DNA from: Stenotrophomonas sp. BIO128-Bstrain | GTDB taxonomy: Bacteria; Pseudomonadota; Gammaproteobacteria; Xanthomonadales; Xanthomonadaceae | Assembly (NCBI RefSeq): GCF_030128875.1 | Contig: NZ_CP124620.1 | Location: 3,162,001-3,226,000 of the forward strand | Reading direction: 5' to 3' | Length of the DNA: 64,000 bases | Shown: positions 1 through 64,000 of the stretch, one piece after another | Numbering within the stretch: position 1 is the stretch's first letter | Layout of the letters: each line of letters starts with the position of its first letter | Program-made: the position numbers and the translations under genes | Notes under the pieces: model-generated | The model's input: the letters and a program-made list of their open reading frames with translations, nothing else | The model's database searches: none | Told to the model about the DNA's origin: nothing

Positions 1-420
1 CACCGTGGCGCCCAGGCGCACGAACCGGGCCGGGCGATAGCGGGTCAGGTGGGCCAGCGTGTCCAGCCGCGCCTCCAGCGCCTGGCCGAAATCGCGGGCG
101 ACCACGACCTGGCCGAACCACGGGCGCTGGTACTGCGCGGCCGCCATCTGCACCCGACCGAAATCGCCTGCGCGGCTGACATGGATGCGGGTGATCGGGC
201 CGGGCGCAGTAGCCAGCTTCTGCATCACGCCCAGTGCGGTCAGCGCGTTGACCGTGGCGGCCGCGAAGCTGAGGTTGCGCTGGTCGAACACTGCCGGCAG
301 CGTGCCCAGCGGCGAAGCCTCGACCAGGCCGACATCACGGCCGGCACGGTCCAGGGCGATGGCCAGGCTGGCACCGACCAGCCCGCCGCCTACGATCACT
401 ACATCATGTCGTTCACTCAT
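1..420 (-). CDS. ubiH: UbiH-type FAD-dependent hydroxylase, N-terminal part
   Basis: The reading frame starts at ATG 420 and runs off the left edge, so about 140 N-terminal residues are visible. The protein opens with a dinucleotide-binding fold, GGGLVG at residues 11-16, followed by an acidic residue ending the second strand (LVEAS), as in FAD monooxygenases. The stretch ITRIHVSRAGDFG matches the ubiquinone hydroxylase family UbiH/UbiF and fits UbiH best. These enzymes hydroxylate the quinone ring during ubiquinone synthesis. The catalytic C-terminal half is outside the window, so UbiH and its paralogues cannot be fully separated. The gene is divergent from the membrane protein at 507. Confidence 0.75.
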   Translation of the reverse strand, partial: MSERHDVVIVGGGLVGASLAIALDRAGRDVGLVEASPLGTLPAVFDQRNLSFAAATVNALTALGVMQKLATAPGPITRIHVSRAGDFGRVQMAAAQYQRPWFGQVVVARDFGQALEARLDTLAHLTRYRPARFVRLGATV

Positions 421-506
421 GCCCGCCATGATAAGGGTTCGGGCGGCGTGCGGCGGGGTGCCGCAGCAGGCGCTAGAATGAATGCCTGCCCCCACCCGTC
501 ACCGCC

Positions 507-1091
507 ATGACCTCCACTGCCCACCGCGCCTTCGTCCTGTCCGTGCTCGTGCTGCTGATGGCGGCCACGCGGGTCAACCATTTCGCGGCGATTCCGGATG
601 CGTCCTGGGCGGTATTCTTCATCGGCGGCTTCTACCTGCGCGCGTGGACCCGCGGGGCGTTTCCGCTGCTGATGGCGGTGGCGGTGCTGGTCGACTGGAT
701 CGTCATCCGCCGCAGCGGCCTGGACTTCTGGCAGCACTACTGCGTGTCACCGGGCTACTGGATGCTGCTGCCGGCCTATTTCGCCATGTGGAGCGGCGGC
801 ATGCTCCTGCGCGCCGGCTATCACGGCGCCAGCTGGGCCGCGCTGGGCAAGGGCGCGCTGCTGCTGGTCGCGGCAGTAGCGGTCTGCCACCTGTTCGCCC
901 AGGGCGGTTTCTACTGGACCAGCGACAACGTCGCCACGCCCACCTTCAGCGGCTGGGCGAAGAACTACGGCGACTGGTTCCTGCCCTACCTGCGTACCGC
1001 CGCGGTCTACGTCGGTCTGGCCGCCGCCCTGCAGCTGGCGACCGAACAGGTCGGCAAGCTGCTGCAGGCGCGCCGCGACGTGCTGCGCTGA
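507..1091 (+). CDS. Small integral membrane protein next to a cobalamin adenosyltransferase
   Basis: A 194-residue protein with about five hydrophobic segments and short loops. The N-terminal run of a membrane helix followed by NHFAAIPDASWAVFFIGGFYL resembles the start of DUF6580-type proteins, some of which are treated as substrate-binding (S) subunits of vitamin transporters; this is a recollection of pattern, not a search result. It ends 18 bases before the PduO-type adenosyltransferase, so the two are probably co-transcribed. A role in cobalamin or corrinoid uptake is an inference from that position only. Confidence 0.65.
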   Translation: MTSTAHRAFVLSVLVLLMAATRVNHFAAIPDASWAVFFIGGFYLRAWTRGAFPLLMAVAVLVDWIVIRRSGLDFWQHYCVSPGYWMLLPAYFAMWSGGMLLRAGYHGASWAALGKGALLLVAAVAVCHLFAQGGFYWTSDNVATPTFSGWAKNYGDWFLPYLRTAAVYVGLAAALQLATEQVGKLLQARRDVLR

Positions 1092-1109
1092 CCGCGGCCG
1101 GAGGCGACC

Positions 1110-1664
1110 GTGGGCAACCGCTTGTCCCGCATCTATACGCGCACCGGTGACGACGGCAGCACCGGCCTGGGCGATGGCAGCCGCGTGGCCAAGGACGACG
1201 CCCGGGTGGCCGCCTACGGCACCGTCGATGAAGCCAACTCGGCGCTGGGCGTGCTGCTTGCGGTGCCGCTGCCGGCCGATGTGCGTACCCTGCTGACGGT
1301 GATCCAGCACCAGCTGTTCGATCTGGGCGGCGAGCTGTGCATCCCCGGCCATGCCGCCATCCACGCCGCCGATATCCAGGCCCTGGAGCAGCAGCTGGAT
1401 CACTACAACGCCGATCTGCCGGTGCTCAAGGAGTTCATCCTGCCCGCCGGTGGCGAAGCCGCCGCGCGCTGCCACCTGGCCCGCACCATCGTGCGCCGCG
1501 CCGAGCGCGAGACCGTCACCCTGGCGCGCCGGGAGACGGTCCGCCCGGAAGCGCTGCATTACCTCAACCGCCTGTCGGACCTGCTGTTCGTGCTTGCGCG
1601 CGTACTGGCCCGTGCCGACGGCCACGGCGAGGTGCTCTGGCGCCACGAGCGCCGCCACGCCTGA
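1110..1664 (+). CDS. Cob(I)alamin adenosyltransferase, PduO type
   Basis: Transfers adenosyl from ATP to the corrin cobalt to make coenzyme B12. The 184-residue protein has the PduO-type N-terminus YTRTGDDGSTGLGDGSRVAKDD (TGDDG phosphate loop), the AYGTVDEANSALG helix, and the C-terminal RRAERETVTL and LNRLSDLLFVLAR motifs. The start is GTG 1110, preceded by GGAGG at a good distance. It lies 18 bases after the membrane protein and may form a two-gene salvage unit with it. Family assignment is firm; whether it acts in salvage or de novo synthesis cannot be told from this window. Confidence 0.93.
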   Translation: MGNRLSRIYTRTGDDGSTGLGDGSRVAKDDARVAAYGTVDEANSALGVLLAVPLPADVRTLLTVIQHQLFDLGGELCIPGHAAIHAADIQALEQQLDHYNADLPVLKEFILPAGGEAAARCHLARTIVRRAERETVTLARRETVRPEALHYLNRLSDLLFVLARVLARADGHGEVLWRHERRHA

Positions 1665-1698
1665 GCGGCCCCGCCGCCCCACCGGATATCCTGCCCGC

Positions 1699-2610
1699 AT
1701 GCTGGTTTTCACCCACCCCGCCTGTCTGCAACACGATCCCGGCCGCGGCCATCCCGAATGCCCGGCGCGCCTGCAGGGGGTACTTGATGCGCTGAAGGCG
1801 GCCTATCCGGACCAGCTGGACTGGCGCGAAGCACCGCCCGCCAAGCTCGGCGAGCTGGCCCGGGTCCACGACAGCGAACTGATCGACCTGGTGCTCAAGC
1901 CGCAGACCGAGCCGTTGCGCCTGATCGACATGGACACCATGACCTCGCCCGGCTCGGCCAGCGCGGCCCTGCATGCAGCCGGTGCCGGCGTCGCCGCCGT
2001 GGATGCGGTGATGCTCGGCGACGACCCGGTCGCCTTCTGCGCGGTGCGCCCGCCCGGCCACCACGCCAGCGCCAGCACCGCCATGGGCTTCTGTCTGTTC
2101 AACAACATCGCCATCGCCGCGGCCTACGCGCGTGACCGCTATGGGCTGGAGCGGATCGCCATCGTCGATTTCGATGTGCACCACGGCAACGGCACCCAGG
2201 ACATCTTCATCGCCGATCCCGGCGTGGCCTACTACAGCACCCACCAGGCCGGGCTGTTCCCCAACTCCGGCCTGCGCCGCGACCGCGGGGCCGGCAACCT
2301 GATGAACATCCTGCTGCCGCCGGGCAGCGGCGGCTTCCGCTTCCGCAACACCTGGGCCGACGAGATGCTGCCGGCCATCGATGATTTCCGCCCGCAACTG
2401 CTGCTGATCTCGGCCGGCTTCGATGCGCACATGCGCGATCCGCAGGCCGACCTGATGCTGGAAACCGAGGATTTCGCCTGGATCACCACCGAGCTGCGCG
2501 GCCTGGCCCGGCGCCACGGGGCCGGCCGGATCGTCTCCATGCTCGAGGGCGGTTACGACCTGCAGGCCCTGGCCGAGTGCAGCGTGGCCCACGTCGGCCA
2601 GCTGCGCTGA
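1699..2610 (+). CDS. Histone deacetylase family amidohydrolase
   Basis: A 303-residue zinc-dependent deacetylase of the arginase/deacetylase superfamily. The catalytic motifs are intact: RPPGHH at 117-122 (the paired catalytic histidines), DVHHGNGT at 159-166 (metal Asp and His) and GFDAH at 240-244 (second metal Asp). Bacterial members act on acetylated polyamines or small acetyl-amides, and acetoin-utilisation-like proteins belong here as well. The substrate is not evident. An open frame continues upstream to 1351, but similarity starts at ATG 1699 (MLVFTHPAC), so that start is used. It lies 34 bases after the adenosyltransferase. Confidence 0.9.
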   Translation: MLVFTHPACLQHDPGRGHPECPARLQGVLDALKAAYPDQLDWREAPPAKLGELARVHDSELIDLVLKPQTEPLRLIDMDTMTSPGSASAALHAAGAGVAAVDAVMLGDDPVAFCAVRPPGHHASASTAMGFCLFNNIAIAAAYARDRYGLERIAIVDFDVHHGNGTQDIFIADPGVAYYSTHQAGLFPNSGLRRDRGAGNLMNILLPPGSGGFRFRNTWADEMLPAIDDFRPQLLLISAGFDAHMRDPQADLMLETEDFAWITTELRGLARRHGAGRIVSMLEGGYDLQALAECSVAHVGQLR

Positions 2611-2726
2611 GCCGCGCGGGGCCGCCCGGCGAATGAACCCGGCCCCCTGCCTGGGCCGGACCTTCATTGCCCCTATGCAAGGGATGGGGCAAGCTACGAT
2701 CCGTTTTCGTCCGAATCCGATACCGC

Positions 2727-5180
2727 GTGCGCCGAGCCCTCCGCCTGCTGCCCCTCCCCCTCAGTATCGCCATCTGCCTGCCGGCCCTGGCCGACGACAA
2801 GCCGGTGAACTGGGGCCTGTGCCCGGTGACCGACGTGCTGCCCGTGTTCGACGACGCGCCCAAGGCCGACAAAGCCGCGGCCGCGACGCGTGACCAGCAG
2901 CCGACGGACATCGAAGGCGACCAACTGACCGGTACCTCCGTGGTGCCCAACTACCAGGGCAATGTCGCGCTCAAACGCGGCGACCAGTTCCTGGGCACCG
3001 ACAACCTGAGCTTCGATACCGAAAGCGGCAACTACATCGCCGAGGGCAATGTCCGTTACCAGGACTCCTCGATCCGGATGAAGGCCCGTCGCGCCGAGGG
3101 CAACCAGGAAAGCGACACCCACAAGATCAGCGATATCCAGTATCAGCTGGTGTCCCGCCGCGGCAATGGTGGCGCCGAGTCGATCGACCTGCAGGGTGCG
3201 GTCGGCCAGATGCACCGCTCCACCTACACCACCTGCGATCCCTCGCAGCCGGTATGGAAGCTGTCGGCACCGCAGATCGAGGTCGATAACGACGCCGGTT
3301 TCGGCACCGCACGCAACGCGGTGCTGCGGATCGGCAAGGTGCCGATCCTGTGGGCGCCCTACTTCAAGTTCCCGATCGATGATCGTCGCCAGACCGGCCT
3401 CCTCTATCCGCAGGTGGGCCTGTCCGGGCGCAACGGCTTCGATTACACCCAGCCGATCTATCTGAACCTGGCGCCGAACTTCGACGACACCCTGATGCCG
3501 CGCTACATGAGCAAGCGCGGTTTCATGCTCGACAACGAATTCCGCTACCTCTACGACGGTGGCCGCGGCGAACTGCTGACCGCCTACCTGCCCAACGACA
3601 AGCTGCGCGACAAGGATCGCGGCCGCGTGGAGTTCAGCGGGTACCACAACATCAACGCCAACTGGCAGGCCCGTGCCAGCCTGGCCTGGGTCAGCGATGA
3701 GCGCTATCTGGAGGATTTCTCCAACCGGCTGCTCGGCGTGACCACCTCCAACCTGCAGAGCCAGATCGGCATCTACGGCACCGGCGAGAACTGGACCGGC
3801 GGCCTGATGGCCGATTACTGGCAGCTCACCGATTACACCCTGACCGAAGCGTCCCTGCCCTACGCCCGCCAGCCGCGCCTGTTCGTCAACTGGGACAAGC
3901 CGCTGCTGCCCTGGCTGGAAACCGGCGTGTACGCCGAAGCCGTCAACTTCACGCACCTGGATGTGCATGAGAAGTTCGGCGCCGACCAGGAGTACGAGCG
4001 CACCGGCGTGTCACGCAGCATGGACGGCGGTTCGCGCCTGGACGTGAAGCCGTATGTGTCCATGCCCTTCAGTGGCGCGGCCTGGTACGTCACCCCGACC
4101 CTGGCCTACCGCTACACCGGGTACGACCTGGAGCGCGGCCTGGCCGACGACATCCGCCGGCAGAACCTGATCGCCGCCGGTATCGATCCGGCCACCGCCA
4201 CCCCGGACCAGCTGCGCGGCAATACCTCGCCAAGCCGCAGCCTGCCGATCGGCACCATCGACGCCGGCCTGTTCTTCGATCGCGAGACCAAAATCGGCGA
4301 TACCCGCTTCCTGCATACCCTGGAACCGCGCCTGTTCTACCTGCGCACGCCGTACCGCGACCAGAGCGATCTGCCGGTGTTCGATACGCGTGACTTCACC
4401 TTCAGCTGGGGCCAGCTGTTCCGCGATTCGCGCTATTCCGGCGCCGATCGGCAGAACGATGCCAACCAGCTGACCATGGCGGTGAGCACCCGCTTCATCG
4501 ACCAGGACACCGGCAAAGAGCGCTTCTCGGGCAGCATCGGCCAGATCCTGTACTTCGATGATTCGCGGGTCACGCTCAACAGCAGTGAAACCCCGGTCGA
4601 GCAGGGCAAGTCGGCCTGGATCGCCGATACGAACTACATGATCAACGACCGCTGGACGCTGGGCGCCACCTACCAGTGGGACCCCAAGTACAAGCGTGAG
4701 GACCTGGCCAGCGTGCGCGCGCGCTACCTGATGTCCAACGACGGCATCGTCAATCTGACCTACCGCAGCCGTCTGAATCCGCAGGCCTCGACCACGGCGA
4801 CCCGCCGTGACCGGACCCTGCTGGAGCAGGCCGACCTGTCCTTCCTGTACCCGCTCAATGAGCGCTGGAGCCTGGTCGGCCGCTATTACTACTCCATCCA
4901 GGACCGCGCCCCGCTGGAAATCATCGGCGGTGTGCAGTGGGACAGCTGCTGCCTCGCCGTTCGCGCCATTGCCCGCCGCTACGTGCGCAACCGCGAGGGT
5001 GAACTCAACAACTCCTTCCAGATCGAGTTCGTGCTCAAGGGCCTGAGCTCCATCGGCCAGAACACGGACCGCACCTTGCGCCGTGCTATTCTCGGGTACT
5101 ACCGAGACGACCTCTATCTGGTGCCGCCCAGCAACACCGGTGCAGCCCGCGACGACTACGATCCGAATCAGATCCCATGA
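2727..5180 (+). CDS. lptD: LPS-assembly outer membrane protein LptD
   Basis: Inserts lipopolysaccharide into the outer leaflet of the outer membrane together with LptE. About 817 residues: a signal peptide (ending near LPALA-DD), an OstA-like periplasmic domain (roughly 70-190) and a long C-terminal beta-barrel. Cysteines are placed as in E. coli LptD, where two disulfides join N- and C-terminal pairs: one at about 32 (LCPVTD), one in CDPSQP, and an adjacent pair in SCCLAV near the end. GTG 2727 gives a compact signal peptide; an in-frame ATG at 2667 would add 20 residues and is less likely. The stop overlaps the surA start by four bases (ATGA). Confidence 0.95.
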   Translation: MRRALRLLPLPLSIAICLPALADDKPVNWGLCPVTDVLPVFDDAPKADKAAAATRDQQPTDIEGDQLTGTSVVPNYQGNVALKRGDQFLGTDNLSFDTESGNYIAEGNVRYQDSSIRMKARRAEGNQESDTHKISDIQYQLVSRRGNGGAESIDLQGAVGQMHRSTYTTCDPSQPVWKLSAPQIEVDNDAGFGTARNAVLRIGKVPILWAPYFKFPIDDRRQTGLLYPQVGLSGRNGFDYTQPIYLNLAPNFDDTLMPRYMSKRGFMLDNEFRYLYDGGRGELLTAYLPNDKLRDKDRGRVEFSGYHNINANWQARASLAWVSDERYLEDFSNRLLGVTTSNLQSQIGIYGTGENWTGGLMADYWQLTDYTLTEASLPYARQPRLFVNWDKPLLPWLETGVYAEAVNFTHLDVHEKFGADQEYERTGVSRSMDGGSRLDVKPYVSMPFSGAAWYVTPTLAYRYTGYDLERGLADDIRRQNLIAAGIDPATATPDQLRGNTSPSRSLPIGTIDAGLFFDRETKIGDTRFLHTLEPRLFYLRTPYRDQSDLPVFDTRDFTFSWGQLFRDSRYSGADRQNDANQLTMAVSTRFIDQDTGKERFSGSIGQILYFDDSRVTLNSSETPVEQGKSAWIADTNYMINDRWTLGATYQWDPKYKREDLASVRARYLMSNDGIVNLTYRSRLNPQASTTATRRDRTLLEQADLSFLYPLNERWSLVGRYYYSIQDRAPLEIIGGVQWDSCCLAVRAIARRYVRNREGELNNSFQIEFVLKGLSSIGQNTDRTLRRAILGYYRDDLYLVPPSNTGAARDDYDPNQIP

Positions 5181-6523
5181 CCAAGACCCTTCCCGTACTC
5201 CTCGCCTCCCTGCTGGCGGTCTCCTCCGCGACGGCCCCGTTGCAGGTGCTGGCCCAGCAGAGTCAGCCGCTGGACCGCATCGCGGCGATCGTCGATGAGG
5301 ACGTCGTGCTGCAGAGCGAACTGGACCGTGCCGTCCAGAACATCAAGGCGCAGTACGCCGGTCGCGAAAACCAGCTGCCGCCCGATGATGTGCTCAGCCG
5401 CCAGGTGCTGGAGCGTCTGGTCCTGGTCAAGCTGCAGGTGGCGCGTGCCGAGAGCAGCGGCATCAAGGTCAGCGACCAGGAACTGAACCAGGCCATCAAC
5501 GCCATCGCCCAGCAGAACGGCTCCACCCTGGATGCCCTGCGCCAGCGTCTGGCCAGCGACGGTCTGGATTTCAACGATTTCCGCAATTCGGTGCGTGACG
5601 AGATCACTGTCCAGCGCCTGCGCCAGAGCTTCGCGCAGAGCCGCATCACCGTCAGCGAAGGCGAAGTGGACGGCGCGCTCAAGCAGCAGGCCACCGTGGG
5701 CACCCAGTATCACCTGGCCCACATCCTGATCGGCCTGCCCGAAGGTGCCACCGCCGAGCAGATCACCACCGGCCAGAAGAAGGCCGATGGCGTCAAGGCA
5801 CTGCTGGACAAGGGTGAGATCGACTTCAACGCCGCGGCGGTCCGTTATTCGGACAGCCCGAACGCGCTGGAAGGCGGCGACCTGGGCTGGCGTTCGCTGG
5901 ATGAGATCCCCAATGCCTTCGCGCAGATGATGAAGGAAATGAAGACCGGCGACGTGGTCGGTCCGCTGCGTGGCCCCAGCGGCTTCCAGCTGCTGAAGCT
6001 GGTGGAGGTGCGTGATGCCAGCGCGGCCGCCGCCGGCGGTCACACCATCACCGAGTACCACGCCCGTCACATCCTGGTCCGCATCACCGACCAGCAGGAC
6101 AACGCGGCGGCCAAGGCCAAGATCGACACGCTGCGCGCCCGCATCGCCGGTGGCGCCGAGTTCGACGCGGTCGCCAAGGAATCCTCGGAAGACAACAACA
6201 GCAAGGGCCAGGGCGGCGATCTGGGCTGGTTCCCGGTCGATGCATTCGGCCCGGACTTCGGCAAGCAGGTCGAAGGCGTGGCCGACGGCGGCGTGAGCCA
6301 GCCGTTCCGCACCGATGCCGGCTGGCATATCGTCCAGCGCGTTGCCACGCGCCAGACCGATGCCACCACCGACAACCAGCGTGCCCAGATCCGTGAAACG
6401 ATCGGCCGTCGCAAGCTGGAGGAAGAGTACAACCGCTTCCTGCAGGAACTGCGTGGCGAAGCCTACGTGGACATGCGCGGCTATGCGCCGGGTGCCGCGG
6501 CGACCACGCCGCCGCAGTCCTGA
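5177..6523 (+). CDS. surA: Periplasmic chaperone and peptidyl-prolyl isomerase SurA
   Basis: Escorts unfolded outer-membrane proteins, including LptD, through the periplasm. The 448-residue protein has a signal peptide (ending near VLA-QQ), a SurA N-terminal domain (PLDRIAAIVDEDVVLQSEL), and two PpiC parvulin domains at roughly 172-275 and 290-390, each with the ARHILV/AHILIG entry strand and a GGDLGW motif. Length is near the E. coli protein (428). The start overlaps the lptD stop, so translation is probably coupled; pdxA follows after 3 bases. Confidence 0.96.
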   Translation: MTKTLPVLLASLLAVSSATAPLQVLAQQSQPLDRIAAIVDEDVVLQSELDRAVQNIKAQYAGRENQLPPDDVLSRQVLERLVLVKLQVARAESSGIKVSDQELNQAINAIAQQNGSTLDALRQRLASDGLDFNDFRNSVRDEITVQRLRQSFAQSRITVSEGEVDGALKQQATVGTQYHLAHILIGLPEGATAEQITTGQKKADGVKALLDKGEIDFNAAAVRYSDSPNALEGGDLGWRSLDEIPNAFAQMMKEMKTGDVVGPLRGPSGFQLLKLVEVRDASAAAAGGHTITEYHARHILVRITDQQDNAAAKAKIDTLRARIAGGAEFDAVAKESSEDNNSKGQGGDLGWFPVDAFGPDFGKQVEGVADGGVSQPFRTDAGWHIVQRVATRQTDATTDNQRAQIRETIGRRKLEEEYNRFLQELRGEAYVDMRGYAPGAAATTPPQS

Positions 6524-6526
6524 ACC

Positions 6527-7507
6527 ATGCTCCCGCAGCTCGCGCTGGTACCGGGCGAGCCGGCGGGGATCGGCCCGGAGCTCTGCCTCCGCCTGATCCA
6601 GCAGCCGCGCGCCGATTGCCGGCTGCTGGCCTTCGCCGACCCGGATACCCTGCACGCCGCCGCCGCGGCGCTGTCGCTGCCGCTGCAGCTCCTGCCTGAA
6701 GACGCGATCGCCCGCCAGCCGGGCGATCTGCCCTTGCGGGTGGTGCCCAATGCAGTGCCATCCCGTTTCGGCACCCCCGACCCGGCCAATGCCGGCGCGG
6801 TGATCGGCGCCCTGCGCCAGGCCGGCCAGGCTTGCCTGACCGGTGAGCTGGCGGGCGTGGTCACTGGCCCGGTGCACAAGGCGGTCATCAATGAAGGCGG
6901 CATCGCCTACAGCGGCACCACCGAACTGCTGGCCGACCAGGCCCGCACCCCGGTGGTGATGATGCTGGCCAACGAGATCGTGCGGGTCGCCCTGGCGACC
7001 ACCCACCTGCCGCTGCGCTCGGTCGCCGATGCGATCACCGCCGAGGGCCTGGCCCTGACCCTGCAGATCGTCCACGACGCCCTGCAGCGCGATTTCGGCC
7101 TGGCCTCGCCGCGCATCGCCGTGCTCGGGCTCAACCCGCATGCCGGCGAAGACGGCCATCTGGGCCGCGAAGAGCTGGACCTGATCATCCCGCTGCTGGA
7201 GCGCCTGCGCGCCCGGGGCATGGACCTGGTCGGCCCGCTGCCGGCCGATACCGCGTTCCTGCCGGCCAAGCTGGCCGGTTTCGACACGGTGCTTGCCATG
7301 TACCACGACCAGGGCCTGCCGGTGCTCAAGTACAGCGGCTTCGAGCAGGCCGTCAACATCACCCTGGGCCTGCCCTACCCGCGCGTCGCGGTCGACCACG
7401 GCACCGCCCTGGACCTGGCCGGCCGCGGCATCGCCGACCCCTCCAGCCTCCTCGCTGCCACCGCGCTGTGTGCCCGGCTGGCGCGCCAACGTACACTGGT
7501 GCCATGA
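6527..7507 (+). CDS. pdxA: 4-hydroxythreonine-4-phosphate dehydrogenase
   Basis: Oxidises 4-phosphohydroxy-L-threonine in the DXP-dependent pathway to pyridoxal phosphate. 326 residues, the usual length. It shows the N-terminal PGEPAGIGPEL motif and the three metal-histidine segments ATTHLPLRS, LGLNPHAGEDG and MYHDQGLPVLKY. The position between surA and rsmA is conserved across many gammaproteobacteria. The stop overlaps the start of rsmA by four bases. Confidence 0.96.
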   Translation: MLPQLALVPGEPAGIGPELCLRLIQQPRADCRLLAFADPDTLHAAAAALSLPLQLLPEDAIARQPGDLPLRVVPNAVPSRFGTPDPANAGAVIGALRQAGQACLTGELAGVVTGPVHKAVINEGGIAYSGTTELLADQARTPVVMMLANEIVRVALATTHLPLRSVADAITAEGLALTLQIVHDALQRDFGLASPRIAVLGLNPHAGEDGHLGREELDLIIPLLERLRARGMDLVGPLPADTAFLPAKLAGFDTVLAMYHDQGLPVLKYSGFEQAVNITLGLPYPRVAVDHGTALDLAGRGIADPSSLLAATALCARLARQRTLVP

Positions 7508-8340
7508 CTTCTTCGTATTCCTCCTCCGGCGCGCCCGGTTTCTCCGGCCCCGCCAAGAAGCAGCTCGGCCAGCACTTCCTCGCCGACCGCAGCTACATCG
7601 ACAAGATCGTCCTGGCGGTCAACCCGAAGGACGGCGACCGCCTGGTCGAAATCGGCCCCGGCCAGGGCGCCATCACCCTGCCACTGCTGCGCCGCCACCC
7701 GAAACTGACCGTGATCGAGTTCGATCGCGACCTGGTCGGGCCGCTGGCCGCCGCCGCCGAACCGCTGGGTGAGATGACCATCATCCACCGCGACGTGCTG
7801 CAGGTGGATTTCACCGAGCTGGCCGCCGGTAGTCCGATCCGCCTGGTCGGCAACCTGCCCTACAACATCTCCTCGCCGATCCTGTTCCATGCGCTGGACC
7901 ACGCGGCGGTGATCACCGACATGCACTTCATGCTGCAGAAGGAAGTGGTCGACCGCATGGCCGCCGATCCGGGCAGCAAGGTCTACGGCCGGCTGAGCGT
8001 GATGCTGCAGGCGTTCTGCAAGGTGACCTCGCTGTTCGTGGTGCCGCCGGGTGCGTTCCGGCCGCCGCCGAAGGTCGATTCGGCCGTGGTGCGGCTGGTC
8101 CCGCGCGATCCGGCCACGGTCGGCATCCTGGACCGCAAGCGATTTGCCCACGTGGTCAAGGCCGCCTTCGGGCAGCGCCGCAAGACGCTGCGCAATGCAC
8201 TGCAGAACGTATGCACGCCCGAGCAGTTCGAAGCAGCCGGGGTGCGCAGCGATGCCCGTGCCGAGCAGCTGGACGTGGCGCAGTTCATCGCGCTGGCGAA
8301 CGTGCCGTACACCGACGTTGACGACGCCGCGCAGGGATGA
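7504..8340 (+). CDS. rsmA: 16S rRNA dimethyladenosine transferase (KsgA)
   Basis: Dimethylates two adjacent adenosines in the 3' terminal hairpin of 16S rRNA, a checkpoint in small-subunit assembly. 278 residues with KKQLGQHFLAD near the N-terminus, the SAM motif EIGPGQGAITLP, and the catalytic NLPYNISSPIL. ATG 7504 overlaps the pdxA stop, which supports this start over an upstream in-frame extension to 7468. Followed by apaG after 120 bases. Confidence 0.96.
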   Translation: MTSSYSSSGAPGFSGPAKKQLGQHFLADRSYIDKIVLAVNPKDGDRLVEIGPGQGAITLPLLRRHPKLTVIEFDRDLVGPLAAAAEPLGEMTIIHRDVLQVDFTELAAGSPIRLVGNLPYNISSPILFHALDHAAVITDMHFMLQKEVVDRMAADPGSKVYGRLSVMLQAFCKVTSLFVVPPGAFRPPPKVDSAVVRLVPRDPATVGILDRKRFAHVVKAAFGQRRKTLRNALQNVCTPEQFEAAGVRSDARAEQLDVAQFIALANVPYTDVDDAAQG

Positions 8341-8460
8341 GCGCCTCGCCCGCGGCCCCCGGGCGCCGCGCGCACGTGGAACCGCCTGACCTTCATGACG
8401 GGGCGCTGCCAGCCGGGCAGCACTCATCTCATCGTGCACAACTTTTACTACACTGCCTGC

Positions 8461-8844
8461 ATGAACGACGCTGCAAATTACGCGATCTCCGTCGAGGTCG
8501 CCCCCCGCTTCCTCGATGACCAGTCCACGCCGGAGGACGGGCGCTACGCGTTCGCCTACACGATCCGCATCCTCAACCAGGGGCACGTCGCCGCACGCCT
8601 GGTGGCCCGCCACTGGCGGATCACCGATGCCAATGGCCGCACCGAGCGGGTCGACGGCGACGGGGTGATCGGCGAGCAGCCGCGGCTGCGCCCCGGTGAA
8701 GACTTCCGTTACACCTCCGGTGTCATGCTGGAGACCGAGCACGGCACGATGCAGGGGCACTACGACATGGTGGCCGATGATGGCACCGAGTTCGCCGCCC
8801 CCATCGCGCCGTTCGTCCTGACCGTTCCGCGCACACTGCACTGA
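8461..8844 (+). CDS. apaG: ApaG-domain protein
   Basis: A 127-residue, all-beta protein of the ApaG family (also called CO2+/Mg2+ efflux protein in older annotations; function unsettled). Typical features are [16 protein letters not shown] at the start, [11 protein letters not shown], and the [10 protein letters not shown] and [10 protein letters not shown] strands. ATG 8461 gives the family length; an in-frame ATG at 8395 would add 22 residues lacking similarity. It sits 13 bases before apaH, as in E. coli. Confidence 0.93.
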
Positions 8845-8857
8845 TGGAGGCGCACGC

Positions 8858-9889
8858 ATGAGTGTCTGGGCCATCGGCGACCTGCAGGGCTGCTACGACG
8901 TCACCCAGCGGTTGCTGGAAAAGATCAACTTCGACCCCGCGGTCGACAAACTGTGGTTCTGCGGTGACCTGGTCAACCGCGGTGGGCAGTCGCTGGAAAC
9001 CCTGCGCCTGGTCCATTCGCTGCGCGACAGCAGCGTGATCGTGCTGGGCAACCATGACCTGTCGCTGCTCGCGGTCGGTGCACGCACCGAGGAAGAGCAG
9101 CGCAAGGTCAACCCGGACCTGCTGCGCATCGTGCAGGCCGAGGACCGCGACGAGCTGCTGGAATGGCTGCGCATGCAGAAGCTGGCCCATGTGGACCGTG
9201 AGCTGGGCTGGATGATGATCCACGCCGGCCTGGCCCCGAAATGGACCACTCAGCTGGCCGAGAAGCACGCCCGCGAGGTCGAGCAGCAGCTGCATGGCAG
9301 CGGCTACCGCAAGCTGTTCCGCAACATGTACGGCGACAAGCCGAGCTGGTCGCCCGGCCTGGCCGGCTACGACCGCTCCCGCGCGATCATCAATCTGTTC
9401 ACCCGCATGCGCTACTGCACGCCGCGTGGCCGGATCGGGATCGAGGACAAAGGCACGCCGGGTACGCAGGAACAGGGGCTGTATCCCTGGTTCGAAGTGC
9501 CGGGTCGCGCCGAGCGCGATCTGAAGATCGTCTGCGGGCACTGGTCCGCCCTGGGCCTGACCATCACCCAGGGCGTGCACGCCATCGATACCGGCGCGGT
9601 GTGGGGCGGCAAGCTCACCGCCCTTCAGCTGGATACCGACGAGCTGCGCGTGGTGCAGGTGCCGGGCCGCGACGTGCCCAAGCCGGTCTCCGCGCCGCGT
9701 CCGCCGGCACGCCGGCCGGCCGCCGAGGGCACGCCGCCGAACGGGCGCCCGCCGCGCCAGGGCCAAGGCCAGGGGCGCGACCGTGGCCGGGGCGGCCAAG
9801 GCCGCCAAGGCGGCGGCACCAGGCCCGCACAAAGCACACAGCCGCAATCGCAGCCGCAGCACAGCGACGTCACCAGCGACGCGGAGTGA
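8858..9889 (+). CDS. apaH: Symmetrical diadenosine tetraphosphatase with basic C-terminal tail
   Basis: Hydrolyses Ap4A to two ADP and in E. coli also removes Np4 caps from RNA. The metallophosphatase motifs are complete: GDLQGCYD at 7-14, GDLVNRGG, GNHDLS, and a HAGLAP histidine. E. coli ApaH is about 280 residues; this one has 343. The extra C-terminal part (about 275-343) is low complexity, rich in Arg, Gly, Pro and Gln with RDRGRGG-like pieces, and is probably disordered. SD GGAGG precedes the start. It is the last gene of the lptD operon, followed by a strong hairpin. Confidence 0.95.
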   Translation: MSVWAIGDLQGCYDVTQRLLEKINFDPAVDKLWFCGDLVNRGGQSLETLRLVHSLRDSSVIVLGNHDLSLLAVGARTEEEQRKVNPDLLRIVQAEDRDELLEWLRMQKLAHVDRELGWMMIHAGLAPKWTTQLAEKHAREVEQQLHGSGYRKLFRNMYGDKPSWSPGLAGYDRSRAIINLFTRMRYCTPRGRIGIEDKGTPGTQEQGLYPWFEVPGRAERDLKIVCGHWSALGLTITQGVHAIDTGAVWGGKLTALQLDTDELRVVQVPGRDVPKPVSAPRPPARRPAAEGTPPNGRPPRQGQGQGRDRGRGGQGRQGGGTRPAQSTQPQSQPQHSDVTSDAE

Positions 9890-9892
9890 TCC

Positions 9893-9919
9893 GCAGGCCG
9901 GTCAACACGACCGGCCTGC
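9893..9919. terminator. Hairpin between convergent apaH and folA
   Basis: An 11-bp perfect stem (GCAGGCCGGTC paired with its complement) around a five-base loop. There is no clear U-tract on either side. It lies between two genes that converge, so it probably ends or protects both transcripts. Confidence 0.6.
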
Positions 9920-9932
9920 CTGCACCGCCGGC

Positions 9933-10424
9933 TCAGGCGCGGCGGTAATCGACGAAATCGAACGCGAACGCGTGCCGCTCATCGGCCGCGTGGTGTTCCC
10001 GCGCCACTTCCACCCATAGCGCCGGATCGACCGGCGGGAAGTGGGTATCGGCAGGGACGGTGGTGTTCACCCAGGTCAGGTGCAGATCGGTGGCCTGGTC
10101 CATGGCCAGGCGATAGATTTCGCCGCCACCAATGACGCACAACTCTTGTGCCCCCGCATCGCCTGCAGCCTGCAGCGCCTGCTCGATCGAAGCCACCGCC
10201 TGCATGCCCTCGAACGGCACCTGGCCACGGCGGGTCAGCACCAGGTTCAGGCGGCCCGGCAGGGCGCGACCGAGCGACTGCGCGGTCCTGCGCCCCATCA
10301 GGATCGGCTTGCCGACGGTCAGCGCCTTGAAGCGCTTGAGATCATCCGGCAGCTTCCACGGCAGGTCGTTGTCACGGCCAATGCCGTGGCGGGTGTCGAG
10401 CGCGGCGATCAGCGAGAGCTTCAT
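9933..10424 (-). CDS. folA: Dihydrofolate reductase
   Basis: Reduces dihydrofolate to tetrahydrofolate with NADPH and is the trimethoprim target. 163 residues starting MKLSLIAALDTRHGIG, with the DLPWKLPDDLKRFKALT substrate helix, the MGRRTAQSLGRALPGR cofactor motif and VIGGGEIY. Start chosen at ATG 10424; a GTG at 10439 overlaps the thyA stop and would add five residues (MSGPR), so the true start may be either. It is the last gene of lgt-thyA-folA. Confidence 0.95.
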   Translation of the reverse strand: MKLSLIAALDTRHGIGRDNDLPWKLPDDLKRFKALTVGKPILMGRRTAQSLGRALPGRLNLVLTRRGQVPFEGMQAVASIEQALQAAGDAGAQELCVIGGGEIYRLAMDQATDLHLTWVNTTVPADTHFPPVDPALWVEVAREHHAADERHAFAFDFVDYRRA

Positions 10425-10435
10425 GCGCGGGCCAC

Positions 10436-11230
10436 TCACACGGCCACCGGAGCCTTGATCGCCGGGTGTGGGTCGTACCCATCAATGCGGATGTCCTCGA
10501 ACTGGAACCCGAACAGATCGGTCACCTCGGGGTTCAGCCAGAGCGTCGGCAGCGCGCGCGGCTCGCGGGCGAGCTGTTCGCGGGCCTGCTCGACATGGTT
10601 CGAGTACAGGTGCGCATCGCCCAGGGTGTGCACGAAATCGCCAACGCCCAGCCCGGTGGCCTGCGCCACCATGTGGGTCAGCAGCGCGTAGCTGGCGATG
10701 TTGAACGGCACGCCCAGGAAGATGTCGCCGCTGCGCTGGTAGAGCTGGCAGCTGAGCTTGCCGTCCACCACATAGAACTGGAACAGGTTGTGGCACGGCA
10801 TCAACGCCATCTGCGACAGCTCGCCCACGTTCCAGGCACTGACCACCAGCCGGCGCGAATCGGGGTTGCGCTTGATCTCGTCCACCAGCCACTGCATCTG
10901 GTCGATCGCCCCGCCATCGGCAGTGCCCCAGCTGCGCCACTGCTTGCCGTAGATCGGGCCGAGGTCGCCGTTGGCATCGGCCCATTCGTCCCAGATCCGC
11001 ACCTGGTGGTCCTTCAGGTACCCGATGTTGGTATCGCCCTTCAGGAACCACAGCAGCTCATGGATGATCGAGCGCAGGTGCAGTTTCTTGGTGGTGACCA
11101 GCGGAAAGCCGTCATTGAGGTTGAAGCGCATCTGCCAGCCGAACACGCTGCGCGTGCCGGTGCCGGTGCGGTCGGATTTTTCCGTGCCGTGCTCCAGCAC
11201 GTGCTCGAGCAGCGCCAGGTAGGCCTTCAT
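10436..11230 (-). CDS. thyA: Thymidylate synthase
   Basis: Methylates dUMP to dTMP with methylenetetrahydrofolate, producing the dihydrofolate that FolA recycles. 264 residues, identical in length to E. coli ThyA. It shows [17 protein letters not shown], the catalytic cysteine in [11 protein letters not shown], and [23 protein letters not shown] 11230 overlaps the lgt stop (ATGA); the longer open frame to 11485 lies inside lgt and is rejected. Confidence 0.97.
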
Positions 11231-12117
11231 GCCTTGGCTCCTGCCGGGGCGACCGGCAGCACCGGCTGCAGCACCGGCGCGCGACGCGACAGCGCCAGCA
11301 GGACCAGGCCGAAGGCCACCAGCGGCAGGCTGAGCAGCTGGCCACGGGTGAACCAGTCGAAGGCGAGGTAGACGCCGTTGTCGGGCATGCGCACGAACTC
11401 CACTGCGAAGCGGAAGATGCCGTACATCAGCGCGAACAGGCCGGCGATCACATAGCGGTGGCGCGGCTTGGCGGAGACCGCCCACAGCACCACGAACATC
11501 ACCAGGCCTTCCAGCAGCGCTTCATACAGCTGCGAAGGATGGCGCGCGTACTGGTTGAGCGCGCCGGTGGCGAACTCGGCCTTGAGCGTGGCCAGGTCCA
11601 GACCGTTCAACGGCGCCGGCAGGCCGCTCGGGAACACCACGCCCCAGGTGCCGTCGGTGTACTTGCCCCACAGCTCGGCGCCGATGAAGTTGCCGATGCG
11701 GCCGAAGCCCAGGCCCAGCGGCACCAGCGGGGACATGAAATCGAGGGTGTCGAACAGGTGCAGGCGGTGCTTGCGCGACCACCACCACGAGGCGAACAGC
11801 ACGCCGAGCAGGCCGCCATGGAAGCTCATGCCGCCGTCCCACACTTTGAACAACAGCAGCGGGTTGTGCAGGAATTCGGCGGTCGCGTAGAACAGCATGT
11901 AGCCCACGCGGCCACCGACAACCACGCCGAGCATCGCGTAGAACAGCAGGTCGGAGAAGCCGTTGGCATCGACCCCGGGCAGGCGACCGGCGGCGATCCG
12001 CTTGCGCCCCAGCCACCAGGCAGCGGTGAAGCCGAGCAGGTACATGATGCCGTACCAATGCACCTTGATCGGCCCGAGCGAGATGGCGATGGGGTCGATG
12101 TCGTGGAAATAGATCAT
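11227..12117 (-). CDS. lgt: Prolipoprotein diacylglyceryl transferase
   Basis: Transfers diacylglycerol to the lipobox cysteine of prelipoproteins, the first step of lipoprotein maturation. 296 residues with seven predicted membrane helices, [11 protein letters not shown] at the N-terminus, and the signature [13 protein letters not shown]. The [12 protein letters not shown] segment is also typical. First gene of lgt-thyA-folA; the lgt-thyA pairing is widely conserved. Confidence 0.96.
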
Positions 12118-12201
12118 GAAGGGCGCCTTGCAGGGATGCCGATATTCTAGCGCCGCCCGGGAGCGGCCTCGCGGCGGCCCCGACCGCGCGATTGCCAGGC
12201 T

Positions 12202-12690
12202 TCAGCCCAGGATCTGCGGCGTGTCCGGCAGGCCGTCCTCCTGTGACCCCGGAAGGGGCGGATAGTGCCCGGCCAGCAGGTCCGACACCTCTTCGATCGC
12301 CAGCAGCACGCCCGCCTGCAGGGCCCCCTCACGCAGCCGCTGCTGCATGTGCGCGCAGATCGCCTGCCACTGCGCCTCGCCGATGCGCCCGCGCAGGCCG
12401 CGGTCAGCGACCAGCTCGATGGCATGGTCGGCCAGCAGCAGGTAGATCAGTACACCGTTGTTGTGTTCGGTATCCCAGGTGCGCAGTTGGGCGAAGGCAT
12501 GTTCGGCGCGCTGTTGGGGCGAGACGCCCTGCCACAACGCGGCCAGCGGCAGATCCGCTTCCACCGCGAACATCACCTGGCCACCGTGGCGCCGCTCGCC
12601 GGCGCTGATCGCATCGGTGATCGCCTGCAGATGTGCCGGTGGGAAGGCGCGCCGCACCGAAGGAGAAAACACGTGCCGGAGCCAGCGCAT
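12202..12690 (-). CDS. TPM-domain protein (second copy)
   Basis: A 162-residue TPM (TLP18.3/Psb32/MOLO-1) domain protein without a signal peptide. Conserved parts are AITDAISAGERRHGGQVMFAVE and the AFAQLRTWDTEHNNGVLIYLLLADHAIELVADRG core. The start overlaps the stop of the preceding TPM gene (ATGA), so the two are translationally coupled. It is the last gene of lemA-TPM-TPM. The molecular function of this trio is not established. Confidence 0.85.
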   Translation of the reverse strand: MRWLRHVFSPSVRRAFPPAHLQAITDAISAGERRHGGQVMFAVEADLPLAALWQGVSPQQRAEHAFAQLRTWDTEHNNGVLIYLLLADHAIELVADRGLRGRIGEAQWQAICAHMQQRLREGALQAGVLLAIEEVSDLLAGHYPPLPGSQEDGLPDTPQILG

Positions 12691-13577
12691 CACCAGCCTC
12701 CCGAGGCGCCACCGCCTCCCGAACGCCCACCACCACCGCCCCAGCCGCCACCGCCGCCGAAGCCACCGCCACCACCGAACCCGCCGCCACCGCCCCAGCC
12801 ACCGCCACCCCAGCCGCCACTGCGCGCGAACACGCCGCCGCGACCGGCCGACGTCAGGCCGACCAGCAGGCCCACCACGGCGGCCGCGCCACTGGCGACC
12901 ACCAGCGAGGTGAACAGGAACGCGGCCACCCCGGCCCCGGCACCGCTGGCCAGCGCGCGCAGCGGTCGCGGCAGCCAGCCCAGCATGCCGCGCAGGAACA
13001 GGCCGGCAAACAGGCCGATGCCAAGCGCCATCGTCCAGTTGCCCCCCGCCGGGGCGTCCTGGACGCGATGCGTGCTGACCGGCGCGGGCAAGGCCTCGCC
13101 GTCGATCAGTTTGACCAGTGCAGCGCTGGCATCGGTGAGCCCACCGGCGTAGTCGTTGCTGCGGAACCGGGGGGCCAGGTATTCCTGGATCACCCGGTTG
13201 GCGATCGCATCCGGAATCGCGCCTTCCAGGCCGTAGCCCGGCTCGATGCGGACCCGGCGATCGTCCTTGGCCACCACCAGCAGGACGCCGTCGTCCACGC
13301 CCTTGCGGCCGATGGACCACTGCTCGAACACACGCTGGGTGTACTGCTCGATGGTTTCCGGCGCGGTGCTCGGCACCATCAGGATCTGCAGCTGGCTGCC
13401 CTTGCGCTGCTGCAGCGCCAGCGCCTGCGCCTCCAGCGCCTGGATCTGCGCTGCATCCAATGTGCCGGTGGTATCCACCACCGGCGAGGACATCGCCGGG
13501 ATCGCCGCCTGGGTCTGCGCCCAGGCAGGCAGCGCCAGCGCCAGGCAGAGCAGCAACAGGCAGCGCAGCAGGCGCAT
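12690..13577 (-). CDS. TPM-domain membrane protein with glycine-rich tail (YgcG-like)
   Basis: 295 residues: a signal peptide (ending near AWA-QT), a TPM domain at about 30-160 (TGTLDAAQIQALEAQ, GVDDGVLLVVAKDDRRVRIEPGYGLEG), two hydrophobic helices at about 185-245, then a tail of about 45 residues made almost only of Gly with Trp and Phe. The start is ATG 13577, ten bases after the lemA stop; the upstream open frame overlaps lemA and is rejected. The Gly tail is common in this family and probably disordered. Confidence 0.88.
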   Translation of the reverse strand: MRLLRCLLLLCLALALPAWAQTQAAIPAMSSPVVDTTGTLDAAQIQALEAQALALQQRKGSQLQILMVPSTAPETIEQYTQRVFEQWSIGRKGVDDGVLLVVAKDDRRVRIEPGYGLEGAIPDAIANRVIQEYLAPRFRSNDYAGGLTDASAALVKLIDGEALPAPVSTHRVQDAPAGGNWTMALGIGLFAGLFLRGMLGWLPRPLRALASGAGAGVAAFLFTSLVVASGAAAVVGLLVGLTSAGRGGVFARSGGWGGGGWGGGGGFGGGGGFGGGGGWGGGGGRSGGGGASGGW

Positions 13578-13587
13578 GGTCACGGGC

Positions 13588-14238
13588 TCAGTTCGCCGGC
13601 TGTGGCTGCTGCTGCGGGGCCTGCGGCTGCGGCGCAGGCGCCGGGGCCGGTTGCTGCGAACCGAACTTGACCGCCGGCGGCTGCGAGATCTGCGCTTCGT
13701 TCTCCACCGTGAAGTTCGGCTTGGTCGCATAGCCGAACAGCTTGGCAGTGATCACCTGCGGGAACTGGCGGATGTAGGTGTTGTAGTCCTGCACCATCTG
13801 GATATAGCGGCCGCGCGCCACGGTGATCCGGTTCTCGGTGCCTTCCAGCTGGGCCTGCAGATCGCGGAAACCCTGGTCGGACTTCAGGTTCGGGTAATTC
13901 TCGGTGACCACCAGCAGGCGTGACAGCGCACCGCTCAACTCACCCTGGGCCTGCTGGAACTGCTTGAGGGAGTCGGCATCGTCGGCGTTGACGTTGACCT
14001 GCCCCACGCGTGCACGGGCGTTGGTGACGTCGGTCAGGACCTGGCGTTCCTGGTTGGCATAGCCTTCCACGGTCTGCACCAGGTTGGGGATCAGATCGGC
14101 GCGGCGCTTGTACTGGTTGAGCACCTCGGCCCAGCCCGCCTTGACCTGCTCATCCTTCTGCTGGATGGCGTTGTAGCCGCAACCGGACAACAGGGAGGCC
14201 AGCACGGCCAGGCACAACAAACGGGAGAACGATCGCAT
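13588..14238 (-). CDS. LemA family lipoprotein
   Basis: 216 residues with a lipoprotein signal (LLSGCG), so probably lipid-anchored, then the LemA helical domain: AWAEVLNQYKRRADLIPNLVQTVEGYANQE and ENYPNLKSDQGFRDLQAQLEGTENRI. The C-terminal 30 residues are Pro/Gln rich. It leads a lemA-TPM-TPM operon with spacings of 10 and -1 bases. That arrangement is common, but the function is unknown. ATG 14238 is preferred over the longer frame to 14349. Confidence 0.9.
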   Translation of the reverse strand: MRSFSRLLCLAVLASLLSGCGYNAIQQKDEQVKAGWAEVLNQYKRRADLIPNLVQTVEGYANQERQVLTDVTNARARVGQVNVNADDADSLKQFQQAQGELSGALSRLLVVTENYPNLKSDQGFRDLQAQLEGTENRITVARGRYIQMVQDYNTYIRQFPQVITAKLFGYATKPNFTVENEAQISQPPAVKFGSQQPAPAPAPQPQAPQQQPQPAN

Positions 14239-14299
14239 GGCCGGCTCCGGATCTCGATGAACGGGATCCGGAGCATGCCATGTTCCGGGTAAAGCGGAT

Positions 14300-14328
14300 G
14301 TGGGTATCGACCAAAGGTCGGCACCTAC
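14300..14328 (-). repeat. SMAG-like GTAG palindrome
   Basis: Read on the minus strand this begins GTAGGTGCCGACCTTTGGTC and folds on itself. The GTAG head followed by a short palindrome is the signature of the SMAG repeats of S. maltophilia. It sits between terC and lemA. Confidence 0.75.
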
Positions 14329-14332
14329 CCCC

Positions 14333-15082
14333 TTACCAGTTGCCGGCACCCGGCACGTTGTGCGCCACGGCGCGGCGGCGCATCAGCAGGTTCAGCCATT
14401 CCACCAGCACCGAGAAGCCCATCGCGGCATAGATGTAGGGCTTGGGCACGTGCACGCCCAGGCCGTCCAGGATCAGGACCACGCCGATCAGCAGGATGAA
14501 GGCCAGGGCCAGCATCTTCACGGTCGGGTTGGCGTCGATGAAGCGGCCCAGCGGGTTGGCGGCCAGCAGCATGACGGCCACCGACAGCAGGATCGCGGCG
14601 ACCATCACCGGGATGTGGTCGGCGATGCCGACGGCGGTGATCACCGAGTCCAGCGAGAACACGATGTCGATCACGGCGATCTGCGCGATCACCATGCCGA
14701 ACACGGCCGAGGCCTTGGTGGTGGTCGGGTCTTCGTCTTCGCCGCCGGTGATCAGCTCGCGGATCTCCATGGTGCCCTTGATGATCAGGAACAGGCCACC
14801 GAGGATCAGCACCAGATCGCGGATGGAGATGCCCATGCCGGCGATGGTGAACAGGTTGGCTTCCATGTGGGCCAGGTAGGCCAGCGAGACCAGCAGCAGG
14901 ATGCGGGTGATGCAGGCCACCGCGATGCCGAGTTTGCGCGCGAACGGGCGGCGCGTTTCGGGCAGCTTGCTCACCGCGATCGAGATGAAGACCAGGTTGT
15001 CGATGCCCAGCACGATTTCCAGCGCGCTCAGCGTGAACAGGGTCAACCAGACATTGGGGTCGGACAACAACTCAAGGAACAT
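14333..15082 (-). CDS. TerC family membrane protein
   Basis: 249 residues with seven predicted helices and the TerC-family metal-site motifs LSALEIVLGIDNLVFIS near the N-terminus and the related VIDIVFSLDSVITAVG in the second half. A charged cytoplasmic loop with GGEDEDPTTTK lies between them. Family members transport Mn2+ or support metal homeostasis of secreted enzymes; the substrate here is not shown. No mntP-type riboswitch was seen upstream. Located 42 bases after dgkA. Confidence 0.88.
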   Translation of the reverse strand: MFLELLSDPNVWLTLFTLSALEIVLGIDNLVFISIAVSKLPETRRPFARKLGIAVACITRILLLVSLAYLAHMEANLFTIAGMGISIRDLVLILGGLFLIIKGTMEIRELITGGEDEDPTTTKASAVFGMVIAQIAVIDIVFSLDSVITAVGIADHIPVMVAAILLSVAVMLLAANPLGRFIDANPTVKMLALAFILLIGVVLILDGLGVHVPKPYIYAAMGFSVLVEWLNLLMRRRAVAHNVPGAGNW

Positions 15083-15124
15083 GGACTTCCATCCTTACAG
15101 GGGGGATGACGCGGCAGGCCCGCG

Positions 15125-15505
15125 TCAGAAGATTTGCGGCAGCAGGATCAGGACCCAGCACACCAGTACGTTCATCATCAGCACGAAGACCGCGGCCGAG
15201 CCCATGTCCTTGGCGCGACCGGCGAGCTCGTGGAACTCCGCGCCGTAGCGCTCGATCACCGCCTCGATCGCCGAATTGGCCAGTTCCATGGCCAGCACCA
15301 GCAGCACCGAGCCGATCATCAGCGCGCGTTCCACCGGGGTCTGGCCGAGCCAGAGTGCCAGCGGCGCGAGCACGATCAGCAGGTAGACCTCCAGCCGGAA
15401 CGAGGACTCGTGCAGCCAGGCTGCACGCAACCCCTGCCAGGACCACACCGCGGCCTTGAAGATGCGCTTGGGGCCGCGCGGCAGGTGGCCGATTTCATCG
15501 GCCAT
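15125..15505 (-). CDS. dgkA: Diacylglycerol kinase
   Basis: A small, three-helix inner-membrane kinase that phosphorylates diacylglycerol to phosphatidate. 126 residues (E. coli 122) with the catalytic segment VLAMELANSAIEAVIERYGAEFHELAGRAKDMGSAAV including the family ELANSAIE motif and KDMGSAAV. Start at ATG 15505 (MADEIGHL); the upstream extension lacks similarity. Confidence 0.95.
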   Translation of the reverse strand: MADEIGHLPRGPKRIFKAAVWSWQGLRAAWLHESSFRLEVYLLIVLAPLALWLGQTPVERALMIGSVLLVLAMELANSAIEAVIERYGAEFHELAGRAKDMGSAAVFVLMMNVLVCWVLILLPQIF

Positions 15506-15736
15506 GGGCAGGCACCCCGGTCGGCAACGCACGCCGGAACGGCAGGAACAGCACACGGCAGACAGTCATGGGCATCGCTGAATGGGGCAGGCAATCCCTC
15601 ATTTTGCCATAAGCCGGTCGGGGCATTGTCGAAGGCGGCCAACGCCCGTCCGTGGTAAAGCGCGGCCGGGCCGCAACTTCTATGATGAACGTCTACCCGT
15701 CCGGGCGCCCCAGGCGCCCCACCACAGGAGTCGTCC

Positions 15737-16444
15737 ATGCTGCACCGTCGTGCCCGCCCCCTTCTGCTCGCTCTTGCCCTGGGGGCCGCCCTGCCCGCGC
15801 TGGCGCGCTCCCCCGCCCCTGCCGCACCGCAGGTGCCGACCCAGGTCTCCAACGTGGCGTGGGCCGGCGACATGGCGCAGTTCGCGGCGCAGGACGCGGC
15901 CAGCCCACCGCCGCGCGGCGGCATCGAGTTCATCGGCAGCTCCTCGGTACGCATGTGGGAGAGCCTGGCCACCGATTTCCCGGGCCAGCCGGTGTTCAAC
16001 CGCGGCTTCGGCGGCTCGGAAGTGCGCGACAGCACCTGGTATGCCGACCGCATCGTGATTCCATATGCGCCGTGCAAGGTGTTCTTCTACGCCGGCGACA
16101 ACGACCTCAACAGCGGCCGCAGCCCCGCCCAGGTCCGCGATGACGTGGTGGCCTTCGTGCAGCGCGTGCACCGCGACCTGCCCAAGACGACGGTGGAGAT
16201 CATCTCGATCAAGCCCAGCCCGTCGCGCGCGAACCTGCTACCCGCGGTGGTGGAAGCCAACGGCTTGATCCAGAAGGCCCTGGCCTCGCTGCCCAACACC
16301 GGCTACACCGATGTCTACACGCCGATGCTCGGTGCCGATGGCCAGCCACGCGCCGCATTGTTCCGCGAGGACATGCTGCACATGACCCCGGAAGGCTATG
16401 CGATCTGGCGCAAGGCGCTGGCGCCCAAGGTGCAGTGCGACTGA
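15737..16444 (+). CDS. Secreted SGNH/GDSL-type hydrolase
   Basis: 235 residues with a signal peptide (ending near ALA-RS). SGNH blocks are visible: IEFIGSSSVRMW with the nucleophile serine (block I), FNRGFGGSEV (block II Gly), FFYAGDNDL (block III Asn) and a C-terminal DMLHMTPEGY with the catalytic Asp-x-x-His. It is therefore a periplasmic or secreted esterase or acetylhydrolase of unknown substrate. It converges with the histidine kinase gene and ends in a strong hairpin. Confidence 0.88.
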   Translation: MLHRRARPLLLALALGAALPALARSPAPAAPQVPTQVSNVAWAGDMAQFAAQDAASPPPRGGIEFIGSSSVRMWESLATDFPGQPVFNRGFGGSEVRDSTWYADRIVIPYAPCKVFFYAGDNDLNSGRSPAQVRDDVVAFVQRVHRDLPKTTVEIISIKPSPSRANLLPAVVEANGLIQKALASLPNTGYTDVYTPMLGADGQPRAALFREDMLHMTPEGYAIWRKALAPKVQCD

Positions 16445-16450
16445 ACCAGG

Positions 16451-16473
16451 CGGGGAGGCGCCACGCCTCCCCG
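16451..16473. terminator. Bidirectional hairpin between SGNH hydrolase and histidine kinase
   Basis: A 10-bp perfect stem (CGGGGAGGCG and its complement) with a three-base loop fills the 31-base gap between two convergent stops. No U-tract. Confidence 0.6.
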
Positions 16474-16475
16474 AC

Positions 16476-17747
16476 TCAACGGTAGTGGATCGTGGCCTGG
16501 GTGCCCTGCCCGGGCGCACTGCTCAGGCCGATCTTCCAGCCGAAGCGGTCGCACAGCCGGCGCACGATCGACAGCCCCAGCCCGGTGCCCTGCGGGCGGC
16601 TGGGTTCGGCACGGTAGAACGGCTCGAACGCGCGGCTGAGCGCTTCGGGCGACATGCCGATGCCGGTATCGCGCACGACCACCCGGTCGTCTTCGACATC
16701 GACATCGATCCGGCCTTCGTCGGTGTAACTGCAGGCGTTGCGCAGCAGGTTGCTGACCACCACCTGCAGTACCCGCGGCGGGGCGTGCAGCATCACCGGG
16801 CCGTGGCTGTGCAGGTGGATCTCGACCGGTCGCCCGGCGATCAGCTCGCGGGCGTTGTCGACCTCGTAGCGGACGATCTCATTGACGTCGAACAGCTCGA
16901 CCTGCGGCTCGACATCGGCCTCGCGGGCCAGGATCAGGAAGGCATCGATCACCGCTTCCATGTCACGCCCGGCGCGCTGGATGCGCTGCAGGCCACGGCG
17001 CAGGCGTGGCGTCATGTCCTGGTCGCCCAGTGCCATGTCGCTGGCCACGCGGATCACGGTGAGCGGGGTGCGCAGCTCGTGGCTGGCATCGCGGGTGAAG
17101 TTGCGTTCGCGCGCGACGTGCGCGGTGACCTTGGTCGCCAACGAGTGCAGCGCGGCGGCCAGCTGGCGGGTCTCGCCCTGCATGTCGGCCGGCAGTTTGG
17201 CCGGCGCCAGATCGGCCGCCTCCGGGTGCCCGGGATCCCAGCGCGACACGCGCCTGGCCAGCCAGTTGACCGGCGAGACCAGGCGTTTGGAGGCGCGGTA
17301 GGTGATCCAGGAGGCGCCATAGACGGCCAGCAGGGTCAGCAGCACCGGCACCACGCCGAACCAGAACGCCAGCATCTCCGCGCGCGAGCGCAGGAACACC
17401 AGGTACAGGCGGCCTTCCGGACGCGCATCGACCAGCACCAGCTGGTCGTCGTCCTTGAGCTCGTGGAAGCCGGGAGGGAGCGTGCGAAGGTTGGCTGGCA
17501 GGCTCAGCGGCGACTGCCCGGTCTCGAGCAGATACCCGCGGATGTTCTGGGTGTTGGGCGGCGGCTGCACCGGCGAGGCCTCGTGCAATTGCCAGTAATA
17601 GCTGGCCTCTTCCTGCAGCGCGCTGCTGACCAGGCTGTGCTTGATCACCAACGACACCAGCCATGCGCCCAGCAGGATGCCCAGGCTGGCGAGCACGGCT
17701 TGGAGGATGAAGACGATGCGGATCTTGCGCGGCAGACCGTGCGGCAT
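16476..17747 (-). CDS. Two-component sensor histidine kinase
   Basis: 423 residues: a membrane helix at about 12-33, a periplasmic loop of about 95 residues, a second helix at about 128-148, HAMP-like linker, a HisKA domain with the phospho-acceptor DASHELRTPLTVIR, and an HATPase domain with NLLRNACSYT, DTGIGM and GTGLGLSIVRRL. The partner regulator lies upstream on the same strand. The pair resembles ColRS/VgrRS-type systems of xanthomonads. I did not find a strict ExxE iron motif in the periplasmic loop, so that identity is left open. Confidence 0.9.
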   Translation of the reverse strand: MPHGLPRKIRIVFILQAVLASLGILLGAWLVSLVIKHSLVSSALQEEASYYWQLHEASPVQPPPNTQNIRGYLLETGQSPLSLPANLRTLPPGFHELKDDDQLVLVDARPEGRLYLVFLRSRAEMLAFWFGVVPVLLTLLAVYGASWITYRASKRLVSPVNWLARRVSRWDPGHPEAADLAPAKLPADMQGETRQLAAALHSLATKVTAHVARERNFTRDASHELRTPLTVIRVASDMALGDQDMTPRLRRGLQRIQRAGRDMEAVIDAFLILAREADVEPQVELFDVNEIVRYEVDNARELIAGRPVEIHLHSHGPVMLHAPPRVLQVVVSNLLRNACSYTDEGRIDVDVEDDRVVVRDTGIGMSPEALSRAFEPFYRAEPSRPQGTGLGLSIVRRLCDRFGWKIGLSSAPGQGTQATIHYR

Positions 17748-17818
17748 TACGGGGTCCAGGGCGGTTCGCGGCGATTATAGGAAAGCTTGCCGTGATTCCA
17801 TCGTGCAAACCATGACAA

Positions 17819-17840
17819 CGGCCCGGCAAGCGCCGGGCCG
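17819..17840 (-). promoter_or_regulatory. Hairpin between response regulator and kinase genes
   Basis: A perfect 9-bp GC stem (CGGCCCGGC, loop AAGC) lies in the 166-base gap between the response regulator and its kinase. On the transcribed minus strand it is followed by TTGTC, a weak U-tract. It could act as a partial terminator lowering kinase relative to regulator. Confidence 0.5.
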
Positions 17841-17913
17841 TCATGCTCCAGAGGGTGCCGGAGGATCGCCGCCCAGGTCACCGGCAGGTGGCCGAGCGGC
17901 GATGGATCCCCTG

Positions 17914-18627
17914 TCAGCTCATCGGCTGGGCGATATCGGCAATGCGGTAACCGGCACTCTGCACTGTGTGCAGCAGCGGGCGGTCGAACGGCTTGTCGAT
18001 GATCTTGCGCAGGTTGTACAGATGGCTGCGCAGGGTGTCCGAGTCGGGCAGGCCATTGCCCCAGATCTCGCGTTCGATTTCCTGGCGGGTCACCACACGC
18101 GGCGATTCGCGCATGAGGATCGTCAGCAGGCGCAGGCCGATCGGCGAGAGCTGCAGTTCGGTCCCGGCACGGGTGGCGCGCATGCTGACCGGATCGAGCA
18201 CGAGGTCGGCGACCTTGAGCACTTCCGAGCCGACCTGGCGACGCTCGCGGCGGATCAGCGCGCGCAGGCGGGCTTCCAGTTCCTGGATCGCGAACGGCTT
18301 GGTCAGGTAGTCATCGGCGCCGAACCCCAGGCCGGTGAGCTTGTCGTCCAGCGTGTCGCGCGCGGTCAGCATCAGCACCGGCGTCGACTTGCGGGCGTCG
18401 TTGCGCAGGCGGCGACAGACCTCGATGCCGTCCAGACGCGGCAGCATCAGGTCCAGCACGACCACGTCGTAGCTGTTCTCGGCCGCCAGACGATAACCGT
18501 CCAGCCCATCCTGGGCGTAGTCGACTTCAAAGCCGCGCCCTTCCAGGTACTCGCCGATCATCTCGGAAATATTACGGTTGTCTTCGACCACCAGCACCAG
18601 GCCGGAGGTCTCCTTTGTCTGACGCAT
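17914..18627 (-). CDS. OmpR-family response regulator
   Basis: 237 residues: a receiver domain (VLVVEDN, phospho-acceptor Asp in VVLDLMLPRLDG, LMLTARD, and GADDYLTKPF with the conserved Lys) and a winged-helix DNA-binding domain (LSPIGLRLLTILMRESPRVVTRQEIEREIWG, ending SAGYRI). The start at ATG 18627 follows AGAGGGAA at good spacing; an in-frame ATG at 18660 would add 11 residues. First gene of the two-component pair. Confidence 0.93.
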   Translation of the reverse strand: MRQTKETSGLVLVVEDNRNISEMIGEYLEGRGFEVDYAQDGLDGYRLAAENSYDVVVLDLMLPRLDGIEVCRRLRNDARKSTPVLMLTARDTLDDKLTGLGFGADDYLTKPFAIQELEARLRALIRRERRQVGSEVLKVADLVLDPVSMRATRAGTELQLSPIGLRLLTILMRESPRVVTRQEIEREIWGNGLPDSDTLRSHLYNLRKIIDKPFDRPLLHTVQSAGYRIADIAQPMS

Positions 18628-18704
18628 GGGATTCCCTCTTTCTTCAGCTTTGTGAAACATGCCGCATCACCAGTGGACGCGGCGTGAAGTTCCTCACACA
18701 CCGA

Positions 18705-19355
18705 TCAAAGCAGGGGTTTGAGCAGCGGCCAGACGTTGTCCAGCACCTGCGGCTGCGCAGCTGCGGTGGGGTGCAGCCCGTCGGCCTGCATCAGGTCGGG
18801 CTTCAGCGCCACGCCCTCGAGCAGGAACGGCAGCAGTGGCACCTTGTACTGGCTGGCCAGCTCGGCGTAGGTCTGCTTCAGCCGCTGGCGGTAGGCCGGC
18901 CCGTAGTTGGGCGGCACGTCGATGCCCAGCAGCAGCACCTTGGCGCCGGCCTTCTGGCTGGCCACGATCATCTTTTCCAGGTTGCCGCGCAGCTGGGCCG
19001 GAGTGAGCCCGCGCAGCGCATCGTTGCCACCCAGCTCGATCACCACCACCGAAGGGCGGTGCTTCTCCAGCAGGCCCGGCAGGCGGGTCAGCGCGCCGGC
19101 GGTGGTTTCGCCACTGATGCTGGCATTGATGATCGCCGGCGGCGGCTTGATCTGTTGTTTGACCCGCTGCTGAAGCAGGTTTACCCAGCCCGACGCGGCC
19201 GGGATATTGTGGGCGGCACTGAGGCTGTCGCCGACCACCAGCACCGCTGCACGGGTGTCCGGACCTTTGGCACAGGCCAGCATCGGCATCAGCAGCAACC
19301 ATGCCAGCAGCCAGCCCATCGGGGCCGCACGGCCCTTTCCACTTGCTTGGTTCAT
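18705..19355 (-). CDS. tesA: TesA-like SGNH esterase / acyl-CoA thioesterase
   Basis: 216 residues with a signal peptide, then SGNH blocks: LVVGDSLSAAHN (nucleophile Ser), VVIELGGNDALRG (Gly and Asn blocks) and ADGLHPTAAAQ (catalytic Asp and His). This is the arylesterase/TesA multifunctional family, periplasmic. It is divergent from a YbbAP-like transporter, the same arrangement as tesA-ybbA-ybbP in E. coli, which supports orthology. Its start codon lies within a few bases of the transporter's start region. Confidence 0.92.
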   Translation of the reverse strand: MNQASGKGRAAPMGWLLAWLLLMPMLACAKGPDTRAAVLVVGDSLSAAHNIPAASGWVNLLQQRVKQQIKPPPAIINASISGETTAGALTRLPGLLEKHRPSVVVIELGGNDALRGLTPAQLRGNLEKMIVASQKAGAKVLLLGIDVPPNYGPAYRQRLKQTYAELASQYKVPLLPFLLEGVALKPDLMQADGLHPTAAAQPQVLDNVWPLLKPLL

Positions 19356-20078
19356 TGGAGAATCCTCATCGACAGCCTGTCCCCCCGCAGCGCGCCCGTC
19401 GCCATCGCCGCCCACAACGTGGGCAAGTCCGCACGTGGCCCGGAGGGTGAAGTCCACATACTGGACAACATTGACATGACCGTCCATGAAGGCGAGAGCG
19501 TGGCCATCGTCGGCGCTTCAGGTTCGGGCAAGACCACCCTGCTCGGCCTGCTCGCCGGGCTGGACCTGCCGAGCCACGGCAGCATCGCGCTGGCCGGTGC
19601 CGATCTCAACACGCTCGATGAGGAAGCCCGCGCGCAGCTGCGCGCGCGCGAAGTGGGTTTCGTCTTCCAGAGTTTCCATCTGCTGCCGGCCCTGACCGCC
19701 GAAGAGAACATCGCGCTGCCGCTGGAGCTGGCCGGCCGCGAGGATGCCGCGCGGGTACGCGAGGTGCTGGAGCAGGTCGGCCTGGGCCACCGTGCGCGTC
19801 ACTACCCGCGCCAGCTTTCCGGTGGCGAGCAGCAACGTGTGGCGCTCGCCCGCGCCTTCGTGGCACGGCCGCGCATCCTGTTCGCCGATGAGCCCACCGG
19901 CAGCCTGGACCAGGCCACCGGGCAGCAGATCAGCGACCTGCTGTTCGCGCTCAATGCCACCAGTGATACCACCTTGGTGCTGGTCACCCATGACCTGCGC
20001 CTGGCCCAGCGCTGCGAGCGCATCTACCAGCTCGACGGTGGCCGCCTGGCCGATACCGTTGCCGGCGTGGGCGCATGA
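19347..20078 (+). CDS. ABC transporter ATP-binding protein, YbbA-like
   Basis: About 240 residues of the LolD/MacB-type ATPase family: Walker A GASGSGKTT, Q-loop FVFQSFHLLPALT, signature LSGGEQQRVALARA, Walker B ILFADEPTG, and H-loop VLVTHD. The start is uncertain. TTG 19347 is the nearest canonical upstream codon; GTG 19419 would cut conserved sequence; and the only good ribosome site (GGAG, 19357-19360) is properly spaced for an ATC at 19368. The stop overlaps the permease start (ATGA). Partner of the large FtsX-type permease. Confidence 0.9.
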   Translation: MVHWRILIDSLSPRSAPVAIAAHNVGKSARGPEGEVHILDNIDMTVHEGESVAIVGASGSGKTTLLGLLAGLDLPSHGSIALAGADLNTLDEEARAQLRAREVGFVFQSFHLLPALTAEENIALPLELAGREDAARVREVLEQVGLGHRARHYPRQLSGGEQQRVALARAFVARPRILFADEPTGSLDQATGQQISDLLFALNATSDTTLVLVTHDLRLAQRCERIYQLDGGRLADTVAGVGA

Positions 20079-22561
20079 ACGTCGTGCGCCACGCGGCGCG
20101 TGCGCTGCGCCGCGAGTTCCTGGCGGGGGATCTGCTGACCGTGTTCGCCGCGCTGGTGCTGGGCGTGGCGGTGATGACCGCGGTGGGCACGCTGGTCAAC
20201 CGGGTGACGCTGGCACTGACCAGCAGCGCGGCGGAAATGCTTGGCGGTGATCTGGGCCTGAGCGGACGCGAGGATGTGCCGCAGAATTTCGCCGAGGCAG
20301 CGCGCGAACGCGGCCTGGCCCATACGCGCATGGTCAGTTTCCCAAGCGTGCTGTTCCATGGCGATGACAGCCAGATGGCCAACATCAAGGCAGTCGCCGA
20401 CGGCTATCCGCTGCGCGGCGAACTACGGGTCAGCCGCACCCCGCATGACACCGCCAGCGAGACCGCGGGCACGCCGCCGCCCGGCCAGGCCTATGCCGAT
20501 CCGCGGCTGATGCAGGCGCTTGGCCTGCAGGTGGGCGATGCCCTGGAATTCGGCGCAGGCACGTTGACCGTGACGCGGGTGCTGCAGGCCGAGCCGGATA
20601 CCTCCGGTGAGCTGATGCAGCTGTCGCCGCCGCTGCTGGTCAATCGCATGGATGTGGACCGTGCCGGCCTGCTCGGCCCGGGCAGCCGCGCCTCGTACCG
20701 AATGATGTTCGCGGGCGAGCCGGCGCAGATCGCCGCCTTCCGCGAGTGGCTGACGCCGCAGGCCAAGGGCTACCGGATCGTCGGCATCGACGATACCCAG
20801 CGCGGGGTGCGCGGCGCATTCGATCTGGCCGGCCGTTTCCTGTCGCTGGCCGCGTTGCTGGCGGTGCTGCTGGCCGGTGTCGCCACGGCACTGGCCGCCA
20901 ACCGCTTCGCGATGCGGCGCATCGACCAGGTCGCGATCCTGCGCTGCCTGGGCGCGCGCCAGCGCGACATTCTCGCGGCGATGGCCCTGCAGCTGGTCAT
21001 GCTGGCCGTACCCGCCTGCCTGGTCGGCATCGGCCTGGGCATGGCCGCGCAGGCCGGGCTGGTGCAGGCGCTGGGTGGATTGATTCCGAACCGCCTGCCC
21101 CTGCCGCAGGCCACGCCGGCGCTGAGTGGTGCCGGCATCGGCCTGGTGCTGCTGCTCGGCTTCGGCCTGCCGCCGCTGCTGCGCCTGCGCAGCGTGCCGC
21201 CGATGCGCGTGCTCAACCGCAGCTTCGCGGCGTTGCCGCCGAGTTCCATGCTGGTCTATGCGGCCGCGCTGGCGGCCACCGTCGCGCTCACGGTGCAGGC
21301 CACCGGCGACGTCAAGCTGGCTGCGTGGGTGCTGGGCGGGCTGGCCGCGCTGGCGGCACTGGCCGGTGCGCTCGGTGCGCTGCTGCTGTGGCTGCTGCGT
21401 GGCGTGCAACCGCGCCTGCGCGGGCGCTGGAAACTGGGCCTGGCCTCGCTGACGCGGCGGCGCGGGCTGGCGGTGATGCAGCTGGTCGGCCTGTCGCTGT
21501 CGCTGTGTTCGCTGCTGCTGCTGTCGGTGATCGGCCCGGGGTTGTTGGCGCAGTGGCGCGACCGCCTGCCGACCGATACGCCGAACTACTTCCTGATGAA
21601 CATCCAGCCGGAGCAGCGCGATGCGGTGCTCTCGACCCTGGCCGGGCTGGGCGTGGTCTCGCCGGGCATCGAGCCGTTCAGTATCGGTCGTCTGCTGGCG
21701 GTCAACGCGCGGCCGCCGCAGCGGCAGGCGCGCGAGGACAACAGCAACGAGGACGACGATGCCAACCGCCCGGTCAACTTCTCGTGGCGGCATGATTTCC
21801 CGCCGGCCAACACGCTGCTCGGCGGAACCTTCTGGAAGGCCGGCAGTACCGCGGCGGAAGCCTCGATCGAACAGGGCTGGGCCGAGCGTTACGGGATGAA
21901 GCTGGGCGACACGGTCACGCTGCAGATGGGCGATCAGGAGCGCAGCTTCACGGTCACCAGCATCCGCAAGGCGGACTGGGATTCGTTCCGGGTCAATTTC
22001 TTCCTGCTGCTCAACGAAGGTGCGGTGGCCGATGCGCCCTACAACCTGATCACCGCCTTCCACCTGCCGCGCGCGCAGGCACCGGCGCTGGCCGGGCTGA
22101 CCCGGGCGTACCCCAACATTTCGCTGCTGGACATCGACGGCATCCTCGAGCGCGTGCGCGAGGTGATCAACCGGGTGACGCAGGCGGTGCAGCTGGTCAT
22201 GGGCTTCAGCCTGCTGGCCGGTCTACTGGTGCTGCTGGCGGCATTGCAGGCCACGGCCGGCGAGCGCCGCTATGACAGTGCGGTGCTGCGCACGCTGGGG
22301 GCCACGCGGCGCCAGCTGCGGGGCGCGGTGCTGGTCGAGTTCGGGGCGCTGGGCCTGTTGTCGGCGTTGCTCGCGGTGGGCACGGCGGCGCTGCTGGGCA
22401 GCGTGGTGGCGCGGCAGGTGTTCGAGTTGACGCTGAGTCCGCCCTGGGGGCCGTTGCTGCTTGGCGGTGGGCTGGGCGTGCTGTTGAGCATGCTGGCCGG
22501 CTGGTGGGGCACGCGGCGGATCCTGCATACCCCGCCGGCGCTGGCCCTGCGGGAGGCATGA
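20075..22561 (+). CDS. FtsX-like ABC permease, YbbP-like
   Basis: 828 residues with about ten membrane helices. An N-terminal helix is followed by a large periplasmic region (about 60-245), a three-helix FtsX domain at about 250-370, four central helices at about 390-490, a second large periplasmic region (about 505-695) and a C-terminal FtsX domain (about 700-815). This is the YbbP layout. It works with the YbbA-like ATPase; the E. coli complex is poorly understood, with proposed links to lipoprotein or lipid handling and to TesA. Confidence 0.9.
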   Translation: MNVVRHAARALRREFLAGDLLTVFAALVLGVAVMTAVGTLVNRVTLALTSSAAEMLGGDLGLSGREDVPQNFAEAARERGLAHTRMVSFPSVLFHGDDSQMANIKAVADGYPLRGELRVSRTPHDTASETAGTPPPGQAYADPRLMQALGLQVGDALEFGAGTLTVTRVLQAEPDTSGELMQLSPPLLVNRMDVDRAGLLGPGSRASYRMMFAGEPAQIAAFREWLTPQAKGYRIVGIDDTQRGVRGAFDLAGRFLSLAALLAVLLAGVATALAANRFAMRRIDQVAILRCLGARQRDILAAMALQLVMLAVPACLVGIGLGMAAQAGLVQALGGLIPNRLPLPQATPALSGAGIGLVLLLGFGLPPLLRLRSVPPMRVLNRSFAALPPSSMLVYAAALAATVALTVQATGDVKLAAWVLGGLAALAALAGALGALLLWLLRGVQPRLRGRWKLGLASLTRRRGLAVMQLVGLSLSLCSLLLLSVIGPGLLAQWRDRLPTDTPNYFLMNIQPEQRDAVLSTLAGLGVVSPGIEPFSIGRLLAVNARPPQRQAREDNSNEDDDANRPVNFSWRHDFPPANTLLGGTFWKAGSTAAEASIEQGWAERYGMKLGDTVTLQMGDQERSFTVTSIRKADWDSFRVNFFLLLNEGAVADAPYNLITAFHLPRAQAPALAGLTRAYPNISLLDIDGILERVREVINRVTQAVQLVMGFSLLAGLLVLLAALQATAGERRYDSAVLRTLGATRRQLRGAVLVEFGALGLLSALLAVGTAALLGSVVARQVFELTLSPPWGPLLLGGGLGVLLSMLAGWWGTRRILHTPPALALREA

Positions 22562-22634
22562 GCACGCGGCGATGACACGGGCACGGGGCGTGCCTCGGTA
22601 TGCTGCACGCCCCTGCCCCCCTGAGATCGCCCGG

Positions 22635-22988
22635 ATGCCCGGCACCCCGTTCACTGCCTATCTGTATCCCGTACTACTGCTGCTGGGCAGCAACATTTTC
22701 ATGACCTTCGCCTGGTACGGGCATCTGAAGTACAAGAGTGCGCCGTTGATGACGGTGATCCTGGTCAGCTGGGGCATCGCGTTTTTCGAGTACTGCCTGC
22801 AGGTACCGGGTAACCGCCTGGGCAGTGCGGTGTATTCGGCGCCGCAGCTGAAGGGCATGCAGGAGGTGATCACCCTGGTGGTGTTCGCGGCCTTCTCGGC
22901 GTTCTACCTGGATCAGCCGCTGAAGTGGAACCACTGGGCCGCGTTCGGGCTGATCCTGGTAGCGGCATTCCTGATGTTCAAGGAATGA
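22635..22988 (+). CDS. DUF486 small membrane protein
   Basis: 117 residues, four predicted helices, with the family pattern NIFMTFAWYGHLK, LVSWGIAFFEYCLQVPGNRLG and KWNHWAAFGLILVAAFLMFK. The fold is related to small multidrug resistance proteins and drug/metabolite transporters; the function is unknown. ATG 22635 gives the family length. Confidence 0.88.
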   Translation: MPGTPFTAYLYPVLLLLGSNIFMTFAWYGHLKYKSAPLMTVILVSWGIAFFEYCLQVPGNRLGSAVYSAPQLKGMQEVITLVVFAAFSAFYLDQPLKWNHWAAFGLILVAAFLMFKE

Positions 22989-23080
22989 GGGCGACGCCCG
23001 CATTCGGGTCGCCACCGGCTGCGAGTCGGTGACAGCTGCGATGCCCCCGCATCGTCGCCGGGCCGGCCCGTCGTTTCAGA

Positions 23081-23671
23081 TTACAGCTGGATCACCGGCA
23101 TGCCGTCGGCTGCCCACGCACCGCCGCGGCGAGCGGCGGTGGCGCAGCAGCAGTCGTCGACCCAGAGCTCGCCTTCGGCCCCTTCGACGTGCCCGATCCG
23201 GCGTGCGGTGGTCGCCCCCAGGGCCGACAACGAGGCCAGGCTGGCGGCGAGTTCGCGGCCTTCGCCGACCTGTAGGCGCAGTGCGCACATGCGCCAGGCG
23301 TCGTTGCCCAGGCGCACGGCCAGTCGCCGCCACAGGCGCTCGGCGACGCCGGCGTCGTTGACCGGCTCGGGGCGTGCGGGGAAGGCGGAAACCAGGCGGT
23401 CCCAAGCGAGGAAATCGCTGTCCGGCAGCAGGTACAGCCGCCAGCAGCAGCGGCCGCGGGCATCGACGAAGCACAGGCTTTCGCGGATGCCTTCGCTGTC
23501 CATGCCCTGGCAGGCGTGGGCAGACACGGCGTGCTTCCAACCGCCGAGTTCACTGCTGTCCGGGCGGTACAGGCACAGCACGGTGCCCAGTGAGGCCAGC
23601 TGTGCGGCCGATGGCAGGCCGGCGATGGGATGGCGGCCCGGTGGGCGGCCGACGGAAAGGGCGCGGCTCAT
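23081..23671 (-). CDS. Hypothetical protein in the hemP locus (hemin transport associated)
   Basis: A 196-residue, cysteine-containing soluble protein without a signal peptide. It lies downstream of hemP on the same strand, 172 bases away. Related xanthomonad proteins in this position are commonly annotated as hemin-transport proteins; this is a recollection. Visible features are LCFVDARGRCCWRLYLLPDSDF and a mixed alpha/beta pattern similar in layout to HemS/HutX heme-handling proteins, but I see no decisive heme ligand. Start ATG 23671 preferred over a TTG at 23686. Confidence 0.55.
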   Translation of the reverse strand: MSRALSVGRPPGRHPIAGLPSAAQLASLGTVLCLYRPDSSELGGWKHAVSAHACQGMDSEGIRESLCFVDARGRCCWRLYLLPDSDFLAWDRLVSAFPARPEPVNDAGVAERLWRRLAVRLGNDAWRMCALRLQVGEGRELAASLASLSALGATTARRIGHVEGAEGELWVDDCCCATAARRGGAWAADGMPVIQL

Positions 23672-23813
23672 GGGATCTACCTGCAATCGGCGGTTGCGGG
23701 GGAGACCCTCGACCCACGCCGCGGGCCGGAGCCGACGGCGGAGTGTCGAGGGGGAGAGAGCTGGGATAACGGCCTGCCCAGGGAAGGCACGGATCGCGTA
23801 GCCACGCGGTCAT

Positions 23814-23840
23814 CGGTGCCTCCCCGCGGGGGAGGCACCG
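23814..23840 (-). terminator. Strong hairpin directly after hemP
   Basis: A perfect 12-bp stem (CGGTGCCTCCCC, loop GCG) starts three bases after the hemP stop codon. There is no U-tract, so it may work as a 3' stabiliser or a partial terminator that sets the ratio of hemP to the downstream gene. Confidence 0.6.
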
Positions 23841-23843
23841 CCG

Positions 23844-24041
23844 TTACTTGGTCAGGATCAACTTGTCGTTGCTGGTATGGCGCAGGCGATAGAAGCGGTC
23901 GCCGTGCTGGATCAGGATTTCACGGCGGCCCTTGAGCAGGGCTTCGCTGTCGATCACTTCTTCGGGCGGGACCACGCGGACCGGACGGTCGCGGAGGGTC
24001 AGCGTTTCGGGGCGCAGCAGTACAGCAGCTTGAGTGTTCAT
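23844..24041 (-). CDS. hemP: Hemin uptake protein HemP
   Basis: A 65-residue HemP/HmuP-type protein. Its second half carries the family pattern LLKGRREILIQHGDRFYRLR followed by NDKLILTK at the C-terminus. HemP proteins are needed for hemin utilisation and in some species activate receptor expression. The start is ATG 24041; a longer frame to 24095 runs into the Fur box. A near-consensus Fur box lies 32-46 bases upstream. Confidence 0.88.
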   Translation of the reverse strand: MNTQAAVLLRPETLTLRDRPVRVVPPEEVIDSEALLKGRREILIQHGDRFYRLRHTSNDKLILTK

Positions 24042-24072
24042 CGTCTGGACTCGTTGCGAGGGGCGAGTCAAA

Positions 24073-24087
24073 TGATAATGATTCTCA
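24073..24087 (-). promoter_or_regulatory. Fur box upstream of hemP
   Basis: TGATAATGATTCTCA matches the 7-1-7 Fur consensus TGATAATnATTATCA with one mismatch. It lies in an A/T-rich stretch, in contrast to the surrounding GC-rich DNA, just upstream of hemP, so iron-dependent repression by Fur is expected. Confidence 0.85.
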
Positions 24088-24203
24088 GTTGACAATCAAC
24101 AACCATTCTCAATTTGATAGATGGCATTAATGATCGAACTTCATCTATCAATAGGTTTTGTCAATCGAACAGAGGGGAGCGTCCCGCTATACGGGATTGC
24201 GGA

Positions 24204-24290
24204 GTCGGCCAGCCGCCGGCACTACCTTCCACCGGTCGGGTACCTCTATGTCCCTGCCACGGGTCGTAGCGCCGGCCGCTGGCCGGCGCC
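24204..24290. repeat. Head-to-head pair of SMAG elements
   Basis: Two copies face each other: one on the minus strand ending at 24225 (GTAGTGCCGGCGGCTGGCC read on minus) and one on the plus strand from 24266 (GTAGCGCCGGCCGCTGGCC). They fill the gap between hemP and the aldo/keto reductase. Confidence 0.75.
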
Positions 24291-24308
24291 CTGCACCCAA
24301 CTGGCCGA

Positions 24309-25277
24309 TCAACCAAAGACCGCGTCCACCTGCTGCCAGACGCTTTCATCGAGCTGCTCGAACAGCGCCAGTGCGCCCAGGTTCTCTTCCAGCTGGCTGA
24401 CCCGGCTCGCGCCGAGGATCACGCTGGACACGTTGGGGTTGCGCAGGCACCAGGCGATCGCCAGTTGCGCCGGGGAGACCCCCAGCTGCGCGGCCAGCGC
24501 GGTATAGCGGCGGACCCGCTCCAGGCGGTCGCTGCCGTCCTCGAGCACCTGCGCCTTCAACCAGCCCAGCTGTTCCTGGCCCAGCCGCGACTGCGGGTCG
24601 ACGCCGGCGTTGTACTTGCCGGTCAGCAGGCCCGAGGCCAGCGGCGACCAGATCGTGGTGCCCAGCCCCGCCTCGGCATACAGCGGCGCGTACTCGCGCT
24701 CGACCCGCTCGCGGTGCAACAGGTTGTACTGCGGCTGCTCCATCGACGGGGCATGCAGATGGCGTGCACGGGCGATATCGACCGCTTCCTGGATCTGCGC
24801 GGCCGACCATTCCGACGTGCCCCAATACAGCACCTTGCCCTGGCGGATCAGGGTATCCATGGCCTGTACGGTCTCGGCGATCGGGGTGTCCGGATCCGGA
24901 CGATGGCAGTAGTACAGGTCCAGATAGTCCACCCGCAGGCGCTTGAGCGCGGCGTGGCAGGCATCGGTGACGTGTTTGCGCGACAGGCCCTGCTGGGTCG
25001 GGCGCGGGTCGTCGACCGCCCCGAAGAACACCTTGCTGGAGACACAGAAGCCATCACGGGGCAGGCGCAGGTCGGCGATCACATCTCCCATCACCTGCTC
25101 GGCGCGGCCGCGGGCATAGCCCTCGGCGTTGTCGAAGAAGTTGACCCCGGCATCCCAGGCGGTGGCGATCAGCTTGCGGGCCTCATCGCGGCCGATCTGG
25201 TCGCCGAAGGTCACCCAGGCCCCGAAGGACAGGGCCGAAAGCTTCAGGCCGGTGGAGCCAAGACGGCGATAGAGCAT
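24309..25277 (-). CDS. Aldo/keto reductase (potassium-channel beta-subunit type)
   Basis: 322 residues. AKR features: RRLGSTGLKLSALSFGAW at the N-terminus, FDNAEGYARGRAEQVMG with the catalytic Asp and Tyr, SSKVFF with the catalytic Lys, YYCHRPDPDTP with the active His, and the NADPH-site SVILGASRVSQLEENLGAL. The sequence is closest in layout to the Kv-beta/YghZ subfamily, which reduces aldehydes such as methylglyoxal. Start ATG 25277; the longer frame to 25433 lacks similarity. Confidence 0.92.
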   Translation of the reverse strand: MLYRRLGSTGLKLSALSFGAWVTFGDQIGRDEARKLIATAWDAGVNFFDNAEGYARGRAEQVMGDVIADLRLPRDGFCVSSKVFFGAVDDPRPTQQGLSRKHVTDACHAALKRLRVDYLDLYYCHRPDPDTPIAETVQAMDTLIRQGKVLYWGTSEWSAAQIQEAVDIARARHLHAPSMEQPQYNLLHRERVEREYAPLYAEAGLGTTIWSPLASGLLTGKYNAGVDPQSRLGQEQLGWLKAQVLEDGSDRLERVRRYTALAAQLGVSPAQLAIAWCLRNPNVSSVILGASRVSQLEENLGALALFEQLDESVWQQVDAVFG

Positions 25278-25525
25278 GTGATTCTCCTGCTGCGGGCCCG
25301 CAACCGGGCCGGATCGATGCCGGTAAGTGTAGAGGGTGGCGCGCAGCGCGCGCAGGCCGGCCGCGGCGATCTCACGGCCCGTGACACACCACGCGCCAAG
25401 CCAGCCATGCCTTGTCGATACAGGCCCGATCACGACCGATCGGCTCGCAGACGCTGCTTTTCCTTGCCCCGCCCTTGCCGCTGCTCTAGGCTTCCCGTTT
25501 TTCGCGGCGCCCCAAGGGAAGTCTC

Positions 25526-26824
25526 ATGGTCGAAGGTTTGGGCAGGATTGGCTTCGGCCTGTTCGGGTTGGCAGTGCTGATCGGCATTGCCTGGTTGTTC
25601 TCGAACAACAAGCGGGCCGTCGACTGGCGCCTGGTAGTCACCGGTATCGCACTGCAGATCGCCTTCGCGGCGGTGGTGCTGCTGGTGCCGGGTGGCCGTG
25701 ATGTGTTCGATGCGCTGGGCAAGGGCTTCGTCAAGATCCTGAGCTTCGTCAACGAGGGCTCGGGCTTCATCTTCGGCAGCCTGATGAACACCGAGCAGTT
25801 CGGTTTCATCTTCGCCTTCCAGGTGTTGCCGACCATCATCTTCTTCTCGGCGCTGATGGGGGTCATGTACCACCTCAACGTGATGCAGACGATCGTGCGT
25901 GCGATGGCCTGGGCGATCACCAAGATCATGCGCGTGTCCGGTGCGGAAACCACCAGCGTCTGCGCCAGCGTCTTCATCGGCCAGACCGAAGCACCGCTGA
26001 CGGTGCGCCCGTACATCGCCAAGATGACCCAGTCCGAGCTGATCACGATGATGATCGGCGGCATGGCGCACATCGCCGGCGGCGTGCTGGCCGCCTACGT
26101 GGGCATGCTCGGTGGCAGCGATCCGGCCCAGCAGGCCTTCTACGCCAAGCATCTGCTGGCGGCGAGCATCATGGCCGCCCCGGCGACCCTGGTGGTGGCC
26201 AAGCTGCTGGTGCCCGAAACCGGCACCCCGCTGACCCGCGGCACGGTCAAGATGGAAGTGGAGAAGACCTCCAGCAACATCATCGACGCCGCCGCGGCCG
26301 GTGCCGGCGACGGCCTGAAGCTGGCGCTGAACATCGGTGCGATGCTGCTGGCCTTCATCGCGCTGATCGCGCTGCTGAACGCCCCGCTGACCTGGCTGGG
26401 TGACGTGACCGGCCTGGCCGCGATCATCGGCCGCCCGACCGACCTGTCCACCCTGTTCGGCTACCTGCTGGCTCCGATCGCCTGGGTGATCGGTACCCCG
26501 TGGGCCGATGCCACCACGGTCGGCTCGCTGATCGGCCAGAAGGTCGTGATCAACGAGTTCGTGGCGTACTCGGAGCTGTCCAAGATCGTCAACGGCCAGG
26601 TGCCGGGCATGGTGCTCTCCGACGAGGGCCGCCTGATCGCCACCTACGCGCTGTGCGGTTTTGCCAACTTCAGCTCCATCGCGATCCAGATCGGTGGTAT
26701 TGGTGGTCTGGCACCGGAGCGCCGCCACGATCTGGCCAAGTTCGGCCTGCGTGCGGTGCTGGGCGGTACCATTGCCACCTTCATGACGGCGACCATCGCC
26801 GGCGTGCTGACGCATTTCAGCTGA
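25526..26824 (+). CDS. NupC-type concentrative nucleoside transporter
   Basis: 432 residues, about ten helices, a member of the CNT family that imports nucleosides with H+ or Na+. Family motifs are GQTEAPLTVRPY, SELITMMIGGMAHIAGGVLAAYV, and the C-terminal NEFVAYSEL and YALCGFANFSSIAIQIGGIGGLAP. It sits 26 bases before a ribokinase-type sugar kinase, which suggests uptake of nucleosides and use of their ribose. Confidence 0.95.
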   Translation: MVEGLGRIGFGLFGLAVLIGIAWLFSNNKRAVDWRLVVTGIALQIAFAAVVLLVPGGRDVFDALGKGFVKILSFVNEGSGFIFGSLMNTEQFGFIFAFQVLPTIIFFSALMGVMYHLNVMQTIVRAMAWAITKIMRVSGAETTSVCASVFIGQTEAPLTVRPYIAKMTQSELITMMIGGMAHIAGGVLAAYVGMLGGSDPAQQAFYAKHLLAASIMAAPATLVVAKLLVPETGTPLTRGTVKMEVEKTSSNIIDAAAAGAGDGLKLALNIGAMLLAFIALIALLNAPLTWLGDVTGLAAIIGRPTDLSTLFGYLLAPIAWVIGTPWADATTVGSLIGQKVVINEFVAYSELSKIVNGQVPGMVLSDEGRLIATYALCGFANFSSIAIQIGGIGGLAPERRHDLAKFGLRAVLGGTIATFMTATIAGVLTHFS

Positions 26825-26850
26825 TATCCGTTCCCTGAGAAACAGTCTTT

Positions 26851-27816
26851 ATGAGTAGCAGTGTCGTCGTAATCGGTTCCTTCAATGTGGATCATGTCTG
26901 GCGTTGTGAGTCGCTCCCGGCCCCGGGTGCGACCATTGCCGGCCGCTACAGCACCGGTCCCGGCGGCAAGGGCTTCAACCAGGCCGTGGCCGCCCGCCGT
27001 GCCGGCGCGCCGACCACGTTCCTGTGCGCGCTGGGCGATGACGCCGGCGGTGCGATGGCCCGCGGCCTGGCCGAGCAGGACGGTTTCGCGCTGACCGCCG
27101 AGGCCAGCAGCGAGCCGACCGGCACCGGCGGCATCTATGTCGACAGCCGCGGCCGCAACACCATCGTGATCGGCCCGGGCGCCAACGCCGCGTTGAGCCT
27201 GGGTTTCGTTGACCAGCAGCGCGCGCTGCTGGCCGGTGCCAAGGTGGTGCTGGCGCAGCTGGAATCGCCGGTGGAAACGATCGAGGCGGCCCTGGCCATC
27301 GCACGCGAGGCCGGTGCCACCACCGTGCTCAACGTCGCGCCTGCCGATGCGCCGTCCAGCATCGGCCTGCTCAAGTTGGCCGATGTGCTGACCCCGAACG
27401 AGACCGAGTTCGCCGCCCTGCTCGGCCGTCATGTCGGCGAGCGCGTGGATGCCAACGATGTCGCCGCGCTGGATGGCGCCAGCCTGCATGCGCTGTGCCG
27501 CAAGCTGGTCGGCAACGGCACCGTGGTGGTGACGCTGGGTTCGGTGGGTGTGTTCGTGTCGCACGCCGAAGAGAACCTGCGTGGCGATACCCAGCCGTAT
27601 TACCGCGTGGGCGCCGAGCAGGTGCAGGTGCTGGACACCACCGGTGCCGGCGATGCGTTCAACGGTGCGCTGGTGGCCTCGATCGCGCAGGACCCGGAGG
27701 CGGCCTTCGCCCGTCACGTGCGGTTCGCCAACCAGTTCGCCGGTCGTTCGACCGAGAAGGAAGGCGCCGCTGCGGCGATGCCGCACTTCACCCCGGGTGA
27801 TGCCGAGAACAAGTAA
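26851..27816 (+). CDS. PfkB-family sugar kinase, probable ribokinase
   Basis: 321 residues. PfkB signatures: the N-terminal GSFNVDHVWR and GGKGFNQAVAARRAGAPTTF, and the C-terminal DTTGAGDAFNGALVASIA with the catalytic Asp and anion hole. TPNETEFAALLG is typical of ribokinases. Co-transcribed with the nucleoside transporter; phosphorylation of ribose or of a nucleoside is the likely role. A clear intrinsic terminator follows 25 bases after the stop. Confidence 0.9.
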   Translation: MSSSVVVIGSFNVDHVWRCESLPAPGATIAGRYSTGPGGKGFNQAVAARRAGAPTTFLCALGDDAGGAMARGLAEQDGFALTAEASSEPTGTGGIYVDSRGRNTIVIGPGANAALSLGFVDQQRALLAGAKVVLAQLESPVETIEAALAIAREAGATTVLNVAPADAPSSIGLLKLADVLTPNETEFAALLGRHVGERVDANDVAALDGASLHALCRKLVGNGTVVVTLGSVGVFVSHAEENLRGDTQPYYRVGAEQVQVLDTTGAGDAFNGALVASIAQDPEAAFARHVRFANQFAGRSTEKEGAAAAMPHFTPGDAENK

Positions 27817-27840
27817 GCGTCACCGGTGTGGATATCGTAA

Positions 27841-27867
27841 GGCCAGCGTTCGCGCTGGCCTTTTTTT
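27841..27867 (+). terminator. Intrinsic terminator after the ribokinase
   Basis: An 8-bp stem GGCCAGCG with a TTCG tetraloop followed by seven T residues, a textbook rho-independent terminator. AA just 5' pairs with the first T residues. Confidence 0.95.
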
Positions 27868-28197
27868 GTTCTGCTCCATCTGGGTGAAATCAAGAAGCGC
27901 CCTCTGAGCCTTTCCGGGCGAGGCCTCGAGTAGGTCGAGCGCTGGGGCGCGATGCCCTTGCCGGCGAATGTCCCCCGGCGTCGGCCTGCGGCCGCCCCCT
28001 CCTCCTTTATTTCGCCCACAAGGGCATCGCGCCCCACGTGTCCAGACCACTTGCGCTGCATGGAAAGCACGGCTTCTCTTCTGCCTACCGCGAGCCGGAG
28101 CGCCGTAGCGGCCGGTAGGCCCCTGGGCAAAATCAAGGAGGAGGTCGTCGCTGTGAGGCGGCGGCCGGGGGACATTTGCCGAGGGGCCTACCGGTCG
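27868..28197. other. Non-coding interval with two structured cassettes
   Basis: This 330-base interval between the ribokinase terminator and the PAP2 gene holds no convincing gene. It contains two oppositely oriented stem-loop cassettes (27943-28036 and 28103-28203). A short stretch at 27880-27896 (TGGGTGAAATCAAGAAG) resembles the first bases of their core and may be a remnant of a third copy. Confidence 0.7.
27943..28036 (-). repeat. Stem-loop cassette B (minus orientation)
   Basis: A perfect 17-bp stem (left arm 27943-27959, right arm 28020-28036) closes a 60-base core. Read on the minus strand the core starts TGGGCGAAATAAAGGAGGAG and ends CGGGGGACATTCGCC. GGCGAA near its start can pair with TTCGCC near its end, an inner stem. 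It contains a Shine-Dalgarno-like AAGGAGG. It may be a structured RNA, a REP-like repeat, or both. Confidence 0.65.
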
Positions 28198-28203
28198 CTA
28201 CGG
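28103..28203 (+). repeat. Stem-loop cassette A (plus orientation)
   Basis: A 21-bp stem (28103-28123 with 28183-28203, one G-T pair that would be a G-U wobble in RNA) closes a 59-base core. The core starts TGGGCAAAATCAAGGAGGAG and ends CGGGGGACATTTGCCG, clearly homologous to cassette B, while the outer arms of the two cassettes are unrelated. The inner stem is GGCAAA/TTTGCC, against GGCGAA/TTCGCC in cassette B, a compensatory change. The right arm overlaps the stop codon of the PAP2 gene. Confidence 0.65.
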
Positions 28204-28839
28204 GGCCCTTGAGCTCGCGGTGATCCACAGCGCCAGCGCGCCCACCAGGAGGCCGGCAAGCACGTCCAGCAGATCGTGCTGCCAGGTGGTGAGCGTCGAG
28301 ACCAGGATCAGCCCACAGGCGCCGTGCCACAGCCAGCGCAACGCCGCCGTATCGGCCAGCAGCCAGCGCCGCCATGCCTGCCAGACCACCATCAGTACCG
28401 CGGCATGCAGCGACGGCGCCATGTTGAACGGCGCCTCGAACGCGCGCAGCTGGGCGAACACCAGTCCGCTCGCGCCATCCGGCTGGGGCAAAACGCGCAC
28501 GTTGCCGGTCGGCCAACACACGAAGGCGAGCATGCAGGCGGCCTGCACCAGCGCGATGGCCATCGCATGGCGGCGCAGCGCCGATCGGGTCGGACAGAGG
28601 AAGAACGTCAGCGGGTACAGCAGGTTCAGCGCCAGGTACGGCCAGATCGTCCATGGCCAGAACGGGATCGCCTCGTCCCAGCGACCGTGCAGGCTGTAGG
28701 TATGGGCCTGGCTGGCGGCCCATTGATTGGTCCAGCTGTAGCCATGGATGAACATCGCGCCGAGCAGCAGCATCCACAGCATGGCCTCGCGCCAGGGCGG
28801 ATGCGGGAGCGGAGTGTTGGCATGAGGCGGGGTGGGCAC
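28198..28839 (-). CDS. PAP2-superfamily membrane phosphatase
   Basis: 213 residues with five or six predicted helices. PAP2 motifs are the NMAPSLHAAVL segment and the TTWQHDLLDVLAG segment with its active-site His. The usual first motif (KxxxxxxRP) is not evident, as in the inositolphosphotransferase-like PAP2_3 group. Probably a lipid phosphatase or phosphotransferase. It is divergent from the azole-modification cluster, with under 80 bases between start codons, so a functional link is possible but not shown. Its stop codon lies inside a repeat stem. Confidence 0.82.
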   Translation of the reverse strand: MPTPPHANTPLPHPPWREAMLWMLLLGAMFIHGYSWTNQWAASQAHTYSLHGRWDEAIPFWPWTIWPYLALNLLYPLTFFLCPTRSALRRHAMAIALVQAACMLAFVCWPTGNVRVLPQPDGASGLVFAQLRAFEAPFNMAPSLHAAVLMVVWQAWRRWLLADTAALRWLWHGACGLILVSTLTTWQHDLLDVLAGLLVGALALWITASSRAP

Positions 28840-28915
28840 GCGCGCACCGTAGCAGAACGTGGCAAGCGTGTTTGCCGCTATCCTTGCGCTTTCGCGGATA
28901 CCGGGACTGTACGCA

Positions 28916-29773
28916 GTGGCAGCAGCAGGCAGTCAGCAACACGCACGTACGCACGCGGACACACCGCGCTGGACGCGCAATCCGGCCTGGGCCCTGTTTT
29001 CGCAGACCCATGCGCAGCGCCCGCTGCTGCTGGTGTCCGGTGGCGCCGACGAATTGTATGTGGTCGACGAGGCCGATACCCCGACGGTCATCGAACGCAT
29101 CCTCGGCCATTGGCAGGACGACACACTGACGCTTCTGCAGGACGATGCCGACTGTGGCCCGGCGGTCCGCCAGTTGATGCGCCTCGGCGTACTGGTGCCG
29201 TCGCAGGCGGCGCGCCCTGTGCGCCGCTATGCACTGGATTGGCTCGGGGAACCGCTGCCTGGGCTGGCCGAGGCCTTCGACCAGCATGCTGGTGCGGACC
29301 TGCAGCGCGTCGATGCCGCCGCCGATGCCGATCTCCTCGTGCTGGTCCGCCACGGGCTCGGCTGGGAACAGGCCTTGGCCCGCTACGTGTCACATATGCC
29401 GGTACAGCCGCATCTGCTGCTGGACCTCAGCTATCACCACACCCTCGCGCTTGGACCCTATGTGGTGCCCGGCCAGACTGCCTGTGTGTATTGCCTGGGC
29501 AACCGCGTACTGCGCCGCTGGGGCGAAGCGGTGGTGCCGGCGCTGCCGGAAGTCGCAGCGCAACCGGCACGGATCGCGGCGCTGGTCGCGCCGTTGCTGG
29601 ATCAGCCGCACCTGTTGCTGGGCTATCTCGAACGCAGCGTCTGGCTCGACCTGCATCGCCTGCATGGGGAACGCGACCGGGTGCTGCGGCTGCCGTGGTG
29701 CCCCGCCTGCCAGGGCGGTGAGATGTCGATGCCTGCACCGCTGCCGCTGCCTTGGGACACCGGGCGCCCGTGA
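28916..29773 (+). CDS. TOMM partner (C/E1-like) protein with predicted leader-binding domain
   Basis: About 285 residues. Residues 35-98 (RPLLLVSGGADELYVVDEAD ... QLMRLGVLVP) have the strand-strand-helix-helix-helix pattern of the RiPP recognition element (PqqD-like) found at the start of TOMM C proteins. The rest is a degenerate E1/ThiF-like domain with two Cys-x-x-Cys pairs, PGQTACVYCL (190/193) and WCPACQ (262/265), which bind zinc in this family. It would present the precursor to the YcaO enzyme. Start uncertain: GTG 28916 leaves room for promoters against the divergent PAP2 gene; GTG 28859 is the longest alternative. First gene of the cluster. Confidence 0.8.
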   Translation: MAAAGSQQHARTHADTPRWTRNPAWALFSQTHAQRPLLLVSGGADELYVVDEADTPTVIERILGHWQDDTLTLLQDDADCGPAVRQLMRLGVLVPSQAARPVRRYALDWLGEPLPGLAEAFDQHAGADLQRVDAAADADLLVLVRHGLGWEQALARYVSHMPVQPHLLLDLSYHHTLALGPYVVPGQTACVYCLGNRVLRRWGEAVVPALPEVAAQPARIAALVAPLLDQPHLLLGYLERSVWLDLHRLHGERDRVLRLPWCPACQGGEMSMPAPLPLPWDTGRP

Positions 29774-29822
29774 TAATGTGGGGCGTGCGCCGGGCGTTTC
29801 CGCCTCGGTCAACGGAGTGACC

Positions 29823-30401
29823 ATGTATCGCCTGCCGACCCAGTTCGATGCCAGTGCCTCGCGCCAGGACCTTGCCGCGGCAGGTGGCGGCTCGACATCG
29901 ACTACCTGCAGTTCCTGCGTCGTCACCCTGCTCGGCACCTCGGTACTGTCGGCAGTGGTGCTGGGCAAGCTGGAACCCGTCGCGCCCGCCGCCATCAGCA
30001 GCGCCGCAGACATCCCCCCCGTCACCGTCGATACCCCCACCGAGCGCCACGGCCAGCCACCTGCGTTGCCGCAGGAACCGCCCAGTGCCGTCACTCCCGA
30101 TCACCCGGCGGCACCGGCACCGGTGATGCCGGCAACCGGCCTGAGCCGCACCAGCCGGATACTGCTGGGGCTGTTCGCCTTGCCGCTGGCCGCGATCGGC
30201 GGCGGCATTTTCATCAGCACCTCCAACCCGATATTCGGGCTGTTCGTCGCCGTCGGGCTGTATCTCGGCATTTATGCCTTGGTCTACGAGCGCGCGGGGC
30301 GTTCGCTCGGGCGCGGCATCGGCATCGCCATCGGGCTGCTGCTGGGCCTGTTCGCCGTGGGCGCGCTCGAGATGATGCTCTGGCTGAGCGTGATGAAATG
30401 A
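29823..30401 (+). CDS. Membrane protein with N-terminal Ser/Thr/Cys core, probable TOMM substrate
   Basis: 192 residues. Layout: a 23-residue N-terminal segment (MYRLPTQFDASASRQDLAAA, then GGG at 21-23), nine consecutive heterocyclisable residues STSTTCSSC at 24-32, a hydrophobic stretch at 33-48, a Pro/Ala-rich linker at about 51-110, and three predicted membrane helices at about 113-131, 137-154 and 164-189. SD GGAG precedes ATG 29823. It lies between the C-protein and YcaO genes and its stop overlaps the YcaO start. I infer that residues 1-23 act as leader and 24-32 as core. No database family was checked. Confidence 0.7.
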   Translation: MYRLPTQFDASASRQDLAAAGGGSTSTTCSSCVVTLLGTSVLSAVVLGKLEPVAPAAISSAADIPPVTVDTPTERHGQPPALPQEPPSAVTPDHPAAPAPVMPATGLSRTSRILLGLFALPLAAIGGGIFISTSNPIFGLFVAVGLYLGIYALVYERAGRSLGRGIGIAIGLLLGLFAVGALEMMLWLSVMK

Positions 30402-31735
30402 GCCGCGCCGCCGTGCAGGCGGCAGAGCCGGATATGCCCACGCTGTCTTCGCACCTGCTGCATGGCGCAGCGCGTCCGCGCTGTGGCCTGGTGCGCCCGG
30501 CCCAACCGATCGAGGCCAACCCGTGCGATGCAACCGGCCCCTTGTTCGAGGGACGGCGCGTACACAATGCCGCCACGCCGGCCGACCCGGCCAATCCCTG
30601 GCAGGGCGTCTCGGGCGCGGTTGCGCTGGAAGCCGCTGCGGCCGCCGACGGCGCGGTCGCCGAGGCGCTGGAGCGGCTGGCGGCGGCGCAGGCGAGCCTG
30701 GAAGTGCGTCGTCGCGATGCGCTGACGCCCACACAACGTCTGGACGAATCGGCATTCGCGCTGTTCTCGGCGAGCCAACGCGCCATGCCGGACTTTCCGT
30801 GGCCGATGCCCGAGCGCGACGAGGACCTGTTCGCAGCGGTGCATGCGCTGGACGACAACCGGGTCGCTTGGGTGCCGCAAGAGCTGGTTGGACTGGGGCC
30901 GCGCAGCGGCCAGGCGCGATTGCCATCGACGTCCAGTGGTCTGGCGGCCTGGCGGGATGGGCGCGATGGCGCCTGGCTGGCGCTGTTGCGCGCGGCCCAG
31001 GAGCTGCTGGAGCGCGATGCGCTGGCAGTGACATGGCTCAATGGCGTGGCCGGCCGGCGAATCGCGCTGCCGGCGCAATGGCACGCCCATGTGGACGCGC
31101 GCGGTGGTGAACTGCAGGCGTTCGACCTGACCCAGCACTGGAATCCGCACCCGGTCATCGCGGTCGCCGGTGGCATTCCCTTCGAAGGCCGCCCCCGCTA
31201 CGTCCTCGGCATCGCCTGCCGTGCCGATCCGGGCGAGGCACTGCACAAGGCGCTGCTGGAATGGCAGCAGGCACTGACCTTTGCCGCGCATCTGTGTGGC
31301 CGCGAAAGCGCCCGGCTGCCTCGTGAACCCGCAGCGCTGCGCAGCTTCGACGAGCATGCCGCCTTCTACACCCTGCGCCCGGAGCTGTGGCCGCAGCTGC
31401 CGCTGCTGCGGGAGGCGGGCCGCAGCACGTTGCAGTTGCCCCCACCCGGCGCAGCGGATCGCCCGGCCGCGCCGCGCGCGATGGGCGAGCTGGATCAGCT
31501 GCGGCGCCGGCTGGGCCGTGCCGGCATCGCGCTGTACTACCGCGAGTTGACCACCGCCGATGTGGCCGCGGCTGGCCTGCGGGTGATGCGGGTGTTGTCG
31601 CCACAGCTCAGCGGTCTGCATGCCGACGAACGTGCGCCGTTCCTTGGTGGCCGCTGCCGCGACGTGGCATGGCGCTATCCCGGCGTGCCGCACGGCGGCG
31701 CGTTTCCCAACCCCTTCCCGCATCCATTGGGCTGA
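30398..31735 (+). CDS. YcaO-domain cyclodehydratase
   Basis: 445 residues. YcaO enzymes use ATP to turn Cys/Ser/Thr side chains into thiazolines or oxazolines. Visible motifs: GAVALEAAAAADGAVAEALERL at 73-94 (Glu89, Glu92 and Arg93 fit the ATP-Mg site pattern ExxER, with Ala where Ser is usual), STSSGLAAW and AAQELLERDALAVTW at 177-213 (ELLERDA), and the C-terminus FPNPFPHPLG, which has the PxPxP motif of TOMM YcaO proteins. The start overlaps the putative substrate gene (ATGA), implying coupled translation. SagB-like gene follows after 14 bases. Confidence 0.88.
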   Translation: MSRAAVQAAEPDMPTLSSHLLHGAARPRCGLVRPAQPIEANPCDATGPLFEGRRVHNAATPADPANPWQGVSGAVALEAAAAADGAVAEALERLAAAQASLEVRRRDALTPTQRLDESAFALFSASQRAMPDFPWPMPERDEDLFAAVHALDDNRVAWVPQELVGLGPRSGQARLPSTSSGLAAWRDGRDGAWLALLRAAQELLERDALAVTWLNGVAGRRIALPAQWHAHVDARGGELQAFDLTQHWNPHPVIAVAGGIPFEGRPRYVLGIACRADPGEALHKALLEWQQALTFAAHLCGRESARLPREPAALRSFDEHAAFYTLRPELWPQLPLLREAGRSTLQLPPPGAADRPAAPRAMGELDQLRRRLGRAGIALYYRELTTADVAAAGLRVMRVLSPQLSGLHADERAPFLGGRCRDVAWRYPGVPHGGAFPNPFPHPLG

Positions 31736-31749
31736 TCCCCGAGGACCGC

Positions 31750-32496
31750 ATGCCGTCACCGCCTTCCCCCTGGGACGATGCCCCGCTGTTCCATCTGTTC
31801 TGGCACAACGGCGAGCTCAATCCCGCGCGCGCAGACGTGATGCGCGCGCGCATCGCCGAAGATGCCGCACGCGCCTGGTCGCCGCCACGGCCGTTGCATG
31901 CAGCAGCCGGCGTCGCCTTGCCGGACCCGGTACGCCCCGGCGATGCCCTCGCGCAGCGCCGCAGTGGCCGCCGTTTCGGTGATGCACAGTGGGGCGCGCA
32001 GGAACTGGGGCGCGTGCTGGCCCCGCTGCGGGCCCGGCCCGGCGACAGTGACACGCGGCGTCTGCCGTCCGGTGGGGCCAAGTACCCGATCCAGGCCTAT
32101 GCCGCGCTGTACGGCATCGACGATGCGATCGCATCAGCGCCGGGCATCCATTGGTACGACCCGCTCGAGCACGCGCTGGTACCGGTGGGGCCCTGCCCCG
32201 CATGGCCGGCGCTGTCCGGGCTGCTGGGCGTGGACTGGCCGGAGCGGCCGGCGGCCGTGCTGTTCCTGATCGCCGAGCCAGGTGGGACGCTGGCCAAATA
32301 CGGCGAGCGCGGCGGCCGCTTCGTGTTGATCGAGGCTGGAGTCTGGCTGGGGGCGCTGGGGCAGCAGGTGGCGTCGATGAACGCCGCCGGCTGCGCGATC
32401 GGCTCGTTCGACGACGCCGCCCTCCTGGCCCTGCTCGGGCTCGACCCGCAGCGGCATCTGGCGGTGTTGGCCTATGCGTGCGGTCCGGTGCCCTGA
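31750..32496 (+). CDS. SagB-like nitroreductase-family dehydrogenase
   Basis: 248 residues of the SagB/ThcOx group, FMN enzymes that oxidise azolines to azoles in TOMM pathways. Motifs: LAQRRSGRRFGDAQW at 67-81 (FMN-phosphate arginines), RLPSGGAKYPIQAYAAL at 104-120, and YGERGGRFVLIEAGVWLG near 184-201, with AAGCAIGSFDD in the C-terminal part. SD GAGG precedes ATG 31750; longer in-frame sequence lies inside ycaO and is rejected. Last gene of the four-gene cluster. Confidence 0.9.
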   Translation: MPSPPSPWDDAPLFHLFWHNGELNPARADVMRARIAEDAARAWSPPRPLHAAAGVALPDPVRPGDALAQRRSGRRFGDAQWGAQELGRVLAPLRARPGDSDTRRLPSGGAKYPIQAYAALYGIDDAIASAPGIHWYDPLEHALVPVGPCPAWPALSGLLGVDWPERPAAVLFLIAEPGGTLAKYGERGGRFVLIEAGVWLGALGQQVASMNAAGCAIGSFDDAALLALLGLDPQRHLAVLAYACGPVP

Positions 32497-32686
32497 ACGA
32501 TCGCCGGAATCGCGGCAGGCCCCGCCTGATCATGCGATTCCAGACCAGCGGCCGGCACGGCCGGTAACCACCCAGCATCCGCCGCTGCTGGGGGCGGCGG
32601 AACCAATCGTCAAGCATATCCTCATGACCGGAGCGCATCAGTCCCTTCCGGATCGGCCTGAACAGGTAGCGGTACCTGCGTGGTTG

Positions 32687-32707
32687 GCGGCCAGCGGCCG
32701 GCACTAC
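32687..32707 (-). repeat. SMAG element upstream of dusB
   Basis: On the minus strand, GTAGTGCCGGCCGCTGGCC. Part of the 220-base gap between the SagB-like gene and dusB, which also contains a small palindrome CAGGTAGCGGTACCTG at 32663-32678 and a degenerate repeat near 32545. Confidence 0.75.
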
Positions 32708-32716
32708 AATGCGCAC

Positions 32717-33709
32717 ATGCAGATTGGCCCCTACAACATCCAGCCCAACGTGGTGCTGGCACCGATGGCCGGTGTCACCGACAAGCCCTTCCGCCTGCTG
32801 TGCAAACGGCTGGGCGCGGGCCTGGCCGCCTCGGAGATGACCATCTCCGACCCGCGCTTCTGGAACACCCGCAAGTCGCTCCACCGCATGGACCATGCCG
32901 GCGAGCCGGACCCGATCAGCGTGCAGATCGCCGGGACCGAGCCGCAGCAGCTGGCCGAGGCGGCACGCTACAACGTGGACAACGGTGCGCAGATCATCGA
33001 CATCAACATGGGCTGCCCGGCCAAGAAGGTCTGCAACGCCTGGGCCGGCTCGGCGCTGATGCGCGATGAAGACCTGGTCGCGCGCATCCTGGGCGCGGTG
33101 GTCAATGCGGTGGACGTGCCGGTCACGCTCAAGATCCGCACCGGGTGGGACTGCGACCACCGCAATGGCCCGCTGATCGCGCGCATCGCCGAGGACAGCG
33201 GCATCGCCGCGCTGGCCGTGCATGGCCGTACCCGCGACCAGCATTACACCGGCACCGCCGAATACGAAACCATCGCCGCGATCAAGGCGGCGCTGCGCAT
33301 TCCGGTGGTCGCCAACGGCGACATCGATTCACCGCAGAAAGCGGCGCAGGTCTTGAAACAGACTGGCGTGGACGCGGTGATGATCGGCCGCGCCGCCCAG
33401 GGCCGGCCCTGGATCTTCCGCGAGGTGGCGCACTACCTGGCCACCGGCGAGCTGCTGGCGCCGCCCTCGGTCACCGAGGTCCGCGATCTGCTGCTGGGCC
33501 ACCTGCACGCGCTGCACGATTTCTATGGCGAGCAGCAGGGGGTGCGCATCGCGCGCAAACACCTGGGCTGGTACGCCAAGGACCGGCCGGAGAACGCCGC
33601 CTTCCGTGCGGTGGTCAACCGCGCCGAGGATGCCGCCAGCCAGGTCGCCCTGACCACCGACTATTTCGACGCCCTCGCCGCCGGCGAGCCGTTGTCGTCC
33701 GCTGCCTGA
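32717..33709 (+). CDS. dusB: tRNA-dihydrouridine synthase B
   Basis: Reduces uridine to dihydrouridine in the tRNA D-loop using FMN and NADPH. 330 residues with QIGPYNIQPNVVLAPMAGVTDKPFR, the catalytic cysteine in DINMGCPAKKVCNAWAGSAL, and VVANGDIDSPQKA and MIGRAAQGRPWIF. The NVVLAPMAGVTD and C-terminal sequence fit DusB. In E. coli dusB precedes fis; here a methyltransferase follows. Confidence 0.94.
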   Translation: MQIGPYNIQPNVVLAPMAGVTDKPFRLLCKRLGAGLAASEMTISDPRFWNTRKSLHRMDHAGEPDPISVQIAGTEPQQLAEAARYNVDNGAQIIDINMGCPAKKVCNAWAGSALMRDEDLVARILGAVVNAVDVPVTLKIRTGWDCDHRNGPLIARIAEDSGIAALAVHGRTRDQHYTGTAEYETIAAIKAALRIPVVANGDIDSPQKAAQVLKQTGVDAVMIGRAAQGRPWIFREVAHYLATGELLAPPSVTEVRDLLLGHLHALHDFYGEQQGVRIARKHLGWYAKDRPENAAFRAVVNRAEDAASQVALTTDYFDALAAGEPLSSAA

Positions 33710-33719
33710 GCCTTCTGTC

Positions 33720-34547
33720 ATGAACCCGCCGATCACCGCACCGACCTATCTCCACGGCTTTTCCGATACCGAGCAGCATCGCCTGGTCACCCAGTCGCGC
33801 CTGTTCGAATCGAGCATCTTCAGCGGCATCGACTACGGCGGCGCAACGCGCCTGCTGGAAGTCGGCAGCGGCGTGGGCGCACAAACGGACATCCTGCTGC
33901 GGCGGTTCCCGGACCTGCACGTCACCGGCGTGGACCTGAGCGAAGCGCAGCTGGCCACTGCCGCCACCAACCTGGCCAAGACCCCGTGGTGCCGCGAGCG
34001 CTACACCCTGCTGCAGGCCGACGCCGGCAATCTGCCGTTCGGTGCGCGCGAGTTCGATTCGGCCTTCCTGTGCTGGGTGCTGGAGCATGTGCCTTCGCCG
34101 GCGCGGGTGCTCAACGAAGTGCGACGCGTGCTGGTCCCGGGTTCGCCGGTGTATGTCACCGAAGTGATGAACGCCTCGTTCCTGCTCGATCCTTACTCGC
34201 CGCACATCTGGCGCTACTGGATGGCGTTCAACGATTTCCAGTACGACCACGGCGGCGATCCGTTCGTCGGTGCCAAGCTCGGCAACCTGCTGCTGGCCGG
34301 CGGCTTCCGCGACGTGCACACCGAGATCAAGACCATCCACCTGGACAACCGCGAGCCGGCGCGTCGCAAGACGATGATCGCGTTCTGGGAGCAACTGCTG
34401 TTGTCGGCGGCCGATCCGCTGCTGGAAGCCGGCCTGGTCGACCAGGAGACGGTGGACGGGATGCGCCGCGAGTTCAGCCTGGTCCAGAACGACCCCAACG
34501 CGGTGTTCTTCTTCTCCTTCGTGCAGGCGCGCGCGACGGTGTATTGA
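33720..34547 (+). CDS. Class I SAM-dependent methyltransferase
   Basis: 275 residues with the Rossmann SAM site LLEVGSGVGAQTDILL (motif I), VTGVDLSEAQL (motif II acidic residue), LLQADAGNLPFGAREFDSAFLCWVLEHV (motifs III-IV), and a C-terminal lid. The order resembles UbiE/methyltransferase-11-type enzymes acting on small molecules. The substrate is unknown. It starts 10 bases after dusB. Confidence 0.88.
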   Translation: MNPPITAPTYLHGFSDTEQHRLVTQSRLFESSIFSGIDYGGATRLLEVGSGVGAQTDILLRRFPDLHVTGVDLSEAQLATAATNLAKTPWCRERYTLLQADAGNLPFGAREFDSAFLCWVLEHVPSPARVLNEVRRVLVPGSPVYVTEVMNASFLLDPYSPHIWRYWMAFNDFQYDHGGDPFVGAKLGNLLLAGGFRDVHTEIKTIHLDNREPARRKTMIAFWEQLLLSAADPLLEAGLVDQETVDGMRREFSLVQNDPNAVFFFSFVQARATVY

Positions 34548-34560
34548 CCGGGGGGCGGCG

Positions 34561-35001
34561 CTAGCGCGTCGCCCAGGCGATCACGGTCACCACCACCGCT
34601 GCGGCCAGCAGCAACCACAGGCCCAGTCCGCCCCGATCACCCGGGGCGACCGTCGCACTGCCGGCGGTGAGACGGGCACCTTCGCGCGGACGCGCGGTGG
34701 GCGTGTGGCCTACTTCCAGCATGCCGGTGGCCGGCCGCTGGTTACGCTCGGTGAGCTTGTTCTGCATGCGCCGCGCCCGCTCAGGGTCGACCTTGTGCAG
34801 TTCCTCCAGCAGCACCTGCTGCTGACGCGCGCGGTCCGGCTGTGCCCTGGCCTTGTGCAGGATCTCGCGCAACGGCACCGCCGGCTGCTCGGCGGAGCGG
34901 CCCGGGGTCACATCCAGCAACAGCGCGCGGTACTCCGGCGGTACATCGGCCAGCCGGGTGTAGCGCGTGCCATTGATCTCCATTTCAAACCGTTCGGTCA
35001 C
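34561..35001 (-). CDS. Hypothetical protein with C-terminal membrane anchor
   Basis: 146 residues. The N-terminal part (TERFEMEINGTRYTRLADVPPEYRALL) looks like a short folded motif, followed by a charged helical segment (ILHKARAQPDRARQQQVLLEELHKVDPERARRMQ) and one membrane helix at the extreme C-terminus (LGLWLLLAAAVVVTVIAWATR), so probably tail-anchored. GTG 35001 overlaps the stop of the upstream gene and has GGAGG ahead of it. No function recognised. Confidence 0.75.
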   Translation of the reverse strand: MTERFEMEINGTRYTRLADVPPEYRALLLDVTPGRSAEQPAVPLREILHKARAQPDRARQQQVLLEELHKVDPERARRMQNKLTERNQRPATGMLEVGHTPTARPREGARLTAGSATVAPGDRGGLGLWLLLAAAVVVTVIAWATR

Positions 35002-36074
35002 GGTGCCTCCGTCCAACCTGCCTTGGGTGCGATCACCTCGGTGCTCGCCGGTGCATGCCAGATGCGTTGCCACATCGCCGAGAACCGGCGCTTCACCATC
35101 GCCCTGCCCTGCTCCCCTTCATACGCCGGGCGCAGCTGCCGCGGCGTGATCGCGGCCCAGCCCCCGCCCTCGGCCCGGGCCACCGCGAAGGTGAAGGTGT
35201 AGTCCGGCTCCAGGCCCATGCGCAGATCGCTCAGCCGCAGCTCGCCATCGACCACCTGCGCGCGCATGAAGCCGCGGTTGAACCAGTTCAGGCGCTGCAC
35301 GGCCGGCAGCGTGGCCGCCTGGCGCAGGGCCTGCACGTTGGAGGGATGGCCTTCAAAGGTCATCGGGCCGCGGTCGGCGATCAGCGAGCGCTCGCCGATC
35401 ACGTAGCCGTTGGGCGTCATCGCGACGACCTGCCAGAGCAGCGTGTTGAACGGCATCGCCACCGAAAAGCGCGGCGCATCGCCCAGCCCCATCGCGGCCA
35501 GGGCGCGGTCGGCCTCGCGGTCGACACTGTGCTTGGCCAGCAGCGACCAGCCCAGGTAGCCACTGCTGAGCACCAAGCCGGCCACCAGCGCCTTCTGCGC
35601 CAACGGCCGCGCCCGCGCGAACCACGCCACTGCACAGGCGATCAGCAGCCACACGGTGTAGAGCGGGTCGATGATGAAAACGCTGGCCCACATCGTCGGG
35701 TGCGGGGTGAACGGCCACCACAGCTGGGTACCGTAGACGGTGAAGGCATCCAGCAGCGGATGGGTGATCAGCGCCAGCGTGATCGCCCAGAACCAGCGGC
35801 CCGGCGCCTGCGCCACCCGGCCGTGACCAAAGCGTTTGAACAGCCACCAGATCAGCGCGGCCACCCACGGCAACACCAGCAGCGAGTGGCTGTAGCTGCG
35901 GTGCTCGACCATCAGCGCCACCGGATCGGCGGCGGTGAACGCCAGCAGCAGCGCGTCCAGGTCCGGCAGGGTGCCGAGCGCGGCACCGGCCAACAGGGCG
36001 GCGCGGCGATGGCCGGCCGGTGCGATGGCGGCGGCGACCGCGCCACCGAGTACGATCTGGGTCAGGGAGTCCAT
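34998..36074 (-). CDS. Membrane-bound metal-dependent hydrolase, YdjM/PF04307-like
   Basis: 358 residues. The N-terminal half carries five or six helices and the family residues MDSLTQIVLGGAVAAAI, GTLPDLDAL, EHRSYSHSLL and THPLLDAFT, the histidine/aspartate set assigned to metal binding. The C-terminal 170 residues form a soluble domain with beta strands. The role in the cell is unclear; some relatives are LexA-regulated. Co-transcribed with the tail-anchored protein. Confidence 0.85.
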   Translation of the reverse strand: MDSLTQIVLGGAVAAAIAPAGHRRAALLAGAALGTLPDLDALLLAFTAADPVALMVEHRSYSHSLLVLPWVAALIWWLFKRFGHGRVAQAPGRWFWAITLALITHPLLDAFTVYGTQLWWPFTPHPTMWASVFIIDPLYTVWLLIACAVAWFARARPLAQKALVAGLVLSSGYLGWSLLAKHSVDREADRALAAMGLGDAPRFSVAMPFNTLLWQVVAMTPNGYVIGERSLIADRGPMTFEGHPSNVQALRQAATLPAVQRLNWFNRGFMRAQVVDGELRLSDLRMGLEPDYTFTFAVARAEGGGWAAITPRQLRPAYEGEQGRAMVKRRFSAMWQRIWHAPASTEVIAPKAGWTEAP

Positions 36075-36122
36075 CGGCCGATGCTAGCAGCCGGGCCTGG
36101 CGCTGCGTTGATGCCGTTCTGC

Positions 36123-36965
36123 TCAGGCAGCTCTGGCCAGTGCGGCGTTGCCGGGCAGCGCCGCCAGGGTCTGCCCGGTGTGATCCAGCAGCCGCAGGCT
36201 GCCGTCCGGATCCTCGGCCAGCGCGGTCAGGCTCTCGACCCAGTCGCCGTCGTTGGCATAGATCAGCCCGTCGCGCTCCACCAGTGCGGCGCGGTGGATG
36301 TGCCCGCAGACGATCCCGTCCAGCCCACGCCGACGCACATCCTCGAGCCCGGCCTGGACGAAGCGTTCGATGTAGCGTTCGGCCGCGCCGCTGCGCTTCT
36401 TGAGGAATTCAGAGAGAGACCAGTAGCGCTGACCCAGCCGCCGCCGGACCGCGTTGAGCAGGTGGTTGCCGGTCAGGATGCGGTAGTACAGCCAGTCGCC
36501 GAAGCGCTCCTGCAGGCCACCGAAATGGGTGATGCCGTCGTAGTCGTCACCATGCACGACCAGCAGCCGCCGTCCGTCGGCGGTCACGTGGATCGCCCGC
36601 CGGCGTACCTGCATGGCCGGCAGCATCAGCCCGCAGACCTTGCGCAGCGAAGCATCGTGGTTGCCCGGGATGTAGATGATCCGGGTGCCGGCCCGCTGCA
36701 GCGCGTGCAGGGCCTGGATCACCTCGCTGTGCGCCGGCCGCCAACTGGCCCGGCGGTGCGCCATCCACCACAGGTCGATGATGTCGCCCACCAGATACAG
36801 GCGCTCGCAGCGCAGCCCGGCCAGGAACCTGGCCAGTTCGGCGGCATGGCAGTGGCGTGAGCCAAGGTGGACGTCGGAAAGGAAGACGGCCCGCCGATGG
36901 GGCGCCAGGGTCGTCACGGGCCGTTTGGCGGCTTCCCGCGCGTCGCGCTGCTCGACGTCGTGCAT
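36123..36965 (-). CDS. LpxH-like metallophosphatase (UDP-2,3-diacylglucosamine diphosphatase family)
   Basis: 280 residues with the five metallophosphatase motifs: SDVHLGSRHCHA, VGDIIDLWW, PGNHDASLR, VHGDDYDG and CGHIHRA. The GDIIDLWW and HGDDYD variants match the longer LpxH2-type relatives rather than E. coli LpxH. A role in lipid A or phospholipid headgroup hydrolysis is plausible. Start ATG 36965; about 84 further N-terminal residues could be read in frame but look non-coding. Confidence 0.85.
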   Translation of the reverse strand: MHDVEQRDAREAAKRPVTTLAPHRRAVFLSDVHLGSRHCHAAELARFLAGLRCERLYLVGDIIDLWWMAHRRASWRPAHSEVIQALHALQRAGTRIIYIPGNHDASLRKVCGLMLPAMQVRRRAIHVTADGRRLLVVHGDDYDGITHFGGLQERFGDWLYYRILTGNHLLNAVRRRLGQRYWSLSEFLKKRSGAAERYIERFVQAGLEDVRRRGLDGIVCGHIHRAALVERDGLIYANDGDWVESLTALAEDPDGSLRLLDHTGQTLAALPGNAALARAA

Positions 36966-37324
36966 GGCGTGCTCCTCAGGTCCGGCGGCCGGATGCGCCG
37001 AAGCCTGCCCTGCGTCGACGACAGCCCGATGGCGGTTTGACGACGGGCCGGTGACGCTCGCGGGGTTCGGATGCACGTCGCGCCCTTCGTGAGGCGCGTG
37101 CGGCTGGCGTGCTTCTCGGGGCAGGTGCCGCTGCGGGCGGCCGTTTGTCACGCTGGTGGAACACTGGGCGGTGACGCTGGGCCTCAATCCCGTCACACCG
37201 GGCCCTGCGACGGGCACGCAGGCTTAACCACGGGCAACCCTCGCTGGCGCACAATGCAAGCGCGCGACTTGCCGTGTATCATTCGCGCCCATCTTTCCAT
37301 CCGAATCAAAGGATATTACGCCTG
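36966..37324. other. Intergenic region upstream of metK
   Basis: 359 bases without a convincing gene between divergent units. Near its right end TATCAT at 37277-37282 is a possible -10 element for metK, without a good -35 at the expected spacing. A weak ribosome site (AAAGGATATT) precedes the metK start. I found no match to SAM riboswitch cores here. Confidence 0.5.
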
Positions 37325-38536
37325 ATGTCCAGCTACCTGTTCACCTCCGAATCGGTCTCCGAAGGCCATCCGGACAAGATTGCCGACCAGATCTCCGATG
37401 CGGTGCTGGACGCGATCCTGACCCAGGACAAGCGTGCGCGCGTGGCCTGCGAAACCATGGTCAAGACTGGCGTGGCAATCGTCGCCGGTGAAATCACCAC
37501 CAGCGCCTGGATCGACCTGGAAGCCTTGACCCGCAAGGTGATCCTGGACATCGGCTACGACAGCTCCGACGTCGGCTTCGACGGCGCGACCTGCGGCGTG
37601 CTGAACCTGATCGGCAAGCAGTCGCCGCACATCGCCCAGGGCGTGGACCGCAAGAAGCCCGAAGAAATGGGCGCTGGCGACCAGGGCCTGATGTTCGGCT
37701 ATGCCACCAACGAGACCGACAGCTACATGCCGGCCGCGATCCACCTGTCGCACCGCCTGGTCGAGCAGCAGGCCAAGATCCGCAAGAAGAAGAACTCGCC
37801 GCTGTCCTGGCTGCGCCCGGATGCCAAGAGCCAGGTCACCCTGCGCTATGAAAACGGCGCCGTCTCGGCCATCGACGCGGTGGTGCTGTCGACCCAGCAC
37901 GCCCCGGGCGTGAAGCAGAAGGACCTCATCGAGGCCGTCCGCGAAGAGATCATCAAGCCGGTGCTGCCGGCCAAGTGGCTGCACAAGGGCACCAAGTTCC
38001 ACATCAACCCGACCGGCAAGTTCGAGATCGGCGGTCCGGTGGGCGACTGTGGCCTGACCGGCCGCAAGATCATCGTCGACACCTACGGCGGCTGGGCCCG
38101 TCACGGTGGTGGTGCGTTCTCGGGCAAGGATCCGTCCAAGGTCGACCGTTCGGCCGCTTACGCTGCCCGCTACGTCGCCAAGAACGTCGTGGCTGCCGGC
38201 CTGGCCGACCGTTGCGAAGTGCAGGTCTCCTACGCCATCGGCGTGGCCGAGCCGACCTCGATCTCGGTCACCACCTTCGGCACCGGCAAGATCAGCGATG
38301 ACAAGATCGAAAAGCTGATCCGCAAGCACTTCGACCTGCGCCCGTACGGCATCATCCAGATGCTGGACCTGATCCACCCGATGTACCAGCAGACCGCGGC
38401 CTACGGCCACTTCGGCCGCAAGGCCAAGGAGTTCAGCTACACCAACGGTGCTGGCGAACAGGTCAATGCGACCGCCTTCTCCTGGGAGAAGACCGATCGC
38501 GCCGCCGCCCTGCGCGCGGATGCGAAGTTGAAGTAA
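37325..38536 (+). CDS. metK: S-adenosylmethionine synthetase
   Basis: Makes SAM from methionine and ATP. 403 residues, as in proteobacteria. N-terminal [27 protein letters not shown] with the catalytic His, [12 protein letters not shown], and the glycine-rich [19 protein letters not shown]-loop. It forms, with ahcY (45137) and metF (53229), three key steps of the methyl cycle within 16 kb. Followed by an intrinsic terminator and a SMAG array. Confidence 0.97.
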
Positions 38537-38541
38537 GAAAT

Positions 38542-38566
38542 GGGCCGCGAAAGCGGCCCTTTTCTT
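38542..38566 (+). terminator. metK terminator
   Basis: GGGCCGC-GAAA-GCGGCCC with a GNRA tetraloop followed by TTTTCTT. The same 18-base hairpin occurs again at 38696-38713 without the T-run. Confidence 0.9.
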
Positions 38567-38570
38567 ACGG

Positions 38571-38656
38571 GTAGAGCCGACCGTTGGTCGGCTGGCCGAG
38601 GGTAGAGCCGACCGTTGGTCGGCTGGCGGCGGGTAGAGCCGACCGTTGGTCGGCTG
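38571..38656 (+). repeat. Three tandem SMAG elements
   Basis: Three identical copies beginning GTAGAGCCGACCGTTGGTCG at 38571, 38602 and 38633, a 31-base period. Each is a palindrome (GCCGACC/GGTCGGC). This is a SMAG tandem and not a CRISPR array: the spacers are about 7 bases. Confidence 0.9.
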
Positions 38657-38695
38657 GCCGCGCGCAGCGCGGCAATGATCGGCGAAACAAACGGC

Positions 38696-38713
38696 GGGCC
38701 GCGAAAGCGGCCC
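38696..38713. repeat. Second copy of the metK terminator hairpin
   Basis: The 18-base hairpin GGGCCGCGAAAGCGGCCC, identical to the one at 38542, sits 154 bases downstream of it within the SMAG array, but lacks a T-run. It may come from a local duplication. Confidence 0.7.
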
Positions 38714-38757
38714 GTCGTCGTTTGGGCGCCTTGACCCATCGTCGCGCCGCGCACGAA

Positions 38758-38781
38758 CAGCCGACCAACGGTCGGCTCTAC
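38758..38781 (-). repeat. Inverted SMAG element
   Basis: A fourth copy of the same subtype (GTAGAGCCGACCGTTGGTCG on the minus strand), facing the three tandem copies, 31 bases before the thioesterase start. Confidence 0.88.
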
Positions 38782-38811
38782 CAATGGGTCAAGCGGCGCT
38801 ACACTCTTGCC

Positions 38812-39330
38812 ATGCCCGAATTCAAATCCAACCAGCTCTCCATGACGGTGCTGATGTCGCCGGACATGGCCAACTTCTCCGGCAAGGTGCACGGCGGTGC
38901 GGTGCTGCGCCTGCTCGACCAGGTTGCCTACGCCTGCGCCAGCCGCTATGCCGGCAGCTACGTGGTCACCCTTTCGGTGGACCAGGTGATGTTCCGCCAG
39001 CCGATCGCGGTCGGCGAGCTGGTCACCTTCCTGGCCTCGGTGAACTACACCGGCACCTCCTCGATGGAGATCGGGGTCAAGGTGGTGGCCGAGGACATCC
39101 TCAAGCGCAGCGTGCGCCACGCCAACAGCTGCTTCTTCACCATGGTCGCGGTGGATGACGAGGGCAAGCCGACCCCGGTGCCGCCGCTCGTGCTGGAGAC
39201 CGCCGACGAACGCCGCCGGCATGCCGCCGCGTTGATCCGCCGCCAGCTGCGCGAGGAGATGGAGCAGCGCCACCTGGAGCTGCTGGCATCCAATCCGCCT
39301 GCACCAGGTGATCTGGTCGAGCGGGTCTGA
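38812..39330 (+). CDS. Hotdog-fold acyl-CoA thioesterase
   Basis: 172 residues of the YciA/BACH-like thioesterase family. The hotdog core carries ANFSGKVHGGAVLRLLDQVAYACASRYAG with the family GGxxLxxxDxxA helix, then VDQVMFRQPIAVGELVTFLASV and the TSSMEIGVKV strand. A charged C-terminal helix follows. It hydrolyses acyl-CoA; chain length preference is not visible. Start at ATG 38812. Confidence 0.9.
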   Translation: MPEFKSNQLSMTVLMSPDMANFSGKVHGGAVLRLLDQVAYACASRYAGSYVVTLSVDQVMFRQPIAVGELVTFLASVNYTGTSSMEIGVKVVAEDILKRSVRHANSCFFTMVAVDDEGKPTPVPPLVLETADERRRHAAALIRRQLREEMEQRHLELLASNPPAPGDLVERV

Positions 39331-39338
39331 GAAGCGCT

Positions 39339-39358
39339 GCCGGCCAGCGGCCGGCACT
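39339..39358 (-). repeat. Degenerate SMAG element
   Basis: GCCGGCCAGCGGCCGGCACT, an inverted SMAG with its GTAG head changed to GGAG, lies between the convergent thioesterase and ppc genes. Its stem may act as a terminator. Confidence 0.6.
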
Positions 39359-39371
39359 CCCCCTTCATGGC

Positions 39372-42083
39372 CTACCCGGTGTTCTGTACGCCCTGCGAAA
39401 CACCGTTCACGCAGGCCACCAGCGCGCGCAGCACGTCATCGTCTTCGCCACCGCTTTCACGCCAGCGGCGCAGCAGGTCCACCTGCAGCACGCTGATCGG
39501 ATCGATGTAGGGATTGCGCAGGCGGATCGACAGCGCCAGGCGCTGATCGTGCTGAAGCAGTGCATCCTGCCCGGTCAGCGCCAGGATCCACTGCGCGGTG
39601 AGCTCCAGCTCACGCTGGATCTGCGGGAAGAAACGGCCATGCAACGCACCAGACAGCTGCGAGAACTGCTCGGCGATGGTCAGGTCGCCCTTGGACAGCA
39701 CCATCGCGATGTCATCCAGGAAGGTGCTGAAGAACGGCCAGTCGCGCGCCATTTCTTTCAGGATGTCCTCGTGGCCGGCATCGATCGCCGCCTGCAGGCC
39801 GCTACCCACGCCATACCAACCCGGAATCACGGCACGCGCCTGGCTCCAGGCGAACACCCACGGAATCGCGCGCAGGTTGCTCAACGCGGCATCTTCGCCC
39901 AACCGGCGCGAGGGCCGTGAGCCCAACGTCATCCGCTCGATCACATCGATCGGCGTGGCCAGGCGGAAGTACTGCATGAAGTCTTTCTGGCCGACGAAGG
40001 CACGGTAGGCCTCCGCACTCTTCTGCGCGATCAGGTCCATCACCGGGCGCCACTGTTCCTCGCGCGGTTCCGGTGCACGCGGGCGCAGGCTGGAGCGCAG
40101 CACCGCACCGGTGGACTGCTCCAGCGAGCGCAGTGCCAGCGCACGGATGCCGTACTTGCGGTGGATCACCTCGCCCTGCTCGGTCACGCGCAGGCGGCCG
40201 TCGATGCTGCCGCGCGGCGAGGCATCCACGGCGTGCGTGGTCTTGCCGCCACCGCGGCTGATCGAGCCGCCGCGGCCGTGGAAGAAAGTCAGGCGGATGT
40301 CGTTCTCGGCAGCGACCTCCAACAGTTCTACCTGGGCGCGCTGAAGGCCCCAGCGCGACGCCGCGATGCCCCCATCCTTGCCGCTGTCCGAGTAGCCGAG
40401 CATCACCATCTGCACATCGCCGCGCGAGGCCAGGTGCGTGCGGTAGACCGGATCGGCCAGCAGATCGCGCAGCGTGTCGGTACCGCGCTTGAGATCGTCC
40501 ACGGTTTCAAACAACGGGGCGATGTCGAGCGGCACCGCACCGGCGTCATCCACCAGGCCGCCACGACGTGCCAAGGCGAGCACGGCGAGGACATCGCTGC
40601 GGTCATGCGCCATCGAGATGATGTAACTGCCCAGTGCATCGGCCCCATGCCGGTGATGGGCATCGGCCAGCGCCGCAAACACCGCGTCCAGGCGCTCACC
40701 GCCTTCTTCGTTGCTCACCGGCAGCACCTGCTCGCCGCTGGCGAACGGGGCCAGCCGTGCCGCGCGGGTGACCGCATCGGCAGCGTCCCAGGCCTCCTGC
40801 CCATCCAGCACGCTGGCCAGCGCGCGACCATGCACGCTCGATTCCTGACGCACGTCCAGGCGCGCCAGATGGAAGCCGAAGGTGCGCACCCGCCACAGCA
40901 GGCGACGCACGGCGAAGCCGCCGGCATGGTCGCCCTTGTTCTCGTGCAGGCTGCGCAGGATCAGCTCGATGTCGTCGGTGAGTTCCTGCGGCGACACGTA
41001 GGCGCCTTCCGCATCGTCCATCGTCGCCTGCACGCGTGCGCGCATGCGGTCATTGAGCAGACGGTACGGCATGTCGGCATGACGCGGGCGCGAGGTGACC
41101 TTGGGCAGCAACGCCTTGTAATGGTCCACGCGGGCCTGCAGTTCATCACTGACCGCCACGCGCTCGGTGGACTGGCTGAGCAGGCTGGCCAACTGCAGCA
41201 GGTCTTTCTGGTAGCGGCCGAGCACGGCCTGGCGCTGCGCATCCAGGGTGTTGCGGATGGTGCCGGCATCCACGTTCGGATTGCCATCCATGTCGCCGCC
41301 CACCCACGTGCCGAAGCGCAGCAGGCGCGGCAGCGGCAGTTCCTGCCCATAGGTATCCAGCAGTGCCTGCTGCAGCGATTCGTACAGCACCGGAATCACC
41401 CGGTACAGCACCTGCACCAGATAGAAGCCGACATGCTCGCGCTCGTCTTCCACGGTCGGGCGCACGGGCGAGGAATCGGTGGTCTGCCACGAGGCGGTCA
41501 GCGCCATGCGGAAACGCGCGGCGTCAGCGGCCGCTTCGCCCGGCGTGCGCTGGCCGTCGAGGTTGTCGACCAGGCTGGCCACCATCAACTGCTCTTTCTC
41601 CAGCAGCGCGCGGCGGACCGCCTCGGTCGGGTGCGCGGTGAACACCGGCTCGATGTCGATGCGCGGCAGCCACTCGGCCAGTTCGTCCAGGGTGACGCCC
41701 TGTGCCTTGAGGTTGACCAGTGCGTCCTGCAGGCCATCGGGCTGCGGCGTGGCGGTACCGGCGCGCTGGTAGTCGCGGCGGCGGCGGATGCGGTGCACCC
41801 GCTCGGCGATGTTCACCACCTGGAAATAGGTACTGAACGCACGCACCATCGCTTCGGCGCGCGCCGGTGGCAGGCCGGTCAGCGCATCGTTGAGATCGGA
41901 CAGGGGGGCGTCGCTTTCGCGGCGGGCGATGGCGCGTGTACGCACCTGTTCCACATCATCGAAAAACTGCGTGGAGACCTGCTCGGCGAGCAGGTCGCCG
42001 ACCAGTGCGCCGAGTCGGCGTACATCGTCGCGCAGGGGAATATCGGGAGTGGCAAAAACGATGCTGCTACGGTACTCGTTCAT
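39372..42083 (-). CDS. ppc: Phosphoenolpyruvate carboxylase
   Basis: Carboxylates PEP to oxaloacetate to refill the TCA cycle. 903 residues. Catalytic motifs: [14 protein letters not shown] (catalytic His), [33 protein letters not shown], and [14 protein letters not shown], ending with the conserved C-terminal [16 protein letters not shown] and QNTG. Length matches E. coli (883). Start ATG 42083. Confidence 0.97.
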
Positions 42084-42170
42084 CTGCGACGCACTGGCCT
42101 CGGGAACGGAATCCGCTCAAGCCTAACCCACAATCGCGTCGTTGCTGCGTCGCGCAAATAGTTACATCTG

Positions 42171-42338
42171 GTAGTGCCGGCCGCTGGCCGGCTCCATGCA
42201 GATCTGACAGGTGCCAGTGCGGGCATCGCGAGGAGCCGGCCAGCGGCCGGCACTACCGATCGCGTGCATTCCGAGGAGCCGGCCAGCGGCCGGCACTACC
42301 GGTCACCTTCATCGCGAGGTACCGGCCAACGGCCGGTA
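42171..42338. repeat. Cluster of SMAG elements between ppc and the S9 peptidase
   Basis: One plus-strand copy at 42171-42192 (GTAGTGCCGGCCGCTGGCC), two minus-strand copies ending at 42256 and 42299, and a degenerate palindrome TACCGGCCAACGGCCGGTA at 42320-42338. The copies occupy most of the 268-base gap. Confidence 0.85.
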
Positions 42339-42351
42339 CACATCGGTTGTT

Positions 42352-44886
42352 TCAGCGCTTCTTCTTCACTGGCTTGCCCTCGCCCACGGTCTGCTCCAGC
42401 CAGCGCTCGCTCTCGGCCAGCATGGTCATGATCGATTCGCGTGCCCGGTAAGCGTGCGATTCATTGGGCAGCATCACCAGCCGCGAGGTACCGCCCAGCC
42501 CCTTCACCGCGGCGAACATGCGCTCGCTCTGGATCGGGAACGTGCCGGAGTTGTTGTCGTCCACGCCATGGATGAAGAGGATCGGGTCCTTGATCTTGTC
42601 GGCGTAGTTGAACGGCGACATCTTCTGGTAGACGTCCTGCGCCTGCCAGTAGTTGCGCTCTTCGGCCTGGAAGCCGAACGGGGTCAGCGTGCGGTTGTAG
42701 GCGCCGCTGCGCGCGATGCCGGCCTTGAACAGGCGGGTATGCGCGAGCAGGTTGGCGGTCATGAACGCACCGTAGGAGTGGCCACCGATCGCGATGTGCT
42801 CGCGGTCGGTCACGCCACGCCGCACCACTTCATTCACGGCGGCCTCGGCATTGGCGATCAGCTGCGGCAGGTAGGTGTCGTTCGGCTCCTTGTCGCCCTC
42901 ACCGATGATCGGCATCGACGGGCTGACCAGCACCGCGTAGCCCTTGGCCAGGAACGCCTGCGGACCCCAGTAGCTGATCGCGTTGAAGCGGTACGGCGAA
43001 TCGGTGACCTGGCTGGCGGCTTCGGCGGTCTTGAACTCCCCCGGGTAGGCCCACATCAGCAGCGGCAACGGACCGTCCTTCTTCGCGTTGTAACCCGGCG
43101 GCAGCATCAGCGTGGCGGTCAGGTCGACGCCGTCGTTGCGCTTGTAGCGGATCTGCTCCTTGCTCACCCCACGCAGCTGCGGCAGCGGGTGCTGGAAGTG
43201 GGTCAGCGCCTTCGGTGCAGCCGTGGCATCACCCAGCGACTGCACGTAGAAGTTGGCCGGCTCATCGGGCGATTCACGGGTCAACAGCAGCGAGGTGCCT
43301 TCCTGGTCGAGCAGCGCCACCGGCGCGGCATAGGACGGGGCCTGCGAGTGGAACAGGCGCGTGGTCTGCTTGCTGTCCAGATCGAAGCGATCCACGAACG
43401 GACGATCGCCTTCCGGCGAAGCGCCCAGCCCGTACAGGAAGATGCTGCGGCCATCGGCACTCACCTGCAGGCGCGCGCGCCCGTTGACGTCGCGCACCAG
43501 GCCCGGGCGACCGGGATCGTTGTAGCGGTCCTGCGAGGAACGTGCGGACAACAGTTCAGCTGCCTTCTCCGGCTGGTCGGGCGCGATCCGCCACTGCTTG
43601 ACCTCGCGGTTCTTCCACCACGATTCGTTGAGCAGCGCCAGATCACCACGGCCCCACTGGATGCCGGCATAGCGGCTGCCCAGCTGCGCCAGGGTCACCG
43701 GCGGCTTGTCGAAGGGGGCGGCCTGCATCAGCACCGCATCGCGCACCTTGGCCTCGCGGTTCGGGTCGCCACCATCCTGCGCCTCGGCCCAGACCAGGGT
43801 CGCCGGGGCATCGGCGCGCCAGTCGATCCGGCGCACGCCGGTGGCCACCGCATCGTTGCCGGTCGGCAGGCCTTCCTTCAACGGCAGGTTGGCTACGGTG
43901 TGCTCCAGCTTGCCGTCCACGGCGGACAGCACTTCGATGCGACGCGCGAATGCGCTGGCCGGCACCAGATAGGAATACGGACGCACCACCCGTTCACTGA
44001 GCAGGTAACGGCCATCCGGGGAGAGCGTGACGTCCCAGTACACCCCGCCCGTGGAGAGCGGCGTGGTCACGCCGTTGAGCGCGACCTTGGCCGGCTGCGC
44101 GCTGGCGTAATAATCGAAGAGGCGGGCATCGGCCTCGTTCTTGAGCATGTCCTGGTAGGTGCGGATGGTGCGGACGCCGGCGTCGGCCTCGGTCTGCTGG
44201 ATCGCCGGGCCGGTCGGAATGCCGCCGGCGGACGGTGCCGGCCCCTGGCCCTTGAGCTGCTGCATCACCAGCAGGCCCCGGCTGTCGGGCTGCCAGCTGT
44301 AGCCATCGCCCATCACCGTGTTCAGATCGCCGACCAGGCGCCGCGCCGAACCGGCGTCCACATCAACGATCCACAGTTCATTGGTGTTGGTGGCCGCATG
44401 CACCTGGTTGAAGGCGATGTACTTCTGGTCCGGCGACCACGCAAAGGTGGCGATCGACAACGGCTGCGGCAGCCCGCTGATCTGGCGCTCCTTGCCATCG
44501 GCCACGTTCATCAGCCACAGCTTGTCGGCGAAGCTGAAGCGGCTGGCCGAATGCGTGGCCGGGTTGATGCGCAGGCCGGCCAGCTTCAGTTCGGGCTGGG
44601 CGACGTCGTTGATCGACGGCAGCGGCGGGGTCTGCAGCAGCGCGGCCAGGTCGCGGCGCGGGGACAGGCTCAGGGTCGGGGCACGCGGCGCGTCGACCAC
44701 CGCCTGCAGCGCCGGCGAGGGCAGCTCATAGCCGCTCGGGTCACCCTTGGCGGCGGCCACGGCCTGCGCGGAGGTCTTCGCGGCCGGCGCGGCGGCCAGC
44801 GCCAACGGCGGCACCGCCAGCAGGGCCAGGCCGAGGATCAAGGTATGGCGCCATTGCGGTGCGCGTCGACCATGGTTGCGTGTCAT
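42352..44886 (-). CDS. S9 family serine peptidase (prolyl oligopeptidase type)
   Basis: 844 residues: a signal peptide (ending near ALA-AAP), a beta-propeller of roughly 500 residues (repeated strands such as ISGLPQPLSIATFAWSPDQKYIAF), and a C-terminal alpha/beta hydrolase domain with the nucleophile in GGHSYGAFM, the acid in HGVDDNNSGT and the His in PNESHAYRAR. The GGHSYGA form and size fit the glutamyl/acylaminoacyl peptidase branch of S9. Periplasmic or secreted. The C-terminus ends in a lysine run. Confidence 0.92.
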   Translation of the reverse strand: MTRNHGRRAPQWRHTLILGLALLAVPPLALAAAPAAKTSAQAVAAAKGDPSGYELPSPALQAVVDAPRAPTLSLSPRRDLAALLQTPPLPSINDVAQPELKLAGLRINPATHSASRFSFADKLWLMNVADGKERQISGLPQPLSIATFAWSPDQKYIAFNQVHAATNTNELWIVDVDAGSARRLVGDLNTVMGDGYSWQPDSRGLLVMQQLKGQGPAPSAGGIPTGPAIQQTEADAGVRTIRTYQDMLKNEADARLFDYYASAQPAKVALNGVTTPLSTGGVYWDVTLSPDGRYLLSERVVRPYSYLVPASAFARRIEVLSAVDGKLEHTVANLPLKEGLPTGNDAVATGVRRIDWRADAPATLVWAEAQDGGDPNREAKVRDAVLMQAAPFDKPPVTLAQLGSRYAGIQWGRGDLALLNESWWKNREVKQWRIAPDQPEKAAELLSARSSQDRYNDPGRPGLVRDVNGRARLQVSADGRSIFLYGLGASPEGDRPFVDRFDLDSKQTTRLFHSQAPSYAAPVALLDQEGTSLLLTRESPDEPANFYVQSLGDATAAPKALTHFQHPLPQLRGVSKEQIRYKRNDGVDLTATLMLPPGYNAKKDGPLPLLMWAYPGEFKTAEAASQVTDSPYRFNAISYWGPQAFLAKGYAVLVSPSMPIIGEGDKEPNDTYLPQLIANAEAAVNEVVRRGVTDREHIAIGGHSYGAFMTANLLAHTRLFKAGIARSGAYNRTLTPFGFQAEERNYWQAQDVYQKMSPFNYADKIKDPILFIHGVDDNNSGTFPIQSERMFAAVKGLGGTSRLVMLPNESHAYRARESIMTMLAESERWLEQTVGEGKPVKKKR

Positions 44887-44997
44887 GTTCCGTCCCTATG
44901 CTGATACAAACCCCCGACCTTAACAGCCGGGCGCCGATCGCCCCCCTGCCGATGGTTGGGGGCGGGGACCGATTCATGCCAACGCAGCGGGCCGCGA

Positions 44998-45003
44998 TAT
45001 AAT
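44998..45003 (+). promoter_or_regulatory. -10 element upstream of the SAH riboswitch
   Basis: A perfect TATAAT, rare in this GC-rich DNA, 11 bases before the riboswitch P1 helix. No strong -35 hexamer is visible at 17 bases (TTCATG at 44973 is one possibility with 19-base spacing). Transcription would start near 45010, at the riboswitch 5' edge. Confidence 0.7.
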
Positions 45004-45013
45004 GGGCGACCCT

Positions 45014-45100
45014 CCACCGAGGGGCGCTGCGACCGTTCCGGACCTTTCCGGGGGCGGCCAGGCTCGGTGGCCAGGATTGGTTCCAACGGCGCCCGGCGAA
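45014..45100 (+). promoter_or_regulatory. S-adenosylhomocysteine (SAH) riboswitch
   Basis: Matches the SAH aptamer. P1 is CCACCGAG (45014-45021) paired with CTCGGTGG (45063-45070). The conserved GGGGCGCTGCGACC follows P1, and CCAGGCTCGG closes the core. The downstream AACGGCGCCC (45085-45094) supplies the pseudoknot: GCGCCC (45089-45094) pairs with GGGCGC (45022-45027). SAH riboswitches turn on ahcY when SAH builds up. The start codon of ahcY is 36 bases further on. Confidence 0.93.
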
Positions 45101-45136
45101 CACGAGTACCGACTCGTCATTACACCGGAGCTTTGA

Positions 45137-46582
<1,446 letters not shown>

Positions 46583-46614
46583 TCGGCCTGCCGGTCCAGT
46601 TGCGTTGAACACAG

Positions 46615-46640
46615 ACGGGCGCCGAAAGGCGCCCGTTTTC
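46615..46640 (+). terminator. ahcY terminator
   Basis: ACGGGCGCC-GAAA-GGCGCCCGT, a 9-bp stem with a GNRA loop followed by TTT. Confidence 0.88.
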
Positions 46641-46655
46641 GTGGCGGAAGGCCCT

Positions 46656-47483
46656 TCAATCCTGGCCGAAACACCTGCGGTCGTCGTTCAGGACGGCCTG
46701 GCACTGCGCGGCGAATTCGGCTTGCCAGCGCGACAGCGTGAACCCTTCCCGTTCCTGGAAAGACACCGTTTCGCCCGCAAGCACGTAGCAGCGGTTCTGC
46801 GACAGTCGCAGCGCGGTCAGCACGTCACCGGCCGCCCAGCAGTCATCGATGCAGGCCTGCATCAGCGCGTAATCCGGATTGGTCTTGGCCCCGCCAAAGG
46901 CGAAGCCCATCCGCTGCACCAACGCGATCACCGGGTCAGTGCTGGCCGGGGCAGCGCGCAGAATGCGCAGCACGCCGGCCTCGGGAATGCCAAACGCCCA
47001 GTTGGCGATCACGGCCGAGCGTGCTGCATCGATCGCCGCATCGCGCTGCCCCTGCCGCATGTACTGGCTTGCCAGCAGCGCCCAGCCCTGCTGAAGCTCC
47101 GGGAAGGCGGTGCACGCTGCACGCAGCAGTTCAACCGCCTGCTCGACCTGCCCCGCCAGCACCTGCGCGCGCGCCTGCTCCAACTGCGCGGTTGGCGAAC
47201 CGGGATCTTCGACCTCAAGCTCGCCATACTCGCCTTCGTTCAGTTCCAGCCACTGCGAAAACACCTGCACCGAGGAATGGCGCAGTTCCATACGCCATTC
47301 GTCATGGAACATCTCGCAGACGAAGGGCGCATCTCCCTCACGCCCCAACGGCCAGTACAGCCCGAAACAATCGCCGTTGCCGAGCGCGCCTTCCGCGATC
47401 GATACAAACCCCTGAGGGGGATACGGTCCGCGCGCAACGTCACTGTCGAAGCTGAGCGCGTTGAATTGGCCAGAGAGGCGCAT
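46656..47483 (-). CDS. SMI1/KNR4-like (SUKH) plus TPR-like protein
   Basis: 275 residues. The N-terminal 85 residues (FVSIAEGALGNGDCFGLYWPLG ... CEMFHDEWRMELRHSSVQVFSQWLELNEGEY) resemble the end of a SUKH/SMI1-KNR4 domain, used as immunity or scaffold modules. Residues about 95-180 form TPR-like helices (QLEQARAQVLAGQVEQAVELL, GWALLASQYMRQGQRDAAIDAARSAV). ATG 47483 chosen. No toxin gene is adjacent. Function unknown. Confidence 0.55.
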   Translation of the reverse strand: MRLSGQFNALSFDSDVARGPYPPQGFVSIAEGALGNGDCFGLYWPLGREGDAPFVCEMFHDEWRMELRHSSVQVFSQWLELNEGEYGELEVEDPGSPTAQLEQARAQVLAGQVEQAVELLRAACTAFPELQQGWALLASQYMRQGQRDAAIDAARSAVIANWAFGIPEAGVLRILRAAPASTDPVIALVQRMGFAFGGAKTNPDYALMQACIDDCWAAGDVLTALRLSQNRCYVLAGETVSFQEREGFTLSRWQAEFAAQCQAVLNDDRRCFGQD

Positions 47484-47575
47484 GGGATCTTTCCAGACGG
47501 GAACGCCGCCATTATCGCAGCGACCGCAGTAGCCTCGGTCAAGGCAGCCGGTACGCACCGGGTTACGATGCCGCC

Positions 47576-48049
47576 ATGACCCCCGCCATCAACCTGCTGA
47601 AGACCTCCGGCATCGCGCACACCGTGCTGTCCTATCACCATGACGCCGCCGCCGAATCCTACGGTGGCGAGGCCGTGCAGCAGCTCGGACTGGATCCGGC
47701 CCAGGTGTTCAAGACCTTGCTGGCAAACACCGAGACACATGAGCTGCTGGTGGCGATCGTGCCGGTGAGCGGCACCCTGGACCTCAAGGCACTCGCCGCC
47801 GCGGCCGGCTGCCGGAAGTGCGGGATGGCCAACGCCGAAGCGGCGCAGCGCGCGACCGGTTACCTGGTCGGCGGGATCAGCCCACTGGGGCAGAAGAAAA
47901 AGCACCGCACCTTTCTTGATGCCAGCGCGCAGGCCTTGCCGACCGTGCATGTCAGTGCGGGTAGGCGTGGGCTGGAGGTGGCGCTGGCACCGGCCGATCT
48001 GCTGCGGCTCACCGGCGGATGCTATGCCGCCATCGGCAAGGCCCGGTGA
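47576..48049 (+). CDS. ybaK: Cys-tRNA(Pro) deacylase YbaK
   Basis: 157 residues of the YbaK/EbsC editing family, which clears Cys from mis-charged tRNA(Pro). Conserved segments: NLLKTSGIAHTVLSYHHD, the catalytic-Lys strand QVFKTLLA, VPVSGTLDLKALAAAAG and GYLVGGISPLGQKKKHRTFLD. The stop overlaps the next gene's ATG by one base. Confidence 0.93.
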   Translation: MTPAINLLKTSGIAHTVLSYHHDAAAESYGGEAVQQLGLDPAQVFKTLLANTETHELLVAIVPVSGTLDLKALAAAAGCRKCGMANAEAAQRATGYLVGGISPLGQKKKHRTFLDASAQALPTVHVSAGRRGLEVALAPADLLRLTGGCYAAIGKAR

Positions 48050-48564
48050 TGCGCGGGCCTTTCAACCGGGACTCAGTCGCCCCCACTGAGGGACCTGGCG
48101 CGCAGCACCTGCAGGCGCTGCTGTCATCCGAGCCTGACCGCATCTACAGCGCAGCCTGCGCCATCGCCCAGCTCCGTGATCCGGCCGAACTGGACGCGCT
48201 TTCGCCGTGGGTCGAACGGATCGAGCGCGCCACCGCGGACATCGCGCTGGGTGGCGCCCTCTTCGCCAACAACCATCACCTGCAGTTCGCCCTGCGCCGG
48301 CTGCGCTTCTGGCGGGACCGGGCCGGCTGCCTGTGTGCGCTTTACCCGCACTACCCGTTCTTCGATCCGCGTCGCGAGGCCACGCGCGGGCATGTGGTCA
48401 TCGATGCCGTGGGGGAAGCCGAGGACGGCTGGGGCGAGGCGCATGCCGTCACCTGCGTGGACTGCGCAACGCACTTGTTGGCCACCGACCGCGAGTATCA
48501 CTACCCGTGGTGGGAGTGGAAACTGACGCGTCCCACCGTGGAGGGAACCCCAACGCATGCGTGA
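48049..48564 (+). CDS. Hypothetical protein coupled to ybaK
   Basis: 171 residues, soluble, no signal peptide. Rich in aromatic and His residues, with CLCALYPHYPFFDPRREATRGHVVIDAVGEAEDGWGEAHAVTCVDCATHLL in the middle (a CxxC-like pair VTCVDCATH) and HYPWWEWKLTRP near the end. ATG 48049 shares one base with the ybaK stop. No family recognised. Confidence 0.7.
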   Translation: MRGPFNRDSVAPTEGPGAQHLQALLSSEPDRIYSAACAIAQLRDPAELDALSPWVERIERATADIALGGALFANNHHLQFALRRLRFWRDRAGCLCALYPHYPFFDPRREATRGHVVIDAVGEAEDGWGEAHAVTCVDCATHLLATDREYHYPWWEWKLTRPTVEGTPTHA

Positions 48565-48638
48565 TTGCATCGCCGCTGCACATCGTACTGGCGCGACGCT
48601 TGGGCGCATGGGCATCCAGGTGGACGCTCTATAGACCT

Positions 48639-48706
48639 GTAGAGCCACGCCATGCGTGGCTGCGTTCGCCCCGGTCCGCGTGCAGCCACCCATGGGGTGG
48701 CTCTAC
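48639..48706. repeat. SMAG-like inverted pair
   Basis: GTAGAGCCACGCCATGCGTG at 48639-48663 and a convergent copy, GTAGAGCCACCCCATGGGTG on the minus strand, ending at 48706. Heads point outward and the two can fold into one long hairpin. Their stem sequences differ from each other by paired changes. Confidence 0.8.
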
Positions 48707-48735
48707 AGGGGAGGCGTGCAGCGAGCCTGGGCGCC

Positions 48736-49293
48736 TCAGGGACGCCAGTTGGCGTTGCTCTCCCAGAACGCCACCGCGCGCGCATAAGCGTCGCGATCCA
48801 GCGGCACACCCGAGCCGCCTTCTTCCACGCCCAGCGCATTGCGCATCATGGTGATCGGGGCCATCGGCACTTCCTCCGGCTCGGCGGTGTAGATGCAGCC
48901 CACGATGCCCCACTCCGCATCGATGGGTGAGCCCTCTTTTGCCAGCTGCTCGGCGCTGTACAGGATCACCACCAGGTAGTTCGCGCGCGGGGATTCCACG
49001 CCTTCGAACCAGCGCACCAGCACCGGCAGCTCCTCGCGGTTGCGCGCTTCATAACCACTGCGCAGCTGGTGACGGTTGGCCTCGGTGATCGGCACGGTCA
49101 GGCAGCGCGTGGAGGTCCAGTTTTCGTACACATGCAGCTTGCAGAACGGCGCGTAGCCATCGAGCACCTTGAACGGCGCGTGCGTGTTGAGGTGCTGTTC
49201 GAACTGCTCGGCGCTGCAGTCCTGGATGGTGTTGCCGCGCGGCACGCGGGGGAACAGGCGGGGACGGGCGAATGCAGTGAGGACGATGGACAT
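48736..49293 (-). CDS. DUF3228 family protein
   Basis: 185 residues. Matches the remembered pattern of DUF3228: RLFPRVPRGNTIQDCSAEQFEQHLN, GYAPFCKLHVYEN, NYLVVILYSAEQLAKEG, DAEWGIVGCIYTAEPEEVPMAPITMMRNALG, ending in AVAFWESNA. The function is unknown. ATG 49293 is preferred over a GTG at 49299. Confidence 0.8.
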   Translation of the reverse strand: MSIVLTAFARPRLFPRVPRGNTIQDCSAEQFEQHLNTHAPFKVLDGYAPFCKLHVYENWTSTRCLTVPITEANRHQLRSGYEARNREELPVLVRWFEGVESPRANYLVVILYSAEQLAKEGSPIDAEWGIVGCIYTAEPEEVPMAPITMMRNALGVEEGGSGVPLDRDAYARAVAFWESNANWRP

Positions 49294-49347
49294 GGGCACA
49301 GTCAGGCGGTGGAGATCCCATACAGGGTAGCGTGTGCGGCGCGTGCC

Positions 49348-50085
49348 CTACAGCGCCAACCGCTCACGCAGCTCGCGCGCCTGGCGCCGCGAGACCTCGA
49401 CCTGGCTGCCGTCGTCGAGGGTCAGGTCGTAGCCATCGCCGAGCGATGGTTCGATCGCCCGCACGCGGCGCAGGTTGACCAGGGTGTTGCGGTTGGCGCG
49501 GAAGAACATCGCCGGCAGTCGTGCTTCCAGGGTACTGAGGCTGCGTGCCAGCACCGCGTTCTGGTCACGGAACCAGAGCCGGGCATGGTTGCCGTCGACC
49601 ACGATCTTGCGGATCTCGCCCAGTGCCACGAACCAGCAGCGCTCGCCATCGCGCAGGAACACCTGATCGTCGGCGCCCAGCAGGTCACGCGTGGCGTGCG
49701 GCGCTACAGGCGCGGCCGGCACCGGGAGGCGCGCCCGGCCGCGTTCCAGCGCCGCCCGAAGGCGGTCGGCCTCCACCGGCTTGACCAGATAATCGAGCGC
49801 ATTGGTGTCGAAGGCGCGCACGGCGTACTGGTCGTAGGCGGTGACGAACACCACCATCGGCACGGTCTCCAGTCCATCCAGCACATCGAACCCCTCACCC
49901 GAGGGCATCTGCACATCCAGCAGCACCAGGTCGGGCTGCTCGCGCAGGATCGCATCGCGCGCGGCGGGTACATCGTCCGCCTCACCGACACAGTCCACCC
50001 ACGGGATCGCCGCCAGCAGCGTGCGCAGTTCACTGCGCGCCAGCCGCGCATCGTCCACGATCAGCACGCGCAGGGAGGGGCTCAT
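49348..50085 (-). CDS. LytTR-family response regulator (AlgR/LytR type)
   Basis: 245 residues: receiver domain (VLIVDDARLARSELR, Asp in LVLLDVQMPSGEGFDVLD, VFVTAYDQYAVRAFDTNALDYLVKPV) and a C-terminal LytTR DNA-binding domain (FLRDGERCWFVALGEIRKIV, FFRANRNTLVNLRRVRAIEP). It overlaps the stop of its kinase gene by four bases, so the two are co-translated. Confidence 0.94.
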   Translation of the reverse strand: MSPSLRVLIVDDARLARSELRTLLAAIPWVDCVGEADDVPAARDAILREQPDLVLLDVQMPSGEGFDVLDGLETVPMVVFVTAYDQYAVRAFDTNALDYLVKPVEADRLRAALERGRARLPVPAAPVAPHATRDLLGADDQVFLRDGERCWFVALGEIRKIVVDGNHARLWFRDQNAVLARSLSTLEARLPAMFFRANRNTLVNLRRVRAIEPSLGDGYDLTLDDGSQVEVSRRQARELRERLAL

Positions 50086-51161
50086 TGCCGCACCTGCAAT
50101 CGGGCCATCATGCGCTCGCCCTGACGCTCCAGCAGGAACGTGCCGCGGCCGGATGCGGAACGCGACTCGTCCAGGCCGAGCTGGGCGCGCAGATACGTCA
50201 ACCCGATACCGTGGCCTGCGCTGCTGGCGTCGTGCGGGGCGGGATTGTCCACCTCCACCCGCAGCCAGCCGCCATCGAGGTGCACGCGGATCGTCAGCTC
50301 GCCACCGCCCGGGTGGACCGCGATGCCGTGTTTGATCGCGTTCTCCACCAGCAGCTGCAGGGCCATCGGCGGCAGCCGTGCGGACAGCGCGGCGGGGTCG
50401 ATATCGGTGCGCACCCGCAGGCGGTCTTCGTAGTGGATCGCCTCCACCGCGAGGTAGTCCTGCACCACGCGCCACTCCTCGGCCACGGTCACCCAATCGC
50501 CATCGGTATGCACCAAGGCGTGGCGCAGCGTGCTGGACAGATGGGTAACCATGTCGCGTGCGCGCGCCGGGTCTTCATTGATCAGTGCACGCAGGTTGTT
50601 GAGCGCGTTGAACACGAAGTGGGGATTGAGCCGCGCACGCAGTGCCTGGTGCTCCAGCGTCGCCCGCTGTGCTTCGGCGCGCAGCTGTGCCATTTCACTG
50701 TGCCGGGCCCGCAGCAGCGCGCGGCGGCCGGTCCACAGTGCGCACCACACGCTCAGGACGATGGCGGTATTGAACCAGTAGCCGAAGACGGCGGCCGGGC
50801 GATAGTTCGCACGTTGCCCCGGCAGCTGCACCCAGTCCCAGGCCAAAGCGGGCAGTAGCACAGCGGCGGTGAGCACCTGGGTAGCCGCTGCCACGATCAC
50901 CACCGCGAGCAGCAGCCGCCACGTCAACCCAAGCAGATCGCGCTGCAACCAGTCATGGCCAAGCGCCCAGCGGCGGATGAACGCGCTGCCCACCCACAAG
51001 CAAAGCGACACCATCAGCGAGATCAGGACGATGCCGGACCAGTGGCCTCCATAGGAAAACCCGAGCACCAGGCTCACCCCAAGGTAGACCAGCCAGACCG
51101 CGCTGTTGCGCCACCAGAAGCCGGAACTGCGTGCTGCCTGCGTCGTGCTCATCATCTCCAT
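50082..51161 (-). CDS. LytS/AlgZ-type sensor histidine kinase
   Basis: 359 residues. Four predicted N-terminal helices (about 18-140), then a PF06580 His-kinase domain with the phospho-acceptor in LRARLNPHFVFNALNNLRALI, and a C-terminal HATPase domain with LLVENAIKHGIA and GHGIGLTYLRAQL. No extracytoplasmic sensing domain is evident, so sensing is probably in the membrane. Start may be ATG 51161 or the third ATG (51152), which has GGAG at better spacing. Confidence 0.93.
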   Translation of the reverse strand: MEMMSTTQAARSSGFWWRNSAVWLVYLGVSLVLGFSYGGHWSGIVLISLMVSLCLWVGSAFIRRWALGHDWLQRDLLGLTWRLLLAVVIVAAATQVLTAAVLLPALAWDWVQLPGQRANYRPAAVFGYWFNTAIVLSVWCALWTGRRALLRARHSEMAQLRAEAQRATLEHQALRARLNPHFVFNALNNLRALINEDPARARDMVTHLSSTLRHALVHTDGDWVTVAEEWRVVQDYLAVEAIHYEDRLRVRTDIDPAALSARLPPMALQLLVENAIKHGIAVHPGGGELTIRVHLDGGWLRVEVDNPAPHDASSAGHGIGLTYLRAQLGLDESRSASGRGTFLLERQGERMMARLQVRQ

Positions 51162-51172
51162 GCCGCTATCGA

Positions 51173-52093
51173 TCAGGGCGCCGCAGGCAGATCGAGGAAG
51201 TCCCGGATCTGCGTCTGCAGCCAGCGCGGATCATCCCACATCAGGAAGTGGTAGCCGGCGCGGCTCATCTCGATCCGCACCCCGGGCAGCGCGGCGTACT
51301 GCGTCGCGAACACCTGGCGCGTGCTGGCTTCGGTCGCACCGAACGGCTGGTAGGCCGCCCAGGCACCTAGCACCATCACCGGGGCGGTGATGCCGGCGAT
51401 CGGCTGGCGCAGGTCGGTCATGGTCATCGAATACATCGCGTTGGCGGTGGTGGCGCGGTCACTGTCGCGTCCCCATTGCTTCAACGTTGCAACATGTTCT
51501 GGTGCATGCGCCATCCCGGCCACCGCGGCATCGGTCTGCGCCGCGTACCGGGTGGCGTCGGCGGCGAGCATGCCGGCCCGCATCTGCTCGGCCATCGGCT
51601 TGAGCGTAGCCGGTGTCGCCGCCGGGTTCTGCACCGCGCCGAAGTAGGGCAAGGCATCGACGATCACCAGTGGGCCGATCTTCTGCGGCGCCGCGATCGC
51701 CATCTGCAGGGCCAGGACGCCGCCGAGGCTGTGGCCGATCACCGCCGGATGATCGAGCTTGCGGTCGGCGCTGTAGGCCAGCAGGCGGTCCCGCATGGCG
51801 CTGAGGAAATCATCGCTGGCCACGGCGGGCGCACCGGCGAAGCCGGGCAGCTGGATCAGGTGGCATTGCACCTGCGGCTGCAGCGCGGCGCAGGTCTCGC
51901 GCCAGACCTGCGCGCCGCTGTTGAGGCCGGGGATCATGAGCACCGGTCGGCCGGTGCCGATCACCTCGACCTGCAGATCCTGAAACGCTTCGGTCGCTGC
52001 GTGGGCGGGGCTGACCAAGGTGGCCCAGGCGGTGAGCGCGAGTGCGGCCAATGGCGCAAGGGAGTGGATGCGGCGGTTGCGGCGGGTCGACAT
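51173..52093 (-). CDS. Secreted alpha/beta hydrolase
   Basis: 306 residues with a signal peptide (ending near AHA-AT). The hydrolase core has PGLNSGAQVWRETC (oxyanion region), the nucleophile elbow VIGHSLGGVLALQMA, MVLGAWAAY near the usual acid position and a C-terminal His in RAGYHFLMWDDP. Probable periplasmic esterase; substrate unknown. ATG 52093. Confidence 0.85.
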   Translation of the reverse strand: MSTRRNRRIHSLAPLAALALTAWATLVSPAHAATEAFQDLQVEVIGTGRPVLMIPGLNSGAQVWRETCAALQPQVQCHLIQLPGFAGAPAVASDDFLSAMRDRLLAYSADRKLDHPAVIGHSLGGVLALQMAIAAPQKIGPLVIVDALPYFGAVQNPAATPATLKPMAEQMRAGMLAADATRYAAQTDAAVAGMAHAPEHVATLKQWGRDSDRATTANAMYSMTMTDLRQPIAGITAPVMVLGAWAAYQPFGATEASTRQVFATQYAALPGVRIEMSRAGYHFLMWDDPRWLQTQIRDFLDLPAAP

Positions 52094-52213
52094 GGCAGGC
52101 TCCGGCTGGGGTGAGCCTGCAGACTGCCGCACGCAGGCACGGCCGGGGCGATGACATGAGCAGCGGCCGCAGCGGGCCATGAGCGGTCGCCAGGCGGGGA
52201 TGGAAATGCGACC

Positions 52214-53104
52214 TCAGCGCTCCGGCGCGCCCACGATCGCCTGCAGGGCGCCCGGCAGCGAGGGGTACTGGAACGTGAAGCCTTCGGCCAGCGCGTGTAC
52301 CGGTTGCACGTTCTGCCCGGTCAACAGCAGCCCGGCCATCTCGCCGAACGCCACCTTGAGCGCGAAGGCCGGGGTGGTCAGCCGCGCAGGACGATGCAGC
52401 GCTTCGCCCAGCGTGGTGGCGAACACGCGGTTGGTGACGGTACCCGGCGCGGTCCCATTGTAGGCACCGCGCGCCTGCCCGTTGCCCAGCAGCCACAGGA
52501 TCATGCCGACCAGGTCCTCGCGGTGGATCCAGCTCATCCACTGCCGGCCGTCGCCCATCGGGCCGCCCACGCCCATCCGGAACGGGGGCAGCATCTTCAG
52601 CAGGGCCCCGCCGTCCCGGTCGAGCACGATACCGGTTCGCAGCACGCAGGTACGCACGCCGAGGTCTTCCGCCTTCAGGGCCTCCGCTTCCCATTGCCGG
52701 CACAGCATCGCCGCGAAGTCATGCCCGGGCGAGGCGGTTTCATCCAGGGGTGTGCTGTCACGCGGGCCGTACCAGCCGATCGCCGAACCGGACACCAGCA
52801 CCCGGGGCCGTTCGGGCAGCGCAGCGATCCAGGCGAGCAGCGCCTGGGTGGTGCCGATCCGGGAGTCGCGCAGCGCCTGCTTGCGCGCATCGCTCCAACG
52901 GCCGTCCATCAGCGGCTCGCCGGCCAGGTTGACCACCGCCTGGACCGGGCCGACCTCGTCCAGCGTGGCAACGCTGCGGATCCCCGGCTGCGGGTTCCGC
53001 CCGGGCCGGCGGGTCAACACGATGGGGTCATGGCCCTCGGCCAGCAGGCGCGCGCACAGGCGGCTGCCGATGAAGCCGGTGCCACCGGTCACGAGAATCT
53101 GCAT
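52214..53104 (-). CDS. TIGR01777 family epimerase/oxidoreductase (YfcH/SulA type)
   Basis: 296 residues, extended [25 protein letters not shown] (NAD site), [25 protein letters not shown] (family signature), [14 protein letters not shown], and the C-terminal DUF1731-like region ending [23 protein letters not shown]. Often linked to cell division regulation by homology, but with no demonstrated reaction. Confidence 0.9.
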
Positions 53105-53175
53105 GGCGATTGCTCCGGAAGATCAGCGCTCACTGTACCCGGCGCGGCGTGCACGGCGCATCGACTCACTTCACA

Positions 53176-53189
53176 TTCATCGCGATGAA
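53176..53189 (+). promoter_or_regulatory. Perfect palindrome upstream of metF
   Basis: TTCATCGCGATGAA, a 14-base perfect palindrome 39 bases before the metF start and within the gap to the divergent epimerase. The half-site spacing resembles regulator sites such as MetR (TGAA-n5-TTCA class), but is not an exact match. A candidate operator for a methionine-pathway regulator. Confidence 0.5.
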
Positions 53190-53228
53190 GAGATATGATT
53201 GAGCCACACCCGCCGACGCGCCCCGCCC

Positions 53229-54056
53229 ATGACCGCCATCAGCTTCGAGTTCTACCCGCCCAAGACCGACGACCAGCGTGCCCAGCTGGACCGGACCGCG
53301 GCCAAGCTGAAGGCCTTCGCGCCGGAGTACGTCTCGTGTACGTTCGGTGCCGGCGGCTCCACCCTCAGCTATACCTCCGAAACCGTTCGCCACCTCAAGC
53401 AGCACCATGGTTTCGAAGCCGCCCCGCACCTGTCCTGCGTCGGTGGCAGCCGCGAGGAGATCCGCGAGCTGCTCAAGCTGTACCGCGCGATCGGCTGCCG
53501 GCGGATCGTCGCCCTGCGCGGTGACCTGCCCTCCGGTATGGGCCATCCCGGCGATCTGCGCTATGCCTCCGAACTGATCAGTTTCATCCGTGCCGAGCAT
53601 GGCGATGCGTTCCGCATTGAAGTGGGCGCGTATCCGGAGACCCATCCGCAGGCCAGCGACGCCCTGCTCGACCTGAAGCACTTCAAGACCAAGATCGACG
53701 CCGGCGCCGATGCGGCGATCACCCAGTACTTCTTCAACGCCGACGCGTACTTCCACTTCGTCGATGCCGTGCGCGCGCTGGGCGTGACCGTGCCGATCGT
53801 GCCGGGCATCATGCCGATCTCCAATTTCAGCCAGCTGCGCCGCTTCTCCGAGCAGTGCGGTGCGGAAATCCCGCGCTGGATCGGCAAACGCATGCAGGCC
53901 TATGGCGACGATGCCGAATCGGTCCGCGCGTTCGGTGCCGAGGTGGTGGCCAGCCTGTGCGAACGCCTGGTCGCCGGCGGCGCCCCGGGCCTGCACTTCT
54001 ACACGCTCAACCTGGCCAAGCCGACCACCCAGGTGCTGAAACTGCTGCGCAGCTGA
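53229..54056 (+). CDS. metF: Methylenetetrahydrofolate reductase
   Basis: Makes 5-methyl-THF for methionine synthesis, with FAD. 275 residues: SFEFYPPKT (catalytic Glu), SCTFGAGGSTLSYT, HLSCVGGSREE, IVALRGDLPSG, AYPETHPQA and ITQYFFNAD are all typical. ATG 53229 is preferred over an upstream in-frame start at 53199. It has no SAH riboswitch but a palindrome lies upstream. Confidence 0.96.
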   Translation: MTAISFEFYPPKTDDQRAQLDRTAAKLKAFAPEYVSCTFGAGGSTLSYTSETVRHLKQHHGFEAAPHLSCVGGSREEIRELLKLYRAIGCRRIVALRGDLPSGMGHPGDLRYASELISFIRAEHGDAFRIEVGAYPETHPQASDALLDLKHFKTKIDAGADAAITQYFFNADAYFHFVDAVRALGVTVPIVPGIMPISNFSQLRRFSEQCGAEIPRWIGKRMQAYGDDAESVRAFGAEVVASLCERLVAGGAPGLHFYTLNLAKPTTQVLKLLRS

Positions 54057-54106
54057 GGCGGTTTCGCATCGCTTGCAGATAACGCCGGCGCCGCTACGCT
54101 GCTGCG

Positions 54107-54673
54107 ATGAAACCGCTCGTGTGGCTCCTGCTGTGTGCGCTGTGCCTGCCCTCGCTGCCCGTCCTGGCGCAGGCGCCGCAGCGCGTGAACCGCTGTACCA
54201 ACGCGCAGGGCGAAACCGTCTTCACCGACCGCCGCTGCGATGCAGTGGGTGCTACGTCGCGCTTGCCCCCGCGCACCGCGAGCGTCGGCAACACCGGCAT
54301 CTATCGCGCCGGCTGCGCGCGCCGGCTCAGCGAGCTGACCGGCCAGATCCGCGACGCGGTCAGCGCGCAGGACGTGAACCGGTTGTCCTCGATCTACCTG
54401 TGGAGCAACGTCTCCAACGCGACCGCGAACCACATCATCGGGCGGCTTGAATCGGTGGTTCAGCGCCCCCTGGTCGACATCGCCCCGATCTACCCCGAAA
54501 GCGCGCCGGTGATGGTGGACCCGGCGCTTGCCGCTGCAGGTCCTGAATCGGCGCCTTCGCGCCCCCGCCCCATCGGACTGCGCATCGAACAGACCCTGGG
54601 CAGCACCGCCACCCCGGCCCGGACCGTGTTCGGCCTGCGGCGTCAGTACGGCTGCTTCTGGATCACGCTGTAG
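54107..54673 (+). CDS. Secreted protein with DUF4124-like N-terminus
   Basis: 188 residues with a signal peptide (ending near VLA-QA). The segment RVNRCTNAQGETVFTDRRCDAVGA matches the DUF4124 pattern (a small Cys-pair domain found in periplasmic proteins). The rest has a helix and two cysteines near the end. The stop overlaps that of the convergent Nudix gene by 11 bases. Function unknown. Confidence 0.75.
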   Translation: MKPLVWLLLCALCLPSLPVLAQAPQRVNRCTNAQGETVFTDRRCDAVGATSRLPPRTASVGNTGIYRAGCARRLSELTGQIRDAVSAQDVNRLSSIYLWSNVSNATANHIIGRLESVVQRPLVDIAPIYPESAPVMVDPALAAAGPESAPSRPRPIGLRIEQTLGSTATPARTVFGLRRQYGCFWITL

Positions 54674-55622
54674 CCGGCCACAGCGAGCGGATCGCCGCGA
54701 TGCCCTGCGCGCCGTGGCGGCGCGCCTGCTCGATATCGCCGGGGGTCATCCCGCCCAGCGCGTACAGCGGCAGCGAGACCTGCTCGCGCAGCGCTTCGAA
54801 CGCGTCCCAGCCCAGCGGCGCTATGCCGGGATGGCTGTCCGTCGCCTGCACGGGTCCCAGCACCGCAAAATCACAGCCCAGCCGCTGCGCCGCCTGCAGC
54901 TGCGCCAGATCGTGGCAGGAGGCCGCCACCAGCTGACCGGCCGGCAGCGGCCGCTCGCCCAGCGCCAGCAGCTGCTCACTGCCCAGATGCACCCCGACGC
55001 CCAGCCGCCCGGCCAGGTCGATATCCCGGTTCACCAGCCACTGCGTGCGCGGCCCATGCTGCTGGATCACGCGCTCGGCCAGCGCCACCCGCGCCGGACT
55101 GGAGGGCGTGCGCAGCTGCACCCGGCGCACGCCACTCTCCAGCGCCTGCGCCAGGCGCCCCAGCCATGCCTGGTGGACACTGTCCTCCTCGCCCTCCAGC
55201 TCCGGGGTGATCAGATACCGATCCGGCTGGCGCAACGCCGCCACCACCGGCAGGTCCGCCGGCGGCATCGAGTACCGGTGCAGTTTGTCCGGGGCCACCC
55301 AGGTGATCGCCTGCCCTTCCCGCCCACGCGGCGAGCCCTTCCAGCCCTGGATCCGGCGCACCTCGAGGCGGAGCCGCTTGTCCGGGTAGATCTGCGGCAC
55401 GTCCATGATCCACTCACCGACCTCCGCCTCGATCCCCAGCTCCTCGCGCAGTTCCCGCACCAGGGCCTGCTCGGAGGTCTCGCCGGGCTCCCGCTTGCCG
55501 CCCGGGAACTCCCACAGGCCGGCCATATCGCGGTTCTCGGTACGTCGGTTGAGCAGGATGCGGCCGCGGGCATCGGTGATGACGCCGGCCACGACATGGA
55601 TCGAACGAAGGGGAGATGACAT
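54663..55622 (-). CDS. Nudix hydrolase fused to a ThiE-like domain
   Basis: 319 residues in two domains. Residues 8-130 are a MutT-type Nudix domain with the box GGKREPGETSEQALVRELREELG, a likely 8-oxo-dGTP pyrophosphatase. Residues about 150-315 resemble thiamine-phosphate synthase/TenI (RVQLRTPSSPARVALAERVI, WLVNRDIDLAGRLGVGVHLGSEQL, FAVLGPVQATDSHPGIAPLGW, ALGGMTP). This fusion is widespread in gammaproteobacteria. The ThiE half lacks parts of the canonical phosphate site and may not be active. ATG 55622. Confidence 0.88.
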   Translation of the reverse strand: MSSPLRSIHVVAGVITDARGRILLNRRTENRDMAGLWEFPGGKREPGETSEQALVRELREELGIEAEVGEWIMDVPQIYPDKRLRLEVRRIQGWKGSPRGREGQAITWVAPDKLHRYSMPPADLPVVAALRQPDRYLITPELEGEEDSVHQAWLGRLAQALESGVRRVQLRTPSSPARVALAERVIQQHGPRTQWLVNRDIDLAGRLGVGVHLGSEQLLALGERPLPAGQLVAASCHDLAQLQAAQRLGCDFAVLGPVQATDSHPGIAPLGWDAFEALREQVSLPLYALGGMTPGDIEQARRHGAQGIAAIRSLWPATA

Positions 55623-55815
55623 ACCCGGAGGATGCCCAAAGCGGCCCCGGTGACGCAATGCCCCTGCGGGTAGTTGTGGAGGCGCAGTGTGGATCGTCGT
55701 GGTGTCTCCGCTCGGGGTTGCCGCGAGCGTAAGGGCCCCAGCGCCGACCCAGCCACCGCCGCCCTGGAGCAGGTCAGACCGCGCTGCATGCCTGCCACAC
55801 GGATGTAAGAGGAGC

Positions 55816-55844
55816 CAAAAAAAGCCCCGCACAAGGCGGGGCTT
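55816..55844 (-). terminator. secA terminator
   Basis: On the minus strand a 7-bp core stem GCCCCGC/GCGGGGC (with flanking A-T pairs) is followed by seven T residues. It ends the secA transcript 31 bases after the stop codon. Confidence 0.93.
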
Positions 55845-55875
55845 CTTCAGCACTTCCGATCAGCGGATCAGCCAA

Positions 55876-58608
55876 TCAGCTCAGCTGCCCATGGCAGTGC
55901 TTGTACTTCTTGCCGCTGCCGCACGGGCACGGATCGTTGCGGCCGACCTTCGGCTCATCGCGGGTGACCTGCGGCACGCCGTTCTGGGCGGCCTCCACCT
56001 GCGCGGCCTCTTCGTCGGCACCGTAGCCGCCGGCGTCCTGGTGCTGGAACTGCGACTGCAGCAGGCGTGCTTCGGCCTGCTGACGCTCGGCCTGCTCCAG
56101 TGCCGCCACTTCCTCTTCGCTGCGGATGCGCACGCGCGCCAGCAACGTCACCACTTCGCGCTTTACGTTCTCGAGCATTTCCGAGAACAGCTCGAAGGCT
56201 TCCTTCTTGTACTCCTGCTTCGGCTGCTTCTGCGCATAACCGCGCAGGTAGATGCCCTGGCGCAGGTAATCCATGCGCGCCAGGTGCTCCTTCCAGCTCT
56301 GGTCCAGCACGGTCAGCATCACGTGCTTCTCCAGCGCGCGCATGGTCTCGTCGCCCACGCCGGCTTCCTTCGCGGCGAAGTGCTCGTCCACCTTGGCCTG
56401 CACCTTCTCGGCGATGCCTTCGGCGTCCAGTTCCTCGTGCGCCTTGACCAGCTCGGTCAGCGACATGTCGATGCCGAAGTCCGAGGCCAGCGTCGCTTCC
56501 AGACCCTGCAGGTCCCACTGCTCATCGATCGAGTTCGGCGGCACGAAGCGCGCCACCACATCGAAGATCACGTCGCCGCGGATGCCATCGACGTTCTCCT
56601 TCACCGACTCCGCATCCAGCAGTTCGTCGCGCTGGCTATAGATCACCTTGCGCTGATCGTTGTTGACGTCGTCGAAGTCCAGCAGGTTCTTGCGGATGTC
56701 GAAGTTGTGCGCTTCGACCTTGCGCTGCGCCTTCTCGATCTGGCGGCTGACCAGACGATCCTCGATGACGTCGTCTTCCTTCATGCCCATCATGCGCATC
56801 GCCTTCTGGACCCAGTCCGAGGCGAAGATGCGCATCAGGTTGTCTTCCAGCGACAGGTAGAAACGGGACGAACCCGGATCGCCCTGGCGGCCCGAACGGC
56901 CACGCAGCTGGTTGTCGATACGGCGTGATTCGTGGCGCTCGGTACCGACGATGTGCAGGCCACCGGCCGCCTTGACCGCGTCATGGCGCTTCTGCCACTC
57001 GGCCTTGACCTGGGCGCGCTGCTCGTCGGTGGCGTCTTCGCCCAGCTCATGCAGCTGCGCTTCCAGCGAACCACCGAGCACGATATCGGTACCACGGCCG
57101 GCCATGTTGGTGGCGATGGTCACCGCGCCCGGCATGCCGGCGTTGGCGATGATGGTCGCTTCGCGGTCGTGCTGCTTGGCGTTGAGCACTTCGTGGTGCA
57201 CACCGGCCTTGGTCAGGTGCTCGGACAGCATCTCCGAGGTTTCGATCGAGGTGGTACCCACCAGCACCGGCTGGCCGCGCTCGTTGCAGGCCTGGATATC
57301 GGCCAGCACGGCGTTGAACTTGCCGTTGCGGTTGAGGAACACCTGGTCCGAACCGTCCTTGCGGATGGTCGGGCGGTTGGTCGGGATCACCACCACTTCC
57401 AGGTTGTAGATGCTCTGGAATTCGTAGGCTTCCGTATCGGCCGTACCGGTCATGCCGGACAGCTTCTTGTACATGCGGAACAGGTTCTGGAAGGTGATGC
57501 TCGCCAGGGTCTGGTTCTCGCGCTGGACCGGCACGCCTTCCTTCGCTTCCACCGCCTGGTGCAGGCCATCGGACCAGCGGCGGCCGGCCAGGGTACGGCC
57601 GGTGAATTCATCGACGATCACCACTTCGCCATCGCGCACGATGTAATCCACGTCGCGCTGGTAGATGGCATGCGCGCGCAGGGCGGCATTGAGGTGATGC
57701 ACCACCGTCAGGTTCTGCGCGGCGTACAGGCCTTCGGTTTCGGCATTGAGGATGCCGGCTTCGACCAGCAGCGCCTCGGCATGCTCCATGCCCGCTTCGG
57801 ACAGATGGACCTGCTTGCCCTTCTCGTCCACCCAGAAATCGCCCTCGCCTTCCTCGGCATCCTGCTTGATCAGGTGCGGGACGACGCGGTTGACGCGGAT
57901 GTACAGCTCCGGGGAGTCATCGGCCGGGCCGGAGATGATCAGCGGGGTACGGGCTTCATCGATCAGGATGGAGTCGACTTCGTCGACGATGGCGTAGTGC
58001 AGGCCGCGCTGGTAGCGGTCCGCACGGGACAGCGCCATGTTGTCGCGCAGGTAATCGAAGCCGAATTCGTTGTTGGTGCCGTAGGTGATGTCGCTGGCGT
58101 ACGCCTCGCGCTTGTCGCCGTGCGGCATGCCCGGGTAGACCACGCCCACGCTCAGGCCCAGCCAGTTGTAGAGCTTGCCCATCTGCGCCGAGTCACGGCG
58201 GGCCAGGTAGTCGTTCACGGTGACCACGTGGACGCCCTTGCCTTCCAGCGCGTTGAGGTAGACCGGCAGCGTGGCGACCAGGGTCTTGCCTTCACCGGTG
58301 CGCATTTCGGCGATCTTGCCCAGGTGCAGGACCATGCCGCCGATCAGCTGGACGTCGTAATGGCGCATGCCGAGCACGCGGCGGCTGGCTTCACGGCAGA
58401 CCGCGAACGCTTCGGGCAGCACCTTGTCCAGGGCTTCACCGTCAGCGATGCGCTGCTTGAACTCCGGGGTCTTGGCCTTGAGCTGCTCGTCGGAGAGCTT
58501 TTCGATTTCCGGCTCCAACGCATTGACCTTGGCGACGATGCGGTTGAGCTGGCGCAGCTGTCGTTCATTACGACTGCCGAAGACGCGGGTAAGCAGGCTG
58601 TTGATCAT
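55876..58608 (-). CDS. secA: Preprotein translocase ATPase SecA
   Basis: Drives protein export through SecYEG. 910 residues, family length. Walker A GEGKTLVA, the [23 protein letters not shown] region, [14 protein letters not shown], the second domain [18 protein letters not shown], and the C-terminal zinc motif [15 protein letters not shown] are all intact. ATG 58608 is the canonical [14 protein letters not shown] start; in-frame extension to 58668 is rejected. Confidence 0.98.
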
Positions 58609-58680
58609 TGAAGGAACCGGTTGGAATGAGACGCCCCAACGGCGGCGCTCTCCCCGGGGGATGCGCACGCCGCAAACGAA

Positions 58681-58701
58681 ACAGGGCGCACCGCGCCCTG
58701 T
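58681..58701 (-). terminator. Hairpin between the M23 peptidase and secA
   Basis: ACAGGGCG paired with CGCCCTGT, 8-bp stem. Read on the minus strand it is followed by TTCGTTT, so it may terminate the M23 peptidase transcript ahead of the secA promoter region. Confidence 0.65.
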
Positions 58702-58776
58702 CTATGGCAACACCCATTGTAGCTTGGGACGGGGGTCCGGCGTTTCAAGCACCCCCGTTCAAGTTCGTTACCGTGA

Positions 58777-59727
58777 TCAGCCCCGCGAAACGCGGCCGAC
58801 CGGGGTGTTGCCGCCATCACCGAGGAACTTGCGCGGATTGACCACCTGGCCGCGTTCCCAGACCTCGAAGTGCACGTGGGCACCGGTGGAACGGCCCGTG
58901 GAACCGGCCTTGGCCACTTCCTGGCCGGCCCGGACCAGATCGCCCGGCTTCACCACCAGGCGCGAATTGTGCGCATAGCGGGTCACATAGCCGTTGCCAT
59001 GGTCCACATCGACCACGTTGCCGTAACCGCCCTTCACGCCGGCGAAGCTGACCACGCCATCGGCCACCGACATCACCGGGTCACCAACCTTGGCGTGGAA
59101 ATCCATGCCCTTGTGGGTGGCCGCACCGCGACCGAACGGATCGCTGCGGGTACCGAAGTTGGAGGTGATGTAGGTGTTGCGGATCGGCATGCGCGAGGGC
59201 ACGGCATTCTGTTCGAGCTGGTGGTCGAACATCAGCGATTCCATCACCGACAGCTGGCGGCCTGAAGCAGCAAAGCGCTGCTCCAGCACCTGTAAGTCGG
59301 CGTTGACCGCGCTGACCGGGATGTCCTGGGTCGGGCCGGGCTCGCCTTCACCGAGGCCGGGGGTCTCGTTGAAGTCGAATTCGCCGTCTTCCAGTTTGCC
59401 CATCTGGGTGAGTCGTTCGCCCAGGGCGTTGAGACGGGTGGCCTGCGCCTGCAGCTCGCCCATCCGCGCTGCCAGCGCGTTGACCTGGGTCTGAGCGTCC
59501 TTCTGAGCCTGCGCCAGTTCGCGTTCCTGCTGTGCGACCTTGGCGTGGAGCCGGGAATCGTTGAACATGCTGCCACCGATACCGGCACCGAAGCCGATCA
59601 GGCAGCCCACCCCCAGCACACTGCCCAGCAGGGCACGGGGGGAATCTTCGAAGTAGAAACGCAAACGCGCCAGCGGCGTCTTGGCCTGTCCTTCACGCGT
59701 TTTGATTACGATCTTTTTGAATGCCAT
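58777..59727 (-). CDS. Membrane-anchored M23 family peptidase
   Basis: 316 residues. One membrane helix (about 34-53), a coiled coil at about 60-110 (QERELAQAQKDAQTQVNALAARMGELQAQ), and a C-terminal LytM/peptidase_M23 domain with GAATHKGMDFHAKVGDPV (metal His and Asp) and TGAHVHFEVWERGQVVNP (HxH). Such proteins cut peptidoglycan cross-links or activate amidases at division. Placed between secA and lpxC, next to the division cluster, as in other xanthomonads. Start codon is 12 bases from the divergent DUF721 gene. Confidence 0.92.
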   Translation of the reverse strand: MAFKKIVIKTREGQAKTPLARLRFYFEDSPRALLGSVLGVGCLIGFGAGIGGSMFNDSRLHAKVAQQERELAQAQKDAQTQVNALAARMGELQAQATRLNALGERLTQMGKLEDGEFDFNETPGLGEGEPGPTQDIPVSAVNADLQVLEQRFAASGRQLSVMESLMFDHQLEQNAVPSRMPIRNTYITSNFGTRSDPFGRGAATHKGMDFHAKVGDPVMSVADGVVSFAGVKGGYGNVVDVDHGNGYVTRYAHNSRLVVKPGDLVRAGQEVAKAGSTGRSTGAHVHFEVWERGQVVNPRKFLGDGGNTPVGRVSRG

Positions 59728-59739
59728 CAGTGAGTTTTC

Positions 59740-60180
59740 ATGTCTGAGCCGAAATCCAGTGCCCGTTCCCCATCCACGCCGAAGCCGGCGCTGGATGCGG
59801 TCATGGCGGACAAAGCCGGTAACCCGCTGCGTCGTGCCTTGTGGCTCGACGCGCTGGACCGTCAATTGCGCCCCCATTTGCCGCCTGCACTGGCCACCCG
59901 TTGCCGGCTGGCGAATGTAAACGGCGAGCACCTCGTTTTTCTCGTCGAATCTCCCGTGTGGCACGCCAAGGTCCGGCTTGCCGAAGCACAGTTGATCGAC
60001 GCGGCCCGGTCCATCGGGCTGAAGGTCACCAAGGTGACCGTCAAAACAGCGTCCGCCCCTCCCCCACGCTCCCCAGCGATCGACAACAGGAATGGCCCCC
60101 ACGCTGTTTCAGCCGCCACGCACAAAGGGCTACGCGACGCGTTGGCTTGTCTGCGCGACGTGGATTCCTCCAAGTCGTGA
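59740..60180 (+). CDS. DUF721 domain protein (DciA-like)
   Basis: 146 residues. The central part (LRRALWLDALDRQLRPHLPPALATRCRLANVNGEHLVFLVESPVWHAKVRL) is the DUF721 domain, found in DciA replicative helicase loaders. DciA proteins place the DnaB helicase in species lacking DnaC. No dnaA box or origin is visible here. It is divergent from the M23 peptidase with a 12-base gap. Confidence 0.82.
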   Translation: MSEPKSSARSPSTPKPALDAVMADKAGNPLRRALWLDALDRQLRPHLPPALATRCRLANVNGEHLVFLVESPVWHAKVRLAEAQLIDAARSIGLKVTKVTVKTASAPPPRSPAIDNRNGPHAVSAATHKGLRDALACLRDVDSSKS

Positions 60181-60282
60181 AGCCATCGGGGCATCCCGCC
60201 CCTTCCCGGCCGCGTCACGATCACGTGAACTTTGGCTGGGAGCCGGTCTGCACTGTAGCGGCGTCGGTGCCGCCAGTCGTTA

Positions 60283-60447
60283 GTGTTTTATTAAATTAAC
60301 GTTAAATTCGGCACAAACCTTGATGAGGTTCACAAATCTGTGCGCTGTGCACCCCTACGGTTCATTGACGTCAAGATCACGCGGTGTTGAGCCCGTCCTG
60401 ACCCCCTGAAACAGAAACGGCGCCTTGGGCGCCGTTCTATTTTCTTT
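60283..60447 (+). ncRNA. Candidate intergenic small RNA with AT-rich promoter and terminator
   Basis: An A/T-rich island (about 60283-60308, with the palindrome TTAACGTTAA) stands out in the GC-rich gap between DUF721 and lpxC. About 110 bases downstream lies a terminator-like hairpin AACGGCGCC-TTG-GGCGCCGTT (60416-60436) followed by CTATTTTCTTT on the plus strand. A transcript of about 130 bases could start near 60315. No ORF explains it. The hairpin could equally serve as the lpxC terminator on the minus strand. Confidence 0.35.
60416..60436. terminator. lpxC terminator hairpin
   Basis: A 9-bp perfect stem, AACGGCGCC with a three-base loop, 40 bases after the lpxC stop codon. Plus-strand side has the better T-rich tail; minus-strand side continues TCTGTTT. 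Confidence 0.8.
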
Positions 60448-60475
60448 CAGATCAATGGGTTGGCCAGCACTTGGC

Positions 60476-61387
60476 TCAGGCGTAGGCCGGCAGACCATAG
60501 ACGACGGGGGCCTCGACCGCAGGCGACTCGTAGCTGACCCACTCCCACGCGCTGGCATCGGCCAGCAGGGCGCGTACCAGCTTGTTGTTGAGCGCATGGC
60601 CGGACTTGAAGCCCTCGTAAGCGCCGAGCACCTGGCCACCGGCCAGGTACAGATCGCCGATCGCGTCGAGGATCTTGTGGCGCACGAACTCGTCGGCGTA
60701 GCGCAGGCCGTCGTCGTTGAGCACGCGGAACTCGTCGAGCACGATGGCGTTGTCCATCGAACCGCCCAGGCCCAGGTTGCGCTCGCGCATGTATTCCAGA
60801 TCCCGCATGAAGCCGAAGGTCCGGGCGCGGGAGATTTCCTTGGTGTAGGCCAGGGTCGAGAACTCGATTTCCGCGCGCGACTGCTTGGCCGGGATCATCG
60901 GGTGGTTGAACTGGATGGTGAAGCCGAGCTTGTAGCCTTCGTACGGCTCGAAGCGGGCGACCTTGTCGCCATCGGTGACTTCCACCGTCTTGAGAATGCG
61001 GATGAAGCGTTTCGGCGCGTCCTGTTCGGCGATGCCCGCTGACTGCAGCAGGAACACGAACGGGCCGGAGGAACCGTCCATGATCGGCAGCTCGGCCGAG
61101 GACAGCTCCACGATGATGTTGTCCACACCCAGGCCGGCCAGGGCCGACATCAGGTGTTCGACGGTCTGGATCTTGGCCTCGTGGTAGGTCAGGCCGGTGC
61201 ACAGCGTGACTTCGGTGACCAGGTCCGCACGCGCGGGCACTTCCACCACCGGGTCCATATCGACGCGGCGGAACACGATGCCATGGTTGACCGGGGCCGG
61301 GCGCAGGGTCATGTAGACCTTGTCACCGCTGTGAAGGCCGACGCCGGTGGCGCGGATCGTGTTCTTGAGGGTGCGTTGCGGGATCAT
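60476..61387 (-). CDS. lpxC: UDP-3-O-acyl-GlcNAc deacetylase LpxC
   Basis: The committed step of lipid A synthesis, a zinc enzyme. 303 residues. [24 protein letters not shown], the zinc-site [16 protein letters not shown], the catalytic [10 protein letters not shown], and the C-terminal [18 protein letters not shown] with the metal His and Asp, then [16 protein letters not shown] 61387. Last gene of ftsA-ftsZ-lpxC as in E. coli. Confidence 0.97.
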
Positions 61388-61524
61388 CGGGGGCAGGACC
61401 AGAAAGCGCGCGGTCAGCGCGGCTGTGACAAACAAGAATAACACGCACTACCGCTGTCCCTTCCGTGAACCGTGGTGCGTCGACAGCACTGCCCGGACGT
61501 GCGCGATGCACGACGGCGGTCAGA

Positions 61525-61550
61525 CTGCCGGGCCGATCCTGGCCCGGCAG
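61525..61550 (-). terminator. Hairpin between ftsZ and lpxC
   Basis: A perfect 10-bp stem CTGCCGGGCC with a six-base loop lies 53 bases after the ftsZ stop. It has no U-tract. It may separate lpxC expression from the division genes. Confidence 0.55.
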
Positions 61551-61602
61551 CATGGGACATGGAGGTGCTTACCGGGGAGGACAAGACCCCGGCCAGCGTT
61601 AC

Positions 61603-62835
61603 TCAGTCCGCCTGGCGGCGCAGGAACGCCGGGATGTCCAGGTAATCGTTGGGCAGTTCAGCGGCGGCCGGACCCGAAGCGCTCGGAGCCGACGGTGCCA
61701 CGGTGTCGGCACTGGGACGACGCAGGCCCATGCCCATGCCCATCCCGCCGACGGCCTTGGAGACCGCATCGCCGCCGTTGTCGAATTCGCCGAACTCCGG
61801 CTGGCCGGTGGTGGCGTTGCGGACCAGCTTGATCGGTGCGCGCTCGCCCGGACGCTGGGTCTTGGCGGTGACGGCACGATTCAGGCCGGTGGCGACCACG
61901 GTCACGCGGACTTCGTCCTGCATGTCCGGGTCCAGCACGGTACCCACGACCACGGTGGCATCTTCGGAGGCGAAGCCATCGATGGTGCGGCCGATCTCGT
62001 CGAACTCGGCCATCGTGAAGTCGGCGCCGGCGGTGATGTTGACCAGGATGCCGTTGGCACCGGCCAGGTTCACATCGTCCAGCAGCGGGTTCTGGATGGC
62101 GGCTTCAGCCGCGGCCTGGGCGCGGTCATCGCCACGCGCGGTGCCGGTACCCATCATCGCCAGGCCCATTTCGGACATGACGGTGCGCACGTCGGCGAAG
62201 TCGACGTTGATCAGGCCCGGACGCACGATCAGATCGGCGATGCCCTGCACGGCGCCCTGCAGCACGTCGTTGGCGGCACGGAAGGCCTGGATCATGGTGG
62301 CGTTGCGGCCCAGCACGGTGATCAGCTTTTCGTTCGGGATCGTGATCAGCGAATCGCAATGCTGGCTCAGCTCTTCGATGCCCTTCAGCGCGACCTGCAT
62401 GCGGCGACGGCCTTCGAACGGGAACGGCTTGGTGACCACGGCGACGGTCAGGATGCCCATCTCCTTGGCCAGCTGCGCCACGACCGGGGCTGCACCGGTG
62501 CCGGTGCCGCCGCCCATGCCGGCGGTGATGAACACCATGTCCGCACCCTGCAGGGCATCCATGATGCGCTCACGGTCTTCCAGCGCGGCCTGGCGGCCGA
62601 CTTCCGGGTTCGCGCCTGCGCCCAGGCCCTTGGTGACGTTGGTACCCAGCTGCAGCTGCAGCTTGGCACCGCAATTCTTGATGGCCTGCGAATCGGTGTT
62701 GGCGGTGATGAATTCCACGCCGTCCACACTGGTGCTGACCATGTGCGCCACGGCGTTACCGCCGCCGCCGCCCACGCCGATCACCTTGATCACCGCATTG
62801 GGTGCCATCTTTTCAATCAGTTCGAAATGCGCCAT
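61603..62835 (-). CDS. ftsZ: Cell division protein FtsZ
   Basis: Tubulin-like GTPase forming the division ring. 410 residues. [17 protein letters not shown] at the start, the signature [26 protein letters not shown], and the C-terminal conserved peptide [15 protein letters not shown] that binds FtsA and ZipA. A Gly/Pro/Ala-rich linker (about 345-390) joins them. ATG 62835 is the family start. Confidence 0.98.
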
Positions 62836-63115
62836 GTCCGTGTCCTCGTGTTGCCGTTTACGCGGGACGGGGGCTTCGGAGAATCCTTCTCCTGTCCTCC
62901 CCACCGTCGTGCCGGCGAGTTGTAGTTGGTATGCCGGGCTGGATAGAGCCAACCGCGACGGTGTTGCCTGCTTCAATGGTCGGCCAGGTGGCCGGGTAAT
63001 GCGCTTGCTGTGTACGTCGTGATGCGGGGTGTTGCGGCGTTGCGTGGACGGTGTGTGGATTTTTCGGGAACTGCTTATCGCTTATTGCATGTGTACTGCC
63101 TGTTGCGGGCCGCGA
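62836..63115. other. ftsA-ftsZ intergenic region
   Basis: 280 bases with no gene, longer than the usual ftsA-ftsZ gap. It is moderately A/T-rich near 63055-63100. It probably holds ftsZ promoters; no clear -10/-35 pair can be assigned by eye. Confidence 0.6.
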
Positions 63116-64000
63116 TCAGAACTCGCCGCGGAACCAAGTTTTGAGCTTCTTGAACATGCTGCCGGCGCGGCCGGTCGGCAGCGACGGGCGACGCGGGTGT
63201 TCGATCTGGCTGCCCATCAGCAGCAGGCCCACGCCGGTGGCATGCACCGGGTTGCCCACTACTTCGCCCAGGCCGGTGACGTGCTGCGGGATGCCCACGC
63301 GTACCGGCATCTGCAGCATTTCCTCGGCCAGTTCGACCACGCCTTCCATCTTCGAAGCGCCGCCGGTGAGCACCATGCCGGCGCGCACCAGTTCCTCGAA
63401 ACCGGAGCGGCGCAGTTCGGCCTGCACCATCTCGAAGATCTCTTCGTAGCGGCCCTGCACCGCCTGGGCGAGTGCATGGCGCGGCATCCGGCGCGGTGGA
63501 CGATCACCGACGCTGGGCACCTGGATGCTTTCCTCGGCGGTGGCCAGCTGGGCCAGGGCGCAGGCGTAGCGCACCTTGATCTGCTCGGCTTCCGGGGTCG
63601 GCGTGCGCAGCATGTGCGCGATGTCGTTGGTGACGTGGTCGCCGGCGATCGGCAGCGAGGCGGTGTGGCAGATCGCGCCCTGCACGAACACGGCCAGGTC
63701 GGTGGTACCCGCGCCCATGTCGACCAGCACCACGCCCAGCTCGCGCTCGTCGGCGGTCAGCACGGCCACGCTGGAGGCCAGCGAGGACAGCACCAGGTCA
63801 TCGACCTGCAGGCCGCAGCGCTGCACGCACTTGGAGATGTTGGCGGCGGCCGACTGTGCGCACACCACCAGGTGGGCGTGCACTTCCAGGCGCACGCCGG
63901 TCATGCCGACCGGGTTGCGGATGCCTTCCTGCGAATCATCCAGCACGTACTCACGCGGGATCGCATGCAGGATCTTCTGATCGGCCGGGATGGCCACCGC
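63116..64000 (-). CDS. ftsA: Cell division protein FtsA, C-terminal part
   Basis: Actin-like protein that anchors FtsZ to the membrane. 294 C-terminal residues are visible; the gene runs off the right edge. The ATP-site pieces VLVDMGAGTTDLAVF and VLTGGASKMEGVVELAEEMLQ are present, and the last residues MFKKLKTWFRGEF form the expected amphipathic membrane-binding helix. Upstream of ftsZ on the same strand. Confidence 0.96.
   Translation of the reverse strand, partial: AVAIPADQKILHAIPREYVLDDSQEGIRNPVGMTGVRLEVHAHLVVCAQSAAANISKCVQRCGLQVDDLVLSSLASSVAVLTADERELGVVLVDMGAGTTDLAVFVQGAICHTASLPIAGDHVTNDIAHMLRTPTPEAEQIKVRYACALAQLATAEESIQVPSVGDRPPRRMPRHALAQAVQGRYEEIFEMVQAELRRSGFEELVRAGMVLTGGASKMEGVVELAEEMLQMPVRVGIPQHVTGLGEVVGNPVHATGVGLLLMGSQIEHPRRPSLPTGRAGSMFKKLKTWFRGEF

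What the first reader, a model, noticed from the sequence alone, without database searches (positions are those of the whole stretch)
28916..32496. Compact azole-modification (TOMM) cluster with no exporter or protease
Seen: an E1-like C protein with two CxxC pairs and a leader-binding-like N-terminus, a small membrane protein, a YcaO protein ending in a PxPxP tail, and a SagB-like dehydrogenase, in one operon-like run (gap 49, overlap 4, gap 14 bases). Established: C + YcaO install azolines and SagB-type enzymes oxidise them to azoles. Unusual: no transporter, leader peptidase or immunity gene lies in or next to it, and the flanks are core genes. I do not recall a characterised product of this layout.
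Basis: partly seen in the sequence, partly recalled or inferred. Interest (0 to 1): 0.92.

Follow-up and report, generated by a model that had tools for sequence, protein, structure and literature searches.

The report
Azole-ringed membrane protein cassette
Some Stenotrophomonas and other proteobacteria carry a five-gene cassette whose enzymes are predicted to build azole rings, chemistry known from secreted peptide toxins and antibiotics, into the tip of a protein that likely stays in the cell membrane, which would be a new use of this chemistry.

Summary
C, YcaO and SagB-type proteins match TOMM models, all below NCBI's curated cut-offs: a divergent branch. The C model resembles TruD, LynD, MusD and a McbBCD chain.

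The "small membrane protein" is very likely the substrate. Its family shares a leader of about 23 residues, then nine contiguous Ser/Thr/Cys (STSTTCSSC, residues 24-32). In 106 sequences all 36 substituted cells there stay Ser/Thr/Cys, against 61 of 453 in comparable columns of the 48 distant members. A variable Pro-rich linker and three predicted membrane helices follow. One relative has two tandem copies.

One flank is misjudged: the divergent PAP2-type phosphatase gene (28198-28839) belongs to the cassette. It is present in 21 of 21 loci examined, in one on the other side; 14 of 14 Stenotrophomonas regions picked as YcaO-free lack all five genes between pfkB and dusB. No further gene is shared by three or more of seven non-Stenotrophomonas loci, so no common exporter or peptidase.

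Best reading: a membrane-retained, azole-modified protein working with a lipid phosphatase. Modification, topology and activity are untested. Eight literature searches found no description. New variant of TOMM biosynthesis.

The parts
28198..28839 (-). PAP2-family lipid-phosphatase-like membrane protein (213 aa), fifth member of the cassette, divergent from C
   Evidence: PF14378 28.8 bits, cut-off 27; beside the cassette in 21 of 21 loci counting the window; PSLH and STxxTxQHxLxD invariant in 12 of 12 aligned
28916..29773 (+). C protein: E1-like leader-binding partner with N-terminal RRE-like region and two zinc-type CxxC pairs (GTG start assumed; 28859 GTG also possible)
   Evidence: TIGR03882 E 1.4e-7, 31.9 bits, cut-off 36.9; model m57580b3202d8 best matches TruD, LynD, MusD and McbBCD chains
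29823..30401 (+). Membrane protein (192 aa), predicted substrate: leader + Ser/Thr/Cys core + hydrophobic segment + Pro-rich linker + 3 membrane helices
   Evidence: family of 110 retrieved proteins; AF2 helices 25-48, 109-133, 136-157, 162-191
29823..29891 (+). predicted leader, residues 1-23 (MYRLPxQFD...AAGGG)
   Evidence: mean column entropy 0.50 (1-9), 1.6 (10-17) and 0.26 (18-23) against 2.27 in the linker
29892..29918 (+). predicted heterocyclised core, residues 24-32, STSTTCSSC
   Evidence: 954 of 954 cells Ser/Thr/Cys in 106 sequences; 36 of 36 substituted cells within Ser/Thr/Cys; 87 synonymous, 0 nonsynonymous codon differences in 495 codon pairs
30398..31735 (+). YcaO cyclodehydratase (D protein, 445 aa) with PxPxP-type C-terminus
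   Evidence: PF02624 103.4 bits; TIGR03604 131.5 bits, cut-off 219.25; PDB profile matches MJ1094, MusD, TruD, McbD, LynD
31750..32496 (+). SagB-type FMN dehydrogenase (B protein, 248 aa), invariant KYGERGGRF
   Evidence: TIGR03605 63.7 bits, cut-off 78.4; PF00881 36.9 bits; PDB matches include CyaGox and McbC; invariant in 18 aligned

Best explanation
A five-gene cassette (PAP2 phosphatase, C, membrane protein, YcaO, SagB) in which C likely binds the conserved leader at the N-terminus of the membrane protein, YcaO and SagB are predicted to turn the nine contiguous Ser/Thr/Cys that follow into azolines and azoles, and the product likely stays in the inner membrane and would act there together with the PAP2 enzyme. 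Shown by sequence: the gene set and its constancy; the homology of C, D and B to azole synthetases; the leader-core layout and the restriction of core changes to Ser/Thr/Cys; the lack of any exporter or peptidase common to the loci compared. Inferred: that C/D/B act on this protein (about 0.88); that it is not cut loose but works as a membrane-anchored polyazole on a flexible Pro-rich tether (about 0.6); that PAP2 acts in the same pathway (about 0.85), most simply by protecting or adjusting the membrane lipid phosphates that the polyazole meets (about 0.35 for this particular role).
Against: No chemistry was measured. All three synthetase proteins fall below NCBI's curated cut-offs and C has no Pfam match. 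AF2 draws residues 25-48, which include the core, as one helix; a heterocyclised core cannot be that helix, and the model does not know of the modification. AAGGG before the core looks like a leader cleavage site, and five TldD/PmbA-type matches lie elsewhere in the genome, so release is possible without a local peptidase. An exporter elsewhere in the genome was not searched for. The membrane part found no convincing match among solved folds, so its role is unknown. PAP2 has no PDB relative by sequence and its substrate is unknown. The charge pattern suggests TM2 enters from the cytoplasm, which leaves open whether the core segment crosses the membrane at all.
Confidence: 0.6

Rival explanations
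1. MP is a large precursor of an ordinary, released azole peptide: leader, core and perhaps the first hydrophobic segment are cut off by housekeeping or intramembrane proteases, and the three-helix part is only an escort, anchor or self-protection domain.
For: The leader-core layout parallels SLS-like precursors: PMC4513790 (passages) reports 9-10 contiguous heterocyclisable residues at the start of validated SLS cores, with residues 24-34 of SagA as the minimal active unit; MP has nine at residues 24-32. GGG before the core. TldD/PmbA relatives in the genome.
Against: No exporter or peptidase common to the loci compared. The membrane part keeps invariant Gly116, Gly165 and Trp187 and nearly invariant Glu183 in the 36 members aligned, so it looks like more than a throw-away tail (one of the 36, P0101, ends in what looks like an out-of-frame tail).
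Confidence: 0.25
2. MP is not the substrate but an exporter or immunity membrane protein; the true precursor is a small unannotated ORF or lies elsewhere.
For: Most TOMM precursors are short; Cox et al. assumed ORFs under 150 aa and found one within 10 kb of the D protein in 46 % of clusters (PMC4603692).
Against: Ser/Thr/Cys-only substitution in the core; no other ORF of 50 aa or more shared by three or more of the seven non-Stenotrophomonas loci; tandem duplication of MP in L083. ORFs under 50 aa in the flanks were not compared.
Confidence: 0.07
3. The TTCSSC stretch works unmodified, as a CxxC metal or thiol site, and C/D/B serve something else.
For: C29 and C32 form a CxxC pair; C29 is invariant in 110 of 110.
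Against: C32 is Thr or Ser in 4 of 110 and Cys appears at five other core positions; constant linkage to an azole synthetase.
Confidence: 0.04

Closest known systems
Streptolysin S-like TOMMs (SagABCD...)
   Same: Separate C, YcaO and SagB proteins; a leader and then 9-10 contiguous heterocyclisable residues from about residue 24, the feature that PMC4513790 proposes as defining (abstract and passages)
   Different: Precursor is a membrane protein (192 aa here; 151 to 288 aa among the copies seen); no SagE-type peptidase, no SagGHI-type ABC transporter beside it; a PAP2 enzyme instead; enzymes below curated cut-offs; activity unknown
Microcin B17 synthetase McbBCD
   Same: C, D and B relatives by structure and sequence; MccB17 leader removed by the housekeeping TldD/E protease (recalled)
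   Different: Short soluble precursor, dedicated exporter McbEF and immunity McbG (recalled)
YcaO enzymes that modify whole proteins (McrA thioamidation; uL16 thioamidation)
   Same: Precedent that a YcaO can act on a full-length cellular protein that stays in service (PMC5589413 and PMC13063428, abstract openings in the listing)
   Different: Thioamides, not azoles; soluble targets; here a C protein, a SagB protein and leader-core logic
The TOMM groups of Cox et al. 2015 (PMC4603692)
   Same: Discrete cyclodehydratase with B protein occurs among them
   Different: None of the group descriptions read (parts 1, 3 and 4 of 5 of the results section; parts 2 and 5 not read) has a membrane-protein precursor; precursors were assumed to be under 150 aa; Stenotrophomonas, Xanthomonas, Bordetella, Achromobacter and 'membrane' occur 0 times in the main text; supplements not seen

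Membership tests
TOMM/LAP biosynthetic cluster | E1-like C protein plus YcaO D protein | tested here: met
   TIGR03604 matched by 29 of 29 D proteins at E 1e-3, TIGR03882 by 15 of 15 C proteins at E 1e-2
TOMM/LAP biosynthetic cluster | SagB-type FMN dehydrogenase (optional in the family) | tested here: met
   TIGR03605 E 1.4e-17, PF00881 over cut-off, KY motif invariant in 18 aligned
TOMM/LAP biosynthetic cluster | precursor with leader and Ser/Thr/Cys core | tested here: met
   MP residues 1-32; but 192 aa and a membrane protein, over the 150-aa bound used in PMC4603692
TOMM/LAP biosynthetic cluster | azol(in)e rings in the product | not testable with these tools
   needs mass spectrometry
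NCBIfam TIGR03604 / TIGR03605 / TIGR03882 as curated | score over the curated cut-off | tested here: not met
   window proteins: 131.5 of 219.25; 63.7 of 78.4; 31.9 of 36.9 bits
SLS-like TOMM cytolysins | 9-10 contiguous heterocyclisable residues at the start of the core | tested here: met
   nine, residues 24-32; definition from PMC4513790
SLS-like TOMM cytolysins | dedicated leader peptidase and ABC exporter in the operon | tested here: not met
   none among the window genes 25526-34547; none common to the 15 loci compared; not filed as a member
SLS-like TOMM cytolysins | cytolytic activity | not tested
   no assay possible
RRE-type leader binding | N-terminal winged-helix domain in C | tested here: inconclusive
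   AF2 gives strands 19-49, helices 56-90, strand 93-95, the expected order (recalled), and Foldseek's TruD/LynD alignments run over about 270 columns though with TM-scores of only 0.30-0.35; the VIA alignments cover mainly residues 100-268
PAP2 superfamily phosphatases | family model and catalytic Ser/His/His/Asp motifs | tested here: met
   PF14378 over cut-off in the window protein, matched by 11 of 12; PSLH and STxxTxQHxLxD invariant in 12 of 12. The Lys/Arg first motif (recalled) is not recognisable; activity untested

The most novel reading that the evidence does not exclude
Azole biosynthesis used to make a permanent membrane protein: a SagA-like polyazole tip, on a Pro-rich tether anchored by its own three-helix domain, displayed at the inner membrane and paired with a PAP2 lipid phosphatase. 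This would be a class of azole proteins that are never secreted, with lipid phosphates as the likely target.
Probability: 0.45. Interest if true: 0.88.

Novelty: new variant of a known kind. Interest (0 to 1): 0.76.

Why it matters
Azole synthetases are known as makers of small secreted peptides. Here the conserved partner is an integral membrane protein, and its core follows the substitution rule expected of a heterocyclised segment. If confirmed, it extends this chemistry to membrane proteins, explains a cluster without exporter or peptidase, and shows why length-limited precursor mining can miss such systems. The constant PAP2 partner gives a direct, testable link to membrane lipid phosphates.

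Tried and rejected

The first neighbourhood clustering hid PAP2, because single-linkage clusters of overlapping-frame ORFs merged; I found it only with the targeted tblastn, and repeated the neighbour test with cassette ORFs removed (loci L002-L016, stored flanks only, L081-L083 not included). That test left four matches shared by two non-Stenotrophomonas loci, none by three: two overlapping ORFs beside PAP2 in L010 and L011, an ABC-transporter ATPase (0.7 kb from the cassette in L012, 5.8 kb away in L011), and an enzyme-like ORF in L015 and L016. I read these as chance neighbours.

Of one search's 7 of 101 MP matches, one (G077, E 8.5e-5, C-terminal part only) is taken as chance. In one search the second of 2 of 369 hits (G369, L025) is a distant YcaO (27 % identity) with no MP found by tblastn in its 3.2 kb and is not counted as a cassette. 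Sequences dropped before the counts: P0055, P0059, P0228, P0229, P0230 (truncated or fragments), leaving 106 with the window. Near-identical Stenotrophomonas sequences weigh heavily in cell counts; all 36 core substitutions lie in the 48 distant members, so the control is given for those. The 14 cassette-free regions were picked for lacking the YcaO, so only the absence of the other four genes there is new information; whether those genomes hold a PAP2 relative elsewhere was not searched.

Not done: promoter or regulator search; exporter search in the rest of the genome. Contexts of the more distant YcaO relatives could not be fetched.

Literature: eight searches, none yielding a description; one search searched core and leader strings and found 0 papers. 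Most subscription papers and bioRxiv preprints are not held, so this is not proof of absence. Papers: PMC4603692 outline, word counts and parts 1, 3 and 4 of its results section; PMC4513790 passages only; others seen in listings only.
Full report
Observation. The four genes lie as stated: C 28916-29773, membrane protein (MP) 29823-30401, YcaO (D) 30398-31735, SagB-like (B) 31750-32496, all on +, with gaps of 49 and 14 bases and an overlap of 4. The genome is one 4.49-Mb contig with a single YcaO match. A genome of the same species is G483, whose match position agrees with that of S. bentonitica VV6 (L002, in G466), so the window is probably from S. bentonitica.

Substrate. MP has 101 homologues in the first protein search; a second, by profile, listed 104 of which nine were new; all 110 were aligned. 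The N-terminus is MYRLPxQFD, a variable stretch, AAGGG, then STSTTCSSC at residues 24-32. Mean column entropy is 0.21 for 24-32, 0.26 for 18-23, 0.50 for 1-9, 1.6 for 10-17, 1.36 for 33-49 and 2.27 for the linker 50-108. After dropping five truncated or fragmentary rows, 106 sequences give 12 core forms (one of them, in two sequences, with a tenth residue); all 954 cells of the nine columns are Ser, Thr or Cys. Of 36 substituted cells, 36 are Ser/Thr/Cys; in other columns whose commonest residue is Ser/Thr/Cys the figure is 145 of 862 in all 106 and 61 of 453 in the 48 distant members (Fisher p about 1e-28 there, but cells are not independent). Among 11 Stenotrophomonas loci the nine core codons show 87 synonymous and 0 nonsynonymous differences in 495 codon pairs, so the constraint is on the protein. 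This is what selection for heterocyclisable side chains, rather than for particular residues, would give. In locus L083 two MP genes stand in tandem between C and D, with cores STTTTCCCT and CTTTTCSCT.

Membrane part. The AF2 model (mean pLDDT 78.9) has helices 25-48, 109-133, 136-157, 162-191 and a low-confidence linker. The linker is Pro-rich and acidic, its middle part 3-85 residues long in the 48 distant members, while positive charge lies just before TM2 and in loop 3-4. By the positive-inside rule (recalled) TM2 enters from the cytoplasm. Whether the core segment crosses the membrane cannot be told; if residues 24-32 are heterocyclised they cannot be part of the helix that AF2 draws.

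Fifth gene. tblastn of the window's neighbours into the related loci showed the divergent PAP2-family gene (28198-28839) beside the cassette in 15 of 15 loci L002-L016 (41-60 % identity in the seven outside Stenotrophomonas) and in L072 and L073. Three further loci from YcaO-first searches (L081, L082, L083) have it too, in L082 downstream of B on the same strand. With the window that is 21 of 21 loci, 20 divergent and 1 rearranged. Fourteen Stenotrophomonas regions chosen because their genomes gave no YcaO match show nupC, pfkB and dusB without any of the five genes (14 of 14; 12 have pfkB and dusB within 800 bases, 2 have about 3 kb of other sequence). PAP2's PSLH and STxxTxQHxLxD are invariant in 12 of 12. 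Pairwise identities of the other four proteins follow those of D (correlation 0.961-0.985 over 153 pairs from 18 loci; no core-gene control was run).

Distribution. YcaO branch: 11 of 91 Stenotrophomonas genomes, 4 of 268 in the family of the Bordetella locus, 3 of 399 in the family of the Variovorax locus, 2 of 398 in a phylum sample including the window's genome, 2 of 369 in a class sample, of which one is the window's genome and the other a distant YcaO. The cassette is sporadic, and in the regions compared its five genes are present or absent together. After removing cassette ORFs, no other ORF of 50 aa or more is shared by three or more of the seven non-Stenotrophomonas loci; four matches are shared by two, among them an ABC-transporter ATPase at unlike distances.

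Mechanism. Shown: gene set, homologies, leader-core layout, Ser/Thr/Cys rule, joint presence and absence. Inferred: C holds the leader, D makes azolines at residues 24-32, B oxidises them, and the product remains as a membrane protein with a rigid polyazole tip. PAP2 probably belongs to the same function; protecting or adjusting lipid phosphates met by the polyazole is the simplest guess. A parallel, recalled only, is BcrC, a PAP2 phosphatase that protects against bacitracin, a thiazoline peptide that binds a lipid pyrophosphate.

Comparison. PMC4513790 (passages) gives SLS-like cores 9-10 contiguous heterocyclisable residues and a minimal active unit at SagA 24-34; MP matches this layout closely, but lacks a peptidase and exporter beside it and is a membrane protein, so I do not file it as an SLS-like cytolysin. 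PMC4603692 surveyed nearly 1,500 clusters with precursors assumed under 150 aa, which would pass over MP. YcaO action on whole proteins has precedent in McrA and uL16 thioamidation (abstract openings). Eight literature searches gave no description of this system.

Verdict. New variant of a known kind; the chemistry is unproven.

Noticed in passing
L005 10791-11285 and L006 10784-11203: In two Stenotrophomonas loci an extra small, hydrophobic ORF lies between B and dusB; the window's B-dusB gap is too short to hold it.
   Followed up: no
G000 C1:3768007-3771518 (L076): Three TldD/PmbA-type matches in a row, besides a separate pair at 617-620 kb; a possible housekeeping source of leader proteolysis.
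   Followed up: partly
L025 (G369 C258): A distant C-YcaO-SagB run (by eye) with no MP between; probably another TOMM branch whose precursor is elsewhere.
   Followed up: no
L026 (Aromatoleum genome G476 C14:190450-191457): A second YcaO, without tblastn similarity to the cassette's D, in the genome that also holds the cassette.
   Followed up: no
P0185-P0221: YcaO relatives at 39-53 % identity, one from a Patescibacteria MAG; those aligned keep the PHPLG end. Their substrates are unknown and may be other membrane proteins.
   Followed up: no
window 27817-28197: Intergenic stretch with inverted repeats (seen by eye) between pfkB and the cassette, near the border of the variable region.
   Followed up: no
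L015 7375-7983: The C protein of the Variovorax MAG lacks most of its N-terminal domain, by deletion or assembly fault.
   Followed up: no
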